A stretch of 64,000 nt of DNA. Source: Membranipora membranacea. Taxonomy: Eukaryota > Bryozoa > Gymnolaemata > Cheilostomatida > Membraniporidae. The notes beneath the pieces are model-generated. The model was not told where the DNA came from and made no database searches. It worked only from the letters and a program-made list of their open reading frames with translations. The stretch lies in the NCBI GenBank assembly GCA_914767715.1, contig OU612068.1, positions 3,036,001 to 3,100,000 on the forward strand, in the 5' to 3' direction. How positions within the stretch are numbered: position 1 is the stretch's first letter; each line of letters opens with the position of its first letter. This document shows, in pieces, positions 1-64,000 of this stretch. A program made the translations under genes and the position numbers.

Positions 1-114
1 AAGTGTCACTCAAAAATAAGGAGTCATTTTATATGACCCACAAAAAAATCTTGTCTTAAATCCTCTTAAATAATCATGTTGGGCATCCTTAACCCAATAG
101 TAATTAATCCCACC

Positions 115-473
115 AAAAAACCGATAGGTTCGGAGGTGGTATTAAGGTAATGCCCATGAAGCAACTCTCATAGGGGACTTCTGACAACTTATGTGGCAGC
201 TGAGCCCTATTTTTGCACACAATAAACACCTACAGTTTTGCCTATCCATCCTCAATTATTGTCAAGATAACTAGATTCATACCTGATCTTCTCTTTGGGA
301 CTAGTATGAAAAACAGCAGGTGATGCTATGACATAGAAAACTTGCAACAGCCAGCACAGGTTTTTTGGCTTTTTCTAGCCATTTTTATTCAATCCCATAG
401 ACATAGTATTGTCTATGTCTATGAGGTTGCATAAAAATGTTTTGTCTATGTGCAATCCTCAATCAATCATCAA
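115..473 (+). repeat. Arm A of a ~355-bp inverted repeat
   Basis: This segment is the reverse complement of 2631-2988 with only a handful of mismatches seen by eye (for example near 129, 375 and 408). The partner arm stops at the assembly gap, so the repeat may be longer than can be seen. No coding potential is evident. Near identity means a very recent inverted duplication or an assembly artefact such as two haplotypes joined in opposite orientation. Confidence 0.85.
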
Positions 474-486
474 TTTCAATTTCATC

Positions 487-590
487 AATTTCTATTTGAG
501 CAAATTTTAACCATCAACATTTCTATTGAAGCAGATTTTACACATTTTGCCCAGGTACTTAGGCTTTATTAAGTTGCACTGATGTCACAG
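487..590 (+). repeat. Direct repeat copy 1 (partner 2537-2637)
   Basis: About 100 bp is repeated in the same orientation at 2537-2637 with very few differences. It sits just inside the inner end of inverted arm A, and its partner sits just outside the inner end of arm B. Inverted and direct copies are therefore interleaved, a mosaic that one simple inversion does not explain. Confidence 0.8.
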
Positions 591-2265
591 ATTATACTAC
601 TAGAACTGATAAGATCAGAGACCACCGAAAAGGAGCAAAACTATTCGGCTCAGTTGGACAGATCATAGCTTAGTTCACTCATGGTTCACTGGTCAGAGTC
701 AACATATATACGATTCATTTGTCTGTATTTGGAGTTGCTCCCCTGTCCATTGGAGGAAAAACAACTCCGAATTTAAGCAAATAGATCAATATTGATCTAG
801 ACTCTAGAGCATGGGTGGGCAACCTTTTTCTAAAAAAATTCCACATTTTACACAGGCTCAACACAATAAGGCGCAACATATCTTTCAGGTAAAAAATCGG
901 AACCGGAGTAACAACTATGTACAAACTAAAACAGATTTATTTGTAAAAGCTGTGGTATGTTGCAAGGAACTTCAGCTCAACAGAAATACTCATTTAATTT
1001 AAAAGATCTTGTGAAGTTTTGCATGTGTATGGAAAAGGGCAGGGTGGGTGTGGGAGGGGTGCTGCAAGTTTTTTGCGAATGCCTGTAAAATTAGATGCAA
1101 TCTGGAACATTTCAGCGATAAAGCAGGAGCATTTGTAACATGTAAACTTGTTGATACTCATCTGCATTTCTTGTTCAAGGTGACAGATTTGCTAAAAAAA
1201 ACTAATTACTATGATATTAACGAAAATTTTTATTCAAATTTCCAAAGGTCACCGTTCTGGGTTATTTTGAAAATAAAGCACTTGAAAAAGGAGTTAACAC
1301 CAATACAGTTAAGATGATTATGTCTAGAAACGGCTTTGGAAGCTACATGCTTAATGCTGAATGGCCACTATTTTGAAATATATTGTGCCTACATACTTGA
1401 ATATCAAGATTACAAAATGCGAGATGGGGATCGAAATTAATGTGTAATATATATCTTTTCAGGCATAAGGCCATAATCAGCCCGCAAAATATTGTTTATT
1501 AGGCCGCACTGGAAAATAGACCAGGTTTCCGACAGCTGATCTAGAGGTATGTAGGACTTTTACTTCCACCCAATAGGAATTAGCGGTGTAAAATTCTAAA
1601 ATCCGACAATATCTCACAAACACAACTATGTCTGAGAATTAAACCCACAGCTTTTTTTGCAGCCCATTTTTGCAGCCTATACAACGACACAACAAATTAT
1701 ACAGGCGATTTGGTCTAGATAAAAAATGAACATAATAAGGAGATTGCAATTGCCGCTATCTGAACTTATGACAGGCTGTACATGGGCAGCTACTATAAGA
1801 GAACTGAATAATAGTATAATCTGTGACAAGTTTGCATGAATGAATGAAAATAATTAAGAAATCATAGCAATAGCTGCTGTTATTTAAACTCACATGGGAG
1901 AAGTGTAAAGCAGATTACATGACAATTATTTTATAAGATAACTCCTAGGAGTTCAGAGTTTAACAATGGGTATATCCAGGGCCGTATATTCTAAAAAATT
2001 TCACTCACTGACTTTTTAGAGATGAGCATAATGATCGGGCGCAGCCCGATCCACATGCCGTAGGCGTGGCGGGGAGGGTGTGGGAGGGGCGCTTTAGCGC
2101 CCTCTCACCACAGAAATCTTTGCATATCGGTAGCAAAATAGTGCAAGCAGAGAGGTATTTCGATAGCCCACTGAGATGTTGGGTACTTGCAGAAAACAAC
2201 TCAATAGCAGTAGAAGATTACGATAAAAATGCTGCAGTTATAAAGCACCCATTTGGAAAACAAAT
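591..2265. other. No gene recognised; space between inverted arms
   Basis: Only short open frames without recognisable domains or good splice context are seen. Two G-rich patches (about 1038-1070 and 2066-2090) share a GGGTGTGGGAGGGG-like core and may be fragments of one repeat family. Confidence 0.5.
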
Positions 2266-2362
2266 CTGACCTTGTTGAGACTCGAACCCACAACATTCTT
2301 CTTAAACAGTGAGTACAAGGCAGACGCTCTACACACTGAGCTATTCAGCCTGGCTTTGATAT
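2266..2362 (-). repeat. tRNA-derived SINE-like fragment
   Basis: The minus strand contains an A-box-like TAGCTCAGTGTGTAGAGCG and, about 40 bases later, a B-box-like GGTTCGAGTCTC, the internal RNA polymerase III promoter pattern of tRNA. The anticodon arm does not pair and extra bases lie between the boxes, so this is a tRNA-derived repeat and not a functional tRNA gene. The same A-box half occurs at 18130-18162. Confidence 0.6.
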
Positions 2363-2536
2363 GACCTGGTGCTTTAGTGATTAACCTTTGAACCTTGGAA
2401 ATTTCTATCAAAGCAGGTGGCTTTGAACCATTGATACTACTATTAAAGCAGATTTTAAAAGCTTTGACCAGGCACTAAGGCTTAAATGATTTGCTCAGGT
2501 AAGACTGTTCGTTTAGATATTAGCCTTTGAGCCATA

Positions 2537-2637
2537 GAAATTTCTATTTGAGCAAATTTTAACCATCAACATTTCTATTGAAGCAGATTTTACACATTTT
2601 GCCCAGGCACTTAGGCTTTATTAAGTTGCACTGATGA
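2537..2637 (+). repeat. Direct repeat copy 2 (partner 487-590)
   Basis: Same-orientation near-identical copy of 487-590, ending where inverted arm B begins. Confidence 0.8.
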
Positions 2638-2988
2638 TTGATTGAGGATTGCACATAGACAAAACATTTTTATGCAACCTCATAGACATAGACAAAACTA
2701 TGTCTATGGGATTGAATAAAAATGGCCAGAAAAAGCCAAAAAACCTGTGCTGGCTGTTGCAAGTTTTCTATGTCATAGCATCACCTGCTGTTTTTCATAC
2801 TAGTCCCAAAGAGAAGATCAGGTATGAATCTAGTTATCTTGACAATAATTGAGGATGGATAGGCAAAACTGTAGGTGTTTATTGTGTGCAAAAATAGGGC
2901 TCAGCTGCCACATAAGTTGTCAGAAGTCCCCTATGAGAGTTGCTTCATGGGCATTACCTTAATACCACCTCCAAACCTATCGGTTTTT
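2631..2988 (-). repeat. Arm B of the ~355-bp inverted repeat, cut by the gap
   Basis: Reverse complement of 115-473. It ends directly at the N run, so the outer end of the palindromic structure is not resolved here. Confidence 0.85.
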
Positions 2989-3488
2989 NNNNNNNNNNNN
3001 NNNNNNNNNNNNNNNNNNNNNNNNNNNNNNNNNNNNNNNNNNNNNNNNNNNNNNNNNNNNNNNNNNNNNNNNNNNNNNNNNNNNNNNNNNNNNNNNNNNN
3101 NNNNNNNNNNNNNNNNNNNNNNNNNNNNNNNNNNNNNNNNNNNNNNNNNNNNNNNNNNNNNNNNNNNNNNNNNNNNNNNNNNNNNNNNNNNNNNNNNNNN
3201 NNNNNNNNNNNNNNNNNNNNNNNNNNNNNNNNNNNNNNNNNNNNNNNNNNNNNNNNNNNNNNNNNNNNNNNNNNNNNNNNNNNNNNNNNNNNNNNNNNNN
3301 NNNNNNNNNNNNNNNNNNNNNNNNNNNNNNNNNNNNNNNNNNNNNNNNNNNNNNNNNNNNNNNNNNNNNNNNNNNNNNNNNNNNNNNNNNNNNNNNNNNN
3401 NNNNNNNNNNNNNNNNNNNNNNNNNNNNNNNNNNNNNNNNNNNNNNNNNNNNNNNNNNNNNNNNNNNNNNNNNNNNNNNNNNNNNNNN
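2989..3488. other. Assembly gap of exactly 500 N
   Basis: A run of 500 N, a round default length used when scaffolding. The true distance is unknown. Open frames spanning it are meaningless. Confidence 0.99.
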
Positions 3489-3888
3489 GGATAATTCAAT
3501 TTACTACTGCGTAAACGATTAAAATTGTAAGTTAAAATATTGTATAAAACGGTTTAAATCCGTCAGTGTACCTGTTTTCTTCCTCATTATTGCATATCAA
3601 ACTGTGTGCGTAATTTTCTATGTATCTTGTTTCACATCTCATTTTGCGAACTCATTGTATTTCTTATGTACATTGTATTTCTTTTCTAAATTTATGTCTT
3701 CACCTGTATAGGTTTTGAATTCCAATCTAATAATTTTCAATTCTTCACAGGTTACGACTTCAATAAATAGCAATCGAAAAGTACGTCAGTAATGATCCCT
3801 CCATTCCAGTACACATACGTCCTGGTGCCTTTAATCAGGAAATATATCCGTTGAATAACACAATAGCAGAATAGTATATAATATATAT

Positions 3889-3919
<31 letters not shown>

Positions 3920-4574
3920 ATTCATAACAGCAAGCATTTGCTAACAGGTTGTCAACATATTGAGCATGAACCCCCCAGGCCGAGTTGTACTGACAATACA
4001 GGTAGCAGTTCGATGCACTGAGAAGGTATCAGACAGGGGAGAGTAGGCAGGACAAATTAATTTAGATGGGATGAGAATTTCCGGAATCGATTGCCTTTAA
4101 TTATAGTCAGCCATTTTCAAAACTAATTAAAATACAACACCATAGCCGCTAACTAGCCAGTAGGCCGGATTCAATGGTCAATACAAGTTTATTTGTAGCA
4201 AATCTTTGCAATTTTAACATGTGTGAAAAGGTAGAACTCTAAGCTGCCAGTTTTAGCAAACTATGTCTATTAAAGGGATAATACACTTCTGATCTCTGTT
4301 TTGCAGCCAATGGAGCACAGAAAAATGTATGTACATACATAAACTCCTTATTTGTAATTCAAAACCCCTTGTTCTGCTCAAATGTGCATTCTAAATTGTA
4401 GTTGTGCATCTCCAACAAGAAATAAGACAACTAACAGAATTGCTTGTGATCTGAAAAATCTGATTTTGTGAGCAGTTGTGTGCTCCTACCTCTTGGTTAG
4501 TGTTTCAATTGTACAGATAACCATTGTACAGATAATATATTATAATAGTTGATTTTAGAATTTTGGTTTTAAAC
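3489..4574. other. No gene recognised; contains a TA microsatellite
   Basis: AT-rich single-copy-looking sequence. A (TA)n tract lies at about 3876-3920. No exon with convincing splice sites was found. Confidence 0.5.
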
Positions 4575-4796
4575 GATGGTTTTTTCTTACTTCAATGATT
4601 AACAAGATAGCTAGGGGATCCCCTATAGGAGGGGGGCGACTAATACGCCATTTCCTGGTTAAACCCCAATAAGTTAGAAATAAACATGTAAGTAAGTACA
4701 GTAAGTTGCTGGAGAACAGCATGGGCAGGGCAAGAACTTTATAGGAGGAAATTCGGCCTCGATAGTTTAGAAAAGGCGGAAAATTTAGCACCAACC
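4575..4796 (-). mobile_element. Truncated copy of the element at 5164-6418
   Basis: This copies 5160-5374 almost base for base in the same orientation (shared landmarks include AACAAGATAGCTAGGGG and the stretch ending TTTAGCACCAA). Read on the minus strand, both copies share the 3' end, which finishes in a short A run, but this copy stops about 220 bp upstream. A fixed 3' end with variable 5' truncation is the pattern left by LINE-type target-primed reverse transcription. No target duplication was recognised here. Confidence 0.7.
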
Positions 4797-5428
4797 ACAC
4801 ATGCTCCCAAGTCACCTTTCACACACTGAGAAATATAGTAACATAAGGTAGTATTTTAGGGCGGGAGGGTGGGAATTGTGAAAAGACGACTTGTCACTTC
4901 AGTTGTCTAGAATGAATGGGATGAGAAAAACCCGCGAACTGACGAGATAAGTAAATTTGCATAAACTCGCTAAAAGGTACGCCGTGGTACAGGATAATGC
5001 TTAAGGTAAGATAAGATAACTACAAAGTATGAGGCTCTGAGGCCAGATTAAAGCTAGTAAATTTTACCAGTTATAACACAGTACTGTGTTATTAAATAAC
5101 TGAGCCTTGTCACATTGCTCAAGCAAAAATGAGTTCTTTAGGTGTAAAAAACTCTGTATTTTTTCTTACCTCAATGATTAACAAGATAGCTAGGGGTTTC
5201 CCTATAGGAGGGGGCGACTAATACGCCATTTCCTGGTTAACCCCCAATAAGTTAGAAGTAAACATTAAAGTAAGTACAGTAAGTTGCTGGAGAACAGCAT
5301 GGGCAGGGCAAGAACTTTATAGGAGGAAATTCGGCCTCGATACTTTAGAAAAGGCGGAAAATTTAGCACCAAAGGAGAGGAGTTTATAACGGAACTCCCT
5401 TTCGCCAAATCCACAGCCCAATAAAGTA

Positions 5429-6148
5429 TCAGTTATGTTTAATATAACTTAAGTAGGCATCTGATTTCCACCTGCCGTGAACCTGTATCTGAGCTGCAGT
5501 CCATCCTCTCTTTCTAGCCCAAGTAGCCCCTCCATGACGGAAACAGTGGGGTGTGAGCTTTGACTTTATCCCCGCTCTACCAGCTCCATACTGTAATATT
5601 TTCCCAAACTCCTGGGCGGAAACATCAAAGAGTGGTGACTCAGGGAGTTTATGCCCAAACAAACCCAGGTATTGCCGTAGCAACAGCACTGGTTGTAAGG
5701 GTTCGCCGGAGTTGTCAACAGGTTTGACCCTAGCCTCTGTCTTAGAGAGTCTGAACGACCTCAGAGTTAGATGACAAGAGGTTTTATCCTTTGACCAATG
5801 CACATCTCCGAACAGAAGGGCATGGGAGCTAGCTGTGGTACAAAACTCTGATGGTCGAAGAAACCCGTAAAAAGCTACTGCCATCATGCAGCGAAACTGG
5901 CACGCAACTCTAGGAGCAAGTATTTCAGCTGCCCTGTCAAGTCTGAGCAGATGAATGGACAACACTGCAGTTTTCGTGCCTGCTGTAGACTCATTCCTAA
6001 ACCCTTTCAGCAGCATCTTGAGTCTTTCTGAGTCCAGGGATACTTTTAGGTCTAACTTGCGAAAAGAGTGGCGTAGGCTGAGAGCTCTTTGCAACATCCT
6101 CAACTGAACAATAATGGACTGATTTATTTTCTTCTTTGATGAAGTCAT
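5429..6148 (-). pseudogene. Tyrosine recombinase (DIRS-like) catalytic region, remnant
   Basis: A 239-residue open frame on the minus strand with the catalytic layout of tyrosine recombinases: first Arg in GFLRPSEF (about residues 95-102), the box HCFRHGGAT (His-x-x-Arg, about 201-209), then HGRWKSDAYLSYI near the C-terminus, which supplies the second His position and the Tyr nucleophile. All expected catalytic residues appear present and the frame is open. The first ~50 residues are not recombinase-like: they start inside shifted reverse transcriptase sequence, so the N-terminal DNA-binding part is missing. Such proteins cut and rejoin DNA through a 3'-phosphotyrosine. This copy is probably dead as an element because the rest of pol is deleted, although the recombinase core itself has no stop. 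Confidence 0.7.
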
Positions 6149-6416
6149 TCACAGAGTTACCTTGTGGGGACGAAAGATGGGAAATCAATCGGTGCTTTGT
6201 TCGACATGGTTTTGGTATCACATAAAGAGGAGATATTATCATATCATGTAGCGGAGGGATTGCGAAAGGCCCTATAATTCTATCGTGTCTTTGTTCTTCT
6301 TTCAGCTTAGCCAATAGTGCAGGCAGTATTTGCTGGTCTGAGCCTCACTTCCGTTTTTGATATTGAGCAGCTCTCTTGAACGCCTAGTGAAAACCCGTTC
6401 GAGAACCCTTCTTCCA
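6130..6416 (-). pseudogene. DIRS-like reverse transcriptase N-terminal fragment, frameshifted
   Basis: Minus strand. A first frame begins near 6413 and reads into a stop at about 6309-6311. A second frame then continues with RIIGPFAIPPLHDMIISPLY and later RLISHLSSPQGNSVNDFI, the characteristic start of the reverse transcriptase domain in DIRS/Ngaro-type elements. It breaks off around VHYCSVEDV and joins recombinase sequence directly. The catalytic YxDD part, RNase H and methylase-like regions are absent, so an internal deletion fused RT to recombinase. Confidence 0.65.
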
Positions 6417-6436
6417 TAAAAAAACTCTGTATTTTT

Positions 6437-6537
6437 ATTACAATCTCCTTTACTGCGCCTTCTTCAGCTCCTTGTCTGATTTGTTTAACAAATTTCTCAA
6501 GCTTACGCTTCTTTGCCGCCTGAACTTTTTTGCTTGC
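6437..6537 (-). CDS. Candidate lysine-rich exon of an unrecognised gene
   Basis: On the minus strand an acceptor (polypyrimidine, then TTATAG) at 6538-6540 is followed by an open phase encoding a lysine-rich helix-like stretch (key part KKRKLEKFVKQIRQGAEEG). The exon end is unclear: weak donors occur within the last 20 codons, and the downstream edge coincides with the target duplication of the retroposed element. I do not recognise the protein. No neighbouring exon was found on either side, so it may be a genuine exon, an exon relic or chance. Confidence 0.3.
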
Positions 6538-6541
6538 CTAT

Positions 6542-9500
6542 AACAGAGAGAGAAATGGTGTTAGACATCCACGAAGATATATGTCTTGTTCTAACAAGCA
6601 GCTTAATCAACAGAAAATTCTTCAATTAGTGAGGGACGATTAGGACCATCCACACTCACAGTTTGAATATTCTATTACTGTCTGTTTATTTAAATCTAAG
6701 ATTTTTCTAACTATAATTTTTGTTGTTTACTACTAGGTTTAAAAAAAAGCATCACAGGTGACACAAGGTATTTACAGGCCTTTTTATAGGCTTTGTCCGT
6801 CAGATGGACACCATCAGACCTTAAAATCATGTGTTGGTCAAACTTTTTTGACCATCTCCAACAATAATATTGTTCGAATGTCTGGTTATAAGGTCATTTA
6901 GTTCCGTCAAACTGTTCAAATATTTGACGAGGAAAAACTGTCAGATCGTTAGATCCTATCACTAAGATGATCCCGTCATAATGCTGTTTATTAGCTGGGA
7001 CCTCTAATTAATTGGTCCGAGATCCTCCGCGGCACCTAAACTCTACCAACAGGTTTCTTCTGCTGAAGTACACCCCAGCTTGATCTCTCAATCGTCGAGC
7101 ACATGAGTCCCCGATAACAAGTACCTACAGGTAGTTACAAGCTTTCCAAATTAGTGTTAATTCAAGAATACAGAATTTCTGAATGACCCCATAATCCTTA
7201 GCGAACACCCAAATATTACTAAATCTAGTCGATCAGTTCACAAAATTGTTCCATTCACTGTTTCATTACCAATCCACAGGGCCTATTATTTCCGCCAGCA
7301 CCAGATAACAGCCAAGGACAAGCAAGTAGTAGTGGTAGTTTGCCCTAAACAATTCATTGGGCAGAGGTTAGGAAGTTTTGTTTTTTTGTTGTTTTTTTGT
7401 TGTTTTTGTTGATTTTAAGGTGTGCCTTGGGAAGTAATGACAATTAATGGTGAGTAAATGATCGAAGTGCCGAAAGGAAGTAGGAAAGTCCAGGGCATAT
7501 CTGTGATGTGCATTGTGGTACTCGTAAAGAAAAGAAGCTTGTTATTGAACATATTATTATTATTTTGTTTGATTTTCTCAGATTATGAGATCATTTTCAA
7601 AGCAACATCAAATCATAGCTCAATATAAACAGTATGAAACATTGACAAGGTTTAGCATGCATTCTCTTACGTACTATTGTAATTGAAGACATGCCTACAG
7701 TAGGTTTTAGGAGCTGACAGAGACAAAGTAAATAGACAGTGTTCACAGTCTCAAGGCTAGCAACCAAAGGATTGATGAGTTTAGGTTTCCCACAATTCAA
7801 TACAAAGTGATCACATGACTTCCTTGTTACCAGATCAGTACTTTATAACACGTTGGAGTTGTCGGGGCTTGTTGGGAGGGCCAGACAACTCTTACTATTA
7901 GAGCTGCGATGAGATAATTGATCATTTGTTTTGGATTAAAAGCTTTTTTGTTTTGGTGACATTAAGAAAAAGATTATTCTCTACACACCAGCTAGCCAAA
8001 TCACCTGCAGCATGATTCAATCATGATATCATAATATCTCCTTACTCTATGATGATATAACACCTTTAGATGAGATCTCGATTCAAAAGGCATCATCAGC
8101 ATAATCAATAAGATGAAAGTAGTCGGTGGTTGACTTGGCATATGCTGTACATAAATGGAAATTTATGCTCAATACACAAACTGCCATGGAGGCAGGACTG
8201 TAGTTTGGAAAAAATGGTAGAGGAGGCTATAGTCCGAGGCGACACAGAAGTATCCCCAGGAGGGGTGCTGTAAGCTCCTCCCAAGCAATTTACGGCATAT
8301 AACTAGCAAAGGGAAATCCCAAAGGAGCTGATTCTGACATGGATTGGTCAATTATAGTGTTTTTAGGCCATTGTATTTAGCTTTCTTTGGGAGGCAGTGC
8401 CTCTGTGCCTCCCCTAGAACTACGTGCCATGGAGGTTGACTGCCATCGATAACACCAGTTCGGAGTTCCAATAAGATGACCATTTAATGTGTAACGCTTG
8501 CGGACAAAGACAACTTCGGCTTTAGTCCAGAACAAGCTATGGTAGTCAACACTGAGAAGTATTGTTGTGTGATATTAGTTTTATGTAATAACTCCAGTCC
8601 AAGTATCAGATTCCAACATTCCCCAATTTACATGCGAATGTATAATATTATTACCAGAATCTTCTAGCTATTTTCCCATGAAATATTTTTAAGAGGATTT
8701 TGAAGGTTAACTACATCGCCTGCCCAATTCAATGTGAAGGACACCTCATAGTGAAAACAGATGGTGCCGTGCATACGTCTTCTAAGTTCAACTTGTGCCT
8801 AAGTAGTCATACCCATGTGTACCCACACACACAATAACTCAATGAAGCTACCTTAGCTGATCTGCAAATATGGTCACTGGGCGATTTGGAGAAACAAACT
8901 GCAGGTTGGCCAAATAAAATTTATAAAAAAAAATTATATCTTGTCTGATCGGGAGTTATATGCCCATTTTAAGTGAGAAGATAAGTCAGATGTATTACTG
9001 GGGAAATTTTCTCCTGCGGTAAAATAATATATTACCTTTGGAAATCAATTAACCTGCTGTCTCAAATCTCATTTTTCATGACTTGAAAGTTCTGAATGAC
9101 TGTTTTGAATTAAAGCTATTCAAGGGTAGCCAAAGGTGCTCACAATCTTGATTTATAGGTTTATAGATTTCGTCACTACAAAGACGGTCAATTTGACAAT
9201 ATTATACGATCAAATAAAATGTTGAATGGCATGTTAAAACAGCAAAAAAGAACTAAAAATGTTTTTTTTTATAAATAGTTAGCCTGAATGACATAAAATG
9301 CAAACAAGGAAGAAAAACCATGAGTCAAAAATATTGCCTCATCCAGCAAAAAGTGTTTCAAAAGTTATATTCTTATTTGTAATATTAGCAAAAGAAAGTC
9401 GCGCAGATTATCCTTATAACAGCAGCCAGTTTTTGTTAATTATGATAGATGGAAATTAGTGTGATCAAAAACCAGTAGATAGGCCTAAAGATAAAGAAGA

Positions 9501-9659
9501 TCAAGAGTCTTTTTATTTTAGTAAACTGTCCCTCAGGACATGTTGTGCCTCGTTTGCCAAACACAAAAGAAATGTATGAAGAAAGGAGAATAAAGTTAAA
9601 ATGTTTCACATAAATCGACTTTGAGTTTAAGATTGATAGCCTTCTGATATGAACGCAAA
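6542..9659. other. Intergenic, nothing recognised
   Basis: No exon, RNA gene or repeat family could be supported. A T-rich (TTTTTTTGTTG)n-like tract lies at 7377-7420. Short open frames here lack splice context and domain signals. Confidence 0.5.
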
Positions 9660-11023
9660 TCATATCATATCATTGAGACCCTTAGTTCCTGGAGCTCCTT
9701 GAGGACCACGAGGACCTGGAGGACCAGGTTCTCCAGGGTATCCATATCGACCAGGCCGCCCTCGGTCTCCTTGAGGACTACGATGACCAGTTGGTCCAGG
9801 GAACCGTTCACCACTATGAAGCCCAGGTGTTCCAGGAACCCCAGGTAATCCTCCTAATCCTTTATCACCAGGATTCCCAGATAATCCTCGTAATCCTTTA
9901 TCACCAGGAATCCCAGGTAGTCCTCTACTTCCAACAAGACCTCTCTCTCCTTTGTCACCCTTTGGACCAGATATTCCCCTACATTCACACTCATCTACAA
10001 CGGTTCTCTCACCAAACACTAAAAATGAAAAATGTATGAATATATATGCTCGACTGAAAGCACGCGAATGCTTGGAGGATTTGTAGTATTCAACAAATAA
10101 CAATCATATCAGTTTGTGTGGAAAGAAATTTGACATTTTGGATGATTCATGATAGGTATGTATATATTTTATACTAGCTTACCATATTCTAACCGAAAAC
10201 TGTTTCACCCAATTTCAAAACTTTTGCGATGCTAAAAATAAACGAGGCCTACTGGACATAAACAGACTGTCTAGAATGTCTTGTCTTATCAGCTGGCTTA
10301 TCACAAACAATATAAGATAATATTCATCATGTGACTGAAAACTTACTGTTGGCCTTCTCTAGAGCCGTTTCAAGGGTACCTATTTTGTTTTCCAATTTGC
10401 TCAGTCTGCTCGATTCCCATCCGAGACCTGTTCCCAGTGCAGCACATAGGATGATAAGTAGGCTGATGAGTATAGCTACTTTAATCTTGGTACAGCCTGG
10501 GGATTTAAGATTTTCCACTTTGTCAAGCTGGTGGCTATCATTGCTTTTCCTCTCAGGTCCGCTGTAAATATAGTTAAGTAAATTAAATCTGTAAAAAGTG
10601 AATTTTACCTAATAAAATAAAAATGACATAACCATTTTCATTGTATTATGTGCATTTAGCCAAGCTGTCTATGTCTATGTCTATGTTTATGTTTATTCTT
10701 TTATTTTTACTGTTCTGCTTACTCTGGCACAATGGGAAGAACATCATTTTAATGATGAAATTTGTAGTCAATAAATGTTTAAAAAACATGGCACTAGCAG
10801 TATTTATTTTTTTGTCATCAGAAGGAAGACAATAAGAGTAATAGAATAACCACATAATCTACACTTACTTTTCGGACTGAGGAAGTAATGCAGAATAGAC
10901 ATGGTCAGGATTGATATGTCTGTCAATCTGCTGATATTCTGGGTTCTGATGTGGAGTTGTCACCTCTGTGTTGTCCGCGATCTGTCTTGATTCCACTGAG
11001 TCCATAACTTCGTACTCGTCCAT
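9660..11023 (-). CDS. Type II membrane protein with collagen-like stalk, copy 1
   Basis: Three coding exons on the minus strand (11023-10869, 10561-10347, 10018-9660) join in phase to 242 residues. The cytosolic N-terminus carries tyrosines in YEVM (Y4), YQQI (Y30) and YSAL (Y43). A hydrophobic helix (about 80-100, ending GTGLGW) follows, preceded by KIKV and with no signal peptide, so the C-terminus is predicted extracellular. A short coiled coil (SKLENKIGTLETALEKAN), a two-cysteine ECECRG motif and about 100 residues of Gly-X-Y then follow, with an irregular stretch near LHSGERFPGPTGHRS. There is no C1q or other globular C-terminal domain; the frame stops a few residues after the triplets. 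The layout resembles trimeric membrane collagens and scavenger-receptor stalks. The start has a good Kozak context (G at -3, G at +4) and lies two bases after the stop of an upstream ORF. Function is unknown. Copy 2 at 18403-21623 supports the gene model exon for exon. Confidence 0.8.
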
Positions 11024-11025
11024 TG

Positions 11026-11613
11026 CTAAACTTGTATCATCCAACCTACAGCTACACGTGAGAAGAAGTGAAGACCTGCAGGAAGTAAGAAGACCCGCAC
11101 CCTGTGCATGACACATAGTCTAGATATTTTATTTTCTTCACATATCATAAGATCATAATTGCTCCACTATTATTGGCATTTCCCTCTGCAACATCCTTCT
11201 GAAAGTCATTTAATTATGTACTTAATTTAAGTATGTACTTAATTATGTACTCAATGAACAGAAACTATTTTGAACATTTTGCTAACTCAAAATGGTCTTT
11301 TCATAATGCTTTCAGCAATTTCAATAAAAATGATTGCAGTGCAAGGTATCAATGTAAAAAAGCAAAAAGTTGTATCCCTCTGCAGCCATCCTTTTCAGGT
11401 AATTAATGTATGATGCATAGGTTGACTTTTCATAATAAGCTTGGTATTTTTAGCAACATATTTTAAATAACCACTGCGGTTTTCTTTTTCAACTTCCCCC
11501 TGAGACTGAAGGATAGAAAAGTCCTTATGATTCTATTAAATTGAATAAAATGACTCACCCGAGTCTCGATTATTGAAACGAGGAAGAAGAGCATCACTGA
11601 TAACCAAACCCAT
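11026..11613 (-). promoter_or_regulatory. Upstream ORF / 5' exon of copy 1
   Basis: A 55-nt coding part of a 5' exon (11613-11559) starts ATGGGTTTGGTT and ends at a strong donor (GTGAGTC). Spliced to the acceptor at 11075 it gives a 34-codon ORF (MGLVISDA...GWMIQV) that stops at TAG two bases before the main ATG. The paralog has the same exon length, phase, stop position and total length. It can be read as a reinitiation-type upstream ORF. Alternatively, an unseen intermediate exon could bring this MG-x-x-x-S start, a myristoylation-like pattern, into the main frame. Confidence 0.55.
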
Positions 11614-11774
11614 TGTATTTTTTAAATACTTACTTTGAGGCTGCTCTTTTGTATCACATCTTATCCTTCATGTTCTATTCTATCATGTGAGCGATTTCGA
11701 GCTTTAGAATCCAAATATTGAGGAAGTTATGGTCTCTCAAACTTTCAAGTTGACGGCAGTCAATCGCCATTAAG

Positions 11775-13880
11775 TGGATGGATGGATGGATGGATTTATT
11801 ACTATCATAGACAAACTTTGTCACGAAATACGTTGTTAATACTGACAAGAAAGAAAAACATGGAAAAAATCAGATCTCTGTTGTATAAAAAGATTTTTGG
11901 AATAGTGTATTATTAAGTGTATGTATGAGATGTCTTAAAAAGCTGTCTCTACCGCATGTACCCCGATATTTAACGGTGCGGTAGCGACCTGAGGGGAATT
12001 TAGTTAGAAAGTCATTGATAATGTGCTCTTCATCGTGTATGTACCGTAGTCCAAGTGTGTTGATCTGGTTGGCCACCAGAGCATCTATATCGGGGTGCTC
12101 AATCCCTAACTTGGCGGCATCTTTAAATATTTTGCGTAAGGACTTCTTGTCGCTTGCATGGATGCTTGTAAAAAGTATGGGGAGACAGTAAGTGATGAGG
12201 GATACAATAAAACTCTTGAATAACATATGAGAAAGGGGCTTTGAGCTATAGTATACAAAATTTTTCACAATATACATGCGTTGAGATGCAGTAGTCACTA
12301 TGGATTGCACATGATCATGATAGCGGAGTTTATCGTCAACAGTAACACCAAGGTATTTTACTTTGTCACAAAAATCAACTTCCGTGCCGTTAAGGATAAG
12401 AGTAGGGGTAATGGGCCTAACAAGCTGAGTAGAAAACATCATTTCTTGAGTCTTGGAGGCGTTTAACAATAGGTTTAAATCACAACATTGCTTTGAAATT
12501 CTACTAATCTCATCAAGATAGGCACTAAGATCTGATTGATTTGATATGCATCCAATTATACAGGTGTCGTCTGCGTATTTAATGACAGTAGTATTGCTCA
12601 AGTCTGAGGTAATCCTATTGGTATATATTGAAAACAAAAGTGGAGATAAACAGCAACCCTGGGGAGTGCCAGTGTTGGTTATGATGGGTTTTGAGATATT
12701 GTCATCTACTATTGTTCTTCGGGTGCGATTCGATTCGTTAGGAAGCTGTATATCCATTCAGTGACATTGGAATGGAGATGTGATAGTTGCGAGATTAAGT
12801 CTGGAACATGTATTGTGTTGAATGCAGAAGAAAAGTCAAGGAACAGACACCTGGCATAATTTGAAGCTTTCTTGTCAATGAAATCTGTGATGGTAGTAGT
12901 GAGGCATAAAAGGGCATCTTGAGTTGAGCGGTTTGCACGATAAGCAAACTGAAGGTGGTCCATAGCTGTATGAGTAATAATGTAATGTTTAACAAGTCTC
13001 TCCATCATTTTGCACAGGCAACTGGTGAGCGCTATTGGTCTGTATTGTTTAAGTTGATCGGGATTCTTAACTTTGGGTAGGGGTTTGATAATGGCCGATT
13101 TCCAGGAAGTAGGGGTTGACTTAGACGTGATAGATAAATTGAACAGTTTCGTTATGACAGGCGCCAGTTGATAGGCACATAGCTTAAGTACTTTGGGGAT
13201 GAGGCCATCAGGGCCTGGACCTTTCCTCGAGTTCAATGATTTCAACTGCCTCTTCTATTTCTAAAGGTGGTGCTATGGTGGCGTTGTTATTGATGTCAGG
13301 ACGGTCAGCGAGAGGCTTCTCAAATCTTGTGAACAAGGTGTTTAGGTCATCTGAGTTGAATGGATTTTGTTGAGTTGGTTTTGGGCTATTAGTAGGTAAT
13401 CCACTAATCTTTTTTATGTCAGTCCAGGCTTTAGCAGGTTCTTTCGCTAGGTTATGCTGTATTTTCCGAGAGTATTCTTGTTTGGCTTGTTTAATAGATT
13501 TAGTGATGTCGCGTTTGAGTTTGTTGTAGAGTTTACGGTTACCAGTTTTGTGGGCTTGTTGTTTCTCATCGATCATCTCCGATATTTGTTTATTGATCCA
13601 GGGTTTTTGATTTGTGCAAACTCTGACGCTCTTCTCTGGTATACACAGATCGGTACAAAAGTTAATATAGTCAGTGATAATATCCGTTTGTTTATCAAGG
13701 TCATCATTGTCAGAAATTAAATTGTCCCAAATAGTGATGTCAAGAGCAGCTTGCAGATTTTCACAGTTTTCTTCAGAATAGGTACGACGAGTTATTCTAG
13801 TGGGTTTGCATTTGGATAACGGAGTGTAGGTAGGAATGAGATGTGTTATATAATGGTCAGATTCACCAAGCTTAGCTAGT
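11775..13880 (-). pseudogene. 5'-truncated LINE reverse transcriptase (Rex1/CR1-like), frameshifted
   Basis: Read on the minus strand the element starts inside the end of the endonuclease domain (GESDHYITHLIP, the SDH motif) and continues through a linker (about 13577-13245) to reverse transcriptase motifs: GPDGLIPKVLK, QYRPIALTS, LQFAYRANRST, LFLDFSSAFNTI, GTPQGCCLSPLLFSIY and IKYADDT (active-site DD), then a C-terminal thumb region ending at 11870. At least two frameshifts break it (near 13208-13245 and 12709-12757), so it is not translatable as one protein. The distal end is a (GGAT)n tract at 11772-11797, plausibly its 3' tail. It lies inside the foldback element. Confidence 0.85.
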
Positions 13881-13974
13881 TGACAACAGCTGGCAATCCC
13901 TGTGTTACGTCACAACGCGTCATACTTATTGTGAATATGATATACTAATAATTCCACAGATAAGATGATGATCT

Positions 13975-14130
13975 AAATGCAGACCCAGGTGGGTCTTGAA
14001 CCCAGGTCTATTGAACCAGCCGGCAACGCCGCTTCCATCCAACCACTAGGCCCAGCTCTATAGGCGTGTTGGCAGTATAGCAATGCGGCGTTGCCTGCTG
14101 GGCCATGTATGAGGACCTGGGTTCGAGACC
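13975..14130. repeat. Inverted pair of tRNA-like units inside the foldback element
   Basis: On the minus strand of 13982-14060 an A-box-like CTAGTGGTTGGATGG precedes a B-box-like GGGTTCAAGACC. On the plus strand 14070-14130 ends in GGGTTCGAGACC. The two face each other across the centre of the foldback element, which may therefore have arisen by inversion of a tRNA-derived SINE. No intact cloverleaf is seen. Confidence 0.5.
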
Positions 14131-14368
14131 CATTTAGACCCATAACTTTTTTCATCATCATCTTTTCTATGTATTCATAGTCATGATAAGTATGACGCAT
14201 TGTGACGTAACACAAGGATTGCCCCTTGATTTCCAATGCCAGTTGAAGGTCATCACCTTGAAAGTTTGAGGGACCATAACTTCCTCAATATTAGGATTCT
14301 GAAGCTTGAAGTTGCGTGATAAATATGGAGAATAAGATGTGACACAAAATAGCAGCCTCAAAGTAAGT

Positions 14369-16129
14369 CTTTAAGACAACAGAAATGCAACTTATGCAAG
14401 CATTCGAAAAGAAAAACTAGTTGGAAAATTATCCTTACCTCAAACGGACTCAATATTAAGAACATTGCTGTGATTTCTAAGATTTGAGAATAGGCTGCTT
14501 CCATGGGGAAAACATGTAGCATTGACCTTTGTGAGTATTTACATATTTAACCCACAAAGTTTTACATTGCACTAAACGGAAATTGCGCAAAAGTGTGATT
14601 AGACAGATTAGAAAAAGGGTGAATTGAAGGACTTTTCACAACAACACCAATTTTTTGGCAGATTGCGCACACTGCTATGACTATATCTGAATTTGACGTG
14701 AAGAGGGTTCAGAACACAATTTAATACAAGTTTTCACGGTTTTTCCCATTTAAATTTTGAACAATTGTGTTTATCATGACTGTGTATCGGCTAATCCTAA
14801 TCTATCTGTAAATGAGCCTTGGTTGTTTTTGTTTTGCACTGGAAGAAAGATCTGTACATCATTATGGGGTTGTGTCAAGAGTTGCTCCTAATTATACTGC
14901 AAAGTGCTATCATTGGAGTAGATTACACTCTTTGGCCTGACAACCAGGGAAATTATGATAGAAACTACATACACGTAGATTCATAGTCGTCTTACACTGC
15001 CCTTTGTTATGGGAACAAAATCGACAAAAAACTCAAAATGATATTTATTATGATATATATTATAATTAATGTATTATGAAAATAGCGAGGAATAATGATG
15101 ATGCAGCTTAGATTTTCTCTTTAAAAGATTGATTACCGGAAAAACAATTGAATTACATATATGTATTTAGTTTCATCGTAATACAGAATAACTCTTTATA
15201 TTTTAGTAAATATATTATTGAATGTCCTGCTCCTGAAACAGAATTTCATTGTATTTGATAAAATTTTTATGTTGGAATATATTGTTAGTCAATTATCATT
15301 ATAAAAGAAATAAATACTTTCCGATACTTTTTCTTAAAGTAAGGGATCAAATATTTTTATTACTAAATATACGGGTTAAATGTTGTCAGCTGAAACCAAT
15401 GAGTTTTCACAGCAAATAGTCTAATCTGCACCCTTTATGAATTATAAATGAAGTATGGTAATATCTTTAAATGATCAAGGGAGAAAAACACAACCCATTG
15501 TTTGTTCATATGAATATCATGCAACTCAAATGCTAACTGCCTTGTTATAAATAATTAAGATTTACAGGCCCTACTCTAATTTTGTTCTTGCGTCGCATTG
15601 TTCTTGCGTCGCATTACTTGAATTACACCAAAAGTATAGGATTGATATTTCACTTTAATTGAAATCAAATTCAGATTACTTCAATTCGATTATGAAGGGA
15701 CCAGGATGATGGTGATGCTACATTTTATACAGGCCTAGAACACAGTTACTAATTAAATAAATAAAGCTTGTATTTCAATGTTAACTAAGAAAAGTAGCTA
15801 TATATCACAGAAAATTAAGCTAAATACATATACACTATAGCAAGTCTATTCTTGGTATGAGGCAGTAGTTGTTATGCAAAATTGGAACACCTAGAAGACT
15901 ATTAGAATGTAGTTGACCATTGATATGAATTAATTGTATCAATGATGTTGACCATTACTTAATACTTACTTACGTTTAGGTAGATAGAAGGTACATGTTA
16001 ATGCAGTCTGAAGTCAGAGGCATTGGCACAAAGTTTGTACATATTCAGTCTAGATACTTTTACAGTGTTGCTATGTTGGTTAAAAAAAAGTGGTTAAAAT
16101 CACAGGGTTTCATCGCTCAACGCATCCCG
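14369..16129. other. Upstream region of copy 1; no gene recognised
   Basis: The part near 14380-14530 aligns by eye with 21955-22100 upstream of copy 2 (shared AAAAGAAAAACT and GGCTGCTTCCAT landmarks), as expected for duplicated promoter sequence. The rest is AT-rich without exons. A 16-bp tandem doublet of TTGTTCTTGCGTCGCA lies at 15585-15617. Confidence 0.5.
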
Positions 16130-16335
16130 AAGAAAGGTTGGCGAGATAGGGATGCCCTAGGGGCTGGGCCGCAATGTCTGCGCCAACTTGCTCTCAGTTT
16201 GTAGGCAGGTCGGAGCACACCTGGAGGTCAAACAATCCCAAGTAGTCGGTGGACTACAATGGGATTCGAACCCACAACCTTTAACACTTGCGCACTGACG
16301 ACTGACATTCTGACCAACTCAGCCACCTCCTATTC
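16130..16335 (-). repeat. tRNA-derived SINE copy 1
   Basis: On the minus strand GGTGGCTGAGTTGGTCAGA (A-box-like) and GGTTCGAATCCC (B-box-like) are followed by a body shared with 19995-20165 (landmarks CTCAGTTT and GCACACCTGG on the plus strand). This is a second SINE family, distinct from the one at 2266. Confidence 0.6.
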
Positions 16336-16639
16336 CATGTTGGTAAGGCAGCAGAAAGCACCTGTAAATGCAAAATGCCAGGGTGTATCATCCTTACATT
16401 GTATTTCAGCCAATTTAGCCTATTTATGTTCATCTCTGGAAACCTGCGTTAGCAAGAAGGATTGGTTGGCATAGCTCAATACTGGCCCTAGAGTTGCCAG
16501 GTGAAACCTAATACGGTTTGCAATTGTTGCATTGTGTCTATATGGCCAGAACACTCAATATCGACACCAAGTAATTTACAACTCTTTTATGGCTTGTAGG
16601 TTCTCACGTAGTCAGCATATTTTGATGTTGTTGTTGATC

Positions 16640-17310
16640 TAAGTGGGAAGGTCATTGATATGAACTGACCATTAAGGAGGGCCGAGGATTGCGCCCTTTG
16701 GTGTGTTTGTGACAAGTTCTTTCTTATTGGTGAGAAAGTTTTCGTATTGAATTCTGATGGCTACTGTTCACACATGCGTCGTTCAGCTTCAAATCAAGGA
16801 CGGTTGGATTCATCACGTTAAAAGCCTCAAGAAATCAAAAAAATACCGATCCTTTTGTAATTGTCTCCAGATTATTGTCAAGTTTGAAGATGTAAACATG
16901 ATCATAATGAACCCATTCCATGTTATACAAATAATCTTTTCTTGCAAATAATATTTTGAAAGTAAGCATTCAACATGAACTGTATTGAACCATAAACATT
17001 CAATAATCTTTTAGTTTTTCGTTTCGTTTGATGGTTTCGTCAACAAAGAGGTGTATGGTTGTTGATCGCACCAATCTGGATAAATTATGTTGAACATTTT
17101 GAATGCCATATCATAAAATGCAAAGCACGAGTATCAGCTATTGGCAAATCTAACCTTACATGGTCCTCTGCACTTTTATTCATTTGGATTGACTTCATCA
17201 GGGAGTCCCTAACCCTAACTTCCTGATTTCAAGAAACGAAAATGTGGGAGTTATGTTTTGTTTGGGAAACTTCAAGTGTATAATAGGCTTCATTTGTAGT
17301 TAATTTATTT
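16640..17310. repeat. Tandem-duplication block, copy 1 (partner 22890-23810)
   Basis: Diverged but clearly collinear with 22890-23810: shared landmarks are GGATTGCGCCC, TTGGTGAGAAAGTT, GATGGCTACT, GTTTGAAGATGT and TGGGAGTTAT, in the same order. With the two collagen-like genes this marks a tandem duplication unit of several kilobases. It holds no convincing exon and may be the conserved upstream region of each copy. Confidence 0.7.
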
Positions 17311-17500
17311 ATATATGAATATATATTTATACATATACATATATAAATATATATATATAACAAGCAAAGGTTATACAACAAATCAAATCGGATAATGTTG
17401 ATTACAAGTCTCAGATCAGCGACCTTGAAGACCTGAGGACCTGAGGACCTGGGGACCTGGGTACCTGGGGACCTGGGGACCTGGGGACCTGGGGACCTGG
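17305..17500. repeat. AT microsatellite and 8-bp minisatellite
   Basis: An interrupted TA-rich tract (17309-17360) is followed by a tandem array with period 8 (ACCTGGGG, with ACCTGAGG variants at its left edge) at 17429-17500. Confidence 0.85.
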
Positions 17501-18402
17501 CAAACACTCCGTATACTATCACACACACTATATCAATACATTCAACCTTATATTGTCATCAATTGTCATCATTTCATAAGAACCACCCCCCCCCCTCATA
17601 AAATCTAACACATCATTAGAACCCGAAGGGACTATTTTAAAGTAAGTGGTGTTAGGGTGTAATGTAACTGACAATGACCTGTTGTTTTCTAACACTTCAA
17701 CTTTCCAATCATGGCACTTTGAACATGAATTAAAGATGAGACGCAACAGTCTCTGCCTTTAACATCAAGCTGTAGGCACCAATTTGAAATATTCTTACTG
17801 TCTGGGATTCTAGTATAAAGGGGGGCATGGGTTGTGATTTGTTCTCTACCTTCTTGTTGGCAGCAAAACTCATGATCAATCGATGGTCATCATGTTATTA
17901 AGTAATTAATTTTATACATCATTACTTTATTGTTTCAAAAATGAGAACTTGCTATTACTTGGCGTTCTCATATATTAATAATTCTCATCTCTGTATCAAA
18001 GAAAAAAATTGGATTGGTTCAAGGCTGTAATTCTAAATTGCATTTTTAGTCAAAACATCAAATAGTATATAGTGTACATGTGTGCACCAGTGGCGTATAT
18101 TATCACTCACGGCCCACAGAGTTCCGTGAGTGGCAGAATAGCTCAGTGTGTAGAGCGTCCACCTAATAATAATAATCTTAAAATGCCTGAAATTAGGTTA
18201 CTGAATTGAAGATCATCTTCTCAATCTTGGGAGCACAATCAGCACATAATTTGATGATGATCAGTCACAACATAACACAACACACTACAAAATTTAACAC
18301 GTTAAATAATGATAGTTCTCTGGTGGTATGAACATAAATCAAATCGAATCATATTAGTGATGAGTGTGCTCAACATGAATGTTTCACCTAATTCCGACCT
18401 GT
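17501..18402. other. Intergenic between the two copies
   Basis: No gene is seen. A partial tRNA-like A-box (TAGCTCAGTGTGTAGAGCG, 18139-18157, plus strand) matches the SINE at 2266-2362 but lacks the B-box half. Confidence 0.45.
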
Positions 18403-21400
18403 TTAGCCTTTTGACTGACGTACTTTAGAAGTTTGTTGGTAGCAATCGTGCACAGTCAGCCCAGGATTCCCATCCTGACATGGCGACCCTTTGGGTCCAG
18501 ACTCTCCAGGAGATCCATGGCGACCATCAGGCCCAGGCTGCCCACGTGGTCCTCGAGCGCCGGGAATCCCAGGTAGTCCTCTTAGGCCATCAGACCCAGA
18601 TGGACCAGGAAACCCTCTAGCGCCAGTCAGCCCGTCTAATCCAGGATATCCGCGATCCCCAGAAGTCCCAGGCATCCCATGTAATCCTTCAGCACCATCA
18701 GAACCAGGTCGTCCAGGCAATCCTCTTTGTCCAGCAACTCCGACAAAACCTTTCTCCCCTCTGTCACCTTTTAGGCCAGGTTTACCTCTACATTTACACT
18801 CTTCAACAAGAGTTCTTTCATCATATACTGGAAATAGACAAACGCAAATCCATCAAATAAAGATTGTGATTACTCTAATTGTTTAAGTGGATTTGTAGCA
18901 AAAATCAAAAAAGAAAACTAACTCTCTTTTGTTTCTTGAAGGAATCCTAACACTTGGGATGGTTATAGCTATTGAGGCACAGGAAACAAAAAGAAAGTTT
19001 TGGTGCCCTTCGATACTCTCTCTATCTTGGCAATCAAACTCAAGACACAAGAAAATGATGATTAGAAATGAGAAGTCGCCCTCTCTCAACCACCTGAGGC
19101 GAGTCCTTTAGACCAAGGAGGAATACTGTAACTCCTGTCACCACTCTAGCAGTGAATAGATAATATTTCCCTCCCATCTCCCTTTCACTAAATCATGTTT
19201 GTATGTTAAAGGGCAACCAAGGTTTCGCAGCAATGCATTAATGGGTAGCAAATAATGTGCTGGGCAGCATCAGCTTTGTGCATTACGCGATGCAAAACTC
19301 AAAGTAGTCGCTGACTCTAAGCTGGGTAACACTTCAGTTTAGGGGAGGTTCCAAGACTTTGCTGTAATAATTATAGAGCACAGGCTAAATAATAACAGGA
19401 ACAGGAAACTGCTATGTGGTATTCTCTTTTAGCTGAGTTTGAGTACCTGATGGAAGAAATGTTTCACAAGAATTCTGGCTGAATAATCATCCGAATTATA
19501 TTTTGTCTTTTTCCCCATGCAGAAGGTGCAATCTGCTATTAATCAATGGCCATCAATGAGAAGTTGTTTGAAACCTTGGTTGCCCTTTAAGATTCAACAG
19601 TTTCTTGGTGATGGTGTTCATTTGTTCGTCAATTCTGCACCAGATTACAATATATCTAATACAAGGCAAGTACCCTGTCTGTCAAACATTGGCACTGATC
19701 GTCACTTACGATTGGAAATGCGTAAAGCGCGCTCGTATTTTTCACTGTAAACATTTGGTTAATGAAAATGAAAAATCTTCATTGACCAATTGTCTTTTGT
19801 CACTAGATAAAATTTGATCCTATTTTCCAGCGTCGGAGTTGCCCCCTCCCCCTGCTTCCGACTGCAGCCTATCATAGTCATAGTCATGGTCTTGCAAGGC
19901 CCTCAGACAGCTTTAATCATTCATATGTGTAGGTTAAAAAAAGGAGGGGGGATAAAATTTCTGTTTCTGTCTGAAGAAAGATAAATAAAGGTGCCTGCGA
20001 CAGCAATATTCGGCGCCTAGTTCCTCTCAGTTTATAGGCAGTTCAGGGCACACCTGGGGCATCGATTGAGCCCAGTAGACAATAGACTGTAATGGGTTTT
20101 GAACCCGAGGCCTCCAATACTTACGTATTAGAGGGCAGATGCCCTTACCATCTGAAAAAACCTCCTACTCTTACCTTCATATATCATTGGAGGCAGCAAT
20201 CACGAATAAGCTGAAATCAGCCATATTTAACTGTTAAAAATGAGTAACCACGCTATGATATGATGTAACTGGCTATGATTATGGAACGGATAAACCATCT
20301 TTGATATCATGTCAGAAGAAAAGCGACTACCTATGACATGTCTTTACATTCCCGCACGGCAGCCATAGAAGTTTTTTCATAGCCTGACATGATCAGTCAT
20401 ATTATCTTGACAATATTGAAGATATTATTGTCAAACCTTAAAGGGCAACCAAGGTTTGGCAGCAATGCATTAGTGGGTAGTAAATAATGTGCTAGGCAGC
20501 ATGAGCTTTCTGCATGATGCGGCGCAAAACTCAAAGTAGTTGCTGACTCTAAGTTGGGTAACACTTCAGTTTAAGGGAGGTTCCAAGACATTGCTTTAAT
20601 AATGTTAGAGCACAGGCTAAATAATAACAGGAACAGGACACTGCTCTGTGGTATTCTTTTTAGCTGAGTTGAGTACCTGATGGATGAATTGTTTCACAAG
20701 AATTCTGGCTTAAAAGTCATCAGAATTAGATTTTGTATTTTTCCCAATGCAGAAGGTGCAATCTGCTATCAATCAATGAGAACTTGTTTGAAACCTTGGT
20801 TGCCCCTTAAATTCGGAGGACGTCCAGGATATGCTACCATTGGCAACCATTTTCTAACGCAAAAGAGCCTCGCTCAGTTTCAAAACTCTGAAATGTCTTT
20901 TATGCAGAGCTGGAAATGAAAATACTGTATAGGATTCTAATCAACATAGCCATGTCTGATCGGTTATAGCTGGATTTTCTTAAATAATTCCAGATAAGTT
21001 TATCAAGTGAATACCTACTGTTAGCTCTCTCTAGAGCCTTTTCTAGAGTACCGATCTTGTTTTCCAATTTGCTGAGTTGACTAACTGCCCATCCGAGACC
21101 TGTTCCCATAGCAACACATAGTATACTAAAGAAAATGATGAGGACACCGGCTTCCTTTACTCTAGTGCAGCCTGAGCGTTTCAGATTCTCAGTCAAATCT
21201 TCTTTCTTGGCTATTTCACGCTGCTGGTTGTCAATGCTTTCCCTCTCAGGTTCACTGCAAATAGTATCAAACGGGAGAAAAATTTTTTGATACAGTTTCC
21301 GCTACAATTACGATACTTTAAACAAGTCTTCAAAGCCTGCACAGTCTTGACGGTCTTTACAGCTCTACATTTATCTTATCAGCTGAACTTTTGAATTGAC

Positions 21401-21623
21401 TTTTATTTTTTTAATTTCTCTTTTGTAGGCAGCAAGAAGTATAGAATAACCACCCAATCTGCACTTACTTTTCGGACTGATGCAGTAATGTGGAGTAGAC
21501 ATGGTCCGGATTGATATGTCTGTCCATCTGCTGATACTCTGGGCACTGATGTGAAGTTGTCATCTCTGTGTTGTCCGTGAGCTGTCTTGATTCCACTGCG
21601 TCCATGACTTCGTACTCGTCCAT
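18403..21623 (-). CDS. Type II membrane protein with collagen-like stalk, copy 2
   Basis: Three coding exons on the minus strand (21623-21469, 21254-21019, 18827-18403) join in phase to 271 residues. The cytosolic tail has YEVM (Y4), YQQM (Y30) and YSTL (Y43), so two YxxM motifs of the type bound by PI3-kinase SH2 domains. The membrane helix spans about 87-107 and ends in the same GTGLGW as copy 1. The coiled coil SKLENKIGTLEKALERAN is nearly identical between copies. The cysteine motif is ECKCRG, and a longer, more regular Gly-X-Y run follows, ending in a 20-residue tail with one extra cysteine (TVHDCYQQTSK). The cytosolic and coiled-coil parts are better conserved between the copies than the collagen stalk, suggesting constraint on signalling and trimerisation. 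The last intron holds two MITEs and a SINE. Function is unknown; a receptor or adhesion role is inference. Confidence 0.82.
19210..19586. mobile_element. piggyBac-like MITE 1
   Basis: A 377-bp non-coding element with terminal inverted repeats AGGGCAACCAAGG/CCTTGGTTGCCCT, flanked by TTAA on both sides (19206-19209, 19587-19590). TTAA target duplication is the signature of the piggyBac superfamily. It lies in the last intron of copy 2. Confidence 0.85.
19995..20165 (-). repeat. tRNA-derived SINE copy 2
   Basis: Same family as 16130-16335: shared CTCAGTTT, GGCACACCTGG and a B-box region GGGTTCAAAACCC on the minus strand. It is intronic in copy 2. Confidence 0.55.
20442..20806. mobile_element. 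piggyBac-like MITE 2
   Basis: A 365-bp sibling of MITE 1, in the same orientation, with the same inverted repeat tips and TTAA flanks (20438-20441, 20807-20810). It differs from MITE 1 by scattered substitutions and small indels, so the two are separate insertions from one family. Confidence 0.85.
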
Positions 21624-21625
21624 TG

Positions 21626-21942
21626 CTAAACTTTTATCATCCAACCTGCTGCTACATGTGAGAGGAAGTGAAGACCTGCAGGTAACCAAGGAAAAAGTTG
21701 CAACCACATACATTTCAGATATTTAATGCATGATTCACAGGTTAATTTTTTTAAATAAAGTTGACATTTTTATAGCAGCATTTGTGACATTTGATATAAA
21801 GATTGAAGTTTCCTTTTTCAACTTCCTTCTGAACTGACGGGTAGAAAAACTCTATATGATTCTATTAAATTGAATAAAATGACTCACCAGAGTCTCGATT
21901 GTTTAAACAAGGAAGTATAGCATCACTGTTAACCAAACCCAT
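21626..21942 (-). promoter_or_regulatory. Upstream ORF / 5' exon of copy 2
   Basis: The 5' exon part 21942-21888 (55 nt, donor GTGAGTC) joined to the acceptor at 21675 gives a 34-codon ORF (MGLVNSDA...GWMIKV) whose TAG lies two bases before the main ATG, exactly as in copy 1. Upstream of its ATG is CACAG, a possible acceptor of a further 5' exon. In copy 1 that sequence has been replaced by the foldback element. Confidence 0.55.
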
Positions 21943-24375
21943 CGTATTTGCTGTGTAGCCAACAGCTTGTTACTCAAAAATTTAAAAAGAAAAACTGGCC
22001 AAGTTTCTGCTGGCACCTTAGTTCTTATTAGGCAATCTAAAACAACTGTGTAGTGATTATTGAGAATTAAAGCATGGCTGCTTCCATAGGGAAAAACAAA
22101 ATCTATTGTACTTTTTACCATTGTGCCACACCCAATTTGCATATTCTAGACTGATTGCATTAACAAAATTTTTAAATAAATCTTTATTTCTAGAGATGCC
22201 AAAAACGGTATTTAAATTGAAAAACCTCAAAGAAAACCATCTGGTTTATTGTGGCACATTGAGCACACCTCTACATTTGGCCAGTAGTTCTAACAGCGGC
22301 ATCCTCAAACAGAAAGCTAAATATAAGGATACTCAGATCATTTCAGACCAAGGTACAAGGTATGATAAAGGTGATTTGCTCTACATTTTATCTTACAGAA
22401 TAATAAATACAAAAACATACACAGATGTTTAAGGTCATGTGATATTGCAATGCTTACTATCTAGTTGATCTTTTAATTAGCTTAATCTCATTGTTATTGA
22501 TAAAACAATAGCACAGGATAGATATGCTTCATTTCCGAATGATCTATTTTGTTACCTAGCTGTCAAAATTTTTTAATGAGTTATGAATCATATGGAGCAT
22601 GTTCATCTTATATAAACAACATAACAATGTAGGGCAGGTTACCTCAGATCAATACAGATATTATATTAACTAGATATAACCTTATGAGGCTAGGTTCATT
22701 TACCCCATAGAGGTTGAGTGTCAGAAGTGAGTCAGGAGTGTTCAGTATAGACCTTGCCCAGGACAAGACTGGACTAGATGTGACTAGAAAAAGACTTTCA
22801 GGGTTTGTAGGATCTCATGTCTTCGTCATATATTGTGGTATATCATGTGAAGGAAAAAGTTGTTGCCTAAGTTTCTAAGTTTCAAACTGAGGTTGGAGGT
22901 CGGGGGATTGCGCCCCATGGTCTGTTTGTGACACTTCCTGTTCTATTGGTGAGAAAGTTATTTATTAACTTCCGATGGCTACTTCACACATACGTCTTCC
23001 CGCCTCATATCATGGATGGTTGGATTTATCAAGAAAAAGCTTCAGGAAGTAATCTTGATCCTGTGATCCCAGATATTGCAGTTTGTCTCCGTATATTTGG
23101 TCATGTTTGAAGATGTGTACGTGATCATAACAAGGAGTAACTTCTGTTCCTCCTTGATCATAATAAACCAACACCTAGTTATAAATATTTTGTGCAAGAA
23201 AATATTTTCTGGTAAGACAGGCCTATATATATATAGTATTAACTTTATTAACACTAAACTGATCAGTACCCGAAGGCAAATAGATCATGTTTTACATGCA
23301 TGCTACTGTATGGAGTATCAAACATTGAAAAATGATAAAAATACACGCAAACCGGTCAGTGATGATGAAACAAAATACATTTGGAAAAATATCTACTAGT
23401 ATTTAAAGAATCTAAATTGTTAACCAAGAAACCGCAATCAATATAACAGCAAACTAACTTTCAATGTGAACTTAATTTTAATAAACCATCATCAATATTC
23501 GACTCTTTTAGTTTCTTGTTTGATGGATTCAGCAGCGAAAGGTGGCTGTTGATCGTACCAAGCTGAATAATTTATGTTGAAAATCTCAAAATCCACGACA
23601 TAAAATGCTAAGCATGAGTATCATTATGTTGCAAATCTTGGCTTATGTGGTCCTCTGCAAACTAAAGCCCTTTTTTTATCCATGTGGATTGATTTTCTCA
23701 AGGAGTCCCGAAGTAACGGATTTTATGTATTAAAAATATGGGAGTTATTTTCTTATTTATTGTGTGTGGGCAATTTCAAGTGTAGTTGGCTTGATTTCGA
23801 GAGTTACCAGTATTGGCAGTGCATAATCTTATAGAATATAATCTATTGAAGCCACTATCATCTTGAATGGAATCGTTTGCATGCTCTGAGGTGAAAAACA
23901 TCAAAAACATGACATTTCTTGCCGTTACATTCAGTGAAAGGGATTTAGTTCTATCTTGTCACCACCCCTGTCTGTATTCTAAAAGAATTACACGAAGGCT
24001 TAGAGAAGAAGTTACAATGCAATAAAACTCTCTTGCTTTGTCAATAGGCGACAGAATGGTGAGAAAAACATAATGCTATCAATTTTTCCCCTGTTGAGTT
24101 CTCTGCAACATATCTATGATTGCATCAAAATAGCGTTGGTGTTTTGGCCTTTTTTTTGGACAATTCAGTTTTGACAATGTTGAGATATTCTACTGATGAT
24201 GACACAACTCCTTGTGTATTGGCTGTATAAAGAAACCTATTACCTATTGTGGCAGGCTTGTCTCACTGAATGGTCGGTGAGTCGGCTCACTCCCCACCTG
24301 GCTGGCTCATGGCTGATGGAGACTCATAACTTATCTATGGTGTAGAAAAGAAGGTTGGCTATAAAAACAGCATCA
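21943..24375. other. Upstream region of copy 2 with duplication block 22890-23810
   Basis: No supported gene. 21955-22100 and 22890-23810 are collinear with 14380-14530 and 16640-17310 upstream of copy 1, so they are the second half of the tandem duplication. Confidence 0.6.
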
Positions 24376-24422
24376 GATACTACCATAGACTTACTAATTA
24401 TTAGTAAGTCTATGGATACTAC
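24376..24422. repeat. 31-bp perfect palindrome with 8-bp direct flanks
   Basis: GATACTAC (24376-24383) and GATACTAC (24415-24422) flank a perfect inverted repeat with arms CATAGACTTACTAAT and a one-base centre. It looks like two transposon termini joined head to head inside an 8-bp target duplication, as expected of an extreme internal deletion of a hAT-type element. That origin is inference; the symmetry is exact in the sequence. Confidence 0.8.
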
Positions 24423-24805
24423 TTATGATTTCTCTACTTATGATTTATCTAATGGAGAGTTGACACATTTGCAGCCTGATGAGAATCTTATGAGAAGAGG
24501 ACCTGCAGAGCATGGCCTGAGCTCCTCACCAGACGATATCTCATCTCATCAAGTTATATACAGTCATAGAAATTTACATAATATAGTTTATCTCTGGCAA
24601 GAGTTTAATTGTCAAACACGGCTGTCATGCTTCCAGATAGTCGGAGACCTTCAGACTCTTGTACCCCAACCTAGGGAAGATTTAGCTTTCTGATAATGAG
24701 TTCGTAAAAAGAAAAAGATTGTACTCGGTGTATCATATCACACTTGTAACTAAGTTTTGGACAATTGGGTGATTTAAGATCACAAAATGTATACTGAAAG
24801 TTGGC

Positions 24806-24949
24806 CAGTAACCTGTAACCTGTAACCCGTAACCCGTAACCCGTAACCCGTAACCCGTAACCCGTAACCCGTAACCCGTAACCCGTAACCCGTAACCCGT
24901 AACCCGTAACCCGTAACCTGTAACCTGTAACCAGTAACCAGTAACCTGT
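24806..24949. repeat. Heptamer array CCCGTAA/TTACGGG
   Basis: About 20 units of 7 bp. The centre (24826-24916) is 13 perfect CCCGTAA units; both edges carry CCTGTAA and CCAGTAA variants. It resembles a telomere repeat in style but is not the metazoan TTAGGG. Confidence 0.95.
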
Positions 24950-27406
24950 AGTTAGAGTAAGTCAGCAGACTACTTCTCAAAGTAACGCTGCCGATACATT
25001 AGACTTCATTGATACAAGTCACATTATCTGACCCCGTTCTGCAATTATCCCGATTTCAGCAAAGGGGTAGAGCAGAGCGTCATTCACTTGACCGTCATGA
25101 ACTGACCAGAGGTGATTGATAATTAAATCTGAGGTGTTGAGTTGATCTTTATTGCGGCACTGCAGTGGTAAGGGTAGGGCAAGCGCTTGGGGGGTTTCTC
25201 GCTCAGGTTTGGCGAAATAATAACCAACATCCTACGCAAGTCACACTCGCTGCTATGTGTCTGTACACAATGGACATAATTATAGCAATGAGATTGTTGG
25301 CATAGTATTAGCATCGTGTCAAAGGACAAAGAAAGTCTATGTGATACTTTGTACATGAAACAGTATCAAAAGAAAATATTAACATTTATAAAGCTGGCTT
25401 CCTGCATTTATTTACTGATTGAGAGCCCAATTTCAAGTTAATTTCCTGTAATTACATTAAAATATTGCTGAGCCCTCTATATCTATATGTAAGATAATAT
25501 TTTAATAGCATTATAAATTTGTTTAATTGTTATGATATCTGTTTGTACATAAGTGCATATTTCGAACAGACATCAAAAGCGGTTTTGAACATAGCTATTA
25601 TCCACAATACACAGTATGGATTAGCAATGTATGTGTTCCTGAAACTAGGTGATAAAACTTTGTTATAAGCTATTTATAACATACACATTAAACATTATAC
25701 AGCATACTGAAATATACCGGATGGATTGGAAGGATTTCACTATAATCATTTCAGATTGCTGAATCTCCAGGAAGAGCTTGGCGCTGTTATCAGTATCGCG
25801 TGTACTATCAGACTAATATAATATTATGTATGTACAAAAAGGAATCGCTGGCCTCTCTATAACAATCACCATCAGGTGAAATTTGTCTAGCAATAGTATA
25901 TAAAAGCAATTTAAAAATCAGTTTACTCTAATGGTAGCGGTCCTGAAAGTTTCCAAGCTTTCGCTTTATAGATATTTTAACACCGCCTAAACTTTCGCTT
26001 CAAGTATGAAATATTTTATAGCCCTGTTATCACAAGGTGCCATCCCTTAGTATAGGAGCCAACTGTAATTTCAGTGTGAACCAAGTATGTTTACTTATTG
26101 TACAGCCAGATTTCCAGAGAAAATATCTCAGAATCATGCGGGGGGCAGACAATTCTATTAGCACAGAGGACTTCCTCCGAACGCTTCTGTATGACCATTT
26201 GGGTAGGCGTAAACCCATGATTGTACTAGCATTTACACCTTTAGCGTGCATTCAATGATCTAGGGCTTCTCACCTCAATAATTGTACCAATCCACTGTAT
26301 ATCTAACACTAAACAAAGTTTATTGATCTTTCAAATTGTTCAAACTGATCATATGGATGCCTGCTGTTAACTTGTCTATCAGGTAGGTTAGATGGGGGTG
26401 TGTCAGCATATCCTACATTATGAAAAACTTGAATCGAAAAATCGCTAAATGTGAACTTCAATAATAAACAATTTTGAAAATCCTTATTGATATCTTGTAC
26501 AAAGGGAATTCAAAATCAAAATTTGCTAATATTTTCATCTATGAATACAACATTTCTTGACCAGGTCACAAAATCTAATTCTGTTAATATATTCATCCTG
26601 AGGGGTGAGCCTTTGAACATTGTACAGACTATATCCCTTAGTAGGTTGAGTTTTAGTTCAACAATCTTTAAAATTGGTGATATAGAATTGTGATGCAGGA
26701 ATTATTTAAACCTGTTCTGCCTCAGAATTACCGGAGAGCTAGTTATCCATATTATGCTCAATCTTTCTCCGACCATTTGTTTCCTATATGGTGACAGTTA
26801 AAAAAATTGACCGTGCTTCATTGGGGAGAGTCAAGAAAATATTTGTTTGTAACTTAAGATAGTTGGTGATTTAAATAGTTGTACATAATAGATAGATACC
26901 AGACCTAGCAAGTCCATTGTTGCGCTAGAGCTAGACAATAGATTATCCAACACAAAACTTGAAAAACAAGTAACAAACAATGGTGTAAACAACTGCCCAT
27001 CATTTTCCTGTGAACAACAAACTGCCAACGTTTCTCTCATTTTGTGCTTAGAATCTAATAGGAATATTGTATAGGTTTTGTTGACGACATCCCCAATGGC
27101 TATCTATATTAGCATTGAAATAACTATTGACAATTCCAGACAGCGATAGTCACTTTGACAGTTTCATATTTCCTGCCGTAGCATAAATTATAGCCTTTAT
27201 TAAGAAAATTGACCAATCAACACATCTGAAGCAACAATGTCAATGGCTAATTGGTTTATTATCACCGAATGTAAACTAATTAATGAGCTATTACAGCGGC
27301 ATGCTTCGGCATTAAGAACTATTACTGAGATTTTAATGTCACACCAGACTCAATTTGTTACAATACCAGCAAGCAATCAGGTCCTACATTCTCCATCCGC
27401 AGCAAC
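24950..27406. other. Region upstream of the homeobox gene; no gene recognised
   Basis: No exon could be supported. The part nearest 27407 may contain the 5' UTR and promoter of the EMX-like gene. Several short open frames lack domain or splice support. Confidence 0.45.
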
Positions 27407-30400
27407 ATGCAGGAAGCTACCGCAACAGTCGCTTCGAAGAAGGCGTTTGAATTCTCAATCCAATCTCTAATGGAGAAAACTCGTTCACCAACAGGCAACT
27501 CTGGATCAACTTCTTTAACTTCTCCGACATCTCCAGCCCTACAGAACCCCCAAGTCATGGGAGGACTTCATGCTGCCAACCAGTTCCTCCTTAACCTGGC
27601 AGCGCTGTCGTCGCTTCAAGAGGCATTCATGGACAATCTCAGACAAGGAGGAGGAGGGGTGGTTATGTCCCCCACCCATCCAGCATTTGCCGGAGCGTTA
27701 CCCAGTTCTCTACCGGGATTCATGGCATCCTACCCAGTAGATAACGGTGCATTGACAGCTGCGGTGGGTGCTATGAGAAGAGGCCACATTCTGAGCCCAG
27801 AGAGTCGTAACATGAACCATTGTATGACATCTTCATTCAAAAGGCAGCATCCCGACTCTTTTAGGGCAGCAAGCGGTAAGTATTAAACATATATCTTTGT
27901 CATTGCTATCTATCTATTCTAAAACTTCTATATATACATATATCAAGCATTTATGTAGAGATGCTGCCCCAGGATGTTTCGGTTTGTGGTGCAAAAATAT
28001 AAAATTGTAGCACTCTCTTCCTTATCTAACCTTCCTCTATTTGGTGATCTGAAACCACAGACGTGTTTTTGCTGTCCCCACCGTTCTATCTACACTGTAA
28101 CCATGTTACCTTGTTTACGAGGGGTATGTTGTAAACCTGTAGCCTGATATTTTGAAAGACCATAATTCAAATTGAGTTTAATTTGGCTAGGACAGCCTTC
28201 CCTTGCATAGTATGACAGGATAAAAAAAATGCTGGCTTGTGACATCCTCGAAAATCAGTCACAGTTATCGGATGAATGAAGTAAATAATTTACTAATTTA
28301 CGATTGACAATGCAAAATATATTGTCATCGCTAAACTAGTTTTGTTCGGGTAAATCATCTGAAGACAAAGAGGTTTTTCATACAGTTATTTTATCTCAAG
28401 ACATGAGGGGTGTAGGTCTTGCTGTGATAAATACGCTAATATAGATCACAAGCCTGTTGGGACATTCACCTGGTGGCACTAAAAATATTTGCACAATTTT
28501 GCTTTCAAAATGAGACAGCCATTAAAACTCAGCATGCACCCCTTTCATTTTGTAAAGAAACGGAATGTGGTGAAAGTCATGACACAGGTATGGTTATTTT
28601 GCTCAGAGTTTTGCTGGTACCAATACCACAATGTATATCACTACAAGGCAGTCTCCTTTTTCAACAATTTTCTCTATGTAAGCTGGTAGATCAAAAGATG
28701 TAGAGTAACCGAGACCGAAATTCAAACCTTTTGATTAAGCTTCAGTGTGGGCATTCGACGAAAGTGCCTCATTACTAGCAAAGGAAACATGGCTAGATGA
28801 AAAAATAGTATACTGTTATGAGGGAAAGGAACCTAGCCAGCATAATTTACCGAAGAAATTAAGTTAATGACAATCGCTTACCAACCACTTCTCGCTATAA
28901 CAACTGTGTTCATTAGGCTTATTAGCGTGTTCATACAAAAATCATAAGTATAGGCAATTAGAGAGTTGAGGCGGTGTTAAAAGATCATGAACGCCATAAT
29001 GGAGTGGTTTAATTGAGTATTTAAACGAAAATGTCAGCAAATTGTCGTATATAAGTGGTGCCTATTTAAGCGCTATGAAGATAAAACTGGCAATGATTAC
29101 ATAGTATAATTATCGTAATAGTGCTCTAGTTTAAAGGAGATCACTAACGCCCCATGTATTGATTTGCCAGCTTTGCTGCAACCGACACAATCTATTTTTC
29201 GGCAAAGAAAACCTAGCACAACATTAAAATAATTTGAACCAATCTTGGAAACTTTCGAACTCAATATATGTATAAAATTTAGGGCCAACTCAGTCTTGCG
29301 GGACGTAATCAAAGTTAAGAAATGGGAAAATTGCACCAATATACCGTGAGGCAATCAGAGGAAAATCATGATCGCAAAACAATTACTAATAACATTTTCA
29401 TCATTATATCACAATAATTTTACTCAATAATTGTTGGCCATTGAATATTAGCCAGCTAATTGCGTGTCGAAGGTGACATTAATAAATGTCATTTAATCAA
29501 CTAATGAGACTTAATATCTCAGCAGTCCGATGTATAACCTATTACTCAGCAGTAAATTCGTGCCATCATATTTTTAGGGCAGTCACATTTATCACAAGAT
29601 TTCAATGCACATTGTGATTGTAGCATATTTAGATCTGTCTAAATGACACAGAATCCACTGTCAATATTCTAAGGACTGCTAATAGTATTCTAAGAGAAAA
29701 TGTACTAATGTTTAGAAGTGACGTACTTAAACGAGACAATTGACGAAAAAAAGACAAATCAATCGTGAGGCTGCGAATGGCTGAACGAATGGATGGCTGA
29801 CTCAATAAATTATACCTTTGCAGAATTTAGTGTAAACAATTCCATGTATACCATAATAACATTTTTCTCTCATAAAGTGTTTTTTTAAAAAGGGAGCATT
29901 CTTCCCTGGTTCAAAGAGAAAGATAATATTTTAGTAAATTTTTCATGAAGAGAAAAGTAGTGGAATTTAAAGACAATGTAACCGATCGAAACAACATTTT
30001 TGAATTCAAACAAAACTTACCAAACAATTATTTTCTTGTCAGACTGGAGCATTGATTGTAGAGGAAAATACAAATATCATCATAATACTATAATAGTGTA
30101 ATACTATAATAGTGTATTACTATAATACTGTTACATAATACATTTTGATATACATTGTAATAAATATAGTAATACCTGCACCTTTCGTTCGCTACCTGTA
30201 CCACTTACAAATGACCGAATTGTGATCTTGTAATAAATCGATTCTGTTTTTTTTTCTTTTTTAGCAATGGATTTCGGCCACTCAAGTAGTTCAGCTTCTA
30301 GTGTGATGCAAGGCTTATCGAAGCCTAAAAGAATAAGAACAGCCTTTTCTCCGGGCCAACTGGTCCAGCTAGAGGCAGCTTTCGATAATAATCCGTACGT

Positions 30401-30879
30401 TGTGGGACAAGAGAGGAGAGATTTGGCTTCTCAACTCAATCTGACAGAAACACAGGTATACAGATTCACAGACTAGGACAACGTTAATCAAATATATAAT
30501 ATATATATATATATAATATATATATACATATATGTATATATATATATATATGAGTTATTGTTGTAGTAAATATTAATGAAGCTAATGGTAAATTGACATC
30601 ATCTACACATTAATAATTAAGTCATTTATCAAATTTGCAAGAACATCACAATAGTGTATCAATTCATCTTCATAACCAACCTATAAATATATAAAGTTTT
30701 TTGTGACCTGACAAATTAACTTGGATCAATGGATTCAAAATGATTACCCCAACAAGCCACTGTATGTATTTCGTTTATTTTGGATTTAGGTGAAAGTTTG
30801 GTTTCAGAACCGTAGGACAAAACAAAAGAGAGGGCGATCTGAGGGTGAAGAGGAGGAGACAATTATCATTCATGAATGA
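27407..30879 (+). CDS. EMX-like homeobox transcription factor
   Basis: Three coding exons (27407-27875, 30265-30455, 30790-30879) join in phase to 249 residues. Near the N-terminus [14 protein letters not shown] matches the eh1-like Groucho-binding motif that EMX proteins carry in the same place (FTIESLV in vertebrate EMX). The homeodomain begins [13 protein letters not shown] and reads through [20 protein letters not shown] to [14 protein letters not shown], with Gln at position 50 and an intron between positions 44 and 45. By eye it matches EMX best (about 43 of 60) and VAX somewhat less (about 39); the C-terminal TKQK is VAX/NOTO-like. After the homeodomain only a short acidic tail ([11 protein letters not shown]) follows, whereas vertebrate EMX has a longer C-terminus. 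The start ATG is chosen because the eh1 motif follows within 15 residues; an upstream exon cannot be excluded. It is nuclear and DNA-binding, with a regional patterning role by family analogy. Confidence 0.85.
30484..30552. repeat. AT microsatellite in homeobox intron 2
   Basis: Interrupted (TA)n tract shortly after the exon 2 donor. Confidence 0.9.
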
Positions 30880-33800
30880 CTGTCCAATCAGAAGTTGGAC
30901 ATCCGTATAAACGGTCCAATTAGAAGTTGGGCATCTTTATAAATGGTCCAATCCAACAGACTACTCCTAATTCGTCCATATAGACAGCAGTATTTTTCAA
31001 AACAATTGACAATGAGTAATCTGTATCATCTTCAGTTTGATCTGAATTGTTAAGTCTGTGGCCGTTATATATCCCCAGCTGTTTATTTTACCTCCACAGA
31101 GTCAGCTGTGAGTTAGACCCAGTGCTCTGCACCCTTATTCAACTCCTATCTATAGAGCAATTCATGACAATGTGGGGCACGCCCAACCCACGTACCAACC
31201 CACCCAGGTTTATATTATTTCCAAATCATATAAACTTCAGGTAGGTCTGTTGAGTCGTGCCCAACCTGCGCAAAAAAAATTGTTACTTATTTAATCAGTA
31301 TCATGATTGTTGTACAGACAGTAATTTACAAATATTTATGATCATTCTCATACAGTTCAAGCAGATCAACCTGATGAACACTCCTTTGGTCTCATTACCT
31401 CCTTGATTGCCTCCTAAGAGGAAAACTATGTGTTACCTACATGCATTTTCCACAGAACTTTGTCCATTAAGGTTTCAGAACGCAATCTATTCTAGTCAGT
31501 CCAGCAGTATGACTTTGCATATCTCTATTTCCGTCAATGCTGATATGTGTTAAATATCAAGCATTACCTTTCCTCCTAGTAATTTGCCAAATAGGGAAGC
31601 TGTATGATTACAAATATAGCTCACTATAAGAATGACATGTTTTTAAATGTATATATATTACTCAACATGATTTTTAACCATTTTTTTCTTGATCATATCA
31701 TGGGTGTTCCTTCATGACTGTATTAAAAATTTCATATTGAACAGTAAAATCGTGTATAGTCAATCACCAGAGATCAGTGTCAAATATAGACAACTCCTTG
31801 CGGCATGGAATCATTCACCCCTCATATATCTGTCACAAATCTCAAACTGAAATTATCCCCTGCCTCTTCGCTCAAGTTCGATGTTTCATCCTAAACAAAC
31901 ACTTTGTCACTTCGTCAGAGAGACTGGGCATGGCATTGTTGTTGTGCGCAAGTGACCGTGAAAACATCGCCTATATCATTCACAAGGGTTATCCAAATAT
32001 AGTAAAATGGGTACTGCATGTGAGTTCATGGACTCTCAAATGCGCAATGCACTAGTGAAATTTCACGGAAAAACAGGGACAATACTGCTAAAATCGGGAC
32101 AATACTGCTAAAATTTACAATTTCAAAATTTGCACCTACGTGCAAGGAACTTAAATTAAAAACCTTTCTATTGGGTAACTCATGGTGTGTAGCAGTTGGG
32201 AGTGCCTGCTGCGGCTTACTGATAGATTAGACATGGAATACATTACAAATTTTTCCCTGGATTCTGCACCTGTATTGTATTTTCATGGTTGATGATGGAA
32301 TGCAACTACCAGGGACCCAAGCAAACTTAGGCAGTCAAGCTAAGGATACATAAGTAAGTAACTTACAAGTTCGCTATAGTAATAAATATGCTGTCATGAC
32401 CCCCCCCCCTGCTAATAAGTATGCGCTGTACAGTCACATAGGTACCCTGATAGTGCGAGGACATGGCTACTGACAAAAATAAAACCCAGCTTTATTTAAT
32501 ATACTGTCAACGTATCAAAGCTTCCGATTTTTTTAAATGAAAACCCTTCTACTGTTTGGGAGTTCGAGATTGTAGTGAAATATACAGTTTCATTAGACAA
32601 TATTGAGTTTTTCCCTCAAACAAGTGACAACATTTTTTTAATTTAGAAAAGATCTATTCCGAGTGAGGCAGCCTTAGTACAAGCTTTGATTGGTTTGTTT
32701 CTCGCAGCATTGAGAGAGGATCATTGCTTTCTCCAGCAGACAATACTCAAATATTAAATAATTCAAATAACTTCTTTTTGCATGGCAAAGCTTGATCATC
32801 AATAAAAAATGAGATAGCTTACATCACAAAATGACATACTGATTCTTATCGATTGTGATCCTTTTTTAGTGCTGTATGCAAATCGAGAACGGCTTTGGGT
32901 CCTTGTGGGATGCATCATTATTGTTAATAAGTGTTTAAGATATGAAAATAGCTTGACTTCGCTCCCTCCGGGGATTATTGTCACTTTTGTCACTTTCAAT
33001 TCAACATAATGGATTTATTATCATAACTTTTAAATAATTCACACTGCTCTGAAACCAAAAAATAATTGGGTTGGAATAAAATGAAACAAAAAGTCAAAAC
33101 ATCCTCAGGCGGCAAACTCAACTGGCTCACAAAGACTCTGAGTCCGCCCATGAACGAATCTAGAATTTATCCAGCAAAAAGTCACAACAGCTAAGGTATT
33201 GATGTCATTTTTCTGAGTCTATTAGTCAGCATAATGTCATGTCAGAAGAGGTATAAAATAATAATCTCCCGGAGGGGTTACCGATATTCATTTCATCTTG
33301 CATTTACCCTTCATGTCACGGTAATAAATAATTCATGCCCAGCTCCAGAAACGAAATAAAAAACAATTACCAGTGCTAATGAATTGAGGATGATGGTAAA
33401 AGGGCTGAATTCATCACATAGGGGACCTCAGATTACAACCGTAATTGGTAATAACAATTTATAGCGGCAAGGCATCAGTACGGCTTCAATCACATTTTCC
33501 ATCTGAATTTGTTATTCCTAATTGGCTAGTTTTCAGTTTTCACAGTGGTCATGAGCTCTGGAAACTGTCAGCAATAACAAACTCAAACTCTTCTAGAGAA
33601 AAGGAGATTAAATCTACCTACACCTGTTGATAATAGACACTAAGGGTGTTTCTTTAATCGATGAAAAAATTTCCATATATTTTTGTCATTCCTCCTTGTA
33701 AATGTTCCCTCCTTATAAACACCTTGAAACATTAACCCACAGCTAAATGTGTTAAATGATTGAGTAGGCAGAGTATTTTCCATACATTACTGATTTTCTC

Positions 33801-34240
33801 ACGTTTTTAATGAGTCCATAATTAATATTAACAGTAATTGTCTTGCAACTAATATTTCAAATGGGAATTTTAATATAGTTAAGTACTGCTGGATGCAAGA
33901 TAAACTGAATGTAATGTCTTCAAATTAGTTGACAAAATGGTATATTTTGATTATGATGTTGATCTTCAGGAAACTGATCTTTTGAAAACATTAAATTAAT
34001 ACATCATACTGAGTTCCTGACTCCTGTGCACTGACACATCTACAACAGGCTGGGATCACAGGCTGGTCAGGTTAGGCATTTAAATAAAGTCTATCTACAA
34101 AGCCAAACCTCTAGACAGAAACTACCAGCAATATCAGACAGAACAAGGGAAATTACATACATGTCTATATAATCTTCAAGATTCTGTTGCTGGCCAAACG
34201 AATGTACAGAAAGGTAATAAAGCTTTTATCCGCTCTCTTG
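30880..34240. other. Intergenic, no gene recognised
   Basis: It presumably starts with the 3' UTR of the homeobox gene; near its start a tandem doublet of CCAATYAGAAGTTGG spans about 30890-30930. A 20-bp doublet of GGGACAATACTGCTAAAAT lies at 32075-32115, and a C9-10 tract at about 32400. No exon support was found. Confidence 0.45.
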
Positions 34241-37200
34241 TCACATCGGGCTTCTTTGCTTATATGCTCTCTTACCGCGTACTCTCTTTCCCTTGTTGAA
34301 CACTGCGTAGGGTAGAAGTGAAGGCCGAGTGTGAACGCCGAGACCTCCAGGAGTGTAAGCTCTCAGTGTGGCTGTGACACCTCTAGGACCAGCCACTGAG
34401 ACCCAACCTGAACAAATAGATAAATAAAACAAATCAGCAACATAGCACATCACTGTGACTCAAAACAGCTCGAATCGATTACAGGACATCTTATTATTTA
34501 TTTGATTTCTTTTGCAGAACAAAAAAGGTACACATTTAAATTTAAAACAAACGGATAGAGAGAGACAGGTAACTCGGTGAATGACCCTCAGTAGCATTGC
34601 CTTTTTGCAGACCATCAAACCCACATATTATTTGTGTAACAAACAACCGCAGTGGAGTGGTTAGTCTATCAGGAGGAGGATGGTGGAGAAGGAGAAGCAG
34701 TGATCACCACTAACTGCTGGTACAGGCACACCAGGCATGTGGTTATAATTGAAACATCTGAGATGAAAGTTAAAATCAGGGCTGGTTAATCATTCGATTG
34801 AAAACAGGGACATCTAATGGTATATGAAGAGAGAAACTGATAGTGAACGAGAGTTAGACGTGGCAGATGTTAGACGCATCTGAACCCTTTGATGATAAAT
34901 CCGTTCCTAACCTGAATTACGCTGGAGTTGGTTGGAGTTTTGCCAGTTGTTTGGCTCAGTGATATCGATGTATAATTGGACATGACAGTTTCTTTTTTAT
35001 TTGAGCAAAGTCACTGAGTATGGTGACCCCAAGTGTCGTGAAAACTAAGGATAGGAGCTAGTGACCTAGTGAATTAGCAATTTCACCACATTTATTGTAG
35101 GTCTTTTATGGGGAAAAAATTTCTATCACCAATAAGATCAGGGCGTTTGGACGCCCATGTCAAATTCCAATACAGTTACACAACAAGTTTATTTGGAATT
35201 TATTATTGGAAAAATGGACAGACAACTCAAACAAAATTTGACAATTTGCCATGATAGGGTTCAAAAGTTCCCCTACAATAAAGGCAGACATACTGAATAC
35301 AATAACTTTAAAGGGATTACTAACCGATGGAGGAGAGCTGAATATCAGTTATACTTTTGTTGTAAGAGACACATTCTATGTCTACAGTGTGGCCGATCAG
35401 CTCAGGTATGGTACTTTGGTCACCATGTGCTGAGGGTATCTACAGAGAAATCAAACTTTAAATTAAAATAAGTTGGTTCCACACTTATACATAGGAACAT
35501 AGGCATATTTATTCATAGATAAAAAGATGATGCTTGAAACACTGACGGGTTCTGGATAACGCGGAAAGGCGGAAAATCAGTTTCATCGCGGAAAAGCGTT
35601 TTCCGCGTTTTCGAAAATGCGGAAAATCTTTTTCACCTTGAATTTGATGATGATGCTAAAAAAAACTACTAGAAAGACATTGAGACATCACCACTGTATC
35701 ATATGTGTGTTTTTGGTAAAAATCAATTGAAAAAAATATTTTCTTTGGAAAATGCGGAAAATATTTTTTCCCTCAAAAATTGATCTTAATGCATAGAAAA
35801 TGAACTGTAACCCATTAAGATATCATCCCCATCTTTTAACGGCCTGAATTTCAGGTTTTTTCATTTTTGGAAAATGCGGAAAATTGTTTTCGGCATTTTC
35901 GAAAACGCGGAAAACGATTTTCCGCGTTTTCCAAAAATGAAAAAACCTGAAATACGGAAATGGAAATGGAAAAAAGAATCCACAAAGAAATATATTCCAG
36001 TTGAGTGTAGAAAGGATAAACTAAGCCATTGACCAGGAATCATGTTGTAACATTTTAGGGGTCTGCGCTTGGATGGTTTTGTATTATCAGAAGCAAGGAT
36101 ATATGCTGAAAATGTTTAACTGACAGGCAATCGAACAAAGGCAACAGCTGGAAATAAAATATACCATAACTCTTCCTTGTCAGTCAGCAGAGCAGGGGTT
36201 GGAGGTGGGGGGAGGGCGTGAGGGGTGTGAAATGTTTTACTCATCTAAATTTACAGAAATAATAAAACTGATGTCATTATCAGCAGTGAGATCAAGTAAG
36301 TACCGCGATCTCAGTGACTTACCCCCAGCTTGTTCTGCTCGAGCATCTGTTGGTAGAACTGATCTGACTGCTCTGTGTACAAGCAGTTTATTGGCAATCC
36401 GCCAGCTGCCACCACCGTCAGCAGAATAGCCTCATCGCTACCATTACTAAGCTAAAATCAATAATGTAATGAAACAGATTTAAAGTTTTCCTCTCTCAAG
36501 TTCGCATATGGTCAAGGATGGGTATTGTGATGCACGTTGCAGGTGGAGCTGATCAAAATCAGTCATTTTATACAGTAAGAAATGTGCCACCTCTGCTGCT
36601 TAATACCCTCACTAATCCTGAGCTGGTGAGAACCACCCACTGGGGTGAGAGGACTACCGCCTGGAGAGCGGACCACCACCTAAGACCAAAATAACTTCAA
36701 GCTGCAGCACAAGTACCTGGTCATGCAGACCGACATCCCTGAGGTGTTCGTTATATATTCCACACACAGGATGACACAGTCTATTGAGGAATGGACAATC
36801 ACTTATGAAATTGTCCTGACCACAAATGTTGTAAATTTTTATATAAATAAAAGTCAGTTGCCGCATGTAACATTCTGTCAAAAATTATTCCTTAACGCAG
36901 TGGACTCCAGCAATTTGAGAGCTGCTACTGACATCTAAAATGGCTTTGAGCTTACCTTTAAACAATCCACTCTGCCTATACCTCCAATGTACAAACTCAT
37001 GCCTGGCCTGACATGAAAAGTTCTGGGTAAAGCCATCTTCTTCATCAACAATCTCCGTAAGTCTGTCATACTCATGTGATTTATCAACTGAAAATCAGAA
37101 GCACACCAATGGATTGCACAATCTATGGTTTTATTTTCTGCACAGGAAAAGAGCAGGAAACTCCTGCATTGATTGCATATTGCTCTGCATATTATTGTGC

Positions 37201-40200
37201 TCGGTTCATGTCAGGAATGAGTTTTCCTTCAAAATGGCTGATTGAGAGGCAGAATTGCAGTTGCGGTTGACTGTCATCTTAACTGGATTTTAAACTCACA
37301 TTAAGGAGTAGTGCAGAAGAGGAAGGTCAACTTTTAAATGTGTGAATATCCGAATCATCAGACGTCATCCAATCATGCTGACGCTGTTTAGAATAATTAT
37401 CTATAAAATTGGCTATGTTTACCACATTGGATGCCTCGGAAGCTGCCTCTAAATCATACTGAATTTCATGTTATTTGCCGCAAGTACATGAGCCACCATG
37501 TCATTGTTGGGTGGAAAACTCCCAGTTATGTTAGTTTACCGGAAACATTCTATAATGTAATCTGGCTTGATGAGTTTGTCACAACACACTTCAGATAATA
37601 TCATATTATAGGCAAGTTCCACAGCTGGATTTTTCCGCACTCATCTGCATTAGGACAAACTATTAGCGAGTGATCTTATCAGGGATTGCAATAATAGCAA
37701 AATTTATTATCATTCTCCGCTTACAACTTCTGAGCCTTTAAAGGTGGTGATTGCAGTCAATTATGTAAATTACAATCGGAAACATGACTAAAGTCATGTC
37801 TGATGATTCTGATATTTACAGATCGAGTAATATACTTTCATAATCTAGAGATTAATCGCTGACCTCGGAGGGGGATAACTTACCTGCTGTTTGTTGACCA
37901 GACCTGGTGTATCATGTAACCATCTCGATTCAGCAAATTCTTCGTAATCAAAAGTTGAAACTGGCTTTTTCTAGAGAAGAATATCAAGGTTCTCTATTTT
38001 GATTGATTTGTGAAGTATAAAGTATTTATCATTGCGTTATGTGCGGCAGTGTAGTTCAACAGCAACAATCCAAAACTTAAAGCGTTGGTAGATAATGAGC
38101 ACAAATCTCTACGTCCAATACGACCCTTCATGTCATTCAGGAATTTTTTTAAAGTTAAGGGTGATATATAAGACTTTGAAATGATTACAAAAATGTACGG
38201 TCTATCACTGAACTATCAAAGTTATACATGAGAAGACAAATCACACATACCTCCGTACTGATTACACATTCACTAAAACATCACAATCGCCTCACTGTAT
38301 GTAATATTCACACATGAGAATTAATACACAATATTACTCACGAGTGATGACCTATTCTCCCATAGTTCATCCCCCTCTTCACTATTCAGATCATAAGTGG
38401 ACTTGAGCTCATATTGATCTTCTCCCTTCAGCTTCATATTACTGATCTGGTGAGACTTGTCATCCGGTGGTTCAGTAACGTCAACCAAACCTGATTATAA
38501 GACAGTCACAGACAAGTTATAATCGAACAGAAAGTCTGATTTACAAAGCTGACGGTAAGCATCCATTAACAAATATCTCCATGAGATAAGAAGATCAATT
38601 TGTATTAATATCTGTTTAGTGACAAGAATGAAGGAATTATCTGCTATTTTTGAAGGGGTTTTGTTCTGTCAATTAAAACTGTCTACAATTTCCGCTCATT
38701 GCTTCTTGCATAATTGAAATAAACTTTTATGAAGTTTCAATCCGAATGCTTGATGTACCTATATAACTCCTGTGTGAATGAAGGCCAAAGAGCACGGGGA
38801 CCTGAGCCTGATCAAAAGGTAGCGAGGATTTGGCTAGAAAAGCCTGTTCGTTCTTACAGGCAGACCCTCCCCCATGTGTAGCGCACTTTGCGCGTAATCA
38901 CACATTCTGTTGCGGCCACCCATCCGTGTAGAAAGAAGCCGCTGGAGCCTGTCTGTAGTTATTACCTTTCAATGTAGTGCTGGCTATACTCCTGGTCTTA
39001 GTAGTATTTGAATAGCCTTCGGTTTCCTGTAGTTCTCTGAGTCTTTGGGCTCTCATGGCTAACATATATCGAGATGGTCTATTCACAGGGAACTTTAGTA
39101 GGTTCAGCGTGGTTCCTGCACGCAGAAAACACCGCATAGACAATTTTAATGAGTTGAATTGACATAGACTAAATAGGCCTAAACATAGGCGGTAAGTAGC
39201 CACCATTGTCTCCTCGAAAAATAAAGTTTGTGTCTGGTCCAATCTGCAATAATCAACTGCAATGACCATTTGATGGATATGTACATTCACGATCAGTGGC
39301 TAAGCAATGTAGCATACTCAACTAATTATCATCGATCTTTCCATCAAGGAGATAGAAGAACTCTAACTCCCTGTTTCAATACTAGTCATAGTAAATACGA
39401 AAGAGGACAATTCCGAATCCCCTTAACTGCACATTCTCTCTCCTCCTTAGGACAGACATCCCAGAATTCCTCTCAAAAATTAACCAGTCAAAGTGCTGAT
39501 TTCTCCTAAAGCCTACCTGGCCATATGGAAGTGGTGGCTCTGGAGATCTTATTCCTTGCTCCCACTTGACACAAATCAGACATGAGCAGAGAGTTGAACA
39601 CAGAACTCTTCCCAGAGTTGGTACAACCGACCAAGTGGAACCCAACATGTCTCCTACAAAAGATGGTTAAGTATAGATTTAGAAAAAGATTATGATAAAG
39701 ATTAAAACCAGGGTTTGGAGTAAACCAGGGTTTGGAGTAACCAATCAATTCCGAATTTGAAAGGATAAGACTGAGAGAAGAGTGAACAGATTCAGGTCGA
39801 TTCTTTTTCTTTTGAATTTACTCTTCCAGACAGGAAGGTATAACCTGTGATTGTGTTCGGCGGAGAAATAATGATGATAGAGGCTTATTATCACTGTTTG
39901 ACTTACTGTGATGTCTGTTTAAGCAGTTTATTGACCAGCTGTTCTATACCATATCCTGTCAGTGCACTAGCTAACACCACACCCTTCACTCTACTACCAT
40001 ACAGCTATAAAAGACAATAATTTCAAGTAAATAGAAAACGAAAAATTACACCGATAAAAAAAAGAAATTATGAAACTGACACCAATAACGTTAGTCCAAA
40101 CTTGGACATATCCTTTGGTCTTTGGATAAGATCACAGGCTACGACCCTGACATGACAGTGACTAAAATATGTAACTTCTCTAAGAACCCAAACAGTGAGT

Positions 40201-42174
40201 GTAACCATCCCACCCTCCCTGGTGTAACAGGCTCATTAGGAAATTGATACTGTTGTTGTGAATTGGAGAATATCTTATCCCCTGCCATTTATAGCACACT
40301 ATACGAGATATAACCTACCTCATGAGCATAATCCTCCACAAGTGTCTGTATGTGTTTCAGATAGCCAGGACTGTCCTTGGGAATCAGATCTACTTTATTC
40401 GCCACCACATAAACTGGATGGAAATTACCCATAATATCTAGTAAATCTGAGATAAAACTATTCTGATAGTCTGTCACATCGACGACATGTATAATAGCAG
40501 TCTTCTCATATTTCACGCTGGATAGTATTTTTCTGTACTCCTCTGCGCTGATCTACACATATAGAGTAGGTGAGAGTGAGACTGAGTTTACAAGCATGTT
40601 CAAAAAATAACGATTTGTAACCCATATTTATCATCATGGAAGCTGAGCTACCAATGATTGTCTTTCAAGATAATCCAATGGATGTAAAACAAACACGCAC
40701 AAACAGTTCCTGTGGGTTCAGGACACAATGGTTAAAATATCCTTTTGGAACACTTCACCTTAACACTATAAGAACATCATACAGATAATATACATACTTT
40801 GGAATCGAGAAGTAATCCATGGTACTCCAATCCTTTACAGCGAAGACACTTACAGTTCTGCATCTCAATATCTGACATGGCCTAAAAATGAGATTAAACA
40901 ATACAATAAAACAATTAAAATTTGAGAATAGCATATGATTTAAAGTTAGCGCTCATCATCATTTTCATGGGTATTGTAATATCATTATGCATTAGAGCTC
41001 TAACACACCATCACATCATCTCTGTTATTTCAAGACCCTTACCTGAAACCTAGAGCTAGATATAAATCCAGGTTGGTTTGGAGCGCAGCAGTGAATGGGA
41101 GCTCCACAACCTACACAAGGATGTTTACTTGGAGGACAACTTGCATCAACTGAGTTGACCCAGGATAGGTATCTCTTCGGAAGCACTTCACCAAACTGAT
41201 TTTGCATTTCCTCATCATTTATATCTAGCTGCTCTAAAAGTTTGGAGCAGAGTATAATACATCAAATATTCTGTGCATATGAAGGAATACTGCATAGACT
41301 TCATGCAATTCCTTATCCCGAAATGGTAAATGTTTGACTTGCCTACGCTCTATTGAATATTTACATAGTAAAACAGGTATGGAAAATTAAATATCTGCGG
41401 ACACACACAGAAACCATTCATTAGTGCGATACAATTTGCCTTGATTTGGGGTCGTTTCTCTTCAACTACTATATAATAAAGCAAAATACAATGAGAATTT
41501 CAATTTTAAACTGGTAGGAAAGATAATAGAAAAATTAACGGAGCATGATAATGAACATCTTAATATGGCCACAAAATTGTGCACATAGTTCTGCTACCTT
41601 ATTTATAGGGCAAAAAGGCAAACCATTTTTTTTTACCTTTTTGCTCAGCAATCCTAATGTTGATATCGCTGATAAGTTTGTCAAGTGAGGCCAACTTTTC
41701 GTCTAGTTCTTTGATATCAGTGGATGACACTCCGGATGGCTTCAGAACACTTGAGAATTTCGGTGTCGGAGCTTGAGTTTTGTGTTTCACCCTTGTAGGC
41801 CGTTCATAACGTCTCTTGTTTAGGTCATAATATGAACTGCTAGAAGAGCACAACCTAGCATTGTTGAGTCGTATCCCCTGCAACATGTTACAGTAGGAAT
41901 TGATTGACGATTTGGGAAATTTAGATTTATGATCAACATTATTGAGTGCGCTGAAAGTTACATCCTCTTTACATTAATGGGGTATCACATGTATAAACTG
42001 GCTTGAGTTTACCTACAACAATGGCATGAAACAACTTCTGAGAGGTAACGCAATTCAAGACAGCCGTTATCTTCAAATGCACAACCGGGAGGTTTACTGA
42101 GACATAATACTCACCTGAAGTAATTTAGTCAGAGCGGAATGATGACCGAGGCCGAGTGAAGTTAATGTGCTCAT
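34241..42174 (-). CDS. NOA1: NOA1, mitochondrial circularly permuted GTPase
   Basis: Fourteen exons on the minus strand join in phase to 657 residues: 42174-42115, 41877-41637, 41233-41043, 40881-40798, 40552-40319, 40004-39907, 39653-39517, 39115-38966, 38490-38342, 37970-37884, 37087-36956, 36451-36323, 35439-35325, 34407-34241. The N-terminus is basic, Ser/Thr-rich and non-acidic, as expected for a mitochondrial targeting peptide. A cysteine cluster (CVGCGAPIHCC, and later CKCLRCKG) forms the zinc-binding region of YqeH/NOA1 proteins. GTPase motifs appear in permuted order: NKVDL (G4), SALTGYG (G5), GCTNSGKSS (G1 P-loop), then ATTSIWPGTT (G2) and HDTPG (G3). The C-terminal part ends in LRAYTPGG and a basic tail. 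The family acts in mitoribosome assembly in the matrix. Length is close to the human protein (about 700). Exon 13 is short but its phase is required to join exons 12 and 14. Confidence 0.92.
35545..35965. repeat. GCGGAAAA-rich hairpin repeat in NOA1 intron 12
   Basis: The motif GCGGAAAA or its complement recurs many times. 35848-35953 is an almost perfect long inverted repeat (outer arms ATTTCAGGTTTTTTCATTTT and complement, inner GGAAAATGCGGAAAA/TTTTCCGCGTTTTCC) with a smaller palindrome in its centre. No coding potential. It is likely a foldback or MITE remnant, though target duplications were not identified. Confidence 0.7.
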
Positions 42175-42826
42175 TATGGGTAATAGAATGGTTAGTGTCT
42201 TCTTCAGCTGTGTACCTTGTTCAATGATCTAGCAGATATCTAAAATAATATTTTATAAAAGGCTCATAAGACGTGTTGTGAGGGAGTCTGGGGGCGTGGT
42301 AAAACAGTGTTGAGACGCAGCAAGAGGCTTATCATTATGATGAGCTTGCCTGGGCAGTGACCCACCACACCCAGACAGTAGCTTGCCCAGGCAATTTATA
42401 CTGCTTATGTAAGGGTGCACTGTCCTTACAAGTTGTGGTGGGTATTTGTGATAACTTAGAAGTACTGCGCTACATTGTTGCAACTTATTAACTAGTTTAT
42501 TAGATAGTAAAACTTCTTATATATATGAGACATAAAATATCTAAACCAATAGTAATACAGCAGTTCATATGATGGTAACAAAAGGTAGTCAGGATACAGC
42601 GAGCAAATGAATATTCAATCAATTGATTTCGATGACAGCACAATCAGTCATGAATCTTGTCATCCTTACACCTCCCTCTCAGGCGAAGCCGATAGAGTTT
42701 GTTGTAACTTGTGGTAATGTTAGCTTCTGGAATTGTTGATGTGTTGGTAGTCGATGATGTAATTGATGAATATCTATTGTGGTCTGGTAAGGGGGGGGGG
42801 AGGTTTGATTCTTGCAGGGTTATCTC
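42175..42826. other. Upstream of NOA1; repeat-like, no gene recognised
   Basis: It presumably contains the NOA1 promoter next to 42174. The remainder includes a polypurine/poly-G run (about 42788-42803) immediately before the LTR-like repeat, which could be a polypurine tract of an LTR element. Confidence 0.4.
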
Positions 42827-43145
42827 TCGGAAAAACCTGACTCATTCCGGGATGCCATCGGCTTAGCCGGGAAAACCCATGACTGGTGGTATTCCACTAC
42901 ATATATCGAGCATACATACAGATGGTCAACTGGCCATTACAACTAACTAGCTCACTTATCTGACCTAACAAGGTTACACACTTATCACACACCATTGGTA
43001 TCCAATCCATTCCATTCATACTCTCACCTGGACATACTCGACATCTATCTCTCTGGTAATTATTATTTACATCTAAACCTTCTTGCATACTGATATAAAT
43101 CTTAGCTGGGCTAAGTTGAACCACCTTGCGATTGCTTTCAACCAC
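42827..43145 (+). repeat. LTR-like direct repeat, left copy
   Basis: 42827-43093 is repeated at about 44600-45105 (shared CATCGGCTTAGCCGGGAAAA, CAACTGGCCATTACAACTAA and CATCTATCTCTCTGGTAATT). Just after the left copy, TTTGGCGTCCTCGGGTGGGC (43153-43172) resembles a tRNA primer-binding site of Gypsy-type LTR elements. The exact LTR ends were not resolved. Confidence 0.55.
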
Positions 43146-43237
43146 GTATCACAGTTTGGCGTCCTCGGGTGGGCTAAAAAAAATATTTCGATTTACAGCC
43201 GCCAGTATACTCAGTTACAATCTTAAATGAAGCTAAA

Positions 43238-43981
43238 ATGGATTTACCCTACAAGGAACATTATCCAGGTGAAACTTTCAGCAAACTTATGGATAACCTC
43301 TTCACTGGGCAGAGGCAGCTGCTACCTGCTAAGGCAGATATCAAGATTGGACTTGGTAGAGCACTTAGGTTCTGCGAAAAGCACCAATTGAGGGCATATC
43401 ATGCTGAGTTATCCATTATGTCAAGGATTTTTGGTGAGTACGAGTGCAATACCCTCACTTTACAGAAAGCTATGAACATGTATGACAATGACCATCAGCT
43501 TGGACTGCATTTCTATGCTCAGAGTGAAGCTCACGTACGAGGTTGTAAATTTTATCTTCAACGCTTTGAAGATAGATTCTCCTTTTCGTTTGTACCAGTC
43601 AGTTCTCATACTCCATTGCCGGTTATGGTTCATTCTGTCGTTGAGATATGTCAAACTGTATCAGTAAACCCTGTCCATATCTGTACGTCAAGTCAAGACA
43701 CTGTTCACTTTGAAACTGTTGAGAAATCCGAGACCTTTGCTAAGGTTATTGAATCTGAAACACTGTTCGTTGCTACGAGACCTGTTGCTACCTGTGCTAC
43801 TGCCGTGGCTATGTCTGTCATTGCTATGACACCTGTGTTGACAACTGCTGTTGAACAAACTTTAACTTTACACCCAGATATGTTTTGTTCTGCTGATACA
43901 AATCATTATGTGACTGCTGCCAATCTGACACCAATGTTGAATGTGAACCATGCTGCGGCATACACAATAAACTGTTCGTAA
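43238..43981 (+). CDS. Orphan 247-residue ORF inside an LTR-like pair
   Basis: A single uninterrupted frame of 247 residues lies 66 bp after the possible primer-binding site. The first ~125 residues look like a folded, helical domain (for example CEKHQLRAYHAELSIMSRIF); the rest is rich in Val, Thr and Ala with scattered cysteines. No zinc knuckle, protease or polymerase motif is present. Its position between direct repeats suggests the internal ORF of a non-autonomous LTR element, possibly a reduced gag-like protein, but I do not recognise it. Confidence 0.4.
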   Translation: MDLPYKEHYPGETFSKLMDNLFTGQRQLLPAKADIKIGLGRALRFCEKHQLRAYHAELSIMSRIFGEYECNTLTLQKAMNMYDNDHQLGLHFYAQSEAHVRGCKFYLQRFEDRFSFSFVPVSSHTPLPVMVHSVVEICQTVSVNPVHICTSSQDTVHFETVEKSETFAKVIESETLFVATRPVATCATAVAMSVIAMTPVLTTAVEQTLTLHPDMFCSADTNHYVTAANLTPMLNVNHAAAYTINCS

Positions 43982-44599
43982 ACTATTGACATCCGACTAT
44001 GTGGTACCACTATCGCCTCGTGTGCTGTGTTGTATCCCTGGACATGTAACCAGCCACTACTAATGTTGCGTAACTTACATAACATACATTGTTTCACACA
44101 CATTCTCTGCAAACACTATTGTTCATACCTGCCCTGGCACTACAAGTGGTTATGGTTCTACTCAGATCTTTCATCAAAACCATTAAAATCTTCTCATACA
44201 ACAGTTGAAGGTGGTGGCTATTCTATGTTAGGATGCTAGGCAGCATATTACACTGGGCAGAGACATAGCCTCCTAAGATCGATACAATATCAGACTTGGA
44301 ACTCTTTAACACTGGGCTTTAACATAAAAATTGAAGTTTAAAACCTTCTAATTTTTATGTTGAGGCAACTGAGATACTTTTACACACAACCTGTAGTAAT
44401 TAAAATGTAATTACTCCCAACCAACGCTTCCTACATTGATAATGACTGGGTCATTATCACAATTGCAGAATGTTGTTATTAACTTTATTTACTCTATCTG
44501 TATTTATCTCCTCTAGCCAGAAAAATAGCACACAATTTAAGTTAAAACTTTGAAAACATTGGCATTTATCTGGGAACTGGCGCGTTCTGGGCTGTCGCT

Positions 44600-45105
44600 G
44601 ACACATAGTCGGAAAACCCTGACTGGCTTTCTGGGCTGCCATCGGCTTAGCCGGGAAAACCCATGACTGATGGTATTCCACTACATATATCGAGAATACA
44701 TACAGATGGTCAACTGGCCATTACAACTAACTAGCTCACTTATCTGGCCTAACAAGGTTACACACTTATCACAACAAACCATTGGTATCCAATCCATTCC
44801 ATTCATACTCTCACCTGGACATACTGACACTGACTTACTTACTTACTTCCCAATTGATCCTATTCGCCGGAATAGCTGGCATAAAGGATATAATAATCAG
44901 TCTATTAGTGCGTAATCAGGGTTTTGGAGTTTCTGTGGGCGCTGCTCGGTAGTGTGACCCGCGAAAAAGAGAGTTAACATTTAGAAAATAAAAAACAAAA
45001 AGTGCAGCGTCATAGGCTGTCAAAAAGAGTGACATCTGACAGACACACTCGACATCTATCTCTCTGGTAATTATTATTTACATCTAAACCTTCTTGCATA
45101 CTGAT
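44600..45105 (+). repeat. LTR-like direct repeat, right copy, with a 0.2-kb insertion
   Basis: Matches the left copy from about 44600 to 44826 and again from 45041 to 45105. The intervening 44827-45040 is absent from the left copy; it starts with an (ACTT)n tract and is flanked by short TGACAC/GACAC similarities, so it is probably a later SINE-like insertion on the minus strand. Confidence 0.6.
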
Positions 45106-45833
45106 CATCAATCAATCATTAAATCCATGACAAAAAAAGAAGGGAAATTCACAGCAGTGAGTGGCAGCAATGAACTGGTGGCAGGGATAGATAATATCTC
45201 AAGGTCCGTATCTTAACAAATCTCGACTCAGATCATCCAAACAACAGTCTCTCATTTCAGCTGCATATGCCACCAGGCAGCTGTTAGAACAATGTGTTAG
45301 AGAACTATCTTACGAGTCACTCCTTTGGCACTTGTTGGAAGAACACAACAAAACATGTGACTTTTTTTCAAAATACAAACATGCCCTTAAACCCGCCATA
45401 TGCGTCAGACAAATTCAACCAATGAGAAAGCAAAATAGTAGCAGATACAATATATTCTTTTCACTTATTTATCTGTCATTTCCGGCAAACTTGAACTGTA
45501 AAATTTGTTTTCCAGATCCAGAATATTGTGCACCCCAATATATGACCCTGTACTGTAGATTAAGGAAACAAATTGAACAGTTACTTCTCATAAATATTCT
45601 CACTTGTTATCAGGAATAACACCTAAGGCTTCAGGCTAATACATAAGAAGGTGAGTAGGCCTACTCTACTGTTAGTGTTACAATTGATATATATATTCAT
45701 TTCAATTTATTAATTATTAGCCTTTAGGGGTTGTTAGGCCTGGCCCTATTTATTATTATATATTAATTTTATCAAGGAGTAACTCCTTGATTTTATCATT
45801 CAACAACTTACAATGCTTCCTTATTATCATATA
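45106..45833. other. No gene recognised
   Basis: AT-rich, with a moderately long open frame at 45332-45619 lacking any recognisable domain. Probably transposon-derived, but unsupported. Confidence 0.35.
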
Positions 45834-46819
45834 GGGGAAGGCGGGATACGTTGAGCCAGTTTTTACATATTTGATTGTAACATGCAGTTGAATTGTGCAA
45901 GATTAACAAAAATTGGCACTGAAATTGGTCTTCATGTCTTCCATCAACATGAGTGAGGTCAGAGAGCTATTGCAGCAAGAAAAGGAAAAATTGCTGTTTA
46001 AAAAAAATCTGGAAGCGGCTCAACGTGCCCCAAGCACGGGGCACGTTGAGACGCGTCCACATTTTGTATGGGGCACGTTGAGCCACTCTGTTATGGTCAT
46101 CTCTTTGCTGGTCATGACTTTTTAATTCATTACAATCATAAGAAATAAAGAAAAACAACCTAATTCATTGCAACAGCGCATTTTTTCACTCAATTGAACT
46201 ATAAAATATAATTTGCAACACAAAATAAACCTCTGAAATATTTGCGGTAGAAGAAAACTTGCACATGGCAAAATTGATGATACGTGAATGGAAAAGTGAA
46301 CTCAGAGTAATTGCTTATTACATAAAAGAAACATCAATTCCAATGTTTTTGTTTTCGGTACATATTACCACATATACACTTTCATCATATAACATTCATA
46401 TACTACAGGGCATGGCTCACCGTGCCCCAACGTGCATGGCCCTACGTGCCCCAACAGCCTGTTTTCACGTTCAACTCGAGTTAAACAAAATCTCTCCATC
46501 AGAGATAAGTTTAGATTAGGTGAAATTGAGACTAAATATTATGTTATCACATAGTAAAAGTTGCAACTTCTCAGTCACGCCTTGTTGGGAATAGATGACA
46601 TTTCCGTTGATTAGCGCAGTATTTACTTTTTATGCTTAAAACAATGAAAAACTAAATAATTATCTTCCCTTAGTAGCTATTGTTATTTTTATCTGCTCAA
46701 AAAGGGTGCCCGTGGTCAGATGACCTCTGATGGACGGGAAAACTCAAAACATTAAATGGTATTCGAAAAAAGTGGGGTGGATCAACGTGCCCCATGGCTC
46801 AACGTGCCCCGCCTTCCCC
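45834..46819. mobile_element. Inverted-repeat element with GGGGCACGTTGAG motifs, TA target
   Basis: The ends read GGGGAAGGCGGG...GTTGAGCCA and its complement, flanked by TA on both sides (45832-45833, 46820-46821). The 12-bp core CACGTTGAGCCA/TGGCTCAACGTG recurs inside: a near-perfect palindrome at 46019-46050, a single copy at 46070-46083 and diverged copies around 46425-46455. Length is 986 bp with no transposase-like frame, so it is a non-autonomous DNA transposon. The TA duplication is too short to assign a superfamily securely. Confidence 0.7.
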
Positions 46820-46921
46820 TACCTATATAGTCAAAGGGCAGAATCTACACCACATACAGTACTCTGGTTATTATAAAATCTAGCTGTCCTAGCTGTCCTC
46901 TTAGGCATGCATGCAATACAG

Positions 46922-46952
46922 ATAGATGGCTCTCTCTCTCATCTCTCTCTGT
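46922..46952. repeat. CT microsatellite
   Basis: Interrupted (CT)n tract. Confidence 0.85.
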
Positions 46953-47083
46953 GAAATGAGTGACATAACAACAATACATACCGAGTTCTGAAAGTGCTGG
47001 TACTTACTTGGTACTTGCCGACGTGATCACCGCTTCATAGGGCTGAATACTCTAGTAATGTGGCACTCCGTTGGTCCGTATTT

Positions 47084-48158
47084 GGATTTTGGAATGAACT
47101 TCGGCTGAAAAACGTCGACGGGATTAAACGTCGGCTGGAATGAACGTCGACTGGAATGAATCTCGAAATTCCCGGACCCAACGTCGAACTTCCTGGATTA
47201 AACGTCGACTACATTAGTTTATCGATGGAATCAATGGTAATGCAACTCCCCAAAATAATTGTGTAAAATAAAGAGGATCATTCACAAAGGTACTCACACC
47301 TGTTTATTATGAAGATTACCAAATCTCTGATGGCTGAATGGAATCAAGTATGTAATGAAGTTCCACAGAATTGTACTTGTCTGGTAATAAGAGTCAATTG
47401 AGTATGAGCGAGCTATTTTGACATGTACCCGCCCTTAATTGATGACATGATGGTACTGATGCTCAGTGAATTATTTCGCTCTCTTTCAATCAGAGATATA
47501 AAATCAATGGTATATCATGTGATCAACGTGCTTGCCTTCAGCAGAATTATATATGTTCTTTTCACAGACATGACAGATGTGATGACAATACTGCAACGGG
47601 ATACGAGTTTGCCGAGTCGATAAATGACGACTGGTGGACAGCACGCAGGAAGAATTGTGCACGGTTACAACGGTGTACTCCCTCTCATCGGTTACAATAA
47701 CTGGTACAAAAAATGATTGTTCATAAATATACGTAAACTACGACTCATAAGTCATATATTTCACTGCAGATAAAAAACTGATGGTATTGTGTACTCCGGG
47801 AGAACAGTGTACATTATCTCTTGGTAGCGCATGGCCCCGTCGGGACCTATTTCTCTTGCAGTATTTCATTACCATTTCTGTTTTGCACTACTCACTGAAT
47901 AGTACAATTCTGTGGAACTTCATTACATACTTGATTCCATTCAGCCATCAGAGATTTGGTAACCGTCATCATAAATAGATGAAAGTACCTTTGTGAATGA
48001 TCATCTTTATTTTACACAATTATTTTGGGGAGTTGCATTCCCATTGATTCCATATATAAACTAATTTAGTCGACGTTCAATCCAGGAAATTCGACGTTGG
48101 TTCCAGCTACGTTCATTCCCGTCGACGTTCGTTCCAGGCGACGTTCATTCCAATCCCC
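47084..48158. mobile_element. Foldback element with GTCGAC subterminal repeats and 8-bp TSD
   Basis: The two ~300-bp ends (47084-47395 and about 47870-48158) are inverted copies; the tips both contain GATTGGAATGAAC-like sequence. Each arm carries several copies of an ACGTCGAC/GGAATGAACGTCG motif. CCGTATTT occurs immediately outside both ends (47076-47083 and 48159-48166), an 8-bp target duplication as in hAT-type elements. No transposase is encoded in the ~475-bp centre. It lies 0.6 kb upstream of RNF185. Confidence 0.8.
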
Positions 48159-48778
48159 CCGTATTTCAGTCCGAGGTCAGGATACCGGGCATACCAGGGT
48201 AGGGCGTGGGATTGCTAGCCAGGGAGATAGAGAAGATGGTCCTTAGGGTCTAGGTTATTCCATGCTTTACTGGTACACACAAAGAAGGTGGACATGTCTG
48301 AAAATCAAATGGTTGGTTATCCACCCAAGTCTTTTGTTTGTGGTGTGAGTCAATTCATTAGGCCTCAAGACAGCCCTGCAACTCTCAAGACTACCTCACT
48401 AACATCTTAAGCCGTCTCAAGACTGCCCATTGATATGCCTTAAGAGTCTTTACGCCACTGTCGCTAGTCTGGTCAAGGTATCCCTTCAGAACTGATTAAC
48501 AATTTGTAGTGGATGATGGCCCGTTGTTTTATATTGCCCAAAACACTTTATGTCTGATGTTCCTGTGATGTATCCAACTGCAGTCACTGCCCTGGCGGTT
48601 GAAAAATGCGTTTTTGTCAAGGTGCATATTTGAGTCAGTCCAAACACGTGGGAATTATTTTGGATTTGGCCTTACTAAGCAATAAAGTAACCTACTCATA
48701 TAACATTTAGGTGCATCGAGCTGCTGAACAAACCGTTCTAGTCTCCCAGTTGATGATCTGACTGAGGCAGTTTAACAG

Positions 48779-51593
48779 ATGGCAGAGGGTGGCAGCTCTA
48801 GTGTAGGTGCTACTACAGGTGCTAGCACCCAATCTCCTCCCCCTCAGGAGACACCAGATGATTCTAGTGCTGCTTTTGAATGTAACATATGTCTAGACAC
48901 AGCTAAGGATGCCGTAGTGAGTTACTGTGGTCATCTATTTTGGTGAGTTTCTAGATGTTCAGAGTGTTTTTTAATTTACCTTTAAGTAGAAAACTATGAA
49001 AAAAATCATTTACAGGGCCAGAGCCATTGGAGATGTCCCAAAGCTCTTATAGTACATTCACTGAGATCCATTTCTGCAAGGCAAAGAAATTTGAGCTTAA
49101 CATTCACCTTAATGTCGGTATATCTTACTGTGATCACGTTCATATTTTTCAGTTGGCCATGTCTACACCAGTGGTTAGACACAAGACCCGATAGACAGAT
49201 GTGTCCGGTATGTAAAGCTGGTATCAGTAGAGAAAAAGTTATACCTCTCTACGGCAGAGGAAGCAAGGACAATGTGGACCCAAGGTATGTCTCACTTCTT
49301 TATCTTCATGTGGACCCAAGGTATGTCTCCTCACTTCTTTATCTTCATGTGGACCCAAGGTATGTCGTCTCACTTCTTTATCTTCATGTGGACCCAAGGT
49401 ATGTCTCACTTCTTTATCTTCATGTGGACCCAAGGTATGTCTCCTCACTTCTTTATCTTCATGTGGACCCAAGGTATGTCTCCTCACTTCTTTATCTTCA
49501 TGTGGACCCAAGGTATGTCTCACTTCTTTATCTTCATGTGGACCCAAGGTATGTCTCACTTCTTTATCTTCATGTGGACCCAAGGTATGTCTCCTCACTT
49601 CTTTATCTTCATGTGGACCCAAGGTATGTCTCCTCACTTCTTTATCTTCATGTGGACCCAAGGTATGTCTCCTCACTTCTTTATCTTCATGTGGACCCAA
49701 GGTATGTCTCCTCACTTCTTTATCTTCATGTGGACCCAAGGTATGTCTCACTTCTTTATCTTCATGTGGACACAAGGTATGTCTCCTCACTTCTTTATCT
49801 TCATGTGGACCCAAGGTATGTCTCCTCACTTCTTTATCTTCATGTGGACCCAAGGTATGTCTCCTCACTTCTTTATCTTCATGTGGACCCAAGGTATGTC
49901 TCACTTCTTTATCTTCATGTGGACCCAAGGTATGTCTCCTCACTTCTTTATCTTCATGTGGACCCAAGGTATGTCTCACTTCTTTATCTTCATGTGGACC
50001 CAAGGTATGTCTCCTCACTTCTTTATCTTCATGTGGACCCAAGGTATGTCTCCTCACTTCTTTATCTTCATGTGGACCCAAGGTATGTCTCACTTCTTTA
50101 TCTTCATGTGGACCCAAGGTATGTCTCCTCACTTCTTTATCTTCATGTGGACCCAAGGTATGTCTCCTCACTTCTTTATCTTCATGTGGACCCAAGGTAT
50201 GTCTCCTCACTTCTTTATCTTCATGTGGACCCAAGGTATGTCTCACTTCTTTATCTTCATGTGGACCCAAGGTATGTCTCCTCACTTCTTTATCTTCATG
50301 TGGACCCAAGGTATGTCTCCTCACTTCTTTATCTTCATGTGGACCCAAGGTATGTCTCCTCACTTCTTTATCTTCATGTGGACCCAAGGTATGTCTCCTC
50401 ACTTCTTTATCTTCATGTGGACCCAAGGTATGTCTCCTCACTTCTTTATCTTCATGTGGACCCAAGGTATGTCTCACTTCTTTATCTTCATGTGGACCCA
50501 AGGTATGTCGTCTCACTTCTTTATCTTCATATTGTGTCTCTCTTTGAGCAAAGTTCACAATGGTTTGTGTACAGGCTAGTATTAACTTTGTAAGGTTTGA
50601 TTATTTATATCACGTTGAACAGAATGAGTGTTACATTATTACTGTCAATCAAGTCATAGGGACTATTACTTACATATTTTTTTGATGAGGTCTTTCTACA
50701 AGTACTGCTGTCATATGACTATTGCCTCATTTTTATTTTTTCAGATCGAAATCACCACCAAGACCATCTGCTCAAAGAAGTGAGCCAGAAAGCACAGGGG
50801 TATGTTTAACATGTATTTGTGTGTCTGTAAGATGTTTTACATGAAAATATGTGAATAGCAAACAGCCACAATGCTTATTACTATCATACTATACTCATTG
50901 CTATCACTGGAATATTCCTAAAACATTTTTCAACCATGAATGCTGAAAATTTGGCAATAATATATGATATATTCAAGAACCTTCTGTTATTGTTTACGTT
51001 AAGAGCCATGTTTGATGTATTAACTACATTGTCATGTCACAAACAATAAATGTAGTTGCCTTAGTTACTCAATAAATATTTATGTATTTCCATTTTTCTG
51101 ATTTTCTATTTGCAGCAATTTGGTAATTTCAACTTTGGCAATCTGCAGCTATCCTTTGGAATCGGTGCTTTCCCATTTTCATTTTTTGCTTCCACTTTCA
51201 ATCAAGGCGACGCCAGACCAGGCCACCGTAAGTATTTAAACTCAAGTTATAAGTTTAGTTTATAGAACATGCCCACTAGACAGAGGGTTTTTGACTATAT
51301 GGGGTTGTGTATACCGTTCAACTAATTATGATGGCAGTGTCTTTGTTCCTTCAGTTGTTTTGATAAGACTAAAAAAAAAAGATATGTGTATATTAAACAG
51401 AAGAGCCACATACCTTGCTTACTGGCTTGTGCGTGTGATTGTATGATGTATTTTCATATGATTTATATTATGATTCTTTTTTGTCCCTTTTGCAGCTGCG
51501 ACAGGGACCCAACAACATGAGGAAGAACAGGTGTTATCTAGAATTTTCCTATTTGTTGCTGTATTCTTCGCCATCTGGCTTGTAATAGCCTAA
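48779..51593 (+). CDS. RNF185: RNF185, ER-membrane RING-type E3 ubiquitin ligase
   Basis: Five coding exons (48779-48942, 49153-49284, 50745-50799, 51116-51227, 51496-51593) give 186 residues in phase (human about 192). A Ser/Pro-rich N-terminus is followed by a C3HC4 [27 protein letters not shown] and CPVCKAG, with all zinc ligands present. GYGRG-type linker sequence ([11 protein letters not shown]) and a PPRP motif follow, then two hydrophobic C-terminal segments ([15 protein letters not shown] and [16 protein letters not shown]) that anchor the enzyme in the ER membrane. The family acts in ER-associated degradation together with its paralog RNF5. Exon 2 ends at the first unit of a 33-copy tandem array. 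If any later donor in that array is used, exon 2 grows by 12-13 residues per unit without a frame change. The ATG lies just after a TTTAACAG acceptor-like sequence, so an upstream non-coding exon is possible. Confidence 0.93.
49272..50528 (+). repeat. 33-copy minisatellite containing the RNF185 exon 2 splice donor
   Basis: Units of 39 bp (23 copies) or 36 bp (10 copies) are nearly identical; the lengths sum to the observed 1257 bp. Each unit contains the last 11 bases of exon 2 followed by its donor (GGACCCAAG|GTATGT). One unit (about 49766) reads GGACACAAG. All unit lengths are multiples of 3 and the exon frame ([13 protein letters not shown]) has no stop throughout. Confidence 0.98.
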
Positions 51594-53002
51594 AATTTAA
51601 ACCTATCCGCCACATCAAATAATAATGATATGTATTTCATATAGACTATCATTGTCAGGTATTCCCAAATTCAGAAGAAGAGAATCAGTCCTAAGTTATA
51701 TGCTGAGTTCAGAAAATGTAAAAAAAAGATTTGTTCACCTGGTTTATGTCACAAGCTATAACAAGCCATACCTGTCAACATTTTTTATTGGTTCATGGGA
51801 AAGGCATTCTCCAATATCCTTTTTCCTCAAGAGAAAAATCCACACTTTTTTATCTGGTCATTGTCATATCTTCTGTCATTGTCGAATTTTATGAAGGAAT
51901 GGAGATTTTGATGCTCAGATAATATATATTCAAACTATGATATAACCACATCAATGTAAAAAAATCATATACACACTCCATGGGTGGTCAGTAATATTAT
52001 TGTTGTATTTTAACTGTTGGGGGAGGGGGGGGGGTAGACTTACCCTGTATTGGCAAGCTTTGTCAAGACAGGCTAAGGCAAATTATACTGGAGTTTTTAA
52101 ATGTTGTTTTATGATAATGTGTTCTGCTCTACTGATAAAGGTACTGCTGCACTGTGTTCGACCACTACATTAGTGTCTAGAGCAAACAGAAAAGATTATA
52201 TATTTTGAGGTTAATTTATTTTTTTCATCCTGCTTTCCCAAACATTATGATGTACAGCACAAGTATAATAATATAGTTGATTATACAATAAAATGTAACA
52301 AAAATTAAAACAGGCTTTAAAAATCAAAAATACTGCTAGTAAAATATCTACATGATATGGTTGACTAATATGAAACTGAATGATTGATCACAATAACACG
52401 GGTTCCAGACATGCAGGGATGTTTAGTAGTGTTTCGATGAGCTATTAAAACACTTCCTAGTCAGTAAGAATATAACTAAGGTAGAAAAAAAATGTAACAA
52501 ATCAAAGATGAGTTTTGAAATTGTTAGAAAAACAAAGTTTGCATGACACGACAATTACAGGTTATCCATAATACATCAGAGAACTGAATCGATATTACAA
52601 AATCTATCACAAAAAATCAAACCGGCGAAAAATATACTTTCCTGAGAGTAGCATTTTGTCAAAACGTCAGCAAACAACTCGCATCTAGCTATTATTATTA
52701 TATTATAACTAGCATTGGGTCTATCTAGGATTTGTCTATGATTGACAGCATGAATTTGCTGCATGACTGGTCTTGCTTATGCTACAATATCAAAGTATTA
52801 AATTACTTTGTTTTACTCAGAAAATGGCTGACAGCGTTTGTTGGGAGAGCCAAAATCACATGATTCACAGATAACAAATGTTTCCTTAAAAAAATCATGC
52901 TCTTTACTTATTTTAGTATATATTTTAACAAGTCATATTGACTTTTCATGAAAAACACAGTTGAGATATAAATATGTGAGGTAAATGGGATGTTGATGTT
53001 GT
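51594..53002. other. Convergent 3' region of RNF185 and FLOT2
   Basis: No other gene. A plus-strand AATAAA (52287-52292) and a minus-strand AATAAA (52220-52215) are plausible polyadenylation signals for RNF185 and FLOT2, in which case the two 3' ends would overlap by roughly 100 bp. This is inference from hexamers only. A poly-G run lies at about 52020-52033. Confidence 0.35.
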
Positions 53003-56000
53003 TTACTTGGCTCCAGGCACCTGGTTCAGAACCTGCAATAAAGAGAATGGATACTGTCGTACTACATAGGTATATCCTTAGGGTTCTCCTCTCTTAGCCT
53101 TACATGACAATACAACTCCAAAAACAAGTTAATTGAGTGCATATCGTTAACAGAAGAGCAAGGACTGGTTTCATCCCAATATGAAATGGTACATACAAAT
53201 CTTTAGGAGGAAAAATTATCAGCCACCTGAAAGAGTCCTAGCACTATGGACAGTATAGATTACTCAAGCATGGGTGCTCAGTGCTCCATGTGAATTTTGA
53301 TGAATTCAAAATAATCAGACTGTTTGGCTCTGCCTAAATACCAATAATTCCTCCACTGATATGTACTGGATATTCTTTCATAAAGCGCTTAAACAATGAT
53401 AAAGAACCAGATGGAATCAGAGGAAGTCAATTCAAACTGCTTTATGGCTGAAAGCAAATATATATTTATGGATTGTAATCATGATATTATAATATACTCT
53501 TGGATGTTTGACCCATGTAATAATAGTCACAGCAATCTTACCTTGGATAGATCGACACCAGTGAGCGCTTGTACAGCAGGTGGCAGCTGACTGATAAGTT
53601 TGGTTACTTCAGATGTTGTTCTGTCATCGCCTACCATCACGATCTCATCTACTCTGGCGAGTGGGGCAGCAACCTCAGCAGCGACCTGATAGACAATAAT
53701 AGTCAAATTGTGATCAAAGTAATAACAAAATTACTCCCTTATCATGGGCTTATTTGGAAAACCAAATTTTGGAAATGTCCAGTGGACACTTGTCAATTAA
53801 AATTTTTAACCTTGAAGCTATTTCACCGTTTATGCAGCAGCTGCACCTTCCTTGACAAGTACTAAGACTTCAAAAATAGAAAATAGGATGGCTGGGAGTG
53901 ACATGAATGACATGAATTGATAATACACATTTTTTGACAGCCTGAGGCTGACTATGTAAGCCAGCCAATGGTAATATTGTATGCAAAGTCCAATTTACAT
54001 CATGACACAGTACCAAGCCCAAGTGGGATCAATGGACAACCATTCTTGTCTTAAATTACTAAAACAACCAGATATAATTTCTTACACATCCTTCTTTGAC
54101 ACAGCCCCATAGAGAATTATAGGGTAGTAATTCTGTATTGGAGCGGCCTCATTTACAAAAATGACTCTTATATGCACAAAAATTTGCAGCCGAATTCCTA
54201 TACTCAAATGCTATAACCTTGTAGCATCTTATTTTAAACTATTCAAGATTGGTTGTTGAGTTCCATCACTACAAACTGCCATGGTATGAGTTGTCCCAAC
54301 TTGTAGTTTGAGATGCAACTAGCAGGTCGAGATGATTGCAATTAAGCCTCAAAGTAAGGTTAAAATTCTTGCTAATTGGCAGCCATCCATCAAATTGTAC
54401 TCGATGCTTCAAACTCTACAAGCATATCTAGGTTGCTACTTGTAATACATTCCGCATTACACACATTTCACATACATAATCAACTCAGGCGGCTCTCATA
54501 GGCCAAAAGAATCTTTGTTGTATTTTTCATGTCTGACCCTCCCTGGATATGGCTAGGCCTACATACAAATGCACTAGCACAGCTAGTAGAAAGGCATGCA
54601 AAAACCCAAATCTCCATTCCTTTTAGGGTTCCTGTCCAGTTCCCAAAAGCGTCTGACAATACCACAAAGACCAATTTCAGGATGTAAACCAAACCACCAA
54701 TAAGCTTTAGCTGAGCGTATACTGACCTTTGGCAAAGTTTCAAGGATAAGGCTGACCATGGCAGCGTCTCCATACTGTTTATAGGCGGAAGCCTTGAGTC
54801 TCATCCTTTCTGCCTCAGCTTTACCGACAGCCTCGATGGATGTAGCCTCAGCCTCACCGATAAGTCTGATCCTCTCAGCATCAGCGCGGGCAGCCTCCAC
54901 CTTCTGTATTCTGTGAATTGGAAACATAATCATGGAATATGTGAACAGACATAAATAATCATCATGAAATGCATACAGAATTTGAATATGAACTACGGCT
55001 CTGACAACTGTCACTGTCACAACTGTCACTGCTGTTAAACAAGGTCTAATTATACAATACAATTTCATAACCTCATACAAGAAAGTGTACTCATGCATAC
55101 TGAGCCCATGATTTGTGGAATGGCAAACGATCGATCAGAACTAAATATCCATGAAACGTGTGCTGGTATATAATGATCTTTAGTTGCATACCATCAATCA
55201 AATGGTTTATGATACATACCATAAACCATCGAACCATAGCAATTTTAATATAAGCTGGGCAATATTGAAGTATTCGCTCATTAAAATAATATATATTGTG
55301 TCTTTCCTGCAAACCTCACTCTACAACAGTGAAGCAAAGACCTTAGTCTAAAGTCATAGGCTGCTATTTATGTTTTCAATCTGAAGGTCCCAAACAATCA
55401 ACCAACGCAAGTCACAAAACAAACCAATAGACCATATGACACCATATGACTTTACTGTATATCACTGTTTATTGTTACCATTGCTGCCTCTCCATAATAC
55501 TGCCCATATCTGTCTCACCTTTTACCCTCAGCGATCTGGTTGACTTTGTAAGCCTCGGCCTCTGCTGGAAGCTTGATGGTGGCGTGAAGCTCATTCTCTT
55601 TTCTCACGATCTCTTTGTCTTCCACACTAATCTGTTTTCTCCTCTCCACAACGTCGATTTCGATCTCTTCTGCCCTGATTTTCTGGTTAGTCTTGGCAGA
55701 CTGAAGCTCATAAGCGAGTTCAGCTTCTGCTTTCTGTACAAGTATGAAATCAACAATTATAACAACAATCTACTTCCAACATAATGGAGTATTAAATGTT
55801 GCAAGGCCAGTGTCCATCACAAGATATGTGATAGTTCTCAGAGAGACAGGACAGGTGGTTGTCAAAATAATGATATGGTGTCAATACTAAGCCTACAATA
55901 TTTATTTATCTGAACCAATGGCTAAGTTTGCACATGAGCACAGATAAGCTAACTCATTTTGTTAAGTTGCTCAATGAATTTGAAGTTTGCAACTATCTAA

Positions 56001-59000
56001 AGCTGTACTATGAATGAGGAATGACACAGCAAAGGACACGGCAAAGCACTATAACAAGTTTGTTCCCTCTGTGGTGGTGGAGGGATTTTGCAAAAGTTGT
56101 GTATTGATACCCATACATTGCAGTATCCCTCCGCTACCACAGAGGGAACAGACTTGTTCTAGCAAAGCACAAGGCCAACAAAATATCTCACAATGTAGGA
56201 TGTTAGCACTGACCTTTGCGTTGACCTCCTGGTCGAATTGAGCCTGCATCATCTGGTAACCTCTGCTGGAGTCGGCTATCCTGGAATCAGCCTCGTACTT
56301 TGTGTCCATCTGTGTCTTTTCAGCCTCAGCTTCCTGTAAATTAACATATGAATATCAATCAATGTTTACATTGTACAATCAAACGTCTGGTACCCACTGA
56401 GGTTGTGTATAAGACCACTATTCTCACCTAATGGCCTAGTTAGTAGTTGCACTAATAATTTCAATTGTAGGACTGGAGAGGCTGCTGTAATCTATAATTA
56501 GGTTTGAGAGATTAGGACATCACTGAATGGAAATGTCCGCCTGGACAACATTACCAAAGATTATAAATACATCATGACAGCTCTAGATCAAGTTTAATCC
56601 AATTGCCTGCATTCCAGTTGCTCCCGTCCACTGGCATCAAGAGCAACTCCCAATGCAGGCAAATGGACCAAACTAGGTCTACAACACCTCCTGACTTGAT
56701 AAGATTTTAAATGGTCTTTTGATTATTGTATATATTGGGTATGATAATCAACCTAGGAGAACTCCTATGTTAGATGTTAGTTATATAACCAATGACAATG
56801 AAAGAAAATCATATCAAAGATTATAAATAGTCATTGATCATATATATCATAATATCATCCATGAAGATGCAAACATCTGTCACATAAACCTAAAATCCAA
56901 TTGAGGTCATCACTAACTGAACCAACTATCAGAAGCACTGGGCTAGGAATATTGTTATTTATGGAACAAAATGTGGGACACACATGCAAAATGGGCACCT
57001 ATCATGGTGGTCAATGAACCCTTATAATATAATAAAACACCAACAAAAACTAGTAAGGCTATGAATAGTGAGCCATCTTGAATATTGGATTTATACTGCA
57101 GTTCAGATAGCAACAGGGAAATAGCTATCAATATTTATGCTTCAAATCAGGTATATAATATAAATAAAGCATTGAGTAAACATTATTCAGTACTCTACAT
57201 ATTTCAGCGTAGACTCGTGATTATGATTTCATCAAGCGTTAGCCTTGTATTGATAAGAATAGATTGTAGCCGCAGCACCACAATCTCTAACGAGGAGAAT
57301 AGACCGACTCTAATAACAAGTTTTGCACTTATCAGTAGTAATTTACAACTTATTTGATGATGTAGCAATAGTGAAGCATACAGACTTTGTTGATACCCTT
57401 TATTTCGCGTGGTAAACCATTCACCATGAAATTCCTTTTAATGATTGATTGTCATATGAGCATTACTGGGAAATATTCTTTCCCTAGAGAAGTGATTTGG
57501 CATAATTTCAAACTTCAATAATGATAAATGTTGCAATATATTTGAAGCAATGGTTGCCTCAGACACTCATAAAATCATTCCCATCCACTGCTGTACAAGG
57601 AAGTAAAGCCTTCACCACTTAGTAGATACTCAAGAATAGTCCCAGATCACGCAATTTAAATTATGAAATGAACATGGAACTTGGAAACTAAATGACTTGA
57701 ACAGAATGGCTCTGAGTATACGTCCATTCATCTGTACCCGGCCAGCTGCACTGTTATAATCTGAGATATTATCACAGAGATCAGGATAGTTTGATATGAG
57801 ATTAAATTCGATCCACATAACAGATCCTATTTCCTAAGCCATATCAGAGGGAAACATTTTGAAGTTTTCATACCTTGATTCCAGCATCTCTGTTAGATTC
57901 GGCGACACCAATGTCTGCATCTTTTTTGACAACAGCAGTCTGTGCTCGTCCCAGAGAGGTGAGATAGTCTACTTTGTCATAAACATCCTTGATTGTGAAC
58001 GATACAATCTCGATACCCATACGGCTCACATCGGGGGAGGCAACTTTACGTACCTCCTGAGCAAATTTATCTCTGTCTTGAAAGACTTCTTCCACTGTTA
58101 GTGTACCTGTGTGTGAAAATTATTACATAGAATAGTGTTAAGGGTAAAAATGCTACATTATTTTAATTGTCGTGTAATCTTCTGCAACCATTTTCATGAC
58201 AATATTTATGATACTTATGAAAATAAAAAATATAGGAGTATAAAAATTGTGTTGCGACAATCATGCATCGTTGCCAACTCTGCCATAATTCTATCATTTT
58301 TAAAGTAACATTAAGAAATATTGACAGCACAACGAAATAAAAAGATGGTGTTAATTTTCAATTTAGAGAATATCCGCTCTTTGGAATGTAACAATTGAAA
58401 GTAAACAAACTAAAACATTTCTTTATAACCAACCGATCTAGAAAACCTTTGTTAAATACGACTATGCAACTATTCATCAAAATCCATCCCCGGACAGAGA
58501 TTCTTTTTATACTTTTATAGAGATCAGTTCTGGTTCTACTATTATCAACAGTATGGTAATCTATAGACTTACCGAGAATGGCTCTGAGATGACCTTCAAG
58601 CGTCTGTAACACGATGCTTCCGATCTCAGTTGTAGTTTTACCCAGAAACTGCTCTACAGCTCTACCGATGAAGTCTGGGTCTTTCATGACCTTGATCTGT
58701 GACACACCTGTGACGTACAGAGGTACACCCTCAGCTGTCTCTACGCTCTCACAGACAGGGTGGAGTGTCATCACTTCTAATGGCAACCTGTAACAATAAT
58801 CAGGGAATGAGCAATGTGGGTGGGCTATGTTGTGTGTCAAAGTTAACTTCACGCAATAAGTCTATCATATTATACCATATTTTTTGCGACAGCTACATTG
58901 CTTAACCTTCATTACTCCTTACGGTTTTAATCACACATCAAGGTGTCTCACAAGTTCCACACTCTTGTGTTTATTTGTGTTCTGAAATAACAAGTAGGTT

Positions 59001-59699
59001 TACTTACAGCTGAACATCGGAGACACACCACCAGGCCCATCCCCAGTTACCGTTGATATATTTCTTTGCATCATCTCCACAACAGCCACCTTAAAAAAAA
59101 ACAGGAACAATTTGGCTGCAGGATTCATCTTGAGAGCCTTTCAGATTTCATCTGTTTGTATTCACTATACAACTTGCCTCGTTTATGCACCGTTGTCGAA
59201 TTTCCATCAATAGTGCCAATCAATGACTCAGTGACTGCTGTGGGCTCCTGGGGCTTGACTACTAAAGCCCCAAGAGCCAATGAGGACTGTCAGTTCACTA
59301 ATTTTGTATCTTGTCTGAACCAACGCAGCACAATAAATCACTCAATAGCCTATATGACACAAATAAATGACTATTTTACTGTAACTGCTATTTACTACAG
59401 CCAGCAGGAAGTTTGGGACCTACTCCCTGCTGCAAGTAACAAGAGAGCAAGACATAAAATATAAAATTGTTGCATTGCAGCATGATATCATTCAGTTTAC
59501 AGATCAAAAAATGTTACACAGATGATTGTGGCGCTAAAAAAATGATAGAGTATATCCTATAAAGTAAAAAACACTGACAACTTGCTTATATATAATATAG
59601 TTTAAAATTATTAATGAGACTCATCGATAATGCAACTGAATTTTACTTACCAGAGATGACCATCATTTCATTCGGCCCAACAGCATAGCAGTTCCCCAT
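53003..59699 (-). CDS. FLOT2: FLOT2, flotillin-2 membrane scaffold protein
   Basis: Nine exons on the minus strand (59699-59651, 59089-59008, 58787-58573, 58106-57874, 56333-56214, 55733-55519, 54910-54727, 53685-53542, 53032-53003) join in phase to 423 residues (human 428). The start MGNC has Gly2 for myristoylation and Cys4 for palmitoylation, as in FLOT2; WGWAWWC follows. The PHB/SPFH domain includes PLEVMTLHP, QFLGKTT, LQTLEGHLRAILG, PDVSRMGIEIVSFTIKDVYD and SLGRAQTAV. A long Ala/Glu-rich coiled coil (EAEAEK..., RADAERIRLIGEAEA, KAEAERM) and the C-terminal LPPAVQALTGVDLS segment complete the flotillin domain. It forms hetero-oligomers with flotillin-1 in detergent-resistant membrane domains and endosomes. 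The last exon encodes only nine residues (VLNQVPGAK). All introns keep the GT-AG rule. Confidence 0.95.
56054..56158. repeat. Hairpin-forming inverted repeat in FLOT2 intron 5
   Basis: Arms of about 33 bp (56054-56086 and 56125-56158; core TGTTCCCTCTGTGGT and complement) are separated by about 38 bases. It resembles a small MITE. Confidence 0.75.
56582..56684. repeat. Inverted repeat in FLOT2 intron 4
   Basis: Imperfect arms of about 42 bp with a 16-base loop; landmarks TTGCCTGCATT and AATGCAGGCAA. Confidence 0.65.
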
Positions 59700-61037
59700 C
59701 TTCAAAGCAAAGAAAACCTAAATCTTCCTACCAGATATCCCTGGATGGGTCAAAAATTATGAAGACAAGGAGTACTCTGAGTGACAGTCAGCTACAAGTA
59801 CTAGCAAGTGTTTTGTGACCCAATTGATTTATAGCCTGGCGATAAAGTAAATATAGATACTGAGGTAGGAATTTTCTCCACTCGCATATTAAGGAAGTAA
59901 TTTTTAGGTTCTCAAACTAATACAACCATAACAAGCTGCAGGTTACACCTAATTCAATTTTTCTTCACTTGAAGTTTGCTGCAGGTAACAGTTTAAGACT
60001 GGAGTACAAAATTATTTTAGAACAGAGAAAATTTTGTTCTACTCAACAGAACTCTTATGTTTATTTGTTTAAAGAGGTTTTCTAGAAAGTTTACAGATAA
60101 CAGAGTAGTTAAAAAGTAACTTGTTGGCCTCACCTAATAGATAAGTACTCATACTGAGTGAATTAGAGGATAACAGCTACCCATTGATGAGTAACAGAGT
60201 CTTAAATATCCAGTTTCTCTGATTCAATACCATACACTTTAACTTAGATAGTTGCTCTTGGATTTCACATTCAATTCATTTGACTTGTTGATTTATAGAT
60301 AAATAGATAGACAGTTGAAAATACATACTGCTACTAAACTCAGGTAGGCTCGAATTTCATCATTTTAAGTGGCCTAATCTTGTCACTGTTGGGTTCAGTT
60401 CTTTAGAGTCCAACCTTATTTATTGAGTCCTCATTCCTTCAAAAGGTGATGTGACAGTTGTGTTGAGTGAGTGAGGTCCTCAGTTCATTGTTGTAAACTG
60501 AGGAAAATTGTGAAAACTCAACACAACTGTCACATCACCTTTCAAAGGAAGGTGTTCAGCCAGTTGAGTCCTGTTATCTTCACAAGCAAGGCCTTGCTTT
60601 CACCTACTTGGTCTTGCTTAATAACAATCAATATAATGTTATATTATTTTGAACTGCAATCAATAATCCAGGGATAATCTTTGAGGGTTTGATGATGGAA
60701 TGGTTGTCACATTCATGATATCCTCTAGTACGACTACTAGTCATACTAAAGGATCTCATGTATGTGGCTCATTATTGTCATGTCGAAATGTATTGTACAC
60801 CTTCTTTTTACATAAACTCTTGTTTATTTTGCCACACTGATGTTGGATGGCTCCTAGCTTACTAATATTTCTTCACCAGGTATAAGGTGTTCCGCATGTT
60901 GATACCACCAAAACTCCTTTGACGTCCAAATCCCCTTGTGGTTAAAAGTAATACTACATTATAAATTACCATCACCTGTCCATACCATACCATATAATAA
61001 TATTTGTCTATTTTATCTCTTTTAGAATCTTTTAAGG
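59700..61037. promoter_or_regulatory. Shared head-to-head upstream region of FLOT2 and PPP4C
   Basis: 1338 bp separate the two start codons, which point away from each other, so both promoters must lie here or in unseen 5' exons. The only strong internal structure is a hairpin at 60436-60548. No TATA box or CpG-rich stretch stands out. Confidence 0.5.
60436..60548. repeat. 32-bp-arm hairpin between FLOT2 and PPP4C
   Basis: Arms 60436-60467 and 60517-60548 (core GGTGATGTGACAGTTGTG and complement) are almost perfectly complementary. The loop contains a second, smaller inverted pair (CCTCAGTT/AACTGAGG). Confidence 0.85.
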
Positions 61038-64000
61038 ATGACAGAGGATCTTGATAGGTGAGTGTTGGTGTACATGATCTTGCTGCTTGGTAGATGGGCA
61101 CTGGCCTCCATGAAAAGAAAGACTAAGAGGCACATAACTAGCACTGATTGTCAGCATTGCTTAATGTGTTATGACTAATGTTGAGTTCAATGCTGTATCT
61201 GTATTTCAAAATACCTAACATGCCAGGTGTTACCTGAGTAGACTCGATCCCTGCTTCACCTGGTATTTTTCAACTAAATGACTAAGTTAAAAGGCTATAT
61301 GGAAGAGTAAGGGCTGTAGTTTATCATAGACAACTTGAGTCAGCTCTTTTTTTATGATTTCTTACATAACGTAACAGACAAATCGATCAGCTGAGGAGAT
61401 GTGAGATTATCAAAGAAAGTGAGGTGAAATCCTTGTGTGCCAAAGCTAGAGAAATATTAATAGAGGAGAGTAATGTACAACGGGTCGATTCTCCGGTGAC
61501 GGTAAGTATGTCATGACGTCACAGTAAGTATGACAGGCTGTGACAATAAGTGTGACAGACAGATTATCAGATAAGCACCTTTATCTTAGGACATTTATCA
61601 GGTTGAATGATTACCTTGTAGATGATCGTTATGGCCTTAGATACCAGTCAAAGCATATTAATTGAAATTGTTGTAAAAGTTTTTACACATATTGAACAGT
61701 TTGACCAACAGAACTATACTCCTATGCATTGACATGGACCTCAGAAGGGAATATATCATATAAATACATTATTTGAATATTTACATAACATATGACTCAT
61801 TTAGATATAAGATGGCCGAAAATAGATAGTCGTCTGATTCCTCACACTTGCCAGATTTCCCTGAAAGACGCAATATTACCAGGCACATGGTCTATCTTGG
61901 CAGCTACGAAGAACTATAATTTCCATAAAATCATAATGATTAACTATTTTTAGGTGTGTGGCGATATACATGGTCAGTTTTATGACCTGAAAGAATTATT
62001 CAAAGTCGGTGGAGATGTTCCGGACACAAACTACTTATTTATGGGTGACTTTGTGGATCGAGGATTTTACAGTGTAGAAACATTTCTACTTCTATTAGCA
62101 CTAAAGGTATGGGTACCCTGGACAAATATATTGACAAAAAATGAAAATTGCAAAATATTGGTCACATTTCTTCTGCATCCCCTATTATAGGGGACAACAA
62201 CTGGCACTGCCTCATTCAGTCAACTTGAAATAAGTCTGAATACAAGACATTGCTATCAGTGACCCCAGATACTTGATATGATAACTATGTTCCCTTCTGC
62301 GCTGCCTAATGCCCAATTGAGTAATGATCCGATTTACCAGGAAGTAATTGTTCCAAACTTTCCTCTTGTGACAGGTTCGTTACCCTGACAGAATCACATT
62401 GATACGAGGTAACCACGAGAGCAGACAGATCACACAAGTCTATGGTTTCTATGACGAATGTTTGCGGAAATACGGCTCCATAACTGTGTGGAGATATTGT
62501 ACAGAAATATTTGATTACCTCAGTCTTTCAGCTATCATAGATGGACAGGTTTGTTTTCTGTCAATAGCTCCACTTTACTTGACAGCATATCTTTCTAGTA
62601 CATATATATATATAGCTTATTGTAATGCAACTCTTGCAGAGGTTTCCCTGTATATATTTGGAGACATGATGCGACCATTTTTGTTCTTTTTAATCTGATT
62701 ATTCCCTTCCTAGAAATATTTGGCACACTATTCCCACCAACTTGGCTAAACACGCCTCGCAGTGATCTTGTCGGTTGTAGATGATGATAGTGATGAGATA
62801 CTGATATAAGCACAACTTCTTTGCTATTCAATGTAGAGGTCATCTTGGGAAAATGAATAAATAATTGAGTATTAATTTGAATCCATTTTTTATATGTTTT
62901 GTTATTTTGTAGATATTTTGCGTCCATGGGGGACTATCACCATCAATAAATACATTAGATCAAATAAGAGGTATAGATAGGAAACAGGAAGTGCCCCATG
63001 ACGGACCAATGTGTGATCTACTCTGGTCGGATCCTGATGGTTTGTATTACTGACAGCCAACTTTGAGCAAATAGAAAAAAATTGTAATGGTAAATATGAT
63101 CATCTAAACCATGCGCAAAGTTTCGCTTGAAAGTTTAGCTACAAACATAAAATAATCTACTAAAAACCCTTACTTCACAACTGCTTCCCAGGCAACTCAT
63201 TGTTAGTTAGTATTGACTGTCTATGATGTTACTGATCAGTCCATCTAAGTGCAAGCATTTGGAGCCTCGAACAATGTTGATTAAATACGATTAAATTTAA
63301 CTTTATCTTGCAGACACGCAGGGTTGGGGTGTTAGTCCTCGAGGAGCTGGATACCTATTTGGCCTTGATGTGGTACAGCAGTTTATACAGACTAATAACC
63401 TAAAGTTGATATGCAGAGCACATCAGCTTGTAATGGAGGGATGGAAAGCGCATTTCAATGAGACTGTCATTACCGTGTGGTCCGCTCCTAACTACTGTTA
63501 CAGGTACTAAACTTCATAAACATTCACATCGAAACGAGATGTTAGTTTTAAAAATTTTGAGTTACTGATTAGAAACTTCCAAACTGGCTCACATGCGATG
63601 ATTAAATTGTTCTCATCAGTGTTGTCCCCAAACTCCCTGGTCAAGCAACCATTTAGCAGGTTGTTAGGAGTTGCCTCCTCACGTACCTTGGTCACGTTAA
63701 AGTCAATTGGTCATAATAAATACGTACGTATATGAGTATATTTATACTCACTTAACCATATGAAAAAGTGTTAATGATTATTGTTGAATCACAGCAAGTA
63801 CTTACCTTCTAGTATCAGAGTCAATATCTAGGTATAAAGCTCACCGTCGCATTTGCTGATGCCGTATTATGATCTTATCGTTTATTCTGCGTGTTATTTA
63901 CACTCACCAATCATTATTCAGATGCGGTAATGTTGCTGCAATATTAGAACTAGATGAACATCTCCAGAAGAGTTTTACTATATTTGAAGCCGCTCCTCAG
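61038..64000 (+). CDS. PPP4C: PPP4C, protein phosphatase 4 catalytic subunit (partial)
   Basis: Seven exons are visible (61038-61057, 61379-61501, 61954-62106, 62375-62548, 62913-63039, 63314-63503, 63922-64000); the gene continues past the window. Metallophosphatase signatures are intact: GDIHGQ, GDFVDRG, RGNHESR (catalytic His and metal ligands), HGGLSP, ICRAHQ and SAPNYCYR. Agreement with PP4C rather than PP6 or PP2A comes from stretches such as [17 protein letters not shown] and [20 protein letters not shown]. About 286 of roughly 307 residues are covered. The enzyme dephosphorylates Ser/Thr in DNA-damage, centrosome and splicing contexts with PP4R subunits. Exon 2 is 123 nt where 124 are needed; the frame breaks near 61440 and would stop early if the sequence is correct. 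Confidence 0.94.

Follow-up and report, generated by a model that had tools for sequence, protein, structure and literature searches.

Which of 33 near-identical splice donors does a gene use, and what are the additional ones worth to it? This question is raised by an RNF185-type gene on the + strand of a 64,000-nucleotide stretch of the Membranipora membranacea genome (contig OU612068.1, positions 3,036,001 to 3,100,000; hereafter the window, 37.6% GC). In the computed gene model, five coding exons are joined into a 186-aa protein, and exon numbers here count coding exons only. Exon 1 (48779-48942), which was also placed by alignment with relatives, runs from the ATG to the first half of the RING and ends at the donor TTG|GTGAGT. 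Exon 2, when ended by the first donor, occupies 49153-49284 and encodes the rest of the RING, to ...DPR. Exon 3 (50745-50799) follows the acceptor TTTTTTCAG|ATCG and has its own donor, GGG|GTATGT. Exon 4 lies at 51116-51227, and exon 5 (51496-51593) holds the membrane segment and the stop, in agreement with a hydropathy peak at residues 165-186.

The predicted protein carries a C3HC4 RING near its N terminus (Pfam zf-C3HC4 at residues 35-75, E 1.6e-10, above the cut-off). Its hydropathy peaks at 2.65 over residues 167-185, within a hydrophobic end of about 165-186. The conserved DPR-xx-PPRP linker, the FGIGAFPF segment, which we take to be amphipathic in RNF185/RNF5, and the C-terminal membrane segment are all present in the alignment with nine relatives. 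By the RING, linker, and membrane-segment features of its predicted product, the gene belongs to the RNF185/RNF5 E3 ubiquitin ligase family. Among the best 120 of 1516 protein matches, the top one was RNF185 of the bryozoan Bugula neritina (78% identity over 86% of the query) and the second came from Watersipora subatra (70%). The nine relatives were picked from these 120 and comprise two bryozoans, a hemichordate, a brachiopod, two annelids, a sea anemone, mouse, and medaka. From bryozoans to mouse, the protein made with the first donor aligns to all nine without a gap in exon 2 or at DPR-xx-PPRP. Protein searches with the short and the repeat form found neither form of Membranipora membranacea RNF185 in the collection.

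Intron 2 sets this gene apart. Read from the first donor it spans 49285-50744, or 1460 nt, an outlier beside introns 1, 3, and 4 (210, 316, and 268 nt). A minisatellite at 49272-50530 on the + strand begins 13 bases before the end of exon 2, crosses the boundary, and continues into the intron. Tandem Repeats Finder describes it as 33.1 copies with a period of 39 and 95% matches, and also reports periods of 114 and 153. With units of 36 or 39 bp, the array falls within the usual definition of a minisatellite, tandem units of about 10-100 bp. The sequence AAGGTATGT is present 33 times, and the donor AAG|GTATGT is repeated as often, with first intron bases from 49285 to 50503; all donors are identical over AAG|GTATGTC. 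The 32 spacings between them are 39 bp in 22 cases and 36 bp in 10. A sequence-only reading of this locus had proposed a 33-copy minisatellite that amplifies the RNF185 exon 2 donor in units of 36 or 39 bp, all multiples of 3, and these counts bear it out. Its start of the array, 49272, also stands, while the end is corrected from 50528 to 50530. For the first donor it gave 49284, where exon 2 ends; intron 2 begins at 49285.

The 32 complete units fall into four kinds. Twenty-one are 39 bp long with GTCTCCTCAC, nine are 36 bp long with GTCTCAC, one is 39 bp long with GTCGTCTCAC, and one, also 36 bp long, carries a single C to A substitution. According to the unit listing, divergence among them amounts to one substitution and three length variants. 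The sole complete unit with GTCGTCTCAC is the third (49360-49398, or 49357-49395 when the interval is counted from its AAG). The terminal unit, which with donor 33 occupies 50503-50540 and runs into unique intron, has the same variant, and this kind of unit is likely to be the ancestral form. Along the array, the 36- and 39-bp units followed no order more periodic than that of shuffled ones (largest autocorrelation 0.67, P 0.94).

When ATGTGGACCCAAGGTATGTC was searched for on both strands of the window with up to three mismatches, 33 matches were found, all inside the array (mean of 0.01 in 100 shuffles). The array is also the sole place reported for the unit in the 339-Mb genome (339,339,785 bases searched in 18 contigs, one haplotype), where repeat counts are lower bounds with very common words skipped. 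As expected, the prokaryote and viral collections held no exact match (0) to the unit. Rfam gave nothing in the window at the gathering score, and a tRNA scan of the window found none.

The window contains other repeats and putative mobile-element remains. A cluster of short, degenerate AACGT/GAACG tandem repeats lies directly upstream of RNF185 (46410-48152), and GTAACCC is repeated 20.4 times at 24808-24950 with 97% matches. Two collagen triple-helix ORFs are found on the - strand (9660-10103 and 18403-18852), the first of which contains a 36-bp coding tandem repeat at 9832-9925. Also on the - strand, overlapping ORFs at 11870-13909 include two that match reverse transcriptase (PF00078, E 1.7e-16 and 9.2e-15) and a third with no Pfam match, and together they look like a retroelement with a broken frame. 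An ORF at 5429-6148 (- strand) matches the phage integrase (tyrosine recombinase) family with an E of 7.4e-07 and perhaps derives from a mobile element. A run of exactly 500 N at 2989-3488 is an assembly gap or a withheld stretch, and ORFs listed across it are not real.

How might the array have arisen? Without the 32 units, intron 2 would be 242 nt long, in line with introns 1, 3, and 4. The founding 39-bp stretch would have comprised 13 nt from the end of exon 2 and 26 nt from the start of intron 2; it would first have been duplicated in tandem and would then have grown recently to 33 copies. The simplest history of the units begins with an ancestral 39-bp GTCGTC kind, which may have lost one GTC to become 36 bp and then gained one CTC to return to 39 bp. 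The difference between 36 and 39 bp looks like 3-bp slippage in trinucleotide runs, with two slips that were then copied many times, so that the 32 spacings in multiples of three would represent about three events, not 32. Since the 32 units differ by one substitution and the unit is reported from one place in the genome, the array appears to have arisen in place and to be either young or continually homogenised. Its copy number probably differs between colonies.

Assemblers can get the number of units wrong in long identical arrays, and the copy number could therefore be inflated or the array misjoined. Here, the variant units are scattered irregularly along the array, which argues against such an error. 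HiFi reads are over 10 kb long. The assembly (339.4 Mb in 21 scaffolds, large chromosomes at 38% GC, with an alternate haplotype deposited) was built from 66-fold HiFi reads, which would easily span the 1.26-kb array (PMC10290214). We regard an assembly error as extremely unlikely.

To determine what each donor would yield, donor n was spliced computationally to the acceptor before 50745. All of the predicted forms (33/33) were open with one terminal stop, and they range from 186 to 592 aa. From donor 1 (49285-49290), which yields the 186-aa RNF185, to donor 33, which yields the 592-aa form, exon 2 would lengthen from 132 to 1350 nt at the expense of intron 2, which would go from 1460 to 242 nt. 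The ratio of intron to mean exon length falls from 15.6 at donor 1 to 1.0 at donor 25 and 0.34 at donor 33; ratios above 1 are taken as favouring exon definition and those below 1 intron definition (PMC5762160). Every exon 2-exon 3 junction reads ...CCAAG|ATCG, preceded by GGACAATGTGG for donor 1 and by TATCTTCATGTGG for later donors. Computation thus upheld the proposal that every donor could insert complete units of 12 or 13 residues downstream of the RING and ahead of the membrane segment.

The sequence-only reading had also treated the kept exon frame as striking. The frame is indeed open in all 33 forms, but there is nothing special in this because one unit, open in all three forward frames, was copied: neither the 36- nor the 39-bp unit has a stop in any + frame. 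As a comparison, 20-mers from four intron stretches of RNF185 were placed after GTATGT, and 656 of the 932 resulting 39-bp units were open in the exon frame. The open frame was therefore rejected as evidence of coding. Most such duplications with a unit length that chances to be divisible by three would give an open frame, and the frame argument for function is weak.

From the array, its donors, and the open computed splice forms, we infer a recent, nearly neutral expansion in which most splicing would use the first donor and longer forms might make up a minor ladder; we give this reading somewhat better than an even chance. Each copy carries a complete and good 5' splice site; the array donor is a good one in that its intronic hexamer, GTATGT, also starts RNF185 intron 3. 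Splicing would run mostly from the donor at 49285 to the acceptor at 50745 and produce the ordinary 186-aa RNF185, and the effect of the array would be to extend an intron of about 242 nt to 1460 nt. As every unit lacks stops and has a length divisible by three, slips to later donors would be tolerated, with the linker merely gaining complete units of 12 or 13 residues.

Donor 1, or the first few donors, is given better odds because the protein is conserved at this point and because of the precedent of human IFI6. The 130-aa form of IFI6 is said to be the first-donor form. Splicing at the first repeat donor and at two others downstream gives three IFI6 mRNAs, among which the 130-aa form is predominant (PMC4526556). 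When both donors of a tandem pair had the consensus sequence, it was mainly the first that was used in a human reporter library (PMC6783452). RNA folding of the first 241 bases of the region gave -46.8 kcal/mol compared to -57.6 kcal/mol for shuffles (z 2.24), and 199 of 200 shuffles folded at least as well. This weaker folding suggests that the donors are not hidden.

Three points speak against the favoured reading. Donor 33 gives a 242-nt intron, a size usual for RNF185. Among comparable donors, the intron-proximal one is said to be favoured, by a mechanism described as 'not known' (PMC6002489, citing Hicks et al. 2010), which would point to donor 33. Finally, the exon-frame repeats are modelled confidently by AlphaFold2 and could be read as a fold-competent peptide.

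One alternative is that many donors are used at comparable rates, which would give a graded mixture of RNF185 proteins whose linkers hold 0 to 32 extra units, as set by array length. That all 33 predicted forms are open and that the donors are identical over AAG|GTATGTC agree with such a mixture. The U1 footprint covers 35 nt, 23 exonic and 12 intronic (PMC6002489), and the spacing of 36 or 39 nt is just above it, so neighbouring donors could be occupied at once. On the other hand, protein length is conserved at this point in the nine relatives, and only three mRNA forms are reported for IFI6 (PMC4526556). We consider a graded mixture rather doubtful, though a serious candidate. A stricter version, a 33-rung ladder in which all donors would be loaded with U1, position alone would decide among them, linkers would grow in 12- or 13-residue strands, and the distribution would vary with the copy number of the colony, seems unlikely.

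If donor 33 were dominant instead, the array would now be exon and the main product would be a 592-aa RNF185 with a repeat linker of roughly 400 residues. This would restore a 242-nt intron like the others of the gene, it agrees with the preference claimed for the intron-proximal donor among comparable tandem donors (PMC6002489), and the exon frame is open throughout the array. It would, however, require an internal exon of 1350 nt and would place some 400 additional residues in a conserved, ungapped linker, and it conflicts with the preference for the first of two equal donors in the reporter library (PMC6783452). Also, no protein with the repeat was found. A 475-aa query, translated from exon 2 and onward across the array, was scored against the 7997 candidates that had the most words in common with it, and the sole match was a Notodromas RING protein over 9% of the query. 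We consider dominance of donor 33 quite unlikely.

The array could also act as a string of tiny introns, if the unit end CCCAAG|GT were an acceptor as well and units were removed stepwise by recursive splicing. Each complete unit has a single AG, at its end and directly before the next GT (32 in the array), and this AG is preceded by a pyrimidine-rich stretch. Any donor-acceptor pair inside the array would remove whole units. Yet even the introns termed ultra-short in Drosophila measure 40-50 nt (PMC5762160), more than a unit of 36-39 nt. The pyrimidine fraction in the 20 nt before the unit AG is 0.65, compared to 0.70, 0.85, 0.80, and 0.90 for the real RNF185 acceptors, and the base at -3 is A, whereas it is C in all four real acceptors (4/4). 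By pyrimidine fraction and -3 base, no acceptor as good as RNF185's own was found before each GT. These poorer acceptor features make a recursive string of mini-introns very unlikely. As a separate observation, each unit at 49285-50502 contains CTCAC, then pyrimidines, and then its sole AG, which is nearly a whole intron in 36-39 nt. The branch-point pattern is yUnAy, and the CTCAC of each unit fits it.

Lastly, the copy number might be under selection, with the array serving as a length-tunable linker of an E3 ligase. Unit lengths in multiples of three and the open frame suit this proposal, as do the confident AlphaFold2 strands. The exon-frame repeats (271 aa, single sequence) were modelled with one strand per unit at a mean pLDDT of 85.7, with repeats mostly above 90 and up to 98. 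Another forward frame (226 aa), the one control, also gave strands, less confidently (mean pLDDT 63.1). This gap speaks for the exon frame. A known fault of AlphaFold2 is that perfect repeats of random sequence come out as beta-solenoids that are unrealistic yet confidently predicted (PMC11795689), and with this fault and one control the strands were not counted as evidence of function. Against selection there is also the unit itself, which is open in all + frames just as 656 of 932 intron-derived inserts are open in the exon frame, and its near-identical copies represent few independent events. We consider a selected device highly improbable.

In the 13- and 12-residue forms of the repeat peptide, hydropathy over 19 residues reaches 0.73 and 0.83 at most, compared to 2.65 for the membrane segment, so the repeats should not be membrane-spanning. 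A match to PF20814 in the exon-frame peptide (whole-protein E 5.2e-12) was dismissed as an artefact of summed repeats since 0 stretches pass alone, and a match to PF09065 in another frame, also with 0 stretches that pass alone, was taken as the same artefact. No relatives of the exon-frame peptide were found in the PDB, and a wrong frame likewise had none. The mechanism offered by the sequence-only reading, in-frame isoforms with a tunable linker or donor competition, is possible. The data are better explained by the alternative that it also named, in which the expansion is neutral and one donor dominates.

A minisatellite that multiplies a donor is already known from human IFI6 (6-16), whose unit is reportedly 12 bp. 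Unlike in IFI6, the units here are longer (36/39 bp), the gene and the phylum are different, and the 33 near-identical donors are each more than a U1 footprint apart. In both genes, a minisatellite at the end of an exon multiplies the donor (PMC4526556 for IFI6), and the array here has the layout of the IFI6 type, with a start in the exon, a run into the intron, and a donor in each unit. The IFI6 minisatellite supplies multiple splice donors (Turri et al. 1995), and its downstream units serve as donors for several mRNA species (PMC4526556), whereas the donors here are predicted. Another feature of the IFI6 type is shared, in that downstream units keep the reading frame in all 33 forms. Human internal tandem repeats at exon-intron boundaries are similar as well, since there too an expanding minisatellite at the boundary forms novel introns; these repeats change splicing, and the repeat often stays exonic in an alternative transcript (PMC2812944). 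They were found in recent human segmental duplications and have on average four 30-bp units, and the text available on them reports no 33-donor ladder (PMC2812944). Repeat number has been linked to splicing for VNTRs such as those of ABCA7 and TERT, which lie inside introns, whereas here the unit includes the exon end and the donor itself. Reporters with duplicated donors likewise set equal tandem donors against one acceptor, with two engineered donors there (PMC6783452) and 33 natural ones here. In searches of the open-licence literature, no RNF185 or bryozoan case of such boundary or donor-supplying repeats was found.

Published rules conflict on the choice between equal donors, with either the first (PMC6783452) or the intron-proximal one (PMC6002489) said to be preferred. 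At this locus, one natural transcript contains 33 donors that are identical over nine bases and almost so in their surroundings, with intron to exon ratios from 15.6 to 0.34. Near-identical donors that differ only in position could be used to test these rules, and the usefulness of the locus as a natural test of donor choice holds without any functional claim. The array also shows how an exon could grow by whole units without breaking the gene, which may be a route to repeat proteins.
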